Of a stretch of 43,515 nucleotides of DNA, positions 1-43,515 are shown one piece after another. The position numbers were made by a program, and so were the translations under genes. The stretch is from an uncultured Actinomycetes bacterium (lineage in GTDB: Bacteria; Actinomycetota; Acidimicrobiia; Acidimicrobiales; SZUA-35). The stretch covers positions 212,104 through 255,618 of the forward strand of contig CADEDH010000001.1 in the NCBI GenBank assembly GCA_902826025.1, given 5' to 3'. Each line of letters begins with the position of its first letter. Position 1 is the stretch's first letter. Under the pieces are notes generated by a model. The model made no database searches. It saw nothing but the letters and a program-made list of their open reading frames with translations, and had not been told where the DNA came from.

Positions 1-2
1 GC

Positions 3-119
3 GTGATGGAGCAGCGCCTGCGCGACGTCCTCGGCTTCCAGATCGGCGACGGCACCGCCCAGATCATGAAGACGATCATCGCCCGGACAAGGGTCGGCCG
101 CCGCAACGTCCCCGCCTGA
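3..119 (+). CDS. Acyl-CoA dehydrogenase, C-terminal fragment
   Basis: Only the last 38 codons lie in the window; the 5' part is cut off by the window edge. The frame ends in GDGTAQIMKTIIARTR, the form of the closing helix of acyl-CoA dehydrogenases, where a G-T-x-(E/Q)-I motif packs against the FAD of the partner subunit. The same motif (GGTSEIMKTIIAK) ends the complete dehydrogenase at 726-1871, so two paralogues probably lie in one fatty-acid or amino-acid degradation cluster, separated by a small cupin gene. The tail RTRVGRRNVPA is longer than usual. The family call is fairly sure; the substrate cannot be inferred from this piece. Confidence 0.75.
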   Translation: MMEQRLRDVLGFQIGDGTAQIMKTIIARTRVGRRNVPA

Positions 120-143
120 TCTGCGCGACGGAAACCGCGCCCC
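120..143 (+). repeat. Copy of a dispersed TCTGCG...CGCGCCCC motif
   Basis: This 24-nt segment directly after the stop codon matches 20 of 24 positions of the reverse complement of 15678-15701. The shared skeleton is TCTGCG, three variable bases, CG, a short A run, then CCGCGCCCC. The rest of the 120-331 gap carries another TCTGCG at 152 and a TCTCTGCGAAATCCGCAGA hairpin-like stretch near 164-182, but no gene. Confidence 0.4.
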
Positions 144-331
144 CCGGCCGATCTGCGTACCGTTCTCTGCGAAATCCGCAGACTCCGCGACCCCAATCGC
201 GGGCGGGGCGCGATATCCGTCGCGCGGTTCGAGGGTGAACGGCCCCGGGCGGCCTCGCTCGGGGTGGCCCGGGCGGCGTCGATCGGCCAGGATGGCAGGT
301 CGGAGACCGACCCGACCGAGGAGCAGCCGTC

Positions 332-718
332 ATGGCCGACGACGAAAAGCCCATCCGCCGCCTGCAGCGGGAGAAGAAGCCGGCCCCGTCCCAGTGGTTC
401 GTGGGCGACGTCGAGATCGAGGCCATCCACGGCAACGCCGAGATCGGCCTCAACCAGGGCCGGGTCCACTTCCACAACGGCGCCCGCACGAAGTGGCACA
501 TCCACCTGGGAGACCAGGTGCTGTACTTCGTCGACGGCAAGGGCATGGCCGAAGACCACGGCGGCACCCGCATCGACTGCGACCCGGGCGACATCGTCCA
601 CGTGCCCAACGGCACCCGCCACATCCACGGCGCCCGCCCCGGCGAGGACGCCACCCACATCGCCATCACCCACGGGGCGGCGATCTGGGAGGACGACCCC
701 GAGTACCCCAAGGACTGA
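332..718 (+). CDS. Small single-domain cupin protein
   Basis: A 128-residue protein filling one cupin beta-barrel. Motif 1 is WHIHLGDQVLYFVDGKG at about residues 55-71, with H56 and H58 as metal ligands and Q62 where many cupins have Glu; motif 2 is GDIVHVPNGTRHIHG at about 86-100, with H97 as the last ligand. The H-x-H-x3-Q form is typical of small cupins often found with carboxymuconolactone decarboxylases or dehydrogenases. GAGGAG eight bases before the ATG decides the start. It lies 7 nt upstream of the next acyl-CoA dehydrogenase, so the two are probably co-transcribed. The reaction and substrate are unknown; a metal-dependent isomerase or dioxygenase, or a ligand-binding role, are all possible. 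Confidence 0.85.
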   Translation: MADDEKPIRRLQREKKPAPSQWFVGDVEIEAIHGNAEIGLNQGRVHFHNGARTKWHIHLGDQVLYFVDGKGMAEDHGGTRIDCDPGDIVHVPNGTRHIHGARPGEDATHIAITHGAAIWEDDPEYPKD

Positions 719-725
719 GCGCATC

Positions 726-1871
726 ATGAACCGGATCTACACCGACGATCACGAGCTGTTTCGCCAGAGCTTCCGCTCCTTCCTGGTGGCCGAGGTGATG
801 CCCCGGTTCGAGGAGTTCGAGCATGACGGCGTCATGGACCGCCAGATCTACGCCGAGGCCGGCAAGCACGGCTTCGTCGGGTTCAACGTGCCCGAGGCCT
901 ACGGCGGCGGCGGGTCCGACGACTTCCGGTTCAACGCCATCATCGCCGAGGAGTTGGCGGCGGTGGGGGCCGGGGGCGGCGGGCTCGGCCTCACCCTCCA
1001 CAACGACATCGTGTCGCCCTATTTCGTCACCTACTGCAACGACGAGCAGGCGGCCCGGTGGCTGCCCGGGATCGCGTCGGGTGAGCTGATCACGGCCATC
1101 GCCATGACCGAGCCCGGCACCGGCTCCGACCTGGCCGGGGTGCAGACCACGGCGGTGCGCGACGGCGACGAGTGGGTGCTCAACGGGGCCAAGACGTTCA
1201 TCACCAACGGCATCAATTCCGACCTGGTGATCGTGGTCTGCCGCACCGACCCGGCGGCCGGCCGGGCCGGGATCTCGCTGCTGGTGGTGGAGCGGGGCAT
1301 GCCCGGCTTCGAGCGGGGCCGCAACCTCGACAAGATCGGCCAGAAGTCGGCCGACACCGCCGAGCTGTTCTTCTCCGACGTGCGGGTGCCGGCGGCCAAC
1401 GTGCTGGGCGAGGAGGGCAAAGGGTTCCAGTACCTCGGGTTCAACCTGGCCCAGGAGCGGTTGTCGATCGGCCTGTACGGTCTGGCGGCAGCGAGGGCGG
1501 CGCTGAACTGGACGGTCGACTACACCCGGGAGCGGGTGGCGTTCGGCCAGCCCATCGCCGCGTTTCAGAACACCAAGTTCGTGCTGGCTGAGGTGGCCAC
1601 CGAGCTGGCCGTCACCGAGCCCTTCATCGACCAGTGCGTGACGAAGCACAACACCCAGGAGCTGTCGCCGGCCGAAGCGGCCATGGCCAAGCTGTGGGGC
1701 ACCGAGCTCCAGAAGCGCACGGTCGACCGGTGCCTCCAGTTCTTCGGCGGCTACGGCTACATGGCCGAGTACCCCATCGCCCGGGCCTACGCCGAGGCCC
1801 GGGTGGCCACCATCTACGGCGGCACCAGCGAGATCATGAAGACGATCATCGCCAAAGAGGTACTGGGCTGA
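726..1871 (+). CDS. Acyl-CoA dehydrogenase, long-chain/isovaleryl type
   Basis: This 381-residue FAD enzyme has the normal length of the family and should catalyse alpha,beta-desaturation of an acyl-CoA, passing electrons to electron-transfer flavoprotein. Visible blocks are the N-terminal helical domain, AMTEPGTGSDLAGVQTTA (FAD/substrate loop), WVLNGAKTFITNG, and the closing IYGGTSEIMKTIIAKE. The catalytic base of short- and medium-chain members would be Glu in Y-E-G-T; here the motif is Y-G-G-T. Instead a Glu sits in NLAQERLSIG (E244), the position used by isovaleryl-CoA and long-chain dehydrogenases, so that subtype is likely. The ATG at 726 is chosen because MNRIYTDDHELF begins the family's N-terminal helix, 8 nt after the cupin stop. 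Substrate chain length is not determinable. Confidence 0.9.
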   Translation: MNRIYTDDHELFRQSFRSFLVAEVMPRFEEFEHDGVMDRQIYAEAGKHGFVGFNVPEAYGGGGSDDFRFNAIIAEELAAVGAGGGGLGLTLHNDIVSPYFVTYCNDEQAARWLPGIASGELITAIAMTEPGTGSDLAGVQTTAVRDGDEWVLNGAKTFITNGINSDLVIVVCRTDPAAGRAGISLLVVERGMPGFERGRNLDKIGQKSADTAELFFSDVRVPAANVLGEEGKGFQYLGFNLAQERLSIGLYGLAAARAALNWTVDYTRERVAFGQPIAAFQNTKFVLAEVATELAVTEPFIDQCVTKHNTQELSPAEAAMAKLWGTELQKRTVDRCLQFFGGYGYMAEYPIARAYAEARVATIYGGTSEIMKTIIAKEVLG

Positions 1872-1883
1872 GGCTGGCCGGCC

Positions 1884-3965
1884 TCAGGACGACGAGGCCG
1901 GATCCCACACGTGTATGGCGCCCGACCCATCGGCCGAGGCGATCCGCCCGTCGGTCAACCGGGTCGCCGAGGTCACGGGTCGCTCGTGCCCCCGGTACGA
2001 GGCGATGGGCTCCATGCGCTCGTCCATCACGACCAGGCCGTCGGGCTCGCTCAGGAGGATCCGGCCATCGGCGAGGGGAATGACGTGCGGCTGCGACGGT
2101 CGGTCAACCGTGACCGGAGGGCCGCCGGTGTCCGGATCGACCACACTGACCCACGCGTCTCCGACGACGACCACCCGCCCGTCGGCGGTCACCGCCAGCG
2201 CCGACGCCTCGTTGTGACGACCGCGCAGGGGTACCGGGTCCGGGTCGGTAGCGGGGTTCCACAGGACGACCTGCCCGGCCACAACCGCCACCACCCGCCC
2301 GTCGGGCAGGACGGCCAGGTCGGTGCCGGCCAGCCCGAACTGGGGGGTGAGCTGCCGGGTGAAGATGAGCTGAGGCAGGGAACGGCCGACCGGCGTCGGT
2401 CGGACCTCGTCGACGCTCCAGAGCCACAGCTCGACGAAGGTGGTGGCGGCGATCGTGCCGTCGGCCAGTTCGAGCAGTCCCAGCACGTGCGCGGATTCGG
2501 CCCAGGCCGGCCGGGGGATCTCGACCGGCCCCTTCCCGGGGTCGCTCGGATCCCATATCTGCAAGGGCCCGGTATGGCCGATCAGGGCCACTCGACCGTC
2601 CGACAGGGCAGCGACGGCCTCCACCGGGGTCGAGGGGTCGAGCTCGATCGACCGGGGGGTCACGTCGGGTCGGTCGGGGTCCCAGATCAGGAGCGTGTCG
2701 TCGTCGGTTCGGGCCGATGCCAGCCGGCCGTCGCCCAGCGCCACGACCATGACGCCGGCGCCGCGATGGCCGAGGAAGATCACCGCTCCCCGCTCGGTGG
2801 TCGTGAACAGGTCGGCCCGGGCGACAACCGTTGTCAGACCCCAACCGGCGCACCCGCCGCCCAGTACGACCGCCACGGCCACTGCGGCCCACCGCACCTG
2901 GTGGTGGGCCAGTCGCCTGACCAGCGCGGCCACGCCCGGGCCGGGACGCCTCGACCAGGGTGCGGGCAGCGGGGTCGGCGCGGGCGCCGCCGGGCGGGGA
3001 GCGCCAACCGGTGGTGCTGGGCGCCGCATTGCCGGGGTGGGCGGTGTGCGCGTCGGCGGAATGGGCCTGCTCCCGCTGGCTGGCGTGGCTCTATTGCCCG
3101 GTGGTGTCGTTGTCGGGGGCGAGACGTTCGTGGGGGAGGGAATGTCTCGTAGCCCCGCCAGCCGTTGGCCGAAGTCGGCAGCCGACGCGGGGCGAGCATC
3201 GGGCGACCGACTCAGAGCGGCGGCGATGGCGTCGGCGAAGGCCGGTGGGGCCACGGAGGGACCGAGAGGAGGGGGCCGGCCGCTCCCGATTCGGAGCAGG
3301 GCCGTTGCGGTATCGTCGCCCGGCCGTACCAACGGCGGCGCACCGGTGAGCAGCTCGTAGCAGGTCGAGGCGAGGGAGTAGATGTCGGACCGGGCGTCGG
3401 GTTCGGCTCCAGTCACGATCTCGGGCGCGACGTGGGCGAGGCTGACGGTCAGGTAGCCGTCGTCGGGTTCGGCCTGTTCCGCCCCGGCGACCTCGGCAAT
3501 GCCGAAGTCGGCCAGCAGCGGCTCATCGTGGTTGGACATGAGGATGTTGGCCGGCTTGAGGTCCCGGTGCACGATGCCGGCTCGGTGAGCGGTGTCGAGG
3601 GCGTCGCACATCTCGATGGCGACGTCGAGCACCTTCCTCCAGACGAGCGGCCCTCGGGCGCTGAGCTCATCGGCCAGCGAACCCTGCCGACAGTACTCCA
3701 TCACCAGGTACGGCCGGTCATCGGTGGTTCGTCCGGTGCGATAGACGGTCACGATGTTCGGGTGGTCGCTCACCGCGGCCAGCGTCCGCCGCTCGCGGTC
3801 GAAGCGCTCCCAGTCGTGCTCGTGACGCGGTGGTTGCAGCACCTTGACGGCCACGGTTCGGCCGAGCTCGGTCTCGGTGGCCCGATAAACGATGCCGAAT
3901 CCACCCCGGCCGATTTCGGTCTCATCGGTCAGGCCCGGCACACCCGACGACGGCTTCATCGACAT
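1884..3965 (-). CDS. Membrane Ser/Thr protein kinase with C-terminal beta-propeller
   Basis: A 693-residue Hanks-type kinase. The N-terminal domain has GRGGFGIVYRA (19-29), AVKVL with K41, HRDLKPANIL with catalytic D135, and DFG at 153-155, so it should be active. A proline-rich linker follows, then one membrane helix (WAAVAVAVVLGGGCAGWGL). The outer half holds about seven repeats built on DGR(I/V) and (I/V)WDP, such as SDGRVALIGHTGPLQIWDP and TDGRIASADGSGAIHVWDP, giving a WD40-like propeller in place of the PASTA domains of PknB. The start is MSMKPSS or MKPSS, 6 nt apart, both served by GGGAGGAG; longer forms overlap the divergent regulator. The kinase probably senses a ligand outside the cell; whether it controls the neighbouring LuxR gene is a guess. 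Confidence 0.9.
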   Translation of the reverse strand: MSMKPSSGVPGLTDETEIGRGGFGIVYRATETELGRTVAVKVLQPPRHEHDWERFDRERRTLAAVSDHPNIVTVYRTGRTTDDRPYLVMEYCRQGSLADELSARGPLVWRKVLDVAIEMCDALDTAHRAGIVHRDLKPANILMSNHDEPLLADFGIAEVAGAEQAEPDDGYLTVSLAHVAPEIVTGAEPDARSDIYSLASTCYELLTGAPPLVRPGDDTATALLRIGSGRPPPLGPSVAPPAFADAIAAALSRSPDARPASAADFGQRLAGLRDIPSPTNVSPPTTTPPGNRATPASGSRPIPPTRTPPTPAMRRPAPPVGAPRPAAPAPTPLPAPWSRRPGPGVAALVRRLAHHQVRWAAVAVAVVLGGGCAGWGLTTVVARADLFTTTERGAVIFLGHRGAGVMVVALGDGRLASARTDDDTLLIWDPDRPDVTPRSIELDPSTPVEAVAALSDGRVALIGHTGPLQIWDPSDPGKGPVEIPRPAWAESAHVLGLLELADGTIAATTFVELWLWSVDEVRPTPVGRSLPQLIFTRQLTPQFGLAGTDLAVLPDGRVVAVVAGQVVLWNPATDPDPVPLRGRHNEASALAVTADGRVVVVGDAWVSVVDPDTGGPPVTVDRPSQPHVIPLADGRILLSEPDGLVVMDERMEPIASYRGHERPVTSATRLTDGRIASADGSGAIHVWDPASSS

Positions 3966-4014
3966 GCTCCTCCCGCGCGCCCAGAGCCCGGTGAGCAACG
4001 CCGTTCTCCGGATC

Positions 4015-4020
4015 ACGGTA
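4015..4020 (-). promoter_or_regulatory. Possible -10 box of the kinase gene
   Basis: TACCGT on the minus strand lies about 50 nt before the kinase start. No good -35 is seen 17 nt upstream. The divergent gap 3966-4116 shows no other clear signal. Confidence 0.3.
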
Positions 4021-4116
4021 GTCGGGGCGGTCCCGGCCGGCCCTCGAGTTTCACCCGGCCGGTTTCGCCCGTGGGAACTCCTTCGCACCGGGCAGAGCGA
4101 TGGGCCAGGATAGGTT

Positions 4117-6777
4117 GTGCACCACTGGCCCCTCACCGCCCGGCGCGGCCAGATCCAGGAGCTGGCCGACTGGTACGCCGATCCCGGCGTGGGCGGCTGC
4201 CTGATCACCGGCCCGGCCGGCGTGGGCAAGACCCGGCTGGCCGAGGAGACCCTGCGCCAGGCGGCCGACAGTGGCCGCCCCACCGGGCGGGCCCTCGGCC
4301 ACCCGGCCACTCGGGCCATCCCGCTCGGCGCCCTGGCCCATCTCCTGCCCGTCGGCATCGGCGACGTGGGCCTGGGGCCCGACGGGCGGGCCGCGCTGTT
4401 CCACGCCGCCCGGGCGGCGCTGGCCGCCAGCACCGGTGAGCAGCGCCTGCTGCTGGTGGTGGACGACGTCGATCAGGTCGATGACCTGTCGCTCGCCCTC
4501 CTGCTCCCGCTGGTGCTCCAGCAGAAGGTTTTCGTGGTGGCCACCATGCGTACTGGGCGGGAGCTGCCCGGCCCGGTGGCCACGCTGGTGGCCGACGGCC
4601 TCCTGGCCCGCATGGAGCTGGGCTCGCTGACCGACGCCGAGGTGGCCACCCTGCTGCACCGGGTGCTCGACGGCCCGCTCGAACCCGTCGGTTTGGCCCG
4701 TTTCCAGCACCTGGCCGCCGGCAACCTGCAACTGCTGCGGGAGCTCCTGCGCAGCGCCCGGGACCAGGGGGTCCTGCGGCGGGGCGACGACAGCTGGCAG
4801 CTCACCGGCTCCATCGACACCGCCGCCCTGGAAGACCTGGTGCTGGGGCGGGTGGGCCGACTCGACGAGCCAGACCGGCGGGCGCTGGAGCTGGTGGCGG
4901 TGGCCGGCCGGCTCGGGCTGGCCGACCTGGAGGCCCTGTGCGGCGCCGAGGTACTGGACCGCCTCGACCAGCGGGAGCTGATCGCCGTCCGCCGCCTCGA
5001 CCGCCGGGTGGAGGTGTCTCTCGCCCATCCGCTCTACGGCGAGGCCCTGGCGGGTCGGCTGTCGGTCCTCCGCCAGCGGGCCCTGCACCGGGACCTGGCC
5101 GATCGGTTGGCCGTCCACGGGGCCCGCCGCCGGGAAGACGCCCTCCGCCTCGCCCTGTGGCGGCTCGACGCCGGCGGCGACCTCGACCCCACCCTGCTGG
5201 TGCGGGCCGGCCGGCTGGCCCTGGTGGCCCGCGACCAGGCCCTGGCCCTGCGCTTCGCCCGGGCCCTGGCCTCCCAAGGGCATCCGGCGGCGGCCACCAT
5301 GGAGGTGGAGGCCCACCTGCTGACTGGTCAGGTGGAGGCGGCCCTGACCGCCATCGCCGAGGCCTGGGACGGGCCGGCCCCACCGGGCGACGTCGAGATC
5401 GAACACCTGGCCCGCCGGGGCGCCGACCTCCGCTTCGCCTTGTCCGACCTCGACGGGGCGCTCGCCCTCAACCAGGCCGGCCAGGACAGGATCGCCACCC
5501 CGGTGCTGCGGGCGTCGCTCCAGGCCCACCGGGCCGCCCTGCTGGCCACCGCCGCCCACCCCATACGGGCCCTGGCCGAGGCCGAGGGGAGCCAGGCCGC
5601 CGCGCCCGCCGACCCCCGGCTGCGGATCGAGGTGTCGATCGCCCGATCGGTGGCGTTCACCTGCCTCGGCCGCTTCGACGAGGCGGCCGAGGCGGCCCGG
5701 GCCGGGATGGCGGCCCAGCAGGAGCTGCCGTCGTGGCTGGTCAACCGGGGCATGGCCACCCAACTGGTCAACGAGGCCCACGCCCTGGCCTACGCCGGCC
5801 ACTACGGCCAGGCCCGGGACGTGATGCTGGCGGCCCGGGACCGGGCCGAGGTGGCCCAGGCCCCCGGCGCCGCCCTGTGGTTCGAGCTGGTGCTGGCCGA
5901 GATCGCCCGCGACACGGGTCGGGCCGACGAGGCCGTCCGCCGCTTCGGTGTTGTGGCGGGGCAGGCCCGGTGCGCCGGCTGGCCCGCCCTCCAGGTGTGG
6001 GCCGACGTGGGGGTGGCCCAGGGCCATCTCCTGGCCGGCCGGATCGACGAGGGCCGAGCCGCCCTGGCCGCGGCCGACGCCGCCGGCCATAGCCCGGTCG
6101 CCACCTCCGATCACACCCGGGAGCGGACCCGGGCCTGGCTCCTGGCGGCCGAGGGCGATCTGCCCGCGGCCCGGGAGCTGCTGGGCCGCACCGCCGATCA
6201 GATGGCCGACGCCGAGGTGTTCGCCTTCGAGGCGTCGCTACGCCACGACCTCGTGCGCTTCGGTGACCCGGCCCGCTCCTGGGCGCGGCTCGACGAGCTG
6301 GCGGGCATGGTGACCGGACCCCTGGTGCAAGGCTTCGCCCTGCACGCTCGGGCCGCCGCCGAACGTGACCCCGTTGGCCTGGGGGCGGCGCTCGACCTGT
6401 TCGACCGCATCGACTCGGCCCTGCTGGCGGCGGAGGTGGCGGCCGAGCTGGCCGACCTCCGCCGGCGGGCCGGCGACCAGCGGGCGGCGGCGGCCGCCAC
6501 CCACCGTCTCGGCGGCCTGGTGGACCGGTGCGGCGAGGTGCGCACACCGCCGCTGGCGCTGGCCCTGGCGGCCGGATCGGCGGTGGAGCCGCTCACGGCC
6601 CGGGAGCGGGAGGTGGCACTGCTGGCGGCGGCAGGGTTGCCGTCGCGTCAGATCGCCGAGCAGCTGTACGTGTCGAAGCGCACCGTCGACACCCACCTCG
6701 ACCGGATCTACCGCAAGCTGGGGGTGTCCGGCCGGTCGGGGCTGGCGGCGGTGCTGGGACCGGCCGAGCGGGCCTGA
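4117..6777 (+). CDS. Large ATPase regulator of the LuxR (LAL) family
   Basis: An 886-residue cytoplasmic regulator. The N-terminus carries a P-loop ATPase: Walker A GPAGVGKT at 32-39 and Walker B LLLVVDDVDQ near 109-118. The middle is a long alanine/leucine-rich helical array resembling the TPR-like repeats of MalT/LAL proteins, which bind an inducer. The C-terminus (about 824-880) is a LuxR-type helix-turn-helix: LTAREREVALLAAAG, PSRQIAEQLYVSKRTVDTHLDRIYRKL. The GTG at 4117 leaves a complete lead-in to Walker A, but TAGGTT directly in front of it makes the exact start uncertain. It is transcribed away from the kinase gene and convergently to the GNAT gene (17 nt between stops). The target genes and inducer are unknown. 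Confidence 0.9.
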   Translation: MHHWPLTARRGQIQELADWYADPGVGGCLITGPAGVGKTRLAEETLRQAADSGRPTGRALGHPATRAIPLGALAHLLPVGIGDVGLGPDGRAALFHAARAALAASTGEQRLLLVVDDVDQVDDLSLALLLPLVLQQKVFVVATMRTGRELPGPVATLVADGLLARMELGSLTDAEVATLLHRVLDGPLEPVGLARFQHLAAGNLQLLRELLRSARDQGVLRRGDDSWQLTGSIDTAALEDLVLGRVGRLDEPDRRALELVAVAGRLGLADLEALCGAEVLDRLDQRELIAVRRLDRRVEVSLAHPLYGEALAGRLSVLRQRALHRDLADRLAVHGARRREDALRLALWRLDAGGDLDPTLLVRAGRLALVARDQALALRFARALASQGHPAAATMEVEAHLLTGQVEAALTAIAEAWDGPAPPGDVEIEHLARRGADLRFALSDLDGALALNQAGQDRIATPVLRASLQAHRAALLATAAHPIRALAEAEGSQAAAPADPRLRIEVSIARSVAFTCLGRFDEAAEAARAGMAAQQELPSWLVNRGMATQLVNEAHALAYAGHYGQARDVMLAARDRAEVAQAPGAALWFELVLAEIARDTGRADEAVRRFGVVAGQARCAGWPALQVWADVGVAQGHLLAGRIDEGRAALAAADAAGHSPVATSDHTRERTRAWLLAAEGDLPAARELLGRTADQMADAEVFAFEASLRHDLVRFGDPARSWARLDELAGMVTGPLVQGFALHARAAAERDPVGLGAALDLFDRIDSALLAAEVAAELADLRRRAGDQRAAAAATHRLGGLVDRCGEVRTPPLALALAAGSAVEPLTAREREVALLAAAGLPSRQIAEQLYVSKRTVDTHLDRIYRKLGVSGRSGLAAVLGPAERA

Positions 6778-6794
6778 CAGCACCCGGGCGGCGC

Positions 6795-7430
6795 TCACGG
6801 CACCACCAACCGGGAGCGCTCCACCGCCGGGCCCCGGCGCAGCCGCCCCTCCACCGTGTCGCCGTCGAGGGCGAGGGTGAAGCCGGCCCGTCGGGCCAGG
6901 CGCACGGCCAGGGTGTTGGTGGCGAGGATGCTCACCACCACGTCGTGGTGGCGGCCGTCGGGGTCGGCCAGCAGCAGCTGGCCCAGGCGGCGGCCGACGC
7001 CCTGGCGCTGGAAGGTGTCGGCCACGGCCATGGCCACGTGGAGCTCCCCGACCCGATCCTGCACCAGGCGGGCCTCGCCAACGCAGCGGCCGCCGACGTG
7101 GGCCAACCACACCGGCCCCCGGGACAGATCGGCGATCTCCCGCTGACGCTGCCCGGTGAGCCGGGGCGTGGCCTGGCAGTAGCGGGTGTAGCGGGACTGG
7201 GGAGACAGGCCCTCGTACAGCTCGACCATGGCGTTCTCGTCGCCGGCCCCGGCCCGGCGGAACCGGACCGGGGAGCCGTCGGCCAGGGCCAGCGGCGTCG
7301 GGCCGGGTCGGCCCGACACGGCGGGATGATGGCGCGACGCCGAGGGTCGGTCTGTCCGGGGACGGGGGCTGAGCATGGGGCGGCTCGGGCGGGTGGGGTG
7401 GGTCGGTTGGGTGGCGTCGGCGGTGGTCAT
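6795..7430 (-). CDS. GNAT-family N-acetyltransferase
   Basis: A 211-residue protein. After a low-complexity Thr/Pro/Arg-rich N-terminus of about 50 residues comes a GNAT fold: SPVRFRRAGAGDENAMVELYEGLSP, a WLAHVGGRCVGEARLV core strand, the acetyl-CoA pyrophosphate loop FQRQGVGRRLGQLL, and NTLAVRLARRAGF near the end. The initial SxxSRYTRY segment resembles the GNAT domains attached to acyl-CoA synthetases and protein acetyltransferases, so a protein substrate is possible. Its ATG overlaps the MMPL stop (ATGA at 7427-7430), with GGAG 6-9 nt upstream, so it is translationally coupled as the last gene of the globin-MMPL-GNAT operon. Substrate unknown. Confidence 0.85.
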   Translation of the reverse strand: MTTADATQPTHPTRPSRPMLSPRPRTDRPSASRHHPAVSGRPGPTPLALADGSPVRFRRAGAGDENAMVELYEGLSPQSRYTRYCQATPRLTGQRQREIADLSRGPVWLAHVGGRCVGEARLVQDRVGELHVAMAVADTFQRQGVGRRLGQLLLADPDGRHHDVVVSILATNTLAVRLARRAGFTLALDGDTVEGRLRRGPAVERSRLVVP

Positions 7431-9649
7431 GATCGCTCCGGTGTGAGTGGTAGGGGGGATCCGTGCTGGAGGGAGGGCAGGCGGCGGCGGGCGGCGGCCA
7501 GGGGTGCGGGGGCCCACCAGTTGGCCCGTCCGGCCAGGCGCATGAGCGCGGGCACGAGGGTGGCCCGCACGGCGAAGGCGTCCACCAGCACCGCCACGGT
7601 GAGGCCGACGCCCAGCATCTTGGCCGTCGCCACCCGGGACAGGGTGAGGGCGGTGACGGCCACCGCCAGCAGCCCGGCGGCGGCGGTGACGGTGCGCCCG
7701 GTGCGGGCCAGGCCCTCCACCACCGCCGATGCGGTGTCGCCGGTGCGGCGGTGGCTCTCGGTGATGCGGGCCAGGAGGAACACCTGGTAGTCCATCGACA
7801 GCCCGAAGGCGATGCAGAACACGAGCACGGGGGTGAACACGTCGATTCGGCCGGTGGCCGTCACCCCCAGCAGGGAACCGAGGTGCCCGTCCTGGAACAC
7901 CAGCACCAGCACGCCGAAGGTGCAGGTCAGGCTGAGCAGGTTGAGCGCCAGGCCCTTGACCGCCAGCAGTACGCCGCCGGTGAGGGCGAACAGCAGCACC
8001 AGGGTGGTGGCGGCGATGAGCCCGGCCGCCACCGGCAGGCGATCGGTGACGGTGTCCACGGCGTCGAGCACGGCGGCGGTGGTGCCGCCCACCCGGGCCT
8101 CGGGATGGCGGGCCCGGATCGATCGCACCACGTCCTCGGCCGCCGCCGTCTCCGGGCCGTGGACGCTCACCACGCTGAACCAGGTGCCGCCGCCGATGGT
8201 GGGGCGGAAGCGCTCGTTGTAGCGGGTCGGGGGGATCGTGCCGGCCGGGGTGGTGAAGCCGGCGGCCGAGTCGACCCGGCGGACCCCGTCGACGGCCAGC
8301 AGGTCCCGGCTGAACGCCTCCACCGCCTCGGTATCACCGGCCTCGATGCCGGGCACGAGCACGGTCAGAGGGCTCAGCTCAGCGGGGTTGAGGCTGGCTC
8401 GCAGCTCGTCGGCCCCCACCCGGGCCGCGGCCCCGGCGGGGAGGGCCCGGTCGTCGATGCGGCTGGCGTCGAAGCGCAGGAAGGGGAGCCCGGCCGTCAC
8501 CAGCACGGCGGTCACCAACGCCGCCCACCAGCCGGCCCGGGCCATCACCCGGGTGGCCTGGCGGCCCCAGAACCCCGACCCCCCGCTCGACGATCCGGTG
8601 GGGGCGGACGGAGCGGACGGGGCCGGGGCGATCCGGTGGCCGGCGGCCATGAGGGCGGCCGGCACCACGGTGAGGGTGCCGAGGGCGGCGGTCGTCACCA
8701 CCAGCACACCGGCCACGGCGAACGAGCGGAGGTAGGGGACGGGGAAGGCCAGCAGGGCGGCCAGGCACAGCGCCACGGTGGCGGCGCTGGCCACCACGGT
8801 GGGGCCGGCGGTGCGGGCGGCCTGGGTGGCCGCCGCCCGCACCTCGGCCCCCGCCTCCCGCTCCTCCCGGAACCGGGCCACCACCAGGAGGCAGTAGTCG
8901 ACGCTCAGGCCGAGGCCGAGCAGGGAGCTGAAGTTGAGCGAGAACACCGACAGGGTGGTGAACCGGCCGATCAGGTGGAGGCCGGCGAAGGTGGCCAGCA
9001 CGGTGAGGGCCGCCACCAGCAGGGGCAGCAGCGCCGCCCGCCAGCCTCGGAACAACAGGAGGAGGCCGATCAGGGTGAGGGGCGCGGCCAGCAGCTCACC
9101 CCGCACCAGATCGCCCCGCACCGCGTCGGCCGCCTCCCGGCTGATCTCGGCCGGGCCGGTGGGGGTGAGGGTGAACGGGCCCCGGGGCCCGGCGTAGCGG
9201 GCCAGGCGGTCGGCCGTGGCCCTCTGTTCGTCCTCGTCGCCGGCCAGGCGCAGGGCCACAGCGGCGGTGCCGCCCCGCTCGGCCACCAGCGGGTTGGTGA
9301 CACCCGGCGGCAGCGTCCCGAACGTCCAGGGGGCCACCACGTCGGCCACACCCGGCTCCCGCCGGAGCTGGTCCACCAGCTCGGTGCCGGCCGCCGTGTG
9401 CTCGGCGTCGCTCACGAAACCCCGGTCGGTCGTGGCCACGAGCACGTAGTTGGGGGCGGCGGTGGCGAACCGGGCTTCCAATTCGCGGGCCACCGCGGTC
9501 GACTGGGCGTCGGACGCGGTGAACCCACCGACCGACAGCGTCCCTTCGGCTCCGCCGGCGGCCACGGCCAGCAGCGGGAGGCAGAGGACGGCCAGGATCA
9601 GCACCAGCCGGGGCCGACGCAGGGCCAGCGACGACAACCTCCCGGTCAC
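7427..9649 (-). CDS. MMPL/RND-family membrane transporter
   Basis: A 740-residue inner-membrane exporter with the duplicated RND layout: a first membrane helix (LVLILAVLCLPLLAVAAGG), a large outer loop, a block of about five helices, then the same again. The paired motifs GLSVDYCLLVVARFREE and GLSMDYQVFLLARITESH give the Asp-Tyr pairs that relay protons in MmpL proteins. Family members export lipids, siderophores or hydrophobic compounds by proton antiport. The GTG at 9649 (GTGA overlapping the upstream stop) is chosen because it starts just before the first helix; an upstream extension is proline/arginine-rich and overlaps the globin-like gene. A downstream acetyltransferase is coupled. The cargo cannot be read from sequence. 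Confidence 0.92.
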   Translation of the reverse strand: MTGRLSSLALRRPRLVLILAVLCLPLLAVAAGGAEGTLSVGGFTASDAQSTAVARELEARFATAAPNYVLVATTDRGFVSDAEHTAAGTELVDQLRREPGVADVVAPWTFGTLPPGVTNPLVAERGGTAAVALRLAGDEDEQRATADRLARYAGPRGPFTLTPTGPAEISREAADAVRGDLVRGELLAAPLTLIGLLLLFRGWRAALLPLLVAALTVLATFAGLHLIGRFTTLSVFSLNFSSLLGLGLSVDYCLLVVARFREEREAGAEVRAAATQAARTAGPTVVASAATVALCLAALLAFPVPYLRSFAVAGVLVVTTAALGTLTVVPAALMAAGHRIAPAPSAPSAPTGSSSGGSGFWGRQATRVMARAGWWAALVTAVLVTAGLPFLRFDASRIDDRALPAGAAARVGADELRASLNPAELSPLTVLVPGIEAGDTEAVEAFSRDLLAVDGVRRVDSAAGFTTPAGTIPPTRYNERFRPTIGGGTWFSVVSVHGPETAAAEDVVRSIRARHPEARVGGTTAAVLDAVDTVTDRLPVAAGLIAATTLVLLFALTGGVLLAVKGLALNLLSLTCTFGVLVLVFQDGHLGSLLGVTATGRIDVFTPVLVFCIAFGLSMDYQVFLLARITESHRRTGDTASAVVEGLARTGRTVTAAAGLLAVAVTALTLSRVATAKMLGVGLTVAVLVDAFAVRATLVPALMRLAGRANWWAPAPLAAARRRLPSLQHGSPLPLTPERS

Positions 9650-10095
9650 GGCCGTCCCCCCTGAGTCAGACCCTGGGGACCGAGGGCGGCGGCCCCTTCG
9701 GCGGCGGGTGGGTTGAAGGGGCGGAGCACCAGCTGGGCCAGGATCTCGTGGAACAGGTCGAGGGCGGCCCGCCACGCCGCCCCGGTCTCGTCCGGGAGGG
9801 GCCCGAGCGCGGCGGCGAGGCCGTGGAGGAGAGCCGCCTCGGTTTCGGCCCGCCGGTCGAGCGTCCACTGCGCCCACTCGCCGACCAGGGCCCCCGTCTC
9901 CCGCTCCAGCTCGGCCGGGTAGGCCAGCAGCAGGTGGAGCCGGTCGACGGCATGCAGGATGCGGGCGGCCCGGGCCGCCCGCTCCTCTCCGTCGTCCGCC
10001 GTCAGGGCGGCGGCGACGGCGCCGCTCATGAGGGGGCGCTGATTCTGGCCGCGTCGCCAGGTGGCGGTCACGAGCGCGATCTGGGTCGGGGTCAT
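9646..10095 (-). CDS. Divergent globin-like protein, probably without heme
   Basis: 149 residues. The opening MTPTQIALVTATWRR looks like helix A of bacterial single-domain globins, and EAALLHGLAAALGPLPDETGAAWRAALDLFHEIL looks like their G-H region (normally ...VGEALLxTLxxxLGxxxTPEVxAAWxxAY). Between them the F helix, normally R-H-V-x-Y with the proximal heme His, reads LVGEWAQW, so Trp or Glu replaces the His; no clear CD1 Phe or distal residue is seen. I therefore infer a globin fold without heme, as in the sensor domains of some stressosome proteins. The gene is first in an operon with MMPL (stop and GTG overlap by GTGA). It could instead be another small helical regulator; the globin call is moderate. 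Confidence 0.5.
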   Translation of the reverse strand: MTPTQIALVTATWRRGQNQRPLMSGAVAAALTADDGEERAARAARILHAVDRLHLLLAYPAELERETGALVGEWAQWTLDRRAETEAALLHGLAAALGPLPDETGAAWRAALDLFHEILAQLVLRPFNPPAAEGAAALGPQGLTQGGRP

Positions 10096-10117
10096 ACCCG
10101 CAGCATCCGCCCGCTGA

Positions 10118-10132
10118 CGATGCGGGGCATCG
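10118..10132. promoter_or_regulatory. 15-bp palindrome in divergent promoter region
   Basis: CGATGC, a GGG spacer and GCATCG form a perfect 6-3-6 inverted repeat, 23 nt from the globin-like start and 9 nt from a second, longer palindrome. It may be a protein-binding site for the minus-strand operon. Confidence 0.35.
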
Positions 10133-10140
10133 GTACGGAC

Positions 10141-10158
10141 TACGTAGCGCGCTACGTA
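10141..10158. promoter_or_regulatory. 18-bp perfect palindrome, likely operator
   Basis: TACGTAGCGCGCTACGTA is identical to its own reverse complement. It sits between the divergent globin-MMPL-GNAT and RuBisCO-like/cupin operons, about 63 nt before the -10 box of the latter. Size and symmetry suit a dimeric TetR-type repressor, but no such gene is adjacent. Confidence 0.55.
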
Positions 10159-10220
10159 TCGGCGAGCCCGGGCTGCGGTAGGGCCGGGGGCCCGGCCCGG
10201 CCTCCGGTTGGTCGGCCCGG

Positions 10221-10226
10221 TACACT
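10221..10226 (+). promoter_or_regulatory. -10 box, near-leaderless promoter of the RuBisCO-like gene
   Basis: TACACT lies 9 nt before the ATG at 10236, so transcription would start at or just before the start codon. No Shine-Dalgarno is seen in the 9 nt. Confidence 0.55.
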
Positions 10227-10235
10227 TGGTGGGCC

Positions 10236-11363
10236 ATGAGCCGGATCCTGGCCCACTATGACGTCGCTGCTCCGGCGGCCGAGATCGAGGCCCGGGCGGC
10301 GGCGCTGGCCCTCGAGCAGAGCATCGAGATGCCGCTCGACGCTGTCACCAGCGATCTCGTCCGGCGCGAGGTGGTGGCCTCGGTGGAGCGGATCGAGGGC
10401 CTCGGGCCGAACCGGCACCGGGTGGTGCTGGGCCTCGCCCCGGCCACGATGGTGCGGGCCGACGGCACGGCCGAGATCGGCCAGCTCGTCAACATGGCCT
10501 TCGGCAACTGCTCGCTGCAGGACGACGTGACCCTGGTCGACATCGACCTCCCGGCCGAACTCCTCACTGCCTGGCCGGGTCCCCGGTTCGGGCTCGACGG
10601 CCTGCGGGAGCAGGTGGGGGCGGCGGGGGAGCGACGGGCGCTCACGATGACGGCCCTCAAGCCCCAGGGGCTCCCGCCAACCGAGCTGGCCACCCTGGCC
10701 GCCACCTTCGCCCGGGCCGGGCTCGACATCGTGAAGGACGACCACGGCATCGCCGACCAGGGCGCTGCGCCGTTCGCCGCCCGGGTGGCGGCCTGCCAGC
10801 GGGCGATCAGCGAGGCCAACGCCGCCACCGGCGGCCACACGGTCTACGCCCCGTCGCTGTCGGGCGGGCCCCGCCAGCTGGCCGAGCAGGCCCGCATCGT
10901 CCGGGAGGAAGGGGTGGGCATGGTGCTGGCCTGCCCCATGCTCATGGGCCTGCCCACGTTCGACGAGCTGGTGCGCCACGAGCTCTCGTGCCCGGTGGTG
11001 GCCCACCCCGCCTTCGGCGGCGCTGGCCGGATGGCTGCGCCGCTCCTGTTGGGCCGCCTGTTCCGCCTGTTGGGGGCGGACGCCACGATCTTCCCCAACC
11101 ACGGTGGCCGGTTCAGCTACAGCCCCGCCGCCTGCGCCCGGCTGGCCGAGGTGGCCCGGGAGCCGTGGGGCCACCTGCTGCCCTGCGCCCCGGTGCCGGC
11201 GGGAGGGATGACGGTGGACCGGGTGCCCGAGATGCTCGACTTCTACGGGCCCGATGTGATCCTGCTCATCGGCGGAGGCCTGTTGTCGGCCGGAGCCGAG
11301 CTGGAAGCCCGGGCCCGCCAGTTCGCCGCCCGCGTCGCCAGCCTGGAGGTGCCCGTCCCGTGA
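10236..11363 (+). CDS. RuBisCO-like protein (form IV type)
   Basis: 375 residues with the barrel signatures of the RuBisCO superfamily: TMTALKPQGLPP (the K-P region on strand beta1), GLDIVKDDHGIAD with K167-D168-D169, HPAFGGAGRM, FPNHGGRFSYS, PAGGMTVDRVPEMLDFYGPDVILLIGGGL. In carboxylating enzymes the metal site is K-D-D-E; here the Glu is His170, and the short N-terminal domain also argues against carboxylase activity. Characterised RuBisCO-like proteins are enolases or isomerases of methylthioribulose phosphates, or act in apiose-type sugar catabolism. The downstream cupin overlaps its stop (GTGA), recalling the RuBisCO-like/cupin pair of Rhodospirillum rubrum thiomethyl metabolism, but the substrate here is not established. 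Confidence 0.85.
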   Translation: MSRILAHYDVAAPAAEIEARAAALALEQSIEMPLDAVTSDLVRREVVASVERIEGLGPNRHRVVLGLAPATMVRADGTAEIGQLVNMAFGNCSLQDDVTLVDIDLPAELLTAWPGPRFGLDGLREQVGAAGERRALTMTALKPQGLPPTELATLAATFARAGLDIVKDDHGIADQGAAPFAARVAACQRAISEANAATGGHTVYAPSLSGGPRQLAEQARIVREEGVGMVLACPMLMGLPTFDELVRHELSCPVVAHPAFGGAGRMAAPLLLGRLFRLLGADATIFPNHGGRFSYSPAACARLAEVAREPWGHLLPCAPVPAGGMTVDRVPEMLDFYGPDVILLIGGGLLSAGAELEARARQFAARVASLEVPVP

Positions 11364-11815
11364 GCCCCCACCGCCCCCACCGGCCGCCCGACGAGGGCGG
11401 GTTCGGCTGGGACGAGGTCGACGTGATGGCCTACAAGCAGGAGGGCGAGGCCCCCTTCCGCCATGTCACCCGCCAGGTTCTGTTCGATCACCCCGAGCTG
11501 GCCTGCCAGCTGCGCTATTTCGAGGTGGCCCCCGGCGGGCACACCACGCTGGAGCGTCACGAGCACGTGCACGCCGTGATGGTGGTGCGGGGTCGGGGCC
11601 GGGCCTTGGTGGGCGACGCCGTCCACGAACTGGCGCTCAACGACCTGGTGCAGGTGCCGGCGTCGACGTGGCACCAGTTCCGGGCCCCCGACGACGAGCC
11701 CCTCGGGTTCCTGTGCCTCGTCAACGCCGAGCGTGACCGCCCCCAGCTACCCGGGGTCAGCGACCTCGCCGCGCTCCGCTCGGACCCCGAGCGAGCCCGC
11801 TTCATCCGCCACTGA
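11360..11815 (+). CDS. Cupin protein coupled to the RuBisCO-like gene
   Basis: 151 residues. A GTG start inside the upstream stop (GTGA), preceded by GGAGG at about 10 nt, makes it translationally coupled to the RuBisCO-like gene. The cupin core is GGHTTLERHEHVHAVMVVRGRG with H67, H69 and H71 (His where most cupins have Glu), and the second motif NDLVQVPASTWHQF gives H105, so a four-His or three-His metal site is likely. The N-terminal 25 residues are proline/histidine rich and then DVMAYKQEGEAPFRHVTR. In R. rubrum a cupin next to the RuBisCO-like protein removes methanethiol from 1-methylthioxylulose 5-phosphate; a related step on the neighbouring enzyme's product is a reasonable hypothesis only. 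Confidence 0.85.
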   Translation: MSPHRPHRPPDEGGFGWDEVDVMAYKQEGEAPFRHVTRQVLFDHPELACQLRYFEVAPGGHTTLERHEHVHAVMVVRGRGRALVGDAVHELALNDLVQVPASTWHQFRAPDDEPLGFLCLVNAERDRPQLPGVSDLAALRSDPERARFIRH

Positions 11816-11828
11816 CCCCCCAACCCCG

Positions 11829-11875
11829 GAACTCTGACACGGGGTCCCGGTTTCGGCCCGACCACGTCAGAGTTC
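11829..11875. terminator. Hairpin between convergent genes
   Basis: GAACTCTGAC (11829-11838) and GTCAGAGTTC (11866-11875) are perfect 10-bp arms. The stem can extend outward, since CCCCAACCCC just before it pairs with GGGGTGGGG at 11883-11891. It sits between the cupin and CaiB stops and may end transcription from both sides, although it has no T run. Confidence 0.55.
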
Positions 11876-11895
11876 GCCGTTCGGGGTGGGGTGGT

Positions 11896-14316
11896 CTAGT
11901 CGGCCAGGGCCACCGGGTAGCCGGGCAGGGCCCCGGCGTCGGCCAGCTCGTCGATGGCGGCCCGGTCGAAACCCAGCTCGGCCAGCACCTCGTCGGTGTG
12001 CTGGCCCAGCATCGGGGCGGCCCGGCGCAGCCCGTTGGGCCGGTTGCGGAAGCGCCACGGGATACCGGGGATCACCCGGGCTCCGGTGAGCGGGTGCTCG
12101 GGCCGCTCCAGCATGCCGATGGCCCGCATCTGGTCGTTGCCGGGGCCGACGTCACCGCCCCACAGCTCGATCGGGGTCAGCGAGGCCGACGCCGGCACCC
12201 CGGCCGCCGCCAGGGCGTCGACCACGGTGGCCCGATCGGCCCCGTCGAACCAGTTCGCCAGGATCGAGTCGAGCTCGTCCTCGGCCGCCTTACGACCGGG
12301 GGCGGTGGCGAAGCGGGCATCGGCCAGCTGGGCCGCCACCGCCGCCGGGGCCACACCCACCAGGGCCCGGTACTCGGCGTCGGTGGTGCAGGCCACGGCC
12401 AGCCACTCCTCGCCCGAGGCGTCGTCGGTGGTGCGGTACACGTTGTGGGGGGCCCACTGGGGGTCCCGGTTGCCGAGGGGGCCGGGTGACTGGCCGGTGG
12501 CCTGGTACTGCATCCACAGCTCGCCCACGGTGGAGGCGATGGCTTCCACCATGGCCACGTCGACCCGGGCCGGGGCTTCGCCCCGGTTGCGGGCGGCCAG
12601 CGCCGCCATCGTGGCCCAGGCGCCGGTGAGGCCGGTGGCCGGGTCGCCGATGGCGATGCCGGTCTCCATCGGCATGCCGCCCTCGTAGCCGTTGGCGGCG
12701 TACAGCCCGGCGAAGGCGCCGCCGCAGGGGCCGTAGGCCATGTAGTCGGCGTAGGGCCCGTCCTGGCCGTAGCCGGTGAGCGAGACGATCACGGCATCGG
12801 GGTTAAGGGCCCGGATGGCCTCGTCGGAGTAGCCCAGGGAGGCCAGGGTGCCGGCGGCGAAGTTGTCGATCACCACGTCGGAGGAGGCGATCATACGGTC
12901 GATGACCTGGCGGGTCTCGGGGTGCCGGAGGTCGAGGCCGATGCTGCGCTTGTCGTTGTTGTAGATGTGGAACATGCCCGAGGTGTCGGGCGACGGTTCG
13001 ACGCCTGTCGGGTGGAAGGGCAGCCGGCGCAGGAGGCACAGGTGCTCGGGCGACTCGATCCGCACCACCTCGGCCCCCAGATGGGCCAGGAGCTGGGTGC
13101 AGTGGGGCCCGGCCCAGATCCAGGTGAAGTCGCACACCCGGATTCCCTCCAGCGGCCGCCCGGCCGGTGGGCCGCCGTTGGTGGCGGGGTTGCTGGGGGT
13201 ACCGGTGTTCGCTGGCGGCGCATCGGCGCCGTCGCCGGAGCGGGGCCGCCAGGTCTCGCCGTCGTGGGCTCCGGCCACCGGGGCGGCGTGGTGGAGGCCC
13301 CACCATGGCTGGTCGAAGCGGTAGCCAGGGCCGGGCAGGGTGAGGCCGTCGGGGTCGGCCACGAAGAAGCCCCGGGCGGCGAGCTGGTTGTCCTCGGCCA
13401 GCTCGTCCATTCGGTAGACGGGGCACATGCACAGGCGGCGGGCCTGGCCCTCGATGAACAGCTCGGCGGCCGACTGCTCCGCCATCCACTCGGAAAGGTA
13501 CAGCTCGATGAGGTCGGCGTTCTCCTGGCGGCCGGCGTTCGTGTCGAACAGGTCGAGCTGGGCCCATTCGGGGTCGCCCATCATCTCCTTGAGGGCCCGC
13601 CACTGGGAGTCCTCGACGCAGATGTACTGGATGAGACCGTCGCGGGTCTGGTAGATCGACCACGGCACGAGCGTGCGGACGCCGATGCGGGAGGCGTTCT
13701 CCCCCAGGTAGGCCACGGTGGCCGGCGACGTCTCGCACAGCTTGGCCCCGGCGGCGAACGCGGCGAAGTCCACGTGGTCGCCCACACCGGTGCGGCGGGC
13801 GGCGTCGGCCGCAGCCAGGAAGGCGGTGGCGGCCACGGTGGCCGTGAGCAGGGTGCCGTGGTGGCCCGGGGGCTTGACCGGCGGCTGGTCGGGGTCGGTG
13901 GCCGCCGCCGGCGACAGGTTGGCCCACGTGTTGGCGTGCATCATCGTCAGCTCGGTGGCCGGGCGGCCGGCCCACGGGCCGACGGTGCCGTAGGGGCTGA
14001 GCGTGCCCACCACCAGCGACGGATGGGCCGCCAGCAGCGCCTCGGGGTCGACGCCGGGATGGGTGCCGTCGTGGATCAGCAGGTCGGCGCCGGGGAGCAG
14101 GCGGGTGCGCCAGCCGGTGCTGCCGGGCGGCTCCACCTGGGAGCGCTTGGAGGTGTTGAGCCAGCGGTCGATGCCGAACGGGCGGCTCCGCACCACGTCG
14201 TCGGGTGGTTCCACCCGCACCACATCGGCCCCCAGGTCGGCCAGTAGCTTGGCGGCATAGGCCACCCCGATACCGCCGGCCAGCTCGATTACACGGAAGT
14301 CAGACAGTCCCCCCAT
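11896..14316 (-). CDS. Fused CaiB/BaiF-type CoA-transferase (two domains)
   Basis: 806 residues, about twice the family's 400, with two class III CoA-transferase halves in tandem. Half 1 begins FRVIELAGGIGVAYAAKLLADLGADVVRVEPP; half 2 begins near residue 393 with IRVCDFTWIWAGPHCTQLLAHLGAEVVRIES. Both contain the segment where the catalytic Asp lies: VDFAAFAAG in half 1 and RVDVAMVEA in half 2. These enzymes act as interlocked dimers and move CoA between carboxylic acids, so a fusion could form a pseudo-dimer within one chain. ATG 14316 is chosen since GGLSDFRVIELAGG starts the fold. Nearby acyl-CoA dehydrogenases and an epimerase suit a role in CoA-dependent degradation of an organic acid, perhaps a steroid or carnitine-like compound; unproven. 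Confidence 0.92.
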   Translation of the reverse strand: MGGLSDFRVIELAGGIGVAYAAKLLADLGADVVRVEPPDDVVRSRPFGIDRWLNTSKRSQVEPPGSTGWRTRLLPGADLLIHDGTHPGVDPEALLAAHPSLVVGTLSPYGTVGPWAGRPATELTMMHANTWANLSPAAATDPDQPPVKPPGHHGTLLTATVAATAFLAAADAARRTGVGDHVDFAAFAAGAKLCETSPATVAYLGENASRIGVRTLVPWSIYQTRDGLIQYICVEDSQWRALKEMMGDPEWAQLDLFDTNAGRQENADLIELYLSEWMAEQSAAELFIEGQARRLCMCPVYRMDELAEDNQLAARGFFVADPDGLTLPGPGYRFDQPWWGLHHAAPVAGAHDGETWRPRSGDGADAPPANTGTPSNPATNGGPPAGRPLEGIRVCDFTWIWAGPHCTQLLAHLGAEVVRIESPEHLCLLRRLPFHPTGVEPSPDTSGMFHIYNNDKRSIGLDLRHPETRQVIDRMIASSDVVIDNFAAGTLASLGYSDEAIRALNPDAVIVSLTGYGQDGPYADYMAYGPCGGAFAGLYAANGYEGGMPMETGIAIGDPATGLTGAWATMAALAARNRGEAPARVDVAMVEAIASTVGELWMQYQATGQSPGPLGNRDPQWAPHNVYRTTDDASGEEWLAVACTTDAEYRALVGVAPAAVAAQLADARFATAPGRKAAEDELDSILANWFDGADRATVVDALAAAGVPASASLTPIELWGGDVGPGNDQMRAIGMLERPEHPLTGARVIPGIPWRFRNRPNGLRRAAPMLGQHTDEVLAELGFDRAAIDELADAGALPGYPVALAD

Positions 14317-14413
14317 GTCCCCAGTGTTACTCTCCCGTCGCCTCCGGGGCCACCAGAGCGAGTGCCCGGCCATCGATCCCGGCAGCTCGATCGTGGAGCC
14401 GACCGGCGACAGC

Positions 14414-14419
14414 TAGCGT
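14414..14419 (+). promoter_or_regulatory. -10 box, leaderless-type
   Basis: TAGCGT lies 7 nt before the ATG at 14427, with no Shine-Dalgarno between (CACCCCC). Confidence 0.55.
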
Positions 14420-14426
14420 CACCCCC

Positions 14427-15035
14427 ATGACCGACGGGACAGGGCCGCCGGCCACCGCCCGGCCGGTGCAGCGGGTGTCGGTGGTGGGCAACAGCGGGTC
14501 GGGCAAGTCGACGCTGGCGGCCCGGATCGCGGCGCGCCTCGGGGCAGAGTACGTGGAGATCGACGCCCTGCATCACCTCCCGGGATGGGTGGAGCGGGAC
14601 CCGGTCGAGCTGCGAGCCGACGTCGAGCAGGTCACGGCCACCGACCGCTGGGTGATCGATGGCAACTACCGCACGGTGGCGGTTGAGGGCCCGGTGTGGG
14701 AGCGGGCCGACACCGTGGTGTGGCTGGCCCTGCCCCGATCGGTGGTGATGCGCCAGCTGGTGCGGCGCACCGTCCGCCGCGTCGTCACCCGCCAGGAGCT
14801 GTGGAACGGCAACCGGGAATCGCTCACCAACTTCTACCGCTGGGATCCTGAGCACAACATCATCCGCTGGGCCTGGATCAATCACGCAAAGTACGAGGCC
14901 CGCTACGGTGCCGCCCTCACCGACCCCCGCTTCGCCCACCTCCGGTTCGTCGTCCTCCGCTCCCACGCCGAAGCCGACGCCTGGCTCCGCTCTCTGCCCC
15001 CGGCGTCCGGTCCGGTCGATCAGCCGATCTCGTAG
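14427..15035 (+). CDS. P-loop kinase resembling DNA topology modulation/adenylate kinase-like proteins
   Basis: A 202-residue nucleotide kinase-like protein. Walker A is VVGNSGSGKSTLAARIA near residues 17-33, followed by the AEYVEIDALHHLPGW segment, WVIDGNYRTV, and DTVVWLALPRSVVMRQLVRR, all typical of the FlaR/topology-modulation group of P-loop proteins. The rest (LWNGNRESLTNFYRWDPEHNIIRWAW) matches the group's helical lid. The target of phosphorylation in this group is not established. It has a leaderless-type start (TAGCGT 7 nt upstream) and its last 16 nt overlap the convergent gene. Confidence 0.85.
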   Translation: MTDGTGPPATARPVQRVSVVGNSGSGKSTLAARIAARLGAEYVEIDALHHLPGWVERDPVELRADVEQVTATDRWVIDGNYRTVAVEGPVWERADTVVWLALPRSVVMRQLVRRTVRRVVTRQELWNGNRESLTNFYRWDPEHNIIRWAWINHAKYEARYGAALTDPRFAHLRFVVLRSHAEADAWLRSLPPASGPVDQPIS

Positions 15036-15553
15036 CGGAGCTGGCCGGCGGTCCGGGCGGCCAGGACGGCATCGGCCAAGGCCGCCGGATCGGCGTCGAC
15101 CGGGCTCGTGATCAGATGGCGAGGATCGAGGTCGGCCCGAGCGAACTCGGCGTGCATTTTGCGGGTGGCCGCCGGATCGTCGAACCCGTGACCGGTCCGC
15201 GTGCGAACACGGTGTAGGCACACCTCGACCGTCGGCAACAGGACGGCGTAGTCGAACGAGGCCAACCCCACCATCTCGGCGAACGTTGGCACGAACCACG
15301 GGCCGAGGACGCCGTCGAACACCGTGTCGTAGTGGCGGGCGAAATGCCCCGTGGCCCGAGCCATGGCCTCGGTGACGACCTGGTTCTGGGCGGCCGACTC
15401 GGGCAGCCAGGGTGGGATGGCACCGGCGGCCAGGAACCCGAAGAAGGCGTCACCCGCCACCAGGACGCTGGGCGACCACCGGTTCGCCAGCTCGGCTGCC
15501 ACCGTCGACTTCCCGGCCCCCGGCGGTCCCGTCACGATCAACAGCGAGCCCAT
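15020..15553 (-). CDS. Small P-loop kinase/AAA protein
   Basis: 177 residues: LLIVTGPPGAGKSTVAAELANRW gives a Walker A at about residues 8-15, followed by SVLVAGDAFFGFL, DTVFDGVLGPWFVPTF and ADLDPRHLITSP. The pattern resembles small kinases that phosphorylate metabolites or antibiotics (chloramphenicol phosphotransferase-like, or zeta-like kinases), but no substrate residue is diagnostic. ATG 15553 places the first strand directly after the start. CAGACT six nt upstream resembles the leaderless -10 boxes of the window with C for T at its first base. The gene converges on and overlaps the previous kinase by 16 nt. Confidence 0.75.
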   Translation of the reverse strand: MGSLLIVTGPPGAGKSTVAAELANRWSPSVLVAGDAFFGFLAAGAIPPWLPESAAQNQVVTEAMARATGHFARHYDTVFDGVLGPWFVPTFAEMVGLASFDYAVLLPTVEVCLHRVRTRTGHGFDDPAATRKMHAEFARADLDPRHLITSPVDADPAALADAVLAARTAGQLRYEIG

Positions 15554-15559
15554 CGCCCC

Positions 15560-15565
15560 AGTCTG
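15560..15565 (-). promoter_or_regulatory. Possible leaderless-type -10 box
   Basis: CAGACT (minus strand) lies 6 nt before the ATG at 15553; it deviates from TANNNT at its first base. Confidence 0.3.
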
Positions 15566-15590
15566 CCGTCCACCTGAGCGGCCGGCAGGG

Positions 15591-15702
15591 CATTCTGCGT
15601 GACGGAATCGCGCCCGGCGGCGAACCGGGGGCGCGGAATCGACGAAATACGGAGGTTTCGCGACGCAGAATGCGACAGGGGCGCGGTTTTCGCGACGCAG
15701 AA
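15591..15702. repeat. Intergenic cluster of three TTCTGCGT motif copies
   Basis: CATTCTGCGT (15591-15600) and ACGCAGAATG (15663-15672) are perfect 10-bp inverted arms, and TTTCGCGACGCAGAA occurs twice as a direct repeat (15656-15670 and 15688-15702). Each copy continues into an A/T run and CGCGCC. One further copy lies at 120-143. The element fills the gap between the divergently arranged small kinase and the MFS stop, so it could act as a terminator or be a small mobile repeat. Confidence 0.55.
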
Positions 15703-15717
15703 CGGGTTGGGGCAGGG

Positions 15718-16926
15718 CTAGACGACGTCTGTCGGTCCGGTGGTCGGAGGGGCTGCGGCGGCGGCTGGGACCAGCGAGATAGCGGGGGCGGGGCGGCGGG
15801 CGTAGAGCCGGAGGGGGATGAGGCCGGCCAGGGCGCACAGCCCGCCGACGGCGAAGGCCACCCGCTCGCCGGCGGCGCCGACGATGAGCCCCATCACCAC
15901 GGCGCCCACGGCGAAGGCCACGTCGAAGAACACCGACAGGCTGGCCACGGCGAAGGCCCGCTCACCGGGCGCCGACCGGTTCACCACCACCGCCAGGAGG
16001 GCCGGGAAGTTCATGGCCATCCCCGACGCGAACACCACGACGCCGGCGAACAGACCGACCGGTGTGGCCACCGCCGCCACCAGCAGCAGGCCCGCCCCCA
16101 AGGCCACCAACGACAGCGACCCGATCCGTAGCGCCCCGTAGCGGTCGGGCACCTTGGCCCCCACCACCCGGGCCGCCATGATCAGCCCGGCGTACAGGGT
16201 GAACACCAGCCCGGCGTTGGCCAGCCCGATCGAGCGGGCGTACACCGCAACGAACGACACGAACCCGGCGTAGCCGAACAGGCCGCCGGTGAGGGCCAGA
16301 CCGGGCAGGAGGGCCTCCCGGTGGATCAGACCTGGCTGGGTCCGGGCCTCGCCCGTGGTCCCCACCGGCGTGACCAGCCCCAGCACCGCACCGCCCAGCA
16401 CGAACAGCGAGGCCACGATCCACACCCGGTCATAGTTGCCTCCGGCGAACAGCCACTCGCCCAGCGGCGGGCCGGCCGCCACCCCGCCGTACACGGCGAA
16501 CGAGAAGTAGTTCGCCGCCTCCCCCCGTCGGTCGTCGCTGGCCATGTCCTGGGCGGCGGTGGCCAGCCCCACGAAGGCGAAGGCCTCACCCACCCCGAAC
16601 AGCAGGCGCAGACCGATCACGGCCGGGATCGAGGTGGCGGCCAGGTAGCCGAGCAGGGCGACGGCCACTACCAGCATGCCCCCCACCACCAGCACCCGGC
16701 GGCCGTAGCGGTCGCCCACCCGACCCGCCACCGGTCGCAGCAGGGCGGCGGTGATCCCGAACGAGCCGACGGCCAGGCCTACCTCGGCCCCCGTGCCGCC
16801 CAGTTCGTCCTCCACGAAGCGGGGCAGCACCGGGTACAGGATCGTCCAGCCCACGAAGTAGCCGAGCCCGGCCACCGTCACGGCCACGAACTGCCAGGTC
16901 AGCAATCGGCTCCCGGTCTCCGTCAC
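15718..16926 (-). CDS. MFS transporter
   Basis: A 402-residue integral membrane protein with about twelve hydrophobic helices. It opens with TWQFVAVTVAGLGYFVGWTILYPVLPRF, and the loop after helix 2 reads GRVGDRYGRRVLVVGG, the D-R-x-G-R-R signature of the major facilitator superfamily; a weaker copy (AKVPDRYGALRIG) follows in the second half. The early RFVEDELGG segment resembles drug-efflux type MFS. The GTG start has TACCGT six nt upstream and no Shine-Dalgarno, so it looks leaderless. Substrate unknown; multidrug or sugar efflux are both possible. Confidence 0.9.
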   Translation of the reverse strand: MTETGSRLLTWQFVAVTVAGLGYFVGWTILYPVLPRFVEDELGGTGAEVGLAVGSFGITAALLRPVAGRVGDRYGRRVLVVGGMLVVAVALLGYLAATSIPAVIGLRLLFGVGEAFAFVGLATAAQDMASDDRRGEAANYFSFAVYGGVAAGPPLGEWLFAGGNYDRVWIVASLFVLGGAVLGLVTPVGTTGEARTQPGLIHREALLPGLALTGGLFGYAGFVSFVAVYARSIGLANAGLVFTLYAGLIMAARVVGAKVPDRYGALRIGSLSLVALGAGLLLVAAVATPVGLFAGVVVFASGMAMNFPALLAVVVNRSAPGERAFAVASLSVFFDVAFAVGAVVMGLIVGAAGERVAFAVGGLCALAGLIPLRLYARRPAPAISLVPAAAAAPPTTGPTDVV

Positions 16927-16932
16927 CGGGCC

Positions 16933-16938
16933 ACGGTA
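16933..16938 (-). promoter_or_regulatory. -10 box, leaderless-type, MFS gene
   Basis: TACCGT on the minus strand lies 6 nt (GGCCCG) before the GTG start at 16926. Confidence 0.55.
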
Positions 16939-16980
16939 TGCGATCGCCGGCCATGGCCCCGAACTGGTGGCGCTGTCCCC

Positions 16981-17164
16981 GAACGGCTGGTGCGGAGCGC
17001 CCCGGTGGGGTTGGGGCCCCGACGGTGGTGGGGGAGGTTGAGCGGAGCGAGACCGTCGGGGGCGCTGCCGCCGAACGGCTGGTGCGGAGCGCCCCGGTGG
17101 GGTTGGGGCCCCGACGGTGGTGGGGGAGGTTGAGCGGAGCGAGACCGTCGGGGGCGCTGCCCCC
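16981..17164. repeat. Two 92-bp direct tandem repeats
   Basis: Units 16981-17072 and 17073-17164 are identical apart from one base near the end (GCTGCCGCC against GCTGCCCCC), and a partial third copy (GAACG) follows. Each unit contains AGCGCCCC near its start and GGGGCGCT near its end as inverted arms, plus a central GGGGCCCC. The array lies between the divergent MFS and helical-protein genes and ends 7 nt before the latter's -10 box. A recent duplication of an intergenic repeat is the simplest reading. Confidence 0.9.
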
Positions 17165-17171
17165 GAACGAC

Positions 17172-17177
17172 TACGCT
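17172..17177 (+). promoter_or_regulatory. -10 box, leaderless-type
   Basis: TACGCT lies 6 nt (CGTGGC) before the ATG at 17184, directly after the 92-bp tandem repeat. Confidence 0.55.
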
Positions 17178-17183
17178 CGTGGC

Positions 17184-17756
17184 ATGAGCGGCGACGACAA
17201 GATCCAGGGCTTCGGCGGCTTCGACCTGAACCTGGGCAAGATGAAGGACGCCGTCGCTTCGGCGGCCGGCCACACCGACGATGTCACGGCCGCCGTGGTG
17301 TTCGTGCGAGACCATGGCGACGAGCTGGTCGATCTGGTCCGCAAGCTGCCCGAGCTGCTGGCCTCGGCCGCTGGCGCCCTCACCGGCGCCTCGAACGACG
17401 TGGGCGCCGCCGCCAACTTCCTCACCGGCGCACCGGGCAGCGGGCCCGGGGTGAAGTCGTTGGCCGGGTTGGCCAGCGACGCCCTCGACATCTGCCGCAC
17501 CGAACTGGGTGACGCCCGCCAACTGCTCGACGCCGTGGCCAGTGCCTTCAGCCGGCTCCCCATCCCCGACGGTGGCATCGGCGACCGGGTGGGCGACGCC
17601 GCCCAGCGGTTCGAGGTGGTGGGCGACAAGCTGGCCGAGGTGGCTGCCCAGCTCCGCCACCTGGGCGACGCCGTCGACTCCGCCGGCCATGGCCTGTCGG
17701 CCACCGCCACCAAGCTCCAGGCCGGTGGCGCCGCCCTGAACAAGCTCTCGTCCTGA
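17184..17756 (+). CDS. Hypothetical all-helical protein
   Basis: 190 residues; I do not recognise the family. It has no signal peptide or membrane segment. Most of it is predicted by eye as amphipathic helices with regular small-residue heptads, for example MKDAVASAAGHTDDVTAAVVFVRDHGDELVDLVRKLPELL and FEVVGDKLAEVAAQLRHLGDAVDSAGHGLSATATKLQ, joined by Gly/Pro turns (TGAPGSGPG, RLPIPDGG). The pattern recalls phasins, apolipoprotein-like or WXG/ESX-type helical proteins but matches none closely. Its start is fixed by ATG with TACGCT at 6 nt. It stands alone between a tandem repeat and a convergent lipoprotein gene. Confidence 0.7.
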   Translation: MSGDDKIQGFGGFDLNLGKMKDAVASAAGHTDDVTAAVVFVRDHGDELVDLVRKLPELLASAAGALTGASNDVGAAANFLTGAPGSGPGVKSLAGLASDALDICRTELGDARQLLDAVASAFSRLPIPDGGIGDRVGDAAQRFEVVGDKLAEVAAQLRHLGDAVDSAGHGLSATATKLQAGGAALNKLSS

Positions 17757-17836
17757 GCGCCGCCGGCCGGTGGCCCGCCGCCGACGCTACTTGTCAGGGT
17801 AGGAACGAACGTGAGGCTGCCATCGGTGTGGGCCCG

Positions 17837-19060
17837 CTAGGGCACCAGTCGTAGGAATTCCTCGTCGAGCCTCGTCTCGACCTCAGCGTCGAGCTCACCC
17901 CAGGTGAAGAGACGGTTGCGGTCGGCGGCGTCGGGAAACAGCAGCTTGTTGTCAGCCAGTAGTGCATTCTCATCGCCCAACGCCCGAAGAGCGTCCTGGG
18001 TTCCGAGCACGGGTGAGTTGGTTCCCATGTAGGCGGTAATGCGGGCGGCGTTCGCAGGGTCGTAGACGAAGTTCATGAACCGACCGGCGGCGGCAACGTT
18101 GGCGGCCCCCTTCGGGATCACCATCGTGTCGAACCACCGGATCGCTCCCTCGGCCGGGATGATGAACTGGATGTCGGGCCTCTTGGTCTGGAGAAGCCAG
18201 GCGTCTCCTGCCCATGCCATGGCCGCCGCCAGCTCACCGGTCTCGAGCTTGTCGGCGAAGTCCTCGTAGGTGATGACAGCCTGGCCGGTCTGGACCGCGT
18301 CCTTTACCAGGGCCAAACCCGCTTGGGCTGTCCGGGTGGTCGGCCGCGACGGGTCGTCGCCGTTGGCGAGCATGGCCAGGGCCACCGACTCGCGCATCTC
18401 GCCGATGATGCCCACCCGCCCCTTGAGCCGGGGGTCGAACAAGTCGGCGATCGACGTGATCGGGCGGCCCGTGAGCTTCGGGTCGTAGGCGATGCCGGTT
18501 ACGCCCGCCTGCCACGGCATCTGATAGCGCGAGCCCCGGTCCCAACTGTTGGTCATGTAGGCGGGGTCGAGGTTCACGTGATTGGGCACCAGTTCGAGTG
18601 GCACCGGCTCGGCCCAACCGTTTCTGATCATCTCGGCGGCTCGCCAGAACACCGGAACGACGATGTCGTAGGCGGGGCTGTTCTGGTTGACCGCTCGATC
18701 GAGAATGAGTTGGTAGCCCTCGTAGCTGTCCGTGTAGTCCGTGCTGTACTCGACCTGGACCCCCTGCTCGGCCCGGATCCGGTCGATGGTGCCCAGCGAT
18801 GTGCCGTCGTCGCTGGTGAGGTCGATGTAGTCGCTCCAGTTCAGCATCCGCAGCTGGGTGGATCCGCCGAGGTCATCAGCACTGCTGTTGCCGCCGAGGC
18901 TGCAGCCTGAGAGGCCGAGGACGCTCATGGCCCCCAACCCCACGCCGCCCCGCAGGAAGCTCCGGCGGCTCAGCCCCCGACGCCTAGGGATAGTGCCTGT
19001 GAGGCTGAGACCAGCCGGCTGCTGGGCCGGCGGGCCGGCCGAAGAAGCGAACGTTGCCAT
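17837..19060 (-). CDS. Tat-exported lipoprotein, spermidine/putrescine-type solute-binding protein
   Basis: 407 residues of the PotD/extracellular solute-binding type. The N-terminus has a twin-arginine motif (SRRSFLRGG, R32-R33) and a lipobox LGLSGC with C53, so it should be folded before export and anchored by lipid. The mature part starts LRMLNWSDYIDL, the usual first strand of PotD-like proteins, followed by YDIVVPVFWRAAEMI, DRGSRYQMPWQAGVTGIAYDP and GELAAAMAWAGDAWLLQ. No permease or ATPase gene is adjacent, so it either uses a transporter encoded elsewhere or is a sensor. TAAGAT 9 nt before the ATG suggests a nearly leaderless start. Substrate could be a polyamine or another organic cation. 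Confidence 0.9.
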   Translation of the reverse strand: MATFASSAGPPAQQPAGLSLTGTIPRRRGLSRRSFLRGGVGLGAMSVLGLSGCSLGGNSSADDLGGSTQLRMLNWSDYIDLTSDDGTSLGTIDRIRAEQGVQVEYSTDYTDSYEGYQLILDRAVNQNSPAYDIVVPVFWRAAEMIRNGWAEPVPLELVPNHVNLDPAYMTNSWDRGSRYQMPWQAGVTGIAYDPKLTGRPITSIADLFDPRLKGRVGIIGEMRESVALAMLANGDDPSRPTTRTAQAGLALVKDAVQTGQAVITYEDFADKLETGELAAAMAWAGDAWLLQTKRPDIQFIIPAEGAIRWFDTMVIPKGAANVAAAGRFMNFVYDPANAARITAYMGTNSPVLGTQDALRALGDENALLADNKLLFPDAADRNRLFTWGELDAEVETRLDEEFLRLVP

Positions 19061-19069
19061 CGGCGTAAC

Positions 19070-19075
19070 ATCTTA
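19070..19075 (-). promoter_or_regulatory. -10 box of the solute-binding gene
   Basis: TAAGAT on the minus strand lies 9 nt before the ATG at 19060; no Shine-Dalgarno is visible in between. Confidence 0.5.
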
Positions 19076-19098
19076 TGGGGCAGCGCTGGCCGAGCGTG

Positions 19099-19130
19099 GC
19101 CCTCATTCCACAAACACGTGGCTTGAGGGC
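19099..19130. terminator. Hairpin downstream of the 2OG oxygenase gene
   Basis: GCCCTCA (19099-19105) pairs with TGAGGGC (19124-19130), and inside it CCAC pairs with GTGG (19108-19111 and 19118-19121), leaving a six-base loop. It lies 28 nt after the oxygenase stop. No U run follows, so it may be a factor-dependent terminator or RNA-stability hairpin. Confidence 0.5.
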
Positions 19131-19157
19131 GCCGGCCTGCGGAGTCTGCGATCGGGT

Positions 19158-19814
19158 TCAGGCCTCTCGTGTCTCGGGCCCGTAGAGGTAGTCGTCGAGG
19201 CCCTCGGGTCGGTCTTGCGGGACACCAGACAGCCAGTAGTTCGCCACCAGGCACAGTCGGGGGCGAGACGACAGGTTGGGTGACACGGCGTGTGCCCAGT
19301 CCTGGCCAGTGAAGACCGCCATGAGATACTCGACGGGAAATATCCGGAGAAGGCTCGGGGGGTCCGCGCTCTCGAGCTCGAGCGCACCACCGTCGGACAC
19401 GCTCCGGGTGTCGAAATAGAGGACCGAAGTGAACGAGGAGTCATCAACATGACGCTCATATCGTTCTCCTAGACCACCGATCTCATTCAACGAGATCGCG
19501 CCTCGAAGGTGATCCTGTGGAACGAGGCTCTCGCCCGTAATGGATTGAACGATTTCGAGCAGAGCAGTTCGATAGAGTTCGATCACCTCGGGCAGGTATC
19601 TCTCAAGTCGATGGCCATCGATAACGCGGTAGCGAAGGCCTGAACCTGTGTCTTCCAAGGTTGTTGAAGGCAGACTGTCCGACCTTGATCGATCAATATC
19701 AATGCCGTACTCGTGTAGGGCACTAGCGACAGATTTGGGGGTCAGGCCGAAGCGTTCGCACTCCGCTTTCACGGAGACGACTCCGAGTGTGCGACGCATT
19801 TCGTTATTCGCCAT
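19158..19814 (-). CDS. 2-oxoglutarate/Fe(II) oxygenase-like protein
   Basis: 218 residues. The C-terminal half has the pattern of prolyl-4-hydroxylase-type oxygenases: RYERHVDDSSFTSVLYF with an H-x-D pair (H122, D124), a D-G-G-A-L-E-L turn, LMAVFTGQDWAHAVSP with the distal His (H175), and an Arg at 184 or 186 that could bind 2-oxoglutarate. The first 45 residues (VKAECERFGLTPKSVASALHEYGIDID) look like a separate helical, possibly DNA-binding, segment. Base composition is lower than the neighbours (about 50-53% GC on counted lines around 19561-19740), which suggests transfer from elsewhere. TAGAAT 8 nt before the ATG gives a leaderless-type promoter. Substrate unknown; protein or small-molecule hydroxylation are both possible. 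Confidence 0.7.
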   Translation of the reverse strand: MANNEMRRTLGVVSVKAECERFGLTPKSVASALHEYGIDIDRSRSDSLPSTTLEDTGSGLRYRVIDGHRLERYLPEVIELYRTALLEIVQSITGESLVPQDHLRGAISLNEIGGLGERYERHVDDSSFTSVLYFDTRSVSDGGALELESADPPSLLRIFPVEYLMAVFTGQDWAHAVSPNLSSRPRLCLVANYWLSGVPQDRPEGLDDYLYGPETREA

Positions 19815-19818
19815 GGGG

Positions 19819-19831
19819 CCCTATTCTAGGG
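19819..19831 (-). promoter_or_regulatory. -10 box TAGAAT within a 5-3-5 palindrome
   Basis: TAGAAT (19823-19828, minus strand) lies 8 nt before the oxygenase ATG. It is embedded in CCCTA-GAA-TAGGG, an exact inverted repeat that a regulator could use to block the promoter. Confidence 0.5.
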
Positions 19832-19859
19832 TACGAACTCCCTGATCCGCAGGCCTACG

Positions 19860-19900
19860 AGCGGTGCTGGCCAGGTTGAGAGCCGCGGCACCTCACCGCT
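19860..19900 (-). terminator. Possible hairpin after the ThuA-like gene
   Basis: AGCGGTG (19860-19866) and CACCGCT (19894-19900) are perfect 7-bp arms just beyond the ThuA-like stop; the loop is 27 nt and GC rich. Confidence 0.35.
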
Positions 19901-19904
19901 GGCG

Positions 19905-20756
19905 CTACCGGTCGGCCAGGCCCCAGGCGATCCCATTGCGCACGATCTGGCGGAACTCCCCGGTCTCCCACACCCCGCGGAACGTGGTCGGCGTGACCCC
20001 GTCGGGCGTGACCGAACGGTCGACGAACGGCTGGCCGTTGGTGGCAGGGGAGTGGGCGTGGCCCAGCGCCACATAGGCCACCGCTCCGTCACCCACGGCG
20101 TGCACGTAGCCGAGGGCCCGGGTGCCGCGCTCGTCGAGCACGGAGGTGTCTTCGTCGTACGCGAAACCGAAGCCGGGAGGTGACGGGTCGGCCGCCAGTT
20201 CGGTGGTGAGCAGCACCTCGATGTGCTCGCGATCCTGGAGCTCGATCAGGTAGAGCTCGTCGACCGCCTCGAAGCTCGCCGGCAACCCCGCCACCAGTGG
20301 GTGGGCCGACCCGGCCGCCACCGCCACCGTGAACCGCTGCACCGGCGGGTGGTTGAGGAAGAATCCGCCCAGCGTGGTGTGGTGGGGCTGGCGCACCATC
20401 ATCCGCCGGGTCCGGCCGTCACGCTCCACCTTGGCCGCCCGGCCTCCGCTCGATCCGTGGAGGGCGAGCCATCGACCGCCGGCCTCCAGCCAGCTCCGCA
20501 GCGCAGCGTGTTCGTCGTCGGTGGGTACCGGGCCGGCGGCGTAGGTGACGAGCAGTGATGCCGGTGCCAGCCAGCGGTCGAGGCCGCCGTAGTCGGACGA
20601 AACCGTGGTGTGGCGCCCCTCGGCCGCCGGAGAATCCGCCAGTTCGCCCAGCAGCTGCAGCCGTACGTAGTCCATGTCGTGGGCAGCCGGGCTGCCCGGC
20701 GGATACCCGCCAACGATCAGGTGCACTCCTACACCGATTCCCGCCTTCTGGCTCAT
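19905..20756 (-). CDS. ThuA-like protein
   Basis: 283 residues with the glutamine-amidotransferase-like fold of the ThuA family: HLIVGGYPPGSPAAHDMDYVRLQLL, then LAPASLLVTYAAGPVPTDDEHAALRSWLEAGGRWLALHGSS, GGFFLNHPPVQRFTV, HPLVAGLPASFEAVDELYLIEL, and GDGAVAYVALGHAHSPATN near the end. ThuA proteins occur with sugar or trehalose catabolism, but their exact reaction is poorly defined, and no sugar genes adjoin here. ATG 20756 follows AAGGGGGAAGCGAG, a good ribosome site. It is transcribed away from the epimerase gene, whose start is only 33 nt away. Confidence 0.85.
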   Translation of the reverse strand: MSQKAGIGVGVHLIVGGYPPGSPAAHDMDYVRLQLLGELADSPAAEGRHTTVSSDYGGLDRWLAPASLLVTYAAGPVPTDDEHAALRSWLEAGGRWLALHGSSGGRAAKVERDGRTRRMMVRQPHHTTLGGFFLNHPPVQRFTVAVAAGSAHPLVAGLPASFEAVDELYLIELQDREHIEVLLTTELAADPSPPGFGFAYDEDTSVLDERGTRALGYVHAVGDGAVAYVALGHAHSPATNGQPFVDRSVTPDGVTPTTFRGVWETGEFRQIVRNGIAWGLADR

Positions 20757-20789
20757 CTCGCTTCCCCCTTGTCCGAGCTCGATGCCATC

Positions 20790-21266
20790 ATGGCATCCAT
20801 GGGTTTCGTGCACATCGACCACGTGGGGATCGTCGCCTACACCATCGCCGAGGCCCAGGAGATCCTGGGCGACGCCCTCGGGCTCGAGCTCGACCAGCCC
20901 CGCTCCCAGTGGCCCACCGGCAGCTACTTCCCGCCGGAACAGACGTACAACTTCTTCTTCCAGGTCGGGGGAGGCCAGACCCAGGTGGAAGTCCTCATCC
21001 CCGAGGTCGGGGCGACCTCGGGTGCCGCCCGCTTCCTGGAGAAGCGGGGCCCCGGCCTGCACCACCTGTGTTACGCCTGCGAAGACGTGCACGACGAAGC
21101 CGAACGCCTGCTGGCCAACGGCCTCCAGGAGATCGACATTCCCCGCAACCCCGACGGCCGCCGCAACGTGGCCTTCTTCCACCCCCGCGGCACCGGGGGC
21201 ATCCTGACCGAGCTCGTGCCGGCCCGGGCCGAGCTGCTCGACCGGCCCCGGGTGCACCGGCCATGA
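20790..21266 (+). CDS. mce: Methylmalonyl-CoA epimerase-like VOC protein
   Basis: 158 residues, two beta-alpha-beta-beta-beta modules of the vicinal-oxygen-chelate fold. The match to methylmalonyl-CoA epimerase is close: HIDHVGIVAYTIAEAQEIL, QVEVLIPEV, ARFLEKRGPGLHHLCYACEDV, NVAFFHPRGTGGILTELVP. Metal ligands expected in this family can be placed at the second His of HIDH, the Gln of TQVEV, the His of GLHH and the Glu of LTEL. It would invert (R)- and (S)-methylmalonyl-CoA in propionyl-CoA and branched-chain degradation. An ATG at 20799 (MGFVHIDH) is an alternative start. No mutase gene is nearby. Its stop overlaps the next start (ATGA), so it is coupled to RidA. Confidence 0.8.
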   Translation: MASMGFVHIDHVGIVAYTIAEAQEILGDALGLELDQPRSQWPTGSYFPPEQTYNFFFQVGGGQTQVEVLIPEVGATSGAARFLEKRGPGLHHLCYACEDVHDEAERLLANGLQEIDIPRNPDGRRNVAFFHPRGTGGILTELVPARAELLDRPRVHRP

Positions 21267-21679
21267 GCGCCGCCGGGGGCCCGGGCGGAGGGGCCGTGGA
21301 GCGTTGGGGTTCGGGTGGGCCGTGGGAGGAGATCGTGGGCTACAGCCGCGTGGTCCGAGCCGGCGACCACATCCACGTGGCCGGCACCACGGCCACCGTC
21401 GACGGCGTGGTGGTGGGGGTGGGTGACGTGGCCGAACAGGCCCGGGTGGCGCTGTCCATCATCGCCCGGGCCCTGGCCGAGGCCGGCGCCTCCCTGGCCG
21501 ACGTGGTCCGCACCCGGATCTTCGTCACCGACATCACCCACTGGGAGGCGGTTGGCCGGGTCCACGGCGAGGTGTTCGGAGCGGTGAAGCCGGTGGCCAC
21601 CATGGTGGAGGTGTCCCGGCTGATCGACCCCGACCACCTGATCGAGATCGAGGTCGACGCGTTCAGCCCGGTGCGTTAG
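21263..21679 (+). CDS. RidA/YjgF family protein
   Basis: 138 residues. After a glycine-rich lead comes the RidA core: YSRVVRAGDHIHVAGTT, DVAEQARVALSIIARALAEAGASLADVVRTRIFVTDITHWEAV, VKPVATMVEVSRLIDPDHLIEIEVDAF. The Arg in VVRTRIFVTD sits at the position that binds the carboxylate of imine intermediates in active RidA deaminases, and the last-strand Glu is present. RidA proteins hydrolyse reactive enamine/imine intermediates from PLP enzymes, and a PLP decarboxylase lies directly downstream in the opposite direction, sharing four bases at the stop codons (21676-21679). Translationally coupled to the epimerase. Confidence 0.88.
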   Translation: MSAAGGPGGGAVERWGSGGPWEEIVGYSRVVRAGDHIHVAGTTATVDGVVVGVGDVAEQARVALSIIARALAEAGASLADVVRTRIFVTDITHWEAVGRVHGEVFGAVKPVATMVEVSRLIDPDHLIEIEVDAFSPVR

Positions 21680-23046
21680 GCCAGCGAGTCGATGATCACG
21701 GCCACATCTTCCACGCTCGTGCGGGGGTTGACGAAGCAGAAGCGCAGCACCGGCCGCCCGTCGTGGATCGACGGGACCACGAATGCCGTGCCGTCGTGGA
21801 GGGCCTTCACCGTCCACGCCTGGTAGTCGTCGGCTTCCCACCCGATCCGTTCGAACACCACGATGCTGAGCGCCCGGGGCCACACCAGGTGGAGGTGCGG
21901 GGACTCCTCGATCATGGCCGCTGCCTTGTCCGCCACGGTGACGGTGGCCCGCACCGCGTTGGTGTAGGCGTCGGTGCCGTAGGTGGCCAGTGAGAACCAG
22001 AACGGCAGGCCCCGGGCCCGCCGGGTGAGATGGATGGCGAAGTCGCTCGGATTCCAGCCGCCGTGGTCGTTCAGGAAGTCGAGGTAGCCGGCGTGCTGGG
22101 TGTGCACCGCCCGGGCGTGGTCGGGGTCCCGCCACAGCAGGGCGCAGCAGTCGAACGGGGAGAACAGCCACTTGTGGGGGTCGATGATCACCGAGTCGGC
22201 CAGCTCTATCCCGGCGAAGTGGGGCCGTAGCTCGGGCAGCGTCAGGGCGGCACCGCCATAGGCGGCGTCGACGTGGAGGAAGACCTCCCGCCGGCGGCAC
22301 ACCTCGCCCACCGAGGCCAGATCGTCGACCACACCCAGGTTGGTGGTGCCGGCCGTGGCCACCACCCCCACCACCCGATCGCCGAGGCGGTCTATCGCCG
22401 CTTCCACCGCCGGGCCCCGGAGCCGTCGGTCCTCGTCGCAGGGGACGACCTCCACGTCGACGTCCATCACCCGGGCCGCCGCCGACACCGAGGAGTGGGC
22501 GGCCGACGACGTGAGCAGGATCCACCGGTGGGGGCGGGGCCGGCCCAGCCGGCCGAGCCGCGCCTCGGCCGCCCCCCGGGCCCCCACCAGGGCCGAGAGG
22601 TTCCCCATGGTGCCGCCGGCCACGAACACCCCGCCGCTCTGAGGAGGCAGGCCGCAGAGGTCGGTCAACCACCGGAGGGCTTCGTTCTCGGCGTGGATGG
22701 CGCCCGCTCCCTCCAGCCAGGAGCCGCCGTAGATCGAGAACGAGCCGACGATCAGATCGAACAGGACGGCGGCTTCGGTGGGGGCGTTGGGCACGAATGA
22801 CAGGTAGCGGCGGTGGTCGATCGAGAGGCAGGCCGGGGCCAGTTCCTCGGCGAAGAGTTGCAGGGCCCGCTGGCCGCCGATGCCCTCGGGGGTCACGGTG
22901 GGGCCGCAGGCCGCTTCCAGCTCGGCCTCGGTACGGGGCCGGCCGAGCGGGACCGGATCGAGCCGGGCCCGCCAGCGGGCGAACCGGACGACGGCGTCGG
23001 CCAAGGAGTCGATCTCCTCGGAGAAGACGTGCATCCGCTCCGGCAT
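21676..23046 (-). CDS. Pyridoxal-phosphate-dependent decarboxylase (group II)
   Basis: 456 residues of the aromatic amino acid/glutamate decarboxylase fold. Key blocks are GGVFVAGGTMGNLSALVGAR, SAAHSSVSAAARVM, VVATAGTTNLGVVDDL, FLHVDAAYGGAALTLPEL (the Asp that binds the pyridine nitrogen) and SVIIDPHKWLFSPFDCC, with K292 holding PLP. It should decarboxylate an amino acid; the family includes tyrosine, tryptophan, glutamate, aspartate and diaminobutyrate enzymes and the substrate is not obvious. The ATG at 23046 follows the previous minus-strand gene by 19 nt, so the pair may be one operon. Alternatives are the ATG at 23034 (GGAG 3 nt before it) and one at 23109 that overlaps the upstream gene. 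Confidence 0.88.
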   Translation of the reverse strand: MPERMHVFSEEIDSLADAVVRFARWRARLDPVPLGRPRTEAELEAACGPTVTPEGIGGQRALQLFAEELAPACLSIDHRRYLSFVPNAPTEAAVLFDLIVGSFSIYGGSWLEGAGAIHAENEALRWLTDLCGLPPQSGGVFVAGGTMGNLSALVGARGAAEARLGRLGRPRPHRWILLTSSAAHSSVSAAARVMDVDVEVVPCDEDRRLRGPAVEAAIDRLGDRVVGVVATAGTTNLGVVDDLASVGEVCRRREVFLHVDAAYGGAALTLPELRPHFAGIELADSVIIDPHKWLFSPFDCCALLWRDPDHARAVHTQHAGYLDFLNDHGGWNPSDFAIHLTRRARGLPFWFSLATYGTDAYTNAVRATVTVADKAAAMIEESPHLHLVWPRALSIVVFERIGWEADDYQAWTVKALHDGTAFVVPSIHDGRPVLRFCFVNPRTSVEDVAVIIDSLA

Positions 23047-23065
23047 CAGGAAACCGAGCCCTGAC

Positions 23066-24436
23066 TCACTTGTAGTCCCCCAGCCGTCGTTGGGCGCCCA
23101 CCAATACACCGACGATCCCGACCAAAGGGGCGATGACAGCGAGCCAGGGCAGCCATCGCATCGGACGGGCCGCGTCGTCGACGCCGGTCCTGAACTGGCT
23201 CCGGTTGTCGAGGAGCACGCTCTCGATCGTTGTGTTGAACCCGTCGAAAGCCGGGAGGGCCGAACTCTGGAACTCGCCGATCGTGGCTGGCGTCGCCGCC
23301 CCCTTGCCCTCCACGAGCGGGGCGGTGGCCTGCTGATACCGGTCCCATCGGATGCCCAACTCGGAGATGGCGGCTTGTTCGCGTTTGCTGTCGGCCATCG
23401 ACGACAGGGCGGCGAGGTTGCTGTTGATGCTGCCGGTCAGCTGGAGGCGACGAACCTCTGAGTCTTCGGATTGGCCCGAGAGCAGATCGAGGCTCAGCTG
23501 AGACTGGAGCTGGAAGGCCGAGCGCTGGAGGAGTGAGGTGGCCTGGATGGCCCGGTAACCCTCGTCGTCAGCGCGGCCAAGGGCTGTGGAGCGCACGACA
23601 CCGGCGTAGCCCAGCATCAGCAGCTCGAGCGCAACCAGTACGGTGGCGGCCGCCATCGGGAGGTTGACGATGCGGTTGCTGCGAGCCAGCGTGCCCGCCT
23701 GCAGCCGGAGCAGGGCGGCCAGGGCGACGAGCGCACAGAAGGCGGCGACGAGGGTGATGATGCGGCCCTCCTGACGCTCCTCGTCGAAGCGGTCTTGGCT
23801 ACGTTCGGTGACCGTGTCCACCGCACCGGCCATGTCCTTGGTCGCCAGATCGAGGGCCGTGCGAAGTTCGGTCTCGGCCTCGCTGCCCCGAAGTGCATTC
23901 TCCCGCCTCGAGGCTTCCACGTGACCGCTGTAGGTGGTGAGCGCCACCGCGATCTGCTTGAGAGCGTCCCGTGACGTAGCGTCGTCGCCGACGAGAGTGC
24001 TGAGTTCCTCGTTCTGGGCCGAGGCCCGGTTCAGGGCTTCGACATACAGGTTGCGGCGTGACCGGTCTTCGGTGCCGGTGGCCCCCGACAGCACCACGGC
24101 GGTGGCCGACGCATTGGCTTCCGACACGCTGCCGAACAGGTCCTGGGAGCCGAGGAGCGCAGGGGCCGTGTCGGTCTGGATCCGGGTGGTGGCTCCGGCC
24201 GAGCGGATGGCGGCGGCGCTACCGACAGCGCACAGGACGGCCAGCGCGACGGCGGTGAGGACAGCCCACACCCGGTACCAACCAGGGGAGTTGGAGCGAG
24301 ACCATCGGCGGGGCTCGACCTCGCGTTGAACCAGTTCGCGAGCTCGGGATCGGGACGGCCGAGCCGCTGGTGCGGTCGGCGCCGAATTCGCCGCCGGGGC
24401 GTGGGGCGGTCGGGGCGGGGAGGTGATCGTCACCAT
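23066..24436 (-). CDS. Four-TM membrane protein with two extracytoplasmic helical domains
   Basis: 456 residues. A proline/alanine/arginine-rich cytoplasmic head (1-52) precedes four membrane helices at about 55-79, 226-246, 259-282 and 427-448. This leaves two outer helical domains, 80-225 and 283-426, each rich in Gln/Ser/Ala heptads like the four-helix sensor bundles of chemoreceptors (for example DLATKDMAGAVDTVTERSQDRFDEERQ). Length and topology recall GlnX, the membrane partner of GlnH and PknG in mycobacteria, but neither partner is adjacent, so that is a suggestion. It might report on amino acids, in keeping with the decarboxylase directly downstream. TAGGCT is 9 nt before the ATG. Confidence 0.75.
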   Translation of the reverse strand: MVTITSPPRPPHAPAANSAPTAPAARPSRSRARELVQREVEPRRWSRSNSPGWYRVWAVLTAVALAVLCAVGSAAAIRSAGATTRIQTDTAPALLGSQDLFGSVSEANASATAVVLSGATGTEDRSRRNLYVEALNRASAQNEELSTLVGDDATSRDALKQIAVALTTYSGHVEASRRENALRGSEAETELRTALDLATKDMAGAVDTVTERSQDRFDEERQEGRIITLVAAFCALVALAALLRLQAGTLARSNRIVNLPMAAATVLVALELLMLGYAGVVRSTALGRADDEGYRAIQATSLLQRSAFQLQSQLSLDLLSGQSEDSEVRRLQLTGSINSNLAALSSMADSKREQAAISELGIRWDRYQQATAPLVEGKGAATPATIGEFQSSALPAFDGFNTTIESVLLDNRSQFRTGVDDAARPMRWLPWLAVIAPLVGIVGVLVGAQRRLGDYK

Positions 24437-24445
24437 CGGCTCTGA

Positions 24446-24451
24446 AGCCTA
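24446..24451 (-). promoter_or_regulatory. -10 box of the four-TM protein gene
   Basis: TAGGCT on the minus strand lies 9 nt before the ATG at 24436. The divergent gene at 24596 has the identical hexamer. Confidence 0.5.
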
Positions 24452-24453
24452 GA

Positions 24454-24495
24454 GGGATCTGAACTACCTTGATCACGTTTGTCGCAACAGATCCC
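24454..24495. promoter_or_regulatory. 8-bp inverted repeat in the divergent promoter region
   Basis: GGGATCTG (24454-24461) and CAGATCCC (24488-24495) are perfect arms separated by 26 nt, just upstream of the minus-strand -10 box. It may be a two-site operator or a small hairpin; the gap otherwise shows nothing clear. Confidence 0.4.
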
Positions 24496-24582
24496 CCATT
24501 CGGGGAGCAGAACGGCGCATTTTCGTCGCTGCTCATAGCCTCTGGTCGGGAGTGTGAGCTGGCTACGGGGCCGCCGGCTCCG

Positions 24583-24588
24583 TAGGCT
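24583..24588 (+). promoter_or_regulatory. -10 box, leaderless-type
   Basis: TAGGCT lies 7 nt (CGAGCCC) before the ATG at 24596, with no Shine-Dalgarno. Confidence 0.55.
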
Positions 24589-24595
24589 CGAGCCC

Positions 24596-25831
24596 ATGGT
24601 GAAAGCCGATGAGGTCCGAGACGAAGCCCGCACCTGGCTCGAGGAGAATTGGGATCCCGACCGTCCCCTGATCGAGTGGCGAAATCTCCTGGCCGACACC
24701 GGGTGGGGCACACCGTCGTGGCCCCGGGAGTGGCACGGCCGGGGGCTCCCGGTCTCGTTGGATTCGGTTGTCGCTGGCGAGTTTTCCCAGGTGGGGGCGG
24801 TAGGAGTGGCGTCGGGCGTGTCGATGTACCTGGTGGCGCCCACCCTGTTGGCCCACGGGTCGGACGACATCAAGCGCCGGTTCCTGCGCCCCATCCTCAC
24901 CGGTGAGCACAAATGGTGCCAGCTGTTCTCGGAGCCCGGTAGCGGCTCCGATCTGGGGGGTCTCACCACCCGAGCCGACCGTGACGGCGATGAATGGATC
25001 GTGAACGGCCAGAAGGTGTGGAACTCGGGCGCTCACAAGGCGGCGTTCGGGATCCTCATGGCCCGGACCGACTGGGATGTTCCCAAGCACCGCGGAATCT
25101 CCTATTTCTGCTTCCCGATGGACCAGCCGGGGGTGGAGGTGCGGCCGCTGCGCCAGATGAACGGGCACGCCTCGTTCAACGAGGTGTTCTTCAACGATGC
25201 CCGGGTGTCGCACGAGAACATGGTGGGGGAGCCGGGCGAAGGTTGGCGGGTGGCCACCACCACGCTGATGCACGAGCGGTCGGCGGTGGCCACCAAGCGG
25301 CCCCGATTCGCCCGTGACGGCGGCCCCATGGTGGACCAGGCCCGACGGGAGGCCGATGAATACTTCGCCACCTACAAGTGGTACCCGCAGCGGGCGGGGC
25401 GTTCGAACCTGGTGCGACCGGAGGCGGCCCGCACCGGTCGGGACCAGGACCCCCTGGTGCGCCAGATGCTGGCCCGGGTGGAGACGGTGCGCAAGATCTC
25501 CGACTGGACGTTGAGCCGGGCCAGGGCGGCCCGCAGCGCGGGCAAGGAACCGGGACCGGAGGGGTCGCTGGCCAAGCTGAACATGAGCCTGATGTCCCGG
25601 TTGTGCAACACCACGCACACCGCCATCCAGCAGGCCCACGGGATGCTGAGCGGGCCCGACACGGCGGCCGAGGGCATGGTGGCGGAGGTGCTGATCTCCA
25701 CGCCGGCCATGTCGATCGCCGGCGGCACCGACGAGATCCAGCACAACATCATCGGCGAACGGGTGCTCGGCCTGCCCAAGGAACCCGACGACAGCCGGGA
25801 TATCGCCTACAAGGACGCCCGCCGCAATTGA
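24596..25831 (+). CDS. Acyl-CoA dehydrogenase (FadE type)
   Basis: 411 residues, slightly longer than the 726-1871 paralogue. Conserved blocks: QLFSEPGSGSDLGGLTTRADRDGDEWIVNGQKVWNSGA, HASFNEVFFNDARVSHENMVGEPGEGW, and the closing AGGTDEIQHNIIGERVLGLP. Glu in LMHERSAVA occupies the region used for the catalytic base of isovaleryl/long-chain enzymes, while Y-E-G-T is replaced by A-G-G-T. The insertion MVDQARREADEYFATYKWYPQRAGRSN is characteristic of the actinobacterial FadE proteins used on bulky CoA esters such as sterol side chains, though the substrate is not proven. ATG 24596 is chosen for its leaderless-type promoter. Confidence 0.9.
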   Translation: MVKADEVRDEARTWLEENWDPDRPLIEWRNLLADTGWGTPSWPREWHGRGLPVSLDSVVAGEFSQVGAVGVASGVSMYLVAPTLLAHGSDDIKRRFLRPILTGEHKWCQLFSEPGSGSDLGGLTTRADRDGDEWIVNGQKVWNSGAHKAAFGILMARTDWDVPKHRGISYFCFPMDQPGVEVRPLRQMNGHASFNEVFFNDARVSHENMVGEPGEGWRVATTTLMHERSAVATKRPRFARDGGPMVDQARREADEYFATYKWYPQRAGRSNLVRPEAARTGRDQDPLVRQMLARVETVRKISDWTLSRARAARSAGKEPGPEGSLAKLNMSLMSRLCNTTHTAIQQAHGMLSGPDTAAEGMVAEVLISTPAMSIAGGTDEIQHNIIGERVLGLPKEPDDSRDIAYKDARRN

Positions 25832-25839
25832 CAGGTGCC

Positions 25840-26283
25840 GTGGGGCATCCTGGACACGGGGGCGGGTCATCCCGTCTCCGACTCTCGGTGCCACACGCAG
25901 CCCTGGCCGCAGCCCTCTTCGCCGTGGAGGTGGCTATCGCCTTGTTCGTGCGCGACGACTTCGTCCGTCCCTACGTCGGCGACGTGCTCGTGGTGCTCCT
26001 CATCCACCACGCCGTGCTGGCGGTGATGGACCTGCCCACCCCTGCCGCCGCCCTGGCCACCCTGGTGTTGGCCTACGCCGTCGAAGGCGCCCAGTACCTC
26101 GGCGTCGGCCACCACCTCGAGGGTCATCCGATCCTGCAGACCGTGGTCGGCACCACGTTCCAGTGGGGCGACCTCCTCGCCTACGCCGTCGGCGCCTTGG
26201 TGGCGGTCCTGACCGGCACGGTCGTCGGACGACGACGGGACACCGGATCCCGACGCCCAGCTGGGTCACCTACGGCGAGGTGA
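25840..26283 (+). CDS. DUF2809 small membrane protein
   Basis: About 147 residues with four hydrophobic helices. The sequence ALFAVEVAIALFVRDDFVRPYVGDVLVVLLIHHAVLAV, then YAVEGAQYLGV and VVGTTFQWGDLLAYAVGALVAVLTG, matches DUF2809 membrane proteins, whose function is unknown. The start is unclear: TTG 25828 (overlapping the dehydrogenase stop as TTGA), GTG 25840 or GTG 25888 all fit; I use 25840. It follows the dehydrogenase on the same strand and is probably in its transcript. Its last 14 nt overlap the convergent VOC gene. Confidence 0.75.
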   Translation: MGHPGHGGGSSRLRLSVPHAALAAALFAVEVAIALFVRDDFVRPYVGDVLVVLLIHHAVLAVMDLPTPAAALATLVLAYAVEGAQYLGVGHHLEGHPILQTVVGTTFQWGDLLAYAVGALVAVLTGTVVGRRRDTGSRRPAGSPTAR

Positions 26284-26629
26284 CTGCGGAGCGCAACACG
26301 CAGAACTCGTTCCCCTCCGGATCGGCCAGCACGACCCACGAGACGTCACCCTGCCCGATGTCGACGGGGGTGGCGCCGAGCGCAGTGAGCCGCTCCACCT
26401 CGGCCTTCTGATCGTCGGGCCGGAAGTCGAGGTGGAGGCGGTTCTTGACCCGTTTGTCCTCGTCAACGCCCAGGAAGAGCAGGCCCGGCAGCCGATCAGC
26501 CGTCGGGCGGATCTCGAACTCGGCGGGATCGTCGTTGACGATCACCCACCCGAGCGCTTCCCGCCACCACTGGCCGAGCAGCACGGGATCCCGGGCCCCG
26601 ACGACGACCTGTTCCCATTCGAGGCTCAT
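26270..26629 (-). CDS. VOC/glyoxalase-like domain protein
   Basis: 119 residues in one VOC domain: WEQVVVGARDPVLLGQWWREALGWVIV, LLFLGVDEDKRVKNRLHLDFRPDDQ, EVERLTALGATPVDIGQG, SWVVLADPEGNEFCVLR. This is the form of the many small actinobacterial glyoxalase-like or bleomycin-resistance-like proteins, which bind metals or ligands but are mostly uncharacterised. The expected metal-binding Glu is in GNEFCVL and the His in NRLHLDF. TACCCT six nt before the ATG suggests a leaderless transcript. Confidence 0.85.
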   Translation of the reverse strand: MSLEWEQVVVGARDPVLLGQWWREALGWVIVNDDPAEFEIRPTADRLPGLLFLGVDEDKRVKNRLHLDFRPDDQKAEVERLTALGATPVDIGQGDVSWVVLADPEGNEFCVLRSAVTSP

Positions 26630-26635
26630 GGAACC

Positions 26636-26641
26636 AGGGTA
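26636..26641 (-). promoter_or_regulatory. -10 box, leaderless-type, VOC gene
   Basis: TACCCT on the minus strand, then GGTTCC (6 nt), then the ATG at 26629. Confidence 0.55.
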
Positions 26642-26677
26642 CGCCGTCGACGCCCGGCGAATTCTGCCGCCGGTGGG

Positions 26678-27913
26678 TCAGCCCACCGAGGCCCCCTCGG
26701 CGGCGTAGGCCGTCTCGGCGTGCTCCCGCAGATCGATCCCCATGGCTTCCACCTCGTCGTCGACCCGGAGGCCGACGGTCAGGTCCAACGCCTTGGCGAT
26801 GGCGTAGGTGACGACGAACGAGAACACGATGGTCACCCCGTTGGCCAGGAACTGCTCGCCCAGGAGCCGGAGCCCACCGCCGTAGAACAGGCCGGAGCGG
26901 AACTCGGCCAACTCCGGGTTGATGGCGGCGAACGCATCGAAGTCGGCGAACAGTCCGATGAGGATCGACCCCACCAGGCCGCCCACGAAATGCACACCCA
27001 CCACGTCGAGGGCGTCGTCGTAGCCGACCTTCAACTTGAGCCCCACCGCCAGGGCGCAGACGATGCCGGCCACCATCCCGATCACGATGGCCGACCCTCC
27101 GGTCACGAAACCGCAGCCCGGGGTGATCGCCACCAGCCCGGCCACGATGCCCGAGGCGATCCCGAGGTTGGTGAAGTGGCCGTCGCGCACCCGTTCGGTG
27201 GCGCCCCAGGCCAGGCCGCCGGCCGAGGCCGCCAGCATGGTGTTGATGAACGCCTGCACGGCCCGCCCGTCGGCGGCCAGGGCCGAGCCGGCGTTGAACC
27301 CGAACCAGCCGAACCACAGGATCCCCGTGCCGAGCATCACGAGCGGCATCGAATGGGGCGGCGACAGCTTCGTCGGCCAGCCGGTGCGCTTGCCCAGCAC
27401 CAGCACCACGGCCAGAGCGGCGATGCCAGCGTTGACGTGGATGGCGGTGCCGCCGGCGAAGTCGAGCGAGCCCCGGGTCAGGAACCAGCCATTGGCCGAG
27501 AACACCCAGTACGTCACCGGCACGTACACCAGCAGGCTCCACAGGGGCACGAAGATGGCCCAGGCCGAGAACTTCATCCGATCGGCCACCGCTCCCGATA
27601 TCAGCGCCGGGGTGATGGCGGCGAACGTTGCCAGGAAGATGAACACCGCCGGCTCCAGGGTGGAGAAGTCGAGGTTGCGCATGAACGTCTTGTCGAAGTT
27701 GCCGACGAACCGGCTGCTGCCGCTGAAAGCCAGCGAGTAGCCGACCACCGCCCACACCAGGGGCACCACCAGCAGGCACCAGAAGTTCATCATGAGCATG
27801 TTGAGCACGCTCCGGGAGCGGACCATGCCTCCGTAGAAGAAGGCCAGGCCCGGCGTCATGAACAGGACCATGGCTGCTCCGATGAGCACCCACGCCACAT
27901 TGCCGCTTTCCAT
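26678..27913 (-). CDS. amt: Ammonium transporter
   Basis: 411 residues, eleven-helix Amt/Rh channel. The N-terminus MESGNVAWVLIGAAMVLFMTPGLAFFYGGMVRSRSVLN is typical, and the two pore histidines can be placed in GGTAIHVNAGIAALA and VVGVHFVGGLVGSILIGLFA. The phenylalanine gate region is likely in the AFFYGG and VFIFLATFAA helices. It conducts ammonium into the cell. The C-terminal tail GLRVDDEVEAMGIDLREHAETAY is the conserved regulatory tail that couples subunits and contacts GlnK, but no glnK gene lies within the window on either side. ATG 27913 starts directly before the first helix; an upstream ATG at 27955 would add a non-conserved 14 residues. Confidence 0.93.
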   Translation of the reverse strand: MESGNVAWVLIGAAMVLFMTPGLAFFYGGMVRSRSVLNMLMMNFWCLLVVPLVWAVVGYSLAFSGSSRFVGNFDKTFMRNLDFSTLEPAVFIFLATFAAITPALISGAVADRMKFSAWAIFVPLWSLLVYVPVTYWVFSANGWFLTRGSLDFAGGTAIHVNAGIAALAVVLVLGKRTGWPTKLSPPHSMPLVMLGTGILWFGWFGFNAGSALAADGRAVQAFINTMLAASAGGLAWGATERVRDGHFTNLGIASGIVAGLVAITPGCGFVTGGSAIVIGMVAGIVCALAVGLKLKVGYDDALDVVGVHFVGGLVGSILIGLFADFDAFAAINPELAEFRSGLFYGGGLRLLGEQFLANGVTIVFSFVVTYAIAKALDLTVGLRVDDEVEAMGIDLREHAETAYAAEGASVG

Positions 27914-28074
27914 CAGGAGTTCTCTTTCGTGTGCGGGCGCGTGCCCGACGGTCATGGGGGAGGGCCGGCGGCGAGCAGGCCGCGCCAGCTCCGGCAGTCA
28001 CGACCGGGCACCGTTCGACGGCCCGGTTCAGGCAGGGACAGGGCGCCGGCGGTGAACGCGGCGCAGGAGTGGGG

Positions 28075-28467
28075 TCAGCCCGCCACGGCGGGCGAGATGG
28101 GGGCCGCCACGGCGGGCGGGCCCCGAGGTCGGCGCCGGTTGCCGTTCAGGCGGGATCGTCCCCCCGTCCCGGCGATCAGGAGCGACCCGAGCAGAGCGGT
28201 CACCAGCGGCGCCGGCGTTGCTGAGGCCCTCGCCAGGGGGGCGGCGTAGCCGATCAGCCGGTGCGCGGTGTGGACCGTGCCGACCGCCGGCGATGCCGGC
28301 CGGGCCGACGTTGTGGGAAATGCCCTGACCGTCACGACCTGGAAGGCCGTCCTCGGGTCGGCGCCGCCGGACAATACCGACGCGGCCGGCGGCAACAGGA
28401 TGGCGCCTAGGGCCAGAGCCAGGCCGAGAAGCGCGAGTGCGGCCCGGTGCCCGGCCCGATCCTGCAT
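28075..28467 (-). CDS. Hypothetical small membrane protein
   Basis: 130 residues, unknown family. An N-terminal hydrophobic helix (AALALLGLALALGAILLPPAASVL) may be a signal anchor, followed by a Thr/Pro/Ala-rich middle (TAFQVVTVRAFPTTSARP) and a second hydrophobic stretch (APLVTALLGSLLIAGTGG) with a basic tail RSRLNGNRRRPRG. AAGGGAGG four nt before the ATG supports translation. It lies alone between amt and the anchored propeller gene. It could also be a short secreted lipoprotein-like precursor; no Cys is seen at the signal end. Confidence 0.5.
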   Translation of the reverse strand: MQDRAGHRAALALLGLALALGAILLPPAASVLSGGADPRTAFQVVTVRAFPTTSARPASPAVGTVHTAHRLIGYAAPLARASATPAPLVTALLGSLLIAGTGGRSRLNGNRRRPRGPPAVAAPISPAVAG

Positions 28468-28611
28468 CCCGCCTCCCTTCGATCCTGACGCGTAGGTGAA
28501 CGCCAGTTTCGAGAACGAGGGTTGCCGGTCTGGGTCGGCCGTGTTTCCGCTGCGTTAAACCGGGCGGGTGCCGCTCACTCCGCCGCTATCGGGCCCACTG
28601 GGCCGGTCGGT

Positions 28612-30057
28612 TCAGACCGCCCCGTTGGGAGGCGGCACCACGGCGTCCTGGCGCAGACCTTCGCAGGTGCCGAGCTGGCCCAGATCGATCGTCTCGGCCA
28701 CCTGGCCGGTGACGGTGTCGAAGCGGACCACTGCGCTCCCAGCGGCGTCGGCCACCCAGACCGTCGTGCCGTCCACGGCCATGTCGATCGAGGTGAACGA
28801 GGCGTCGCTCACCCTCGTGGCCAGGTTGGTGGCCGGGTCGATCCGCCACAGGTCGGGGCCGTCGGAGCCCACCCACACCTGTCCGGAGGCGAAGGCCAGG
28901 GCGTGGGGGAAGACGCCCACGGGTATCACGGCCTCTACCGCTCCGGTCACGGCGTTGAGTCGGTGCACCGTGCCGTCGCCGCCGTTGGTCACCCAGGCGC
29001 TGTCGGCACCGAGGGCCACGTGGAGCGGCCCGCTGCCCACGGTGACCTCGAGGTCCGCCACCGGCGCCGCCCCGCTGGCGTCGATTCGGGAAACCGTGTC
29101 GGCCCCGTTGTTGGTCACCCACACCTGGTCGCCTTCGACCACGACGTGGTGGGGCGACGCCCCCACCGTCGTCGAGTCGAGGTAGTTGCCGGTGGTGGCG
29201 TCGATCCGGTCGACGCTGCTGGTCTCGTAGTCGGCCGTCCACACCTCACCGCCGGCCGAGGCCAGTCCGAGGGCGTTGCCGGGGACGGTTGCGGTCTTGT
29301 CGATCACGATCCGGTCGGGGTCGAGCCCGACCACCCGGGAGTTGCTGCGGTTCCCCACCCACACCGAACCGCCCTCGACCGTCACCCCCGAGGCCGACCC
29401 GCCCACGTCGACGATCCCGGCCACCTCGTTGGTGGCCTTATCGATATGGATCACCAGCCCGCAGGAGGAGTCCGACACCCAGGCCGAGCGCTCGTCGACG
29501 TCGATGCTGTCGGGCTGGAGGAGAGCACTGCCGCTCCCGCCGGGCCCGAACAGGCCTCCGCCCGAGCCGTCACCCGACGGGTCGCCGCCGCCGAAGGGAT
29601 TGCCGCCGGGCCCGCCCAGCGTGCTGGCCGGCCCGGCCAACGGATCCCGATCGCTGTCGGGGAGCGCGGCGAAGGCCAGCAGAGCGGCGATGAGAGCGAT
29701 GGCGGCGGCGGCCGCGATCCAGATGAGGGTCCGCCCGCTGCTGCCCCGTTGGACCGTGCCCGACGTGGTGGTGCCGCTGGTCCACGGCGACGGCGCCGGG
29801 GGCCACTGGCTCCCCGCCGGCGGAGGTTGGCCCGGCGCCAGCGGACTCCCGCTGGCTGGGGCCTGGGGCCACGACGCGGGGGCCGGGGCCTGGGGCCAGC
29901 TGGCGGCGGGCGCCTGGGGCCACGAGGCAGGGGCCGGGGCCTGAGGCCAGCCAACGGGGTTGTCGGCTGGGCTGTCGGCGGGGGGCGGGCCGCTCGGGGG
30001 TGCGAACGGCTCGGGTTGGCCCGATCCCGCCTCCGAGCCCGGTTCGGAGGCCGTCAT
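28612..30057 (-). CDS. Membrane-anchored beta-propeller with proline-rich head
   Basis: 481 residues. The cytoplasmic head contains four tandem WPQAPA(PA)S units and other Pro-rich stretches, followed by one membrane helix (TLIWIAAAAAIALIAALLAFAALP), a Gly-rich linker, then a propeller domain in which each blade reads like GSVWVGNRSNSRVVGLDP, GEVWTADYETSSVDRID, DQVWVTNNGADTVSRID, DSAWVTNGGDGTVHRLN and GQVWVGSDGPDLWRID. Such repeats resemble YVTN/NHL and virginiamycin-B-lyase propellers, which bind ligands or catalyse hydrolysis outside the cell. The two flanking Cys (SSCGL, GTCEG) may form a ring-closing disulphide. Function not known. A possible -10 (TAGCGT) is 68 nt upstream. Confidence 0.85.
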   Translation of the reverse strand: MTASEPGSEAGSGQPEPFAPPSGPPPADSPADNPVGWPQAPAPASWPQAPAASWPQAPAPASWPQAPASGSPLAPGQPPPAGSQWPPAPSPWTSGTTTSGTVQRGSSGRTLIWIAAAAAIALIAALLAFAALPDSDRDPLAGPASTLGGPGGNPFGGGDPSGDGSGGGLFGPGGSGSALLQPDSIDVDERSAWVSDSSCGLVIHIDKATNEVAGIVDVGGSASGVTVEGGSVWVGNRSNSRVVGLDPDRIVIDKTATVPGNALGLASAGGEVWTADYETSSVDRIDATTGNYLDSTTVGASPHHVVVEGDQVWVTNNGADTVSRIDASGAAPVADLEVTVGSGPLHVALGADSAWVTNGGDGTVHRLNAVTGAVEAVIPVGVFPHALAFASGQVWVGSDGPDLWRIDPATNLATRVSDASFTSIDMAVDGTTVWVADAAGSAVVRFDTVTGQVAETIDLGQLGTCEGLRQDAVVPPPNGAV

Positions 30058-30124
30058 CGGAGGGAAGCCGGTCGTCGGTGCGCCGGGATTGTTCGGTGGG
30101 GTCGCCGCTCAGCCACTGCCAACC

Positions 30125-30130
30125 ACGCTA
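30125..30130 (-). promoter_or_regulatory. Possible -10 box of the anchored propeller gene
   Basis: TAGCGT on the minus strand would give a 5' leader of about 60 nt; no -35 match is seen. Confidence 0.3.
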
Positions 30131-30171
30131 ACGCCGCTGCGGCCCCCGCGGTCGGCGCCCCCGGGCGGCGC

Positions 30172-30573
30172 TCAGCCCGGCCCCGGCTCGGGATGCTCGG
30201 CCCGCCAGGCGGCGGCCAGCCGCTTGGGTGCCTGGGCCAGCCAGGCCTCGGTGATCAGCTCCTCCAGCAATCCCTGGTCGGCGTCGTCGAGACGCACCAG
30301 AACCGAGGGGTACCCGTCGAAATGGGGGGTCGTGAACACCACCGGGCCCTCGGCGTCGAGCAGTTCGGCCTTGGCGTCGAGATCCGACGTGCGCACGCCC
30401 AACACCGGCCCGGCGGGAGCGGACGGCCCGAGGTGGGCCAGATCCCCTTTGCGCAGGGGACGGGCCCACACCACCAGCTTCCGACGGACCCGCCAACTCG
30501 GCTGGTCGCCGCCCTCCTCGGTCGTCTCAGGTAGCGCCAGCGCCAATCGCCGGACGTCGTCCCAGCTCGCCAT
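30172..30573 (-). CDS. MmcQ/YjbR-like protein
   Basis: 133 residues of the YjbR/MmcQ fold: WDDVRRLALALPETTEEGGDQPSWRVRRKLVVWARPL, DLDAKAELLDAEGPVVFTTPHFDGYPSVLVRL, LLEELITEAWLAQAPKRLAAAW. These are small, probably DNA-binding or ligand-binding proteins without an assigned reaction. ATG 30573 follows GGGGGAGCC at nine nt and is preferred over an ATG 21 nt upstream. It is 29 nt downstream of the MDR oxidoreductase stop on the same strand, so likely co-transcribed. Confidence 0.85.
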   Translation of the reverse strand: MASWDDVRRLALALPETTEEGGDQPSWRVRRKLVVWARPLRKGDLAHLGPSAPAGPVLGVRTSDLDAKAELLDAEGPVVFTTPHFDGYPSVLVRLDDADQGLLEELITEAWLAQAPKRLAAAWRAEHPEPGPG

Positions 30574-30602
30574 CGTCGGCGGCTCCCCCTTCATCTCGGC
30601 GG

Positions 30603-31577
30603 TCAGGGCTCGATGACCACCTTGCCCACGGCCTTGCGGTCCATGAGGGACCGGAGCGCCTCGCCCGCCTTCTCCAGCGGGTAGCGGCCCGAGATGTGCG
30701 GCTTGAGCTGCCCCGACGCCGTCAATTCGATCAGCTCGCCCATCACCGCGTCGCGCAGCTCGGGGTCCCGGGCCGTCATGGCCCCGAAGAACACGCCCAC
30801 GATCTGGCAGCTCTTCAGCAGCGTGAGGTTCAGCGGGATGGAGGGGATGCCGGCGGTGAAGCCGATCACCAGGAACCGGCCCTCCCAGGCCACGGCCCGC
30901 AGCGCCGACTCGGCGTACTCGCCGCCGACACAGTCGTAGATGACGTCCACGCCCTCGCCGCCGGTGAGCTCCTTGGCCCGGTCCTTCAGGTTCTCGGTGG
31001 CGTAGTTGATCGTCTCGTCGGCGCCCCGCTCCCGGCACAGGTCGAGCTTCTCCTCCGAGGAGGCGGCGGCGATCACCCGGGCCCCCATGAGCTTGCCCAG
31101 CTCCACCGCCGTCATGCCCACCTGGCCCCCGGCGCCCAGCACCAGCAGGCTCTCGCCCGCCTTCAGGTTCCCCCGGTACTTGAGGCCATACAGCGTGGTG
31201 CCGTAGGCGTAGCCGAGACCGGTCGACTCGGCGAAGCCGACCGAATCGGGCAGCTGACGGGATCCGGCCGCCGTCACCACGGCCCGCTCGGCGAAGCCGC
31301 CGGTGGTGCCCAGACCGCCCACGATCCGGTCGCCCACGGCGAAGCCGTCGACGCCGTCGCCCAGGGCCGCCACCAGGCCGGCCACCTCACCGCCCGGGGT
31401 GTACGGGGGCGGGGCCTTGAACTGGTACTTGTCTACCAGCATGAGGGTGTCGGGGAAGGTGACGGTGGCCGCCTTCACGTCCACCAGCAACTGGCCCGGG
31501 CCGGGTGTCGGCTCCGGCACCTCTTCCACCACCAGGTTCTCGGGAGGCCCGTAGGCCTTGCACACCACGGCTCGCAT
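30603..31577 (-). CDS. NADPH:quinone oxidoreductase-like MDR enzyme
   Basis: 324 residues, medium-chain dehydrogenase without the structural or catalytic zinc ligands, so of the quinone reductase (QorA) type. The GroES-like half begins MRAVVCKAYGPPENLVVEEVPEPTPGPGQLLV; the Rossmann half has LLVLGAGGQVGMTAVELGKLMGARVIAAASSEEKLDLCRERGADETINY, with the glycine-rich nucleotide motif and an Ala/Ser after the second strand consistent with NADPH. The substrate, quinone or an enoyl compound, cannot be read from sequence. A TAGTCT box six nt before the ATG gives a leaderless-type promoter. Confidence 0.9.
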   Translation of the reverse strand: MRAVVCKAYGPPENLVVEEVPEPTPGPGQLLVDVKAATVTFPDTLMLVDKYQFKAPPPYTPGGEVAGLVAALGDGVDGFAVGDRIVGGLGTTGGFAERAVVTAAGSRQLPDSVGFAESTGLGYAYGTTLYGLKYRGNLKAGESLLVLGAGGQVGMTAVELGKLMGARVIAAASSEEKLDLCRERGADETINYATENLKDRAKELTGGEGVDVIYDCVGGEYAESALRAVAWEGRFLVIGFTAGIPSIPLNLTLLKSCQIVGVFFGAMTARDPELRDAVMGELIELTASGQLKPHISGRYPLEKAGEALRSLMDRKAVGKVVIEP

Positions 31578-31583
31578 GGGCCG

Positions 31584-31589
31584 AGACTA
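31584..31589 (-). promoter_or_regulatory. -10 box, leaderless-type, MDR gene
   Basis: TAGTCT on the minus strand, then CGGCCC (6 nt), then the ATG at 31577. Confidence 0.6.
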
Positions 31590-31605
31590 GTCGCCGGCTC
31601 GAGGG

Positions 31606-32121
31606 TCACACCCGCTGGGCGATGATGATGTGGGAGCGGCCGTAGCGACGGCGGCGCAGCTCGGTCCACTCCGGGGTGAGGTCCACCGGCGTCTCGGCGT
31701 GGCCCACCAGCACACCGGCCCGGATGCGGGGGAGGAGGGCGGGCCACGGATCGAGGGCGTAGGGCGGGTCGCAGAAGGCGAGGTCGGCCTCGGGCAGGCG
31801 GTCGAGCATCCGCTCCACGGGGCCCACCGCCAGCTCGGCCCTGTCCCGGAAGCCGAGCCGGTCCAGGTTGGCTTCGATGGTGGCCGCCGCCGGCCGGGCC
31901 TGCTCCACGAACGTGACCCGCCTGGCCCCCCGGCTCAGGCACTCGATGCCGAACGAGCCGCTGCCGGCGAACAGATCCACCACCTCGGCCCCGTCGAGCA
32001 CGTCGAGGGCCCGCAGCATGTTGAAGATGGCCTCTTTGGCCCGGTCGCTAATGGGCCGGGTGGACAGCCCGGCCGGAGCCACCAGCTTGCGCCCTCTAGC
32101 CGTTCCGGCGATCACCCGCAC
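31606..32121 (-). CDS. rsmD: 16S rRNA (guanine-966 N2) methyltransferase
   Basis: 171 residues. It has the RsmD opening RVIAGTARGRKLVAPAGLSTRPISDRAKEAIFNML, SAM-binding motif VVDLFAGSGSFGIECLSRGA, EQ/EAN..L region FVEQARPAAATIEANLDRLG, and the catalytic D-P-P-Y in LAFCDPPYALDPW, so it methylates G966 of 16S rRNA in the assembled small subunit. In most bacteria rsmD is next to coaD; here a zinc-ribbon gene transcribed the other way lies between them. The start is the GTG at 32121, six nt after TACCCT; a second GTG six nt downstream is also in frame. Confidence 0.92.
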   Translation of the reverse strand: MRVIAGTARGRKLVAPAGLSTRPISDRAKEAIFNMLRALDVLDGAEVVDLFAGSGSFGIECLSRGARRVTFVEQARPAAATIEANLDRLGFRDRAELAVGPVERMLDRLPEADLAFCDPPYALDPWPALLPRIRAGVLVGHAETPVDLTPEWTELRRRRYGRSHIIIAQRV

Positions 32122-32127
32122 GCGCGC

Positions 32128-32137
32128 AGGGTACCGT
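32128..32137. promoter_or_regulatory. Overlapping divergent -10 boxes of rsmD and the zinc-ribbon gene
   Basis: TACCCT for rsmD (32128-32133, minus strand) and TACCGT for the zinc-ribbon gene (32132-32137, plus strand) share the central TA dinucleotide inside GGTAC. Each is six nt from its start codon, GTG 32121 and ATG 32144. The two promoters should exclude one another. Confidence 0.65.
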
Positions 32138-32143
32138 CGAGGG

Positions 32144-32326
32144 ATGCCGCTGCCCGACCTGACCATCACCTGCGTCGACTGCGGGGGCGTGTGCTATCCC
32201 CTGGGCTGGCACCCCGAGGACGGTGAGGTCGACGACGGCGAGGTCGTCCCGTACCGCTGCCGGGACTGCAACGACCGTTGGGATGTTGTCATCTCCGACG
32301 AGGACGCCAGCGCCCCCGATTACTGA
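32144..32326 (+). CDS. Small zinc-ribbon protein, 60 residues
   Basis: The sequence holds two C-x-x-C knuckles, ITCVDCGG and YRCRDCNDRW, 31 residues apart, an arrangement that usually binds one structural zinc. Acidic residues dominate the linker and the C-terminus (DEDASAPDY). It is too small to be an enzyme and probably binds a protein or RNA; I do not recognise a named family. Its position between rsmD and coaD suggests a link to translation, but this is only context. The start is fixed by TACCGT six nt upstream and there is no ribosome site. Confidence 0.75.
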   Translation: MPLPDLTITCVDCGGVCYPLGWHPEDGEVDDGEVVPYRCRDCNDRWDVVISDEDASAPDY

Positions 32327-32385
32327 GTCCCGACCCCACGACCCCTGCCGACCTGCCCGTTCACGGGCTGCCGGTGAGGGGGTGC

Positions 32386-32391
32386 TAAGGT
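32386..32391 (+). promoter_or_regulatory. -10 box of the coaD operon
   Basis: TAAGGT in a gap of 140 nt. The leader of about 70 nt contains TCGCGG and CCGCGA arms and ends in GAAGGA eight nt before the ATG. Confidence 0.4.
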
Positions 32392-32466
32392 TTCCGAAAG
32401 GCGGACGTTTGGGAACTTGTCGCGGCGGGCTGAGCAAACCGCGAGGGAGACGTTGAAGGACAAGCG

Positions 32467-32943
32467 ATGGCTGTGGCGCTCTATCCCGGGTCGTTCGATC
32501 CCGTTCACAATGGCCACGTGGCGGTGATCGCCATGGCTGCCGCCGTCTTCGACGAGGTGATCGTGGGCGTTGGCCACAACCCGGAGAAGCCGTCGGGCAT
32601 GTTCGGGGTCGACGAACGGATGGAGATGATCGCCGACGCAGTGGCCCACCTGCCCAACGTCCGGGTCACCAAGTTCGCCGGGCTGGTCACGGCGGCGGCC
32701 GCCGACCTCGGCGTCACCTGCCTGGTCAAGGGCCTGCGCAGCGCCACCGACCTCGACACCGAGATGCTCCAGGCCCAGATGAACTCGGCCACCGGCAACG
32801 GTCTGCCCACGGTGTTCCTGCCCGGCATGGGAGACAGCGCATTGGTGTCGTCGCGCTACGTCCGGGAGATCGCGGCCGCTGGGGGAGACGTGTCGAAGGT
32901 CGTTCCGGCGGGTGTGATGAGGCAGTTGGAGGCCCGTAAGTGA
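32467..32943 (+). CDS. coaD: Phosphopantetheine adenylyltransferase
   Basis: 158 residues, the normal length. It has the nucleotidyltransferase motif GSFDPVHNGHVAVIA (H-x-G-H) near residues 8-20, the LVKGLRSATDLDTEMLQAQMN segment and SALVSSRYVREIAAAGGDVSKVVP, the last with the S-S-R-Y/x-V-R-E signature. It transfers AMP from ATP to 4'-phosphopantetheine, the fourth step of CoA synthesis. GAAGGA lies 6 nt before the ATG. It leads an operon: coaD, SepIVA-like, DUF177 and rubrerythrin, each joined by overlapping stop and start. Confidence 0.95.
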   Translation: MAVALYPGSFDPVHNGHVAVIAMAAAVFDEVIVGVGHNPEKPSGMFGVDERMEMIADAVAHLPNVRVTKFAGLVTAAAADLGVTCLVKGLRSATDLDTEMLQAQMNSATGNGLPTVFLPGMGDSALVSSRYVREIAAAGGDVSKVVPAGVMRQLEARK

Positions 32944-33596
32944 GCGATGACGACGAGGAGTTCGACGACGAGGTCGACGCCGAGTTCGACGAAGACGACG
33001 AGGAGTTGCCCAACCCGTACGCCATCCCCGAGGTGGAAGCCCTGCTCGACGAGGCCATCGAGATGCTGGCCGAGAGCCGGCCGCTGCCCATGTCGAACAC
33101 GGTCAAGGTCAACCGCGACGAGCTCCTCCACCTTCTGGAGCAGATCCAGGACCAGCTCCCCGAAGAGGTCCGGGCCGCTCGCTGGCTGCTCAAGGAGCGG
33201 GAGGAGTTCATCGCCAAGGCCCGCCGGGAACACCAGGCTCTGATCGACGAGGGCCGGGCCCAGGTGAGCCGCATGGTGGAGCGCCAGCAGGTGGTGAAGG
33301 AGGCCGAGGCCCGGGCCCGAAAGATCCTCGACGACGCCCAGCGGGAGGCCACCACCATGAAACGCCAGGTCGAGGAGTACTGCGACCGCAAGCTGGCCCG
33401 GTTCGAGGCCGTGCTGACCCACACCACCGAGGTGGTGCAGCGGGGCCGCCAGAAGCTGCTCGGCCTGTCCGACGGGGCGGGCAACCGCGCCGCCGACTTC
33501 GCCGGTGACGACGGCTGGGTGGGCCCCAACGGCAACGGCCATCACGACGTCGATCTGCGCGCCCCGGCCGCCGAGCTGGAGGGCGACCGGAGCTGA
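32940..33596 (+). CDS. SepIVA-like DivIVA-family coiled-coil protein
   Basis: 218 residues. GTG start overlaps the coaD stop (GTGA). An acidic head (DDDEEFDDEVDAEFDEDDEE) precedes a segment PYAIPEVEALLDEAIEMLAESRPLPMSNTVKVNRDELLHLLEQI, a long coiled coil (about 85-160), and CDRKLARFEAVLTHTTEVVQRGRQKL. Both the region around RPLPMSxxxxVxRDExLxLxxxI and the NKLARFE... end resemble mycobacterial SepIVA, a septum-associated DivIVA homologue that guides cell-wall metabolism, although the coiled coil here is shorter. Its neighbours (DUF177, rpmF, plsX, acpP, rnc, smc) also match the SepIVA locus, which supports the call. The tail PNGNGHHDVDLRAP is not conserved. Confidence 0.8.
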   Translation: MSDDDEEFDDEVDAEFDEDDEELPNPYAIPEVEALLDEAIEMLAESRPLPMSNTVKVNRDELLHLLEQIQDQLPEEVRAARWLLKEREEFIAKARREHQALIDEGRAQVSRMVERQQVVKEAEARARKILDDAQREATTMKRQVEEYCDRKLARFEAVLTHTTEVVQRGRQKLLGLSDGAGNRAADFAGDDGWVGPNGNGHHDVDLRAPAAELEGDRS

Positions 33597-34165
33597 TGGC
33601 GAGCGGCGGGACGTCCGGCGGGGCGGGCGAGGCGCAGGTCGAGACCTGGCCCAGCCGACCCCCTCACCTCATCGTGAACGTCACCGACCTGCGCAAACGG
33701 CTCGGCCAGCGCCGGGAGGTGGCGATCGAGGCCACGCTGGCCCGCCAGCAGGTGCTCGACACCCACACGGTGCGCACACCGGTGCGGGGCGAGATCATGG
33801 TGGAGTCGATCGAACGGGGGGTGTCGCTCCATGGTCACGTGTCGTTCGACTGGGAGGGAGACTGCCGCCGCTGCCTGGAGCCGGTGCGGGGCACCACCGA
33901 GATCGAGATCGACGAGATCTGTCAGGTCCACGCCCCGCCCGACGCCGACATCGTCGACTTCGACGGCGAGAAGATCGACCTGCTGCCCCTGATCAGGGAC
34001 GCCGTTGGCCTCTCGCTGCCGCTGGCTCCGCTGTGCCGGGAAGACTGCCCCGGCCCCGACCCCGATCGCTACCCGGCCCTCACCGAAGACGAGTTGGAGG
34101 AGGCGGACCAGGCACCGGCCCCCGATCCCCGCTGGGCCGCCCTCGACGGCCTCGATCTGAACTGA
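33596..34165 (+). CDS. DUF177/YceD-family protein
   Basis: 189 residues. ATG overlaps the previous stop (TGATG). The domain shows [40 protein letters not shown], the metal-type knuckle [60 protein letters not shown]. This pattern, in front of rpmF, is the usual setting of YceD proteins, which affect 23S rRNA/ribosome accumulation. The four Cys (CRRC and CREDC) are consistent with a zinc site. The C-terminal tail is disordered in appearance. Confidence 0.9.
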
Positions 34166-34602
34166 TGGCCTCCGACCCGTCCCTGGCCGGCCTCGAAGGC
34201 AGCCGGACCCAGGACAACCTGAAGACGGCCTTCGCCCGCGAGTCGGAGGCCAACCGCCGGTACCTGTGGTTCGCCGAGAAGGCCGACGTCGACGGCTTCC
34301 CCCACATCGCCGCCCTGTTCCGGGCGGTGGCCGAGGGCGAGACCGGCCATGCCCACGGCCACCTCGAGTACCTGGCTCTCCTGGGCGACCCGGCCACCGG
34401 AGAGCCCATCGGCGACACCGGAGACAACCTGCGCTCGGCCATCGCCAGCGAGACCTACGAGTCGGCCGAGATGTACCCCGCCTTCGCCCGGACCGCCCGC
34501 GAAGAGGGCTTCGACGAGATCGCCGAGTGGATGGAGACGCTGGCCCGGGCGGAGAAGGGCCAGGCCGACCGCCTGGCCCAGGGGCTCGATCAGCTCGATT
34601 GA
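34165..34602 (+). CDS. Rubrerythrin-like four-helix protein, one iron ligand altered
   Basis: 145 residues; start overlaps the DUF177 stop (TGATG). The four helices carry the diiron motifs [31 protein letters not shown] (E-x-x-H), [13 protein letters not shown] (E-x-x-E) and [12 protein letters not shown]. In rubrerythrins the last motif is E-K-x-H; here the codon is CAG, so Gln replaces His and one iron ligand is missing. There is no C-terminal rubredoxin domain. Peroxide reduction by the standard mechanism is therefore doubtful. It sits inside a locus (sepIVA, yceD, rpmF) that normally lacks it, so it is a lineage insertion. Confidence 0.85.
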
Positions 34603-34629
34603 GCGGAGCCGGGCCCCGGGCCCAGACGG

Positions 34630-35376
34630 TTACTGGAGCGGGAAGTACTCGCAGATCTTGTAATCGCCGCTCTCCCGCTGGAGGCCGAAGGTGGTGGCCA
34701 CTGGGGCCCCATCGATGTCCACCGTGCCCTCCACCCGGGTGAGCTGGCCGGTCTCGGCTGCCACCGAGGCGAAGGTGTAGCCCGAGATCCGGGGGGCGGC
34801 GGAGTTGTCATCCTGGAACTCCTGGAGGGTCACGATCTGGCGGGTGGTCTCGCACAGGCTGTTGTAGGCGTCGGAGTACCGGCCCTCGTCGAGGGCGGCC
34901 ACGTAGGTGTTCACGGCTTCGATCGGGCCCCTGGCCAACGAGTAGACCCAGTACGAGCAGCCCCCGATGAGGAGCAGGAACAGCCCGAGGAAACCGAGCA
35001 GCCAGGGCCAGACGCGGGGTCGGGTGCGGCCACGGGGGGGTGGGCCCGACGGGGCCTGAGGCGGTACGTAGATCGGGGTCGGGGCGCCGTAGGGGCTGGG
35101 CTGGGGGGCCGTCGGCGGGGCGCCGTAGGGGCCGCCTGGCGGGGGCCCGTATGGGCTGCTCGGTTGGGGGGCATACGGGCCGCCCGGTTGGGGGGCGTAG
35201 GGCCCGGGCCCGGCCGGCGGGCCGCCGTAGCCGGGTTCGGAGGCCGGGGGGGGAGGAGTGGGCCCGGGCGGTGGGTAGCTCTGGGGCGGGGGCTGGTTGG
35301 CCGGGGTCGACGGGTAGTCCTGCGGGGGGAAGTTCTGGGGAGGCTGGTTGCCCCAGTCCGACGGATAGTCGCTCAT
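34630..35376 (-). CDS. Proline-rich single-pass membrane protein, DUF4878-like
   Basis: 248 residues. A long proline/tyrosine/glycine-rich cytoplasmic region with repeats such as [27 protein letters not shown] precedes one membrane helix ([22 protein letters not shown]) and a folded outer domain: [33 protein letters not shown]... The pattern of a short EAVNxYVAALxxGxYxxAYxxLC segment is typical of the DUF4878/lumazine-binding-like SnoaL fold outside the membrane. GGAGG eight nt before ATG 35376 fixes the start. It points against the surrounding housekeeping genes and converges on the rubrerythrin gene. Function unknown. Confidence 0.85.
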
Positions 35377-35441
35377 CTCTGTGGCCTCCGGTGGCGGGTG
35401 GGCGGCTGGGCGCCGGAGGATGCCGGTGACCCGTGTCGGGG

Positions 35442-35447
35442 AGGTTA
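35442..35447 (-). promoter_or_regulatory. Possible -10 box of the proline-rich protein gene
   Basis: TAACCT on the minus strand, 65 nt before the start; no -35 is obvious. Confidence 0.3.
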
Positions 35448-35496
35448 GTGGACTCCCGAGGTCGGCCGGCAGGGTGGGTCGGCGACAGCAGCCCGG

Positions 35497-35502
35497 TAGC
35501 AT
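35497..35502 (+). promoter_or_regulatory. -10 box of the rpmF-plsX operon
   Basis: TAGCAT gives a leader of about 55 nt before the rpmF ATG; the box lies in an inverted repeat GCCCG...CGGGC. Confidence 0.4.
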
Positions 35503-35563
35503 GCACTGCTCGGGCTCACGCCTCGCCTGCGCCCATTCACGCCCATCACCAGGATCTCTCCCA

Positions 35564-35743
35564 ATGGCTGTTCCCAAGAAGAAGAAGTCGCGGTCGAAGA
35601 CTCACAGCCGGAGGGCTGCTGCCTGGACCCTGGCCGTCCCGTCCCGGAGCGATTGCCCCCGCTGCGGCTCGGCCAAGCTGCCGCACCGGGTGTGCGGGGC
35701 CTGCGGTTGGTACCACGGCCGCCAGGCGGTCGACGTCTCCTGA
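35564..35743 (+). CDS. rpmF: Ribosomal protein bL32
   Basis: 59 residues, normal length. Begins MAVPKKKKSRSKTHSRRAA and contains CPRCGSAKLPHRVCGACGWYHGR: four Cys at 31, 34, 44 and 47 form the zinc ribbon, so this is the zinc-binding (C+) form. It is part of the large ribosomal subunit. AGGA nine nt upstream is the ribosome site. Linked as usual to plsX, which starts 95 nt after the stop. Confidence 0.97.
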   Translation: MAVPKKKKSRSKTHSRRAAAWTLAVPSRSDCPRCGSAKLPHRVCGACGWYHGRQAVDVS

Positions 35744-35838
35744 TCCCCGGGCCCGGCCTCTTTCGGTTGCGAGCCCTTGCGGTGTTCCCGTGGTGATGCC
35801 GAGTCCCGTTGCCCCTGTCCCGGCGACGATTCTCCGCC

Positions 35839-36864
35839 ATGGCTGACCGCCTACCGGTGGCGGTCGATGCCATGGGGGGCGATGACGCGCCGAAGGTGGT
35901 GGTGGAAGGCGCCCGGATCGCGGCCGAGCGCTATGGGCTGCCCGTGCTCCTGGTCGGCGATCCCGAGCGGATGGGCGACACCGGCGACCTGCCGGTGATG
36001 GCGGCCACTCAGGTGGTGGAGATGGGGGCCGAGCCGGCCTCCAGCGTTCGGGCCCTGAAGGACTCCTCGATCGTGCGGGCGGCCGAAGCGGTACGTGACG
36101 GGGCGGCGTCGGCCCTGCTCAGCGCAGGCAACACGGGGGCCGCCATGGCCGCCTCGCTGCTCCGCCTGGGCCGGATCAAGGGCGTGTCCCGTCCGGCCAT
36201 CGCCGTGCCGTTCCCGGTTCGGGGTTCCACGCCGTGCATCCTGCTCGACTGCGGGGCCAACGCCGATTGCCGGCCCGAGTGGCTGGTGCAGTTCGCCGTG
36301 CTCGGCACCGTCTACTCCCGGGAGCGCTACGGCGTGGCCCGGCCCCGGGTGGGTCTGCTGACCATCGGCGAGGAGGCGGGGAAGGGCAACAGCCTGGTCA
36401 AGGAGGCCTGCGAGCTGCTCGAAGAGGGTGGTTGGGCCGAGCGATGCGGGGCCCGTTACCTGGGCAACGTGGAAGGCCGGGACCTGCTCACGGGCGTGGC
36501 CGACGTGATCGTGACCGACGGCTTCACCGGTAACGTCGTGCTCAAGTCGATGGAGGGCGGCTACGCCATCTTCGAAGCGGCGGTGCGTGAGACGCTGCGG
36601 TCCACCCCCGAGGTGGCGGCCACCGCCCCCGTCGTCGATGCCGTGCTCGACCCGCTGTTCGAGGGATTTGACCCGGTACGCACCGGTGGTGCGCTATTGT
36701 TGGGCACCCGCGGGGTTAGCCTGATCGCCCACGGATCATCGTCTGCGATAGCGATTGCCAACGCCATCGCAACAGCCGATGAGCTGGTGGCGATCGACAT
36801 CGTGGGAAGCCTTCGAGCGTCGATCGCCAACGACATCGAGGCGAACACGGACCCCGGTTCCTAA
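35839..36864 (+). CDS. plsX: Phosphate acyltransferase
   Basis: 341 residues. Starts MADRLPVAVDAMGGDDAPKVVVEGA (the D-A-M-G-G-D motif), then ASALLSAGNTGAAMAASLLRLG, RPAIAVPFPVRGSTPCILLDCGANADCRP, and VIVTDGFTGNVVLKSMEGG. PlsX converts acyl-ACP to acyl-phosphate for phospholipid synthesis at the membrane surface. I use the ATG at 35839; a TTG 30 nt upstream adds MPLSRRRFSA, which is not conserved. No clear Shine-Dalgarno precedes it. Its place between rpmF and acpP is conserved in bacteria. Confidence 0.95.
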   Translation: MADRLPVAVDAMGGDDAPKVVVEGARIAAERYGLPVLLVGDPERMGDTGDLPVMAATQVVEMGAEPASSVRALKDSSIVRAAEAVRDGAASALLSAGNTGAAMAASLLRLGRIKGVSRPAIAVPFPVRGSTPCILLDCGANADCRPEWLVQFAVLGTVYSRERYGVARPRVGLLTIGEEAGKGNSLVKEACELLEEGGWAERCGARYLGNVEGRDLLTGVADVIVTDGFTGNVVLKSMEGGYAIFEAAVRETLRSTPEVAATAPVVDAVLDPLFEGFDPVRTGGALLLGTRGVSLIAHGSSSAIAIANAIATADELVAIDIVGSLRASIANDIEANTDPGS

Positions 36865-36939
36865 GCCGAGCTTTCCTGGCCGGCACGTTGTGGTCAGGTT
36901 GCAGTTTTCCCTCGTCCCGGCTATGGGTGCTCCGTGGGC

Positions 36940-37008
36940 TACGCTGGATTTCCCACTGAAGCCTTGCGATTGGGACAATTTGGTACTACCGGGCGCGGTC
37001 GTGCCCGG
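36940..37008 (+). promoter_or_regulatory. Possible promoter and leader hairpin of acpP
   Basis: TACGCT (36940-36945) could be a -10 box in the 189-nt plsX-acpP gap. The leader holds CCGGGC (36989-36994) and GCCCGG (37003-37008) as hairpin arms, then a strong GGAGGAG ribosome site. Confidence 0.35.
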
Positions 37009-37053
37009 AGATGGACGGCCCGTGGGGTCGGTCTGCGAGTTGGAGGAGTAGGA

Positions 37054-37347
37054 ATGCCGGCAGAGACGCATATGGAGCGCAGCCCGCTTTCGCGTGACGA
37101 GATCGTCACGCTGGTCCGCGATCGCCTGTCCGACATCCTGGAGATCGAACCGGAGCAGATCAAGGAGGGAGACTCCTTCTCCGACGATCTCGACGCCGAT
37201 TCGCTGGCCCTGATCGAGCTGGTCGAGGCGCTTGAAGAGGAACTGGCCGATCGAACGGTGGGCTTCCGCATCGAGGACGAGGATCTTCAGGATCTGAAGA
37301 CCGTCCGTGATGCGGTCGACTACGTTCACAGCAGGGTTGGGGATTGA
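37054..37347 (+). CDS. acpP: Acyl carrier protein
   Basis: 97 residues, with an extended N-terminus (MPAETHMERSPLSRDE) before the usual carrier fold. The phosphopantetheine serine is in SDDLDADSLALIELVEALEEEL (D-S-L) followed by DRTVGFRIEDEDLQDLKTVRDAVDYV. GGAGGAG four to eight nt before the ATG is the strongest ribosome site of the cluster and decides the start. It carries growing acyl chains for fatty-acid synthesis and is the acyl donor for PlsX next to it. Its end overlaps the rnc start by about 11 nt. Confidence 0.93.
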   Translation: MPAETHMERSPLSRDEIVTLVRDRLSDILEIEPEQIKEGDSFSDDLDADSLALIELVEALEEELADRTVGFRIEDEDLQDLKTVRDAVDYVHSRVGD

Positions 37348-38074
37348 CCTGAGCGACGAGGGGCAGCTCGACGAATTCTGTGATCGCCTGGGTCACCACT
37401 TCGCCGACCCGGGCTTGTTGACGCTCGCCCTCACCCACCGTAGCTTCTGCGCCGAGCACCCCTCGAACAGCCCCAACGAGCGCCTCGAGTTCCTCGGAGA
37501 CTCGGTGCTCGGGTTGGTGGTGACCGACCACATCTACCGCAATTACCCTGAGCTGCCCGAGGGGCAGCTGGCCAAGCTCCGGGCGTCGGTGGTGAACACC
37601 GCCACGTTGGCTGAGCTGGGGCGTCGCCTCCGGGTGGGCCCTCTGCTCCGGTTGGGCAAGGGGGAAGACCAGTCGGGCGGCCGGGACAAGGAATCGATCC
37701 TGGCCGATGCCCTCGAAGCCCTGTTCGGGGCGGTCTACGTCGACGGGGGATGGGACGCCGCCCAGTCGGTGATCCTCACCCTCACCGCCGAGGCCATTCT
37801 CGAAGCAGCCGAGCAGCCCGGCAAGAAAGACTACAAGACCCAGCTCCAGGAGCTGACGGCCCGCCTCGCCCTCGGTACCCCGGTGTACCAGATCGACGGC
37901 TCCGGCCCCGACCACGACAAGCGGTTCACCGCCGTCACCCTGATCGACGGGGTGCCTCGCGGTCACGGTGCCGGCACGTCCAAGAAGCGAGCCGAGCAGG
38001 TGGCCGCCCGCTCCGCCTACTCGGCCGTTCTCACATCGGTTGCCAAAGAGGATGGGAGCAATGGTCAGACTTGA
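37337..38074 (+). CDS. rnc: Ribonuclease III
   Basis: 245 residues. The nuclease domain has ALTHRSFCAEHP, the signature NERLEFLGDSVLGLVVTDHIY and KESILADALEALFGAVYVDGG, which carry the acidic metal ligands; the C-terminal part KDYKTQLQELTARLALGTPVYQIDGSGPDHDKRFTAVTLIDG...AGTSKKRAEQVAARSA is a double-stranded-RNA-binding domain. It processes rRNA precursors and double-stranded RNA. The TTG at 37337 overlaps acpP and is chosen because it lies just before the conserved first helix, but the start is uncertain (ATG at 37310 is possible). Confidence 0.95.
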   Translation: MGIDLSDEGQLDEFCDRLGHHFADPGLLTLALTHRSFCAEHPSNSPNERLEFLGDSVLGLVVTDHIYRNYPELPEGQLAKLRASVVNTATLAELGRRLRVGPLLRLGKGEDQSGGRDKESILADALEALFGAVYVDGGWDAAQSVILTLTAEAILEAAEQPGKKDYKTQLQELTARLALGTPVYQIDGSGPDHDKRFTAVTLIDGVPRGHGAGTSKKRAEQVAARSAYSAVLTSVAKEDGSNGQT

Positions 38075-38900
38075 GCTGCCCGAGATCGAGACGCTGCGGC
38101 GGGACCTGGAGCGTGAGGCGGTCGGCAAGAAGATCAAGTCGGCGGAAGCCCTGGTCCTCAAGTCGTTGCCGCGCCACAAGACGCGCAAGAGCTTCGAAGA
38201 CAGCCTGGTCGGGGCGAAGATCCTGTCGTCCGAACGGCTGGGCCTGCTGATCCTGCTCCGGCTCGACAACGACCGCACGTTGGTCATCTCGCTTGGCGAG
38301 AACGGCCGGATCCTGCGAGCGGCCACCAAAGACAAGCACACCGACGACACGGTGGCCGTCATCTCGCTCGACAAAGCCGGTGACCTGCGGATCCTCGACT
38401 CGAACGGCACCAGCGCCATCCACGCTGTCCCCAACGAAGACCTGGCCTCAGTGCTCCCCGACCCCAGCCACATGGGCCTCGACCTGCACACCAAACCGGT
38501 GTCGTGGGTGGAGTTCGGGCGGTGGGTGCTGAGCAAGCGCATGCCGCTCAAGCTCCTGCTGACCGACGAGAGCGTGTTCGTCGGCATCGGCGAGATCTAC
38601 TCCAACGAGATCCTGTTCGACGCCGGCCTCCGCCACGACCGGATGTGCACCGAGTTGTCGACCCAGGAGATCCGCCGGCTCTACCGGGCCGTGGTGGGGA
38701 TCCTGCACGATGCCATCAAGTACGGGGGCACCTCGCTGGCCGATCGGCCGTTCATGGACCTCACCGGCAAGGCCGGCGAGTACAACGAGCACCTGAGCGT
38801 CTACGGCCGGGCCGGCGAGCTGAGCCCCCGCAGCCGGGTGCCCATCCAGAAGACGAGCTTCAAGCACCAGGTCGTCTACTACTGCAACACCCAGGTCTGA
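38061..38900 (+). CDS. Formamidopyrimidine-DNA glycosylase homologue without catalytic residues
   Basis: 279 residues in the usual fpg position between rnc and smc. The fold is recognisable: ELPEIETLRRDLEREAVGKKI, TLVISLGENGRIL, GIGEIYSNEILFDAGLR, and KYGGTSLADRPFMDLTGKAGEYNEHLSVYGRAGE. But the chain starts MVRLELPE, not MPELPE, so the nucleophile Pro is gone; the GNIY Asn is Glu (E178); the RRGKY Lys is replaced (RLGLL); HLGM reads SLGEN; and the zinc finger keeps only one Cys (YYCNTQV, C275; Ser at the first pair). It cannot work as a glycosylase/lyase by the known mechanism. GAGGA and GGGAG lie just before the ATG. It may bind DNA or act as a protein partner. Confidence 0.85.
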   Translation: MVRLELPEIETLRRDLEREAVGKKIKSAEALVLKSLPRHKTRKSFEDSLVGAKILSSERLGLLILLRLDNDRTLVISLGENGRILRAATKDKHTDDTVAVISLDKAGDLRILDSNGTSAIHAVPNEDLASVLPDPSHMGLDLHTKPVSWVEFGRWVLSKRMPLKLLLTDESVFVGIGEIYSNEILFDAGLRHDRMCTELSTQEIRRLYRAVVGILHDAIKYGGTSLADRPFMDLTGKAGEYNEHLSVYGRAGELSPRSRVPIQKTSFKHQVVYYCNTQV

Positions 38901-38925
38901 GCTGAACCGACGGAATATTTACCGA

Positions 38926-38949
38926 GAATATTGCTTGCCAGCAATATTC
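38926..38949. promoter_or_regulatory. Operator overlapping the arsR promoter
   Basis: GAATATTGCT (38926-38935) and AGCAATATTC (38940-38949) are perfect arms with a TGCC spacer. AATATT also occurs at 38914-38919 and again inside the arms. It covers the -35 hexamer, as expected for ArsR autorepression. Confidence 0.75.
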
Positions 38950-38963
38950 CCAGTGGGTAATGT
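38935..38963 (+). promoter_or_regulatory. arsR promoter, leaderless
   Basis: TTGCCA (38935-38940), 17-nt spacer, TAATGT (38958-38963), then 6 nt (GAGGGC) to the ATG. This is the only promoter in the window with both hexamers clear; the -35 lies in the operator. Confidence 0.7.
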
Positions 38964-38969
38964 GAGGGC

Positions 38970-39308
38970 ATGTCGACGTTCGCCGTGCTGGCCGAACCGA
39001 ACCGGAGGCTGATCCTCGATCTCCTCCGTTCGGGCGACCGCACCGTCACCGACCTCGTGGCCGCCCTGCCGTTGGCCCAGCCCACGGTGTCCAAGCACCT
39101 GAAGCTGCTGCGGGAGGCGGGCCTGGTGCAGGTACAGCCCGATGCCCAACGGCGGGTGTACCGGCTCCGGGCCGAAGGTCTCCAGGAGGTCGACGCCTGG
39201 CTGGCGCCCTATCGGAGGTTCTGGGCCCAGCGGCTCGACGCTCTGGAGGCCCGCCTGGACGCGATCGAAGACGACGGGAGCGGCGCCGACCAAGGAGAAC
39301 AGATCTGA
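38970..39308 (+). CDS. ArsR-family winged-helix repressor
   Basis: 112 residues. Winged-helix core FAVLAEPNRRLILDLLRSGDRTVTDLVAALPLAQPTVSKHLKLLREAGLVQVQPDAQRRVYRLRAEGLQEVDAWLAPYRRFW. No metal-binding Cys box (ELCVCDL) is present, so it probably senses an organic ligand or stress, as the ArsR/SRPBCC pairs do. The C-terminal helix LDALEARLDAIEDDG is for dimerisation. It is translationally coupled (TGATG) to the next gene and should bind the palindrome at its own promoter. Confidence 0.9.
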   Translation: MSTFAVLAEPNRRLILDLLRSGDRTVTDLVAALPLAQPTVSKHLKLLREAGLVQVQPDAQRRVYRLRAEGLQEVDAWLAPYRRFWAQRLDALEARLDAIEDDGSGADQGEQI

Positions 39309-39844
39309 TGACCGTGGATGCCACCCAACGGATGGGCGAACTGCTGCGAGACGGAGACCGCGTCGGCCTCCGCTTCGTCAGGACCCTGCGGCACCCGCCG
39401 GAGAAGGTGTGGCGGGCCCTGACCGAGGCCGACCAGCTGGCCCATTGGATGCCGGTATACCTCGATGGCGAGCTGGGCCCGGGGGCCGAGATCCAGGCCG
39501 TGTTCTGGCCCGAGGTGGTGGCCCGATACGGCATCGACGAGGCGGCGCTACCGGCCGAGATCCTGGTGTGGGACCCGCCCCGGGTGCTGGAGTGGCGTTG
39601 GGACACCGACGTGCTCCGCTGGGAGTTGGCCCTGGTCGGCGGGGGTACGGAGCTCACCCTGGTCACCTGGATCGCCCGCTCGGGCCCGCCGCCCTACCAG
39701 GTCGGCGCCGGCTACCACCTGTGCCTGTCGCACCTGGTGGAGCTGGTCGACACCGGCACGGCCACCTCGGTGGCGGCTGACGATCCCGCCCCCTACGAGG
39801 AGCGCTACGCCGAGGCCTGGGGTACCACCTGGGACCCGTCGTGA
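39308..39844 (+). CDS. SRPBCC/AHSA1-type protein
   Basis: 178 residues. Start-type hot-dog/helix-grip fold: RVGLRFVRTLRHPPEKVWRALTEADQLAHWMPVYLDGELGPGAEIQAVFWPEVVARYG, EILVWDPPRVLEWRWDTDVLRWELALVGGGTELTLVTWIARSG, YHLCLSHLVELVDTG. AHSA1-like proteins bind hydrophobic ligands in a deep pocket. Coupled to the ArsR gene (TGATG), it is the likely ligand partner or target of that regulator; this pairing is common in Actinobacteria and in CDP-type ArsR systems. The substrate is unknown. Confidence 0.88.
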   Translation: MTVDATQRMGELLRDGDRVGLRFVRTLRHPPEKVWRALTEADQLAHWMPVYLDGELGPGAEIQAVFWPEVVARYGIDEAALPAEILVWDPPRVLEWRWDTDVLRWELALVGGGTELTLVTWIARSGPPPYQVGAGYHLCLSHLVELVDTGTATSVAADDPAPYEERYAEAWGTTWDPS

Positions 39845-39892
39845 GCGGAGGCACCCCGTCGGGGACGGCGCGGTAGGGGAACCGCCGGGCAT

Positions 39893-39898
39893 TAGACT
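39893..39898 (+). promoter_or_regulatory. -10 box of smc
   Basis: TAGACT is followed by a leader of about 40 nt that holds the hairpin at 39912-39940. No -35 is clear. Confidence 0.45.
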
Positions 39899-39911
39899 CC
39901 TGCGTCAGCTT

Positions 39912-39940
39912 GCCCTTCGGGGCTCGCGCCCCCGAAAGGC
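39912..39940 (+). promoter_or_regulatory. Hairpin covering the smc ribosome site
   Basis: GCCCTTCGGGG (39912-39922) pairs with CCCCGAAAGGC (39930-39940) in 10 of 11 positions around a loop of seven bases. The 3' arm contains AAAGG, the only Shine-Dalgarno-like site before GTG 39946, so it could limit translation. Confidence 0.5.
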
Positions 39941-39945
39941 ATTGC

Positions 39946-42900
39946 GTGTACCTCAAAGCGCTGACGATCAAGGGATTCAAATCGTTCGCCGACCCGGCCA
40001 CCCTGGCCCTGGAGCCGGGGATCACCGTGGTCGTGGGGCCGAATGGCAGCGGCAAGTCGAACGTGGTCGATGCCATGGCCTGGGTGTTGGGGGCTCAGGC
40101 CCCCACCGCCGTGCGGTCCCAGAAGATGGACGACGTGATCTTCGCCGGCACCGCCTCCCGCAAGGCGCTGGGCCGGGCCGAGGTGGCGCTCACCATCGAC
40201 AACGCCGATGGCCAGCTCCCGATCGAGTTCAACGAGGTCACGATCTCCCGCACCCTGTTCCGTTCGGGCGACAGCGACTACCAGATCAACGGCGTGTCGT
40301 GCCGCCTGCTCGACATCCAGGAGCTCCTGAGCGACTCCGGGGTCGGCCGCCAACAGCACATCATCGTGAGCCAGGGACGCATCGACGACGTCCTCAACGC
40401 CAAGCCCGAGGAGCGGCGCTCGATCATCGAGGAGGCGGCCGGCGTCCTCAAGTACCGCAAGCGCAAGGAGCGGGCCGAGCGGCGCCTCACCGCCACCGAG
40501 GAGAACCTCCACCGCCTGCAGGACCTGCTGCGCGAGGTCCGCCGCCAGGTCCGCCCGCTGGAGAAGCAGGCCGCCGCCGCCCGCCGCCACGACTCGCTGG
40601 TGACCGAGCTGACCACGCTCAAGATCCACCTGGCCGGCCGGGAGCTGCGCTCCCTGCGGGCCCAGCTGGAGACGGCCCACCGCCAGCGGCTGGAGGCCAA
40701 CGACCGGGAGCGTACGATCACCAGCCAGCTGGCCTCGCTCGACGCCGCCGTGCTGCGCGACGAGGCCCGCCTGGCCGCCCTCGGGGCGTCCGACATCGCC
40801 GACGTGGCCAGCCGGGCCCGCGCCCTGCGGGAGCGGATCAAGGGCCAGCACAACGTGATCGGGGAGCGCCGGCGCCGCCTGGAGGGTGAGCTCCAGGCCG
40901 CCGTCGACGACGGGCTGGTGTCGAACCTGGAGGCCGAGTCGGCCCGGCTGGCCCAGGAGCTGCTGACGGCCGAGGCCGACGCCCGCCGGCTGAAGCCCGA
41001 GTTCGAGCGCCTGGCCCAGGCCGAGACCCTGCTCTCGTCCGAGCAGCTCACGTTCGACACCGAATGGGGCGACGAGCTGGCCCCCAAGCCCACCCGGGCC
41101 CCCGAGCTGCGGGCCGAGCTGGCCGCCCTGGGCAAGGCCGGGCAGCGGAGCCAGGCCGAGCTGCAGCGCCTGGGCTCCGAGCTGCAGGCGTCGGCCGCCC
41201 GGCGCCAGCGGGTGGAGGCCGAGGCGGCTCAGGCCACTCAGACTCTGGCCCAGTTGGCCACCGAGCGCCCGGAGCTCGACCGCCAGGCCGCCGCCGCCCA
41301 GCAGGAGCGGCGAACGGCCGAGACGTCGGTCACCGAGCTGACCGAGCAGCGGCGGGAAGCCGACGCCGAAGCCCACCGGTGGGCCGCCCGGCGCGATGCC
41401 CTCCGCCAGGCCCTCGACGCCGCCCGCTCCGCCGCCGGCGCCACCGCCCTGGCCGACCAGGCCGGATTCCTGGGCGTGCTGCTGGATCTGGTGGCCATCG
41501 ATGAGGGTTGGGAGTCGGCGGTGGAAGCGGCCGCGGGCGAGGCCCTCCAGGCCGTCGTGATCGACAATCCCCGCAACGGGGCGGCTGCCCTGGCCGCCCT
41601 GGAGGCCAATGACCTGGCCGGCGCCGTGCTGGCTCTGGGCCGGGGCAGCGGATCAGTTCCCCCGGTCGCCGCCCCCCAGGGGGCCGTCCGCCTCCGGGAC
41701 CGGGTCCGGGCCCGGCGTGACGATGTGAACGGGCTGCTCGACGCCCTGTTCGCCTCGGCCGTGGTGGCCGATGGCACCTGGCGCCAGGCCATGGAGGTGG
41801 CCATGGGCCACCCCGAGCTGGTGGTCGTCACCCGCCACGGCGACCGCTTCGGCCCTGCCGGCTGGCGGATCGGGCTGTCGGGCACGGGGGCCACCGGCGC
41901 CGCCCTGGAGGAGGCCGACGGCAAGGCCACCTTCGCCAAGGGTGAGGCCGAGCGGGTGGCCGCCGCCCTGCAGGCGGCCCAGGCCGCCGCCCGCGACGCC
42001 GTCAACCGCAGCCGCTCGATCGAAGACCGGCGCCGCCAGGCAGCCCAGGCCCAGGAGCGGGCCGCCGGCCTGCGAGACCGGAGCACGGCCCAGCTGCGCG
42101 ACTTCGCCGGCGACACCACCCGGCTGGAGGAGCGGCGGGCCGAGCTGGCGGCCCAGGCCCGGGCCGACGAGGACCGGGCGGCCCGGCTGCGGGCCGAGCT
42201 GCCGGCGGTGGAGAACGAGGAGGCCGAGTACCTCAAGCGGGTGGAGGCCCTGAGCCACTCCCGCACCTCGCTGGAGGAACGCACCCGGGGCCTGGCCCAG
42301 GCCCGCCGCGACCTGGAGGTCAAGGCGGCATCGATCGACGCCCGCCAGGAGCAGCTGGCCAACCGCCGGGCCGAGACCGAGACCCGCCTGGAGCGCCTGG
42401 TGGGGGAGCGGGAGCGGGCCCGGATCCGTCGGGAGGCGCTGGAGGCGGCGCTGGGGGCCGTCGACGCCCTGGCCCAGCGCCTGAGCGGCCTCGGCGCCCG
42501 GGTGGCGGCCTGGATCGAGGTGCTGGAAGCCGAGCACCGGGCCCAGTCGGAGGCGGCCCGCCAGGTGTCGGCCGAGCTGACGGCCCAGCGCAGCGAGCGC
42601 CAGGCCGCCGAAAAGGAGCTGGTGGAGGTACGGGAGCGGCGGAGCCGGGTGGAGCTGGGCGAGGCCGAGAACCGGGTGAAGCTGGAGGCCATAACCGAGG
42701 CCCTGCGCCGCGAGCTCGACACCGAGCCGGCCGTGGCCCTGGCCACCGAGCTACCCGAGATCGAGAACGGGGCCAGCCCCGAGGCCCGGGTGCGCGACCT
42801 GGAACGGGAGCTCAAGCTGCTCGGCCCGATCAACCCGCTGGCCCTGGAGGAGTTCGAGGCGCTCAAGGAGCGTCACGACTTCCTCGACGCCCAGCTCGAC

Positions 42901-43515
42901 GACGTGAAGACCGCCCGGCGCGACCTGAACCAGCTGATCCGCTCGATCGACGAGGAGATAGTCCAGGTCTTCTCGGCCGCCTTCGCCGACGTGTCGCAGA
43001 ACTTCGTGTTCCTGTTCAGCGGGCTGTTCCCCGGGGGCAAGGGCGGGATCACGCTCACCAACCCCGACGACCTGCTCAACTGCGGCGTCGAGGTGGAAGC
43101 CAAGCCGTCGGGCAAGAACGTGAAGAAGCTGTCGCTGCTGTCGGGCGGGGAGCGGAGCCTGGTGGCTCTGGCCTTCCTGTTCGCCGTGTTCCGGTCCCGC
43201 CCGTCGCCGTTCTACGTGATGGACGAGGTGGAGGCGGCCCTCGACGACGTGAACCTCAGCCGCTTCCTGGCCCTGCTGGAAGAGTTCCGCAAGGAGGCCC
43301 AGCTGATCGTCGTGAGCCACCAGAAGCGGACGATGGAAGCGGCCGACGTGCTCTATGGCGTGTCGATGAAGCCCGGCGGTTCGTCCAAGGTGGTCAGCGA
43401 GAAGGTCCAGGTGCGCAAGCCGGTCGACCGCCCGATGATCGACCTGCGCGACGACCACGTCGGCCCCGTGGCCCTGGCCGACAACACCGACACCCCGGCC
43501 GACGAGGCCGCCGCC
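39946..43515 (+). CDS. smc: Chromosome segregation ATPase SMC, partial
   Basis: At least 1190 residues; the end lies outside the window. N-terminal head: KALTIKGFKSFADPATLALEPGITVVVGPNGSGKSNVVDAM, with Walker A GPNGSGKS at 31-38. Coiled coil about 170-500; hinge near 508-640 (FLGVLLDLVAIDEGWESAVEAAAGEALQAVVIDN); second coil to about 930; C-terminal head with signature KKLSLLSGGERSLVALAFLFA (near 1062) and Walker B PFYVMDEVEAALDDVN (near 1091). It forms the ring that organises the chromosome with ScpA and ScpB. The GTG is chosen because MYLKALTIKGFKSF is the universal start. The extra residues after the Walker B domain (PSGGSSKVVSEKV...ADEAAA) form a tail of about 60 residues, probably longer than usual. 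Confidence 0.95.
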   Translation, partial: MYLKALTIKGFKSFADPATLALEPGITVVVGPNGSGKSNVVDAMAWVLGAQAPTAVRSQKMDDVIFAGTASRKALGRAEVALTIDNADGQLPIEFNEVTISRTLFRSGDSDYQINGVSCRLLDIQELLSDSGVGRQQHIIVSQGRIDDVLNAKPEERRSIIEEAAGVLKYRKRKERAERRLTATEENLHRLQDLLREVRRQVRPLEKQAAAARRHDSLVTELTTLKIHLAGRELRSLRAQLETAHRQRLEANDRERTITSQLASLDAAVLRDEARLAALGASDIADVASRARALRERIKGQHNVIGERRRRLEGELQAAVDDGLVSNLEAESARLAQELLTAEADARRLKPEFERLAQAETLLSSEQLTFDTEWGDELAPKPTRAPELRAELAALGKAGQRSQAELQRLGSELQASAARRQRVEAEAAQATQTLAQLATERPELDRQAAAAQQERRTAETSVTELTEQRREADAEAHRWAARRDALRQALDAARSAAGATALADQAGFLGVLLDLVAIDEGWESAVEAAAGEALQAVVIDNPRNGAAALAALEANDLAGAVLALGRGSGSVPPVAAPQGAVRLRDRVRARRDDVNGLLDALFASAVVADGTWRQAMEVAMGHPELVVVTRHGDRFGPAGWRIGLSGTGATGAALEEADGKATFAKGEAERVAAALQAAQAAARDAVNRSRSIEDRRRQAAQAQERAAGLRDRSTAQLRDFAGDTTRLEERRAELAAQARADEDRAARLRAELPAVENEEAEYLKRVEALSHSRTSLEERTRGLAQARRDLEVKAASIDARQEQLANRRAETETRLERLVGERERARIRREALEAALGAVDALAQRLSGLGARVAAWIEVLEAEHRAQSEAARQVSAELTAQRSERQAAEKELVEVRERRSRVELGEAENRVKLEAITEALRRELDTEPAVALATELPEIENGASPEARVRDLERELKLLGPINPLALEEFEALKERHDFLDAQLDDVKTARRDLNQLIRSIDEEIVQVFSAAFADVSQNFVFLFSGLFPGGKGGITLTNPDDLLNCGVEVEAKPSGKNVKKLSLLSGGERSLVALAFLFAVFRSRPSPFYVMDEVEAALDDVNLSRFLALLEEFRKEAQLIVVSHQKRTMEAADVLYGVSMKPGGSSKVVSEKVQVRKPVDRPMIDLRDDHVGPVALADNTDTPADEAAA

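What the first reader, a model, noticed from the sequence alone, without database searches (positions are those of the whole stretch)
38061..38900. Fpg homologue that has lost its catalytic proline, lysine, asparagine and zinc finger
Every residue I can check for formamidopyrimidine glycosylase activity is replaced, yet the protein keeps full length, a good ribosome site and its conserved place between rnc and smc. It may have been recruited for a different DNA-binding or RNA-processing role rather than being in decay.
Basis: partly seen in the sequence, partly recalled or inferred. Interest (0 to 1): 0.7.

Follow-up and report, generated by a model that had tools for sequence, protein, structure and literature searches.

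The report
Dead DNA-repair enzyme kept by selection
This gene descends from the DNA-repair enzyme Fpg but has lost nearly all of its catalytic and DNA-gripping residues, and scores of related bacteria have kept the disarmed protein intact while a second, normal Fpg elsewhere in the genome usually does the repair, which points to a second, non-repair job that has not been described.

Summary
ORF 38061-38900 (+), 279 aa, has the full Fpg fold (AlphaFold pLDDT 94; best match MutM, Z 32.6, rmsd 2.5 Å) but lacks the catalytic Pro1, Lys57, the phosphate-binding His71/Asn168/Arg258, the Met/Arg/Phe intercalation triad and three of four zinc cysteines. Only Glu2 of the catalytic set remains. It is not decay. 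All 32 same-family genomes in which the rnc-locus orthologue was found share the loss. 78 distinct Zn-less and 16 partly degraded orthologues occur across Acidimicrobiales. dN/dS is 0.03-0.26, and pN/pS matches neighbouring rnc. The loss is nested in canonical Fpgs with graded intermediates, and probably recurred in other Actinomycetota classes.

Loss goes with replacement. 0 of 38 genomes with an intact rnc-locus Fpg carry a second full Fpg; 84 of 96 with a degraded copy do, including the window's genome. Best reading: a pseudo-glycosylase retained for an ancestral non-catalytic role, probably protein-protein, in the rnc-smc operon. The partner is unknown.

The parts
38061..38900 (+). Fpg-fold pseudo-glycosylase gene (279 aa)
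38046..38051 (+). plausible Shine-Dalgarno AAGAGG, 9 nt before ATG 38061; in-frame alternative ATG at 38052
   Evidence: sequence
38070..38075 (+). codons of L4 (replaces catalytic Pro1) and E5 (retained Glu2)
38244..38246 (+). codon of L62 (replaces Lys57)
38289..38300 (+). codons S77-E80: phosphate-binding His71 -> S77, intercalating Met -> E80
38403..38411 (+). codons N115-T117: intercalating Arg/Phe replaced
38517..38738 (+). H2TH domain (residues 153-226), retained as a domain; Asn168 -> E178 at 38592-38594; rnc-locus signature residues R205 (38673-38675) and R209 (38685-38687)
38823..38897 (+). former zinc finger: S255, S258, Q270 (Arg258 site), C275, last Cys deleted; beta-hairpin still predicted
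37307..38074 (+). rnc, ribonuclease III, overlapping upstream neighbour
38970..39308 (+). ArsR-type regulator between pseudo-fpg and smc
39308..39844 (+). SRPBCC/AHSA1-type gene, with the ArsR gene between pseudo-fpg and smc
39946..43515 (+). smc (runs off the window)

Best explanation
The gene is the orthologue of the actinobacterial fpg that normally sits between rnc and smc. SHOWN: the residues of the glycosylase machinery have been replaced (nucleophile, lysine, phosphate clamp, base-intercalating wedge, zinc finger) while the fold (predicted), frame, operon position and purifying selection are kept, and a second canonical Fpg elsewhere is present in most genomes with the degraded form and in none sampled with the intact form. 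INFERRED: the ancestral rnc-locus Fpg already had two jobs, lesion repair and a second job carried by the folded body of the protein. Once another Fpg took over repair, the original lost repair and DNA binding and kept only the second job (subfunctionalisation). The charge reversal and the loss of the DNA clamp make that job most likely protein-protein: a scaffold or regulatory partner of a product of the operon (RNase III, SMC) or of the repair/replication machinery. Candidate contact residues are those kept in both intact and dead rnc-locus proteins but absent from the replacement Fpgs: W149, R205, R209, R259.
For: Loss pattern all-or-graded: 39/39 canonical rnc-locus Fpgs keep all tabulated residues; 78 Zn-less and 16 partial forms do not. 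Tree with diagnostic columns removed: the lost forms are nested in canonical Fpgs, the basal member L040 keeping Pro1, Lys57 and zinc finger, zinc lost last. Purifying selection comparable to rnc. rnc on the same strand upstream in 134/134; smc co-directional wherever it was found. Second equivalog Fpg: canonical 0/22, dead 56/63, partial 7/9 with the two lacking it (G041, G093) among the least degraded; Fisher p 1.7e-14 on the 22/62 comparison; repeated outside the order, 0/16 canonical and 21/24 degraded. pI/net charge shift in both main losing groups. Signature residues W149, R205, R209, R259 at 0.94-1.00 in intact and degraded rnc-locus proteins, 0-0.12 in replacement copies.
Against: No partner, phenotype or expression datum exists; the protein-protein step is by elimination. 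The signature residues could be structural, or inherited without function. Species are not independent, so the Fisher p overstates the evidence; the AU test against a single origin of all losses is borderline (p 0.0505). 7 of 63 dead genomes show no over-cut-off second Fpg (some are incomplete assemblies). The window copy is evolving about 2.5 times faster than its sister while rnc is not, and has changed the otherwise near-invariant FTQG motif to LDKA, so constraint may be slackening in this particular lineage.
Confidence: 0.55

Rival explanations
1. Nucleic-acid-binding recruit: the H2TH body binds DNA or RNA in a new mode, e.g. a lesion or structure sensor without excision, or an RNase III co-factor.
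For: H2TH domain retained; rnc neighbour; conserved Arg on the long H2TH helix (R205, R206, R209); window copy pI 8.0.
Against: Lys57, His71, Asn168 and Arg258 phosphate contacts lost, Asn168 often to Asp/Glu, triad lost; family pI about 6.
Confidence: 0.22
2. New enzyme: the old pocket, with retained Glu2 (E5) and other conserved residues, catalyses a different reaction.
For: E2 kept in 74/78 dead forms; overall architecture predicted intact.
Against: No new invariant polar set replaces the lost residues: the substituting positions are mostly variable. E2 may simply cap the first helix.
Confidence: 0.1
3. Residual glycosylase/AP-lyase using another amine.
For: Some intact-looking Fpgs in other classes start Met-Glu with no Pro1, so the nucleophile can perhaps vary; G041 keeps Pro1 and Lys57 and has no second Fpg.
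Against: In the window protein the N-terminal amine is displaced by extra residues, Lys57 is gone, and DNA grip and wedge are gone too.
Confidence: 0.05
4. Relic kept only for operon architecture (translational coupling/spacer) or slow decay.
For: 14-nt overlap with rnc; accelerated window lineage.
Against: dN/dS 0.03-0.26 across 49 dead pairs and intact frames; a spacer role would not conserve amino acids.
Confidence: 0.05

Closest known systems
Bacterial Fpg/MutM (Bst MutM 1R2Y/2F5Q, E. coli 1K82)
   Same: Descent, full-length fold, H2TH, locus rnc-fpg-smc (as in canonical order-mates), Glu2
   Different: No Pro1, Lys57, His71, Asn168, Arg258, intercalation triad or zinc finger; acidic family pI; below the NCBIfam equivalog cut-off
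Zincless-finger Fpg/Nei members (e.g. plant/fungal Nei-type, NEIL1, mimivirus enzymes; PMC3188539)
   Same: No zinc ligands, beta-hairpin predicted in place of the finger
   Different: Those are active enzymes in which the zincless finger plays the same role; here the phosphate-binding Arg site is Q270
Mycobacterial Rv0944 (Mtu-Fpg2; PMC2734929)
   Same: Actinobacterial Fpg homologue lacking the catalytic N-terminus in M. tuberculosis
   Different: Truncated in M. tuberculosis and complete in M. smegmatis; here full length, disarmed by substitutions, and the loss is shared across many families
Pseudoenzymes in general
   Same: Fold kept, catalytic residues lost, purifying selection, active paralogue usually present
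   Different: I found no published Fpg/Nei-superfamily case in the open papers searched

Membership tests
Fpg/MutM enzyme (formamidopyrimidine-DNA glycosylase) | Fpg/Nei fold and Pfam N-terminal domain | tested here: met
Fpg/MutM enzyme (formamidopyrimidine-DNA glycosylase) | NCBIfam fpg equivalog cut-off (TIGR00577, 203.3 bits) | tested here: not met
   155.9 bits
Fpg/MutM enzyme (formamidopyrimidine-DNA glycosylase) | N-terminal catalytic Pro1 | tested here: not met
   L4, preceded by M-V-R
Fpg/MutM enzyme (formamidopyrimidine-DNA glycosylase) | Glu2 | tested here: met
   E5
Fpg/MutM enzyme (formamidopyrimidine-DNA glycosylase) | Lys57 and phosphate contacts His71, Asn168, Arg258 | tested here: not met
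   L62, S77, E178, Q270
Fpg/MutM enzyme (formamidopyrimidine-DNA glycosylase) | Met/Arg/Phe intercalation triad | tested here: not met
   E80, N115, T117
Fpg/MutM enzyme (formamidopyrimidine-DNA glycosylase) | Cys4 zinc finger | tested here: not met
   S255, S258, C275, last Cys deleted
Fpg/MutM enzyme (formamidopyrimidine-DNA glycosylase) | H2TH domain | tested here: met
   PF06831 54 bits, cut-off 34.7; Asn168 inside it is replaced
Fpg/MutM enzyme (formamidopyrimidine-DNA glycosylase) | Excision of oxoG/FapyG and AP-lyase activity | not testable with these tools
   needs assay
Pseudoenzyme | Loss of catalytic residues with purifying selection on the rest | tested here: met
Zincless-finger Fpg/Nei | Phosphate-binding Arg kept on the beta-hairpin that replaces the zinc finger | tested here: not met
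   Q270 in the window; R in 25 of 78 dead forms

The most novel reading that the evidence does not exclude
The rnc-smc Fpg of many Actinomycetota is a bifunctional protein whose second, still unknown, non-catalytic job is important enough that more than one lineage discarded the repair activity and kept only that job, giving recurrent pseudo-glycosylases that may link oxidative-damage repair genes to RNase III or SMC chromosome biology.
Probability: 0.4. Interest if true: 0.8.

Novelty: new variant of a known kind. Interest (0 to 1): 0.62.

Why it matters
A textbook repair enzyme kept as a dead shell across a bacterial order, with graded intermediates, probable repeat loss elsewhere and a visible replacement enzyme, is a natural separation-of-function experiment. 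It implies that ordinary actinobacterial Fpg at this locus may have an overlooked second function, testable in tractable species with an intact rnc-fpg-smc operon. It also warns that annotation as 'fpg' by domain hit would credit these genes with a repair activity that they almost certainly lack.

Tried and rejected
Sequencing or assembly error and wrong start: rejected; 31 further genomes in the family share the changes and both possible starts leave no N-terminal Pro. Decay: rejected by dN/dS and intact frames. Literature searches for Fpg pseudoenzymes, Acidimicrobiia Fpg, and rnc/smc/fpg operon function returned nothing on this (open-access papers only). Mapping conserved residues on the model surface was not possible because model coordinates are not exposed. 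The AlphaFold model of a canonical relative was only middling (pLDDT 81.7, 16 rows) and was not used. A GGAG-N4-ATG pattern scan did not mark this start; the ribosome site proposed is AAGAGG at 9 nt, read by eye. A single ancient loss for all degraded forms: disfavoured by 46 log-likelihood units but not formally rejected (AU p 0.0505).

Full report
What is there. The ORF at 38061-38900 (+) is exactly as described: 279 aa, overlapping the end of rnc by 14 nt, with a plausible AAGAGG ribosome site. Pfam finds the Fpg N-terminal and H2TH domains but no zinc-finger domain, while the genome's other Fpg has all three. NCBIfam's fpg model scores 155.9 against a cut-off of 203.3. AlphaFold2 gives a confident full-length model (pLDDT 94.1, pTM 0.89) whose nearest solved structures are MutM (1R2Y/2F5Q; Foldseek E about 1e-26; Z 32.6, 2.5 Å over 271 residues). 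So the predicted fold is intact.

What is missing. In alignment with order-mates: Pro1->L4 (with M-V-R in front), Lys57->L62, His71->S77, the Met/Arg/Phe wedge->E80/N115/T117, Asn168->E178, Arg258->Q270, three zinc cysteines lost. Glu2 (E5) and the third zinc Cys (C275) remain. The roles of these residues are established knowledge of the Fpg/Nei family (E. coli Fpg numbering, from memory; the equivalent Bst MutM residues N174, R112, F114, K60 and the zinc cysteines are discussed in PMC3188539).

It is not private to this genome. 61 of 61 related genomes contain Fpg-type genes, and the rnc-locus orthologue was recovered from 32 same-family genomes (the window's included), 50-79% identical to the window protein, all disarmed. 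Named records place them in Acidimicrobiales/Acidimicrobiia, among them MedAcidi-G2B, AG-410-I20 and SZUA-35. Among 133 distinct full rnc-adjacent proteins, 39 are canonical with every tabulated residue 39/39; 16 have lost wedge and/or catalytic residues but keep four zinc cysteines; 78 have lost the finger as well. rnc is co-directional upstream in 134 of 134, and smc lies downstream on the same strand wherever it was found.

How it arose. On a tree built without the diagnostic columns, the lost forms make one clade nested in canonical rnc-locus Fpgs, plus one separate case (L152/L153). The basal member L040 keeps Pro1, Lys57 and the finger but has lost Met, Phe and Asn168; intermediate branches lose Lys57 and Pro1; the finger goes last. 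Outside the order, further degraded rnc-locus Fpgs appear in several families of other classes, two of which lost zinc ligands separately (L229, L243). The wider tree needs four changes. A single origin of all is 46 log units worse but only borderline by the AU test (p 0.0505), so multiple origins are likely rather than proven.

It is under selection. In 49 dead-form pairs the median pN/pS is 0.199, against 0.190 for rnc in the same loci; individual dN/dS values run from about 0.03 to 0.26 (Nei-Gojobori, synonymous sites near saturation in some pairs). The window copy is a caution: 24-26 unique changes against 9-11 in its sister with most outgroups, rnc even, and the near-invariant FTQG motif changed to LDKA.

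Replacement. With the curated fpg equivalog model, genomes whose rnc-locus gene is canonical have no second hit over the cut-off (0 of 22); those with a dead gene usually do, elsewhere in the genome (55 of 62, plus G048); partial forms 7 of 9, and the two without (G041, G093) are among the least degraded. The pattern repeats outside the order: 0 of 16 canonical, 21 of 24 degraded. Sums: 0 of 38 and 84 of 96. The window's genome has its canonical Fpg at C14:43987-44817 plus two further Fpg/Nei-type genes on C3 and C6.

How it most likely works. Shown: the catalytic residues and the known DNA clamp are gone; the protein is maintained; repair appears to have moved to another gene. Inferred: a second, older, non-catalytic function. 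Two lines point there. Median net charge falls from +7/+10 in canonical forms to -2/-7 in degraded forms in both main losing groups, so nucleic-acid binding looks shed rather than reshaped. And a set of residues (W149, R205, R209, R259) is near-invariant in intact and degraded rnc-locus proteins but absent from the replacement Fpgs, as expected if a shared function pre-dates the loss. A protein-protein role is the simplest reading; the partner is unknown.

Comparison with the known. It is an orthologue of Fpg by descent, fold and locus, but not an Fpg enzyme: it fails the equivalog cut-off and most defining residues. Zincless fingers are known in active Nei/NEIL1-type enzymes (PMC3188539), and Rv0944 of M. 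tuberculosis is a truncated homologue without the catalytic N-terminus (PMC2734929). I found no report of a full-length, selected, catalytically stripped Fpg lineage in the papers searched.

Noticed in passing
L211, L212, L215, L222, L223, L248-L252 (families f73, f107, f115 of other Actinomycetota classes): Otherwise canonical rnc-locus Fpgs in which the start codon appears to sit directly before Glu2 (Met-Glu-Leu-Pro-Glu), so the catalytic Pro1 is absent while Lys57, triad, Asn168 and zinc finger are intact and no second Fpg over the cut-off was found in those genomes searched; an N-terminal Met amine could be the nucleophile.
   Followed up: partly
38970-39844: An ArsR-type regulator and an SRPBCC/AHSA1-type gene lie between the pseudo-fpg and smc in the window; in most relatives smc follows within about 10-200 bp.
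   Followed up: partly
38367-38378: The window protein has LDKA where nearly all the family has FTQG (residues 103-106), part of a roughly 2.5-fold lineage-specific acceleration not seen in rnc.
   Followed up: yes
L229, L243: Two degraded Fpgs outside Acidimicrobiales lost zinc cysteines separately (to S, D or A), while their close relatives keep all four.
   Followed up: partly
L056:2485-3466: A canonical rnc-locus Fpg is split into two overlapping frames in genome G047, either a frameshift or a sequencing error.
   Followed up: no
34165-34602: A rubrerythrin-like reading frame appears to lie between the DUF177/yceD-like gene and the rpmF/plsX genes (by eye from the translation only).
   Followed up: no
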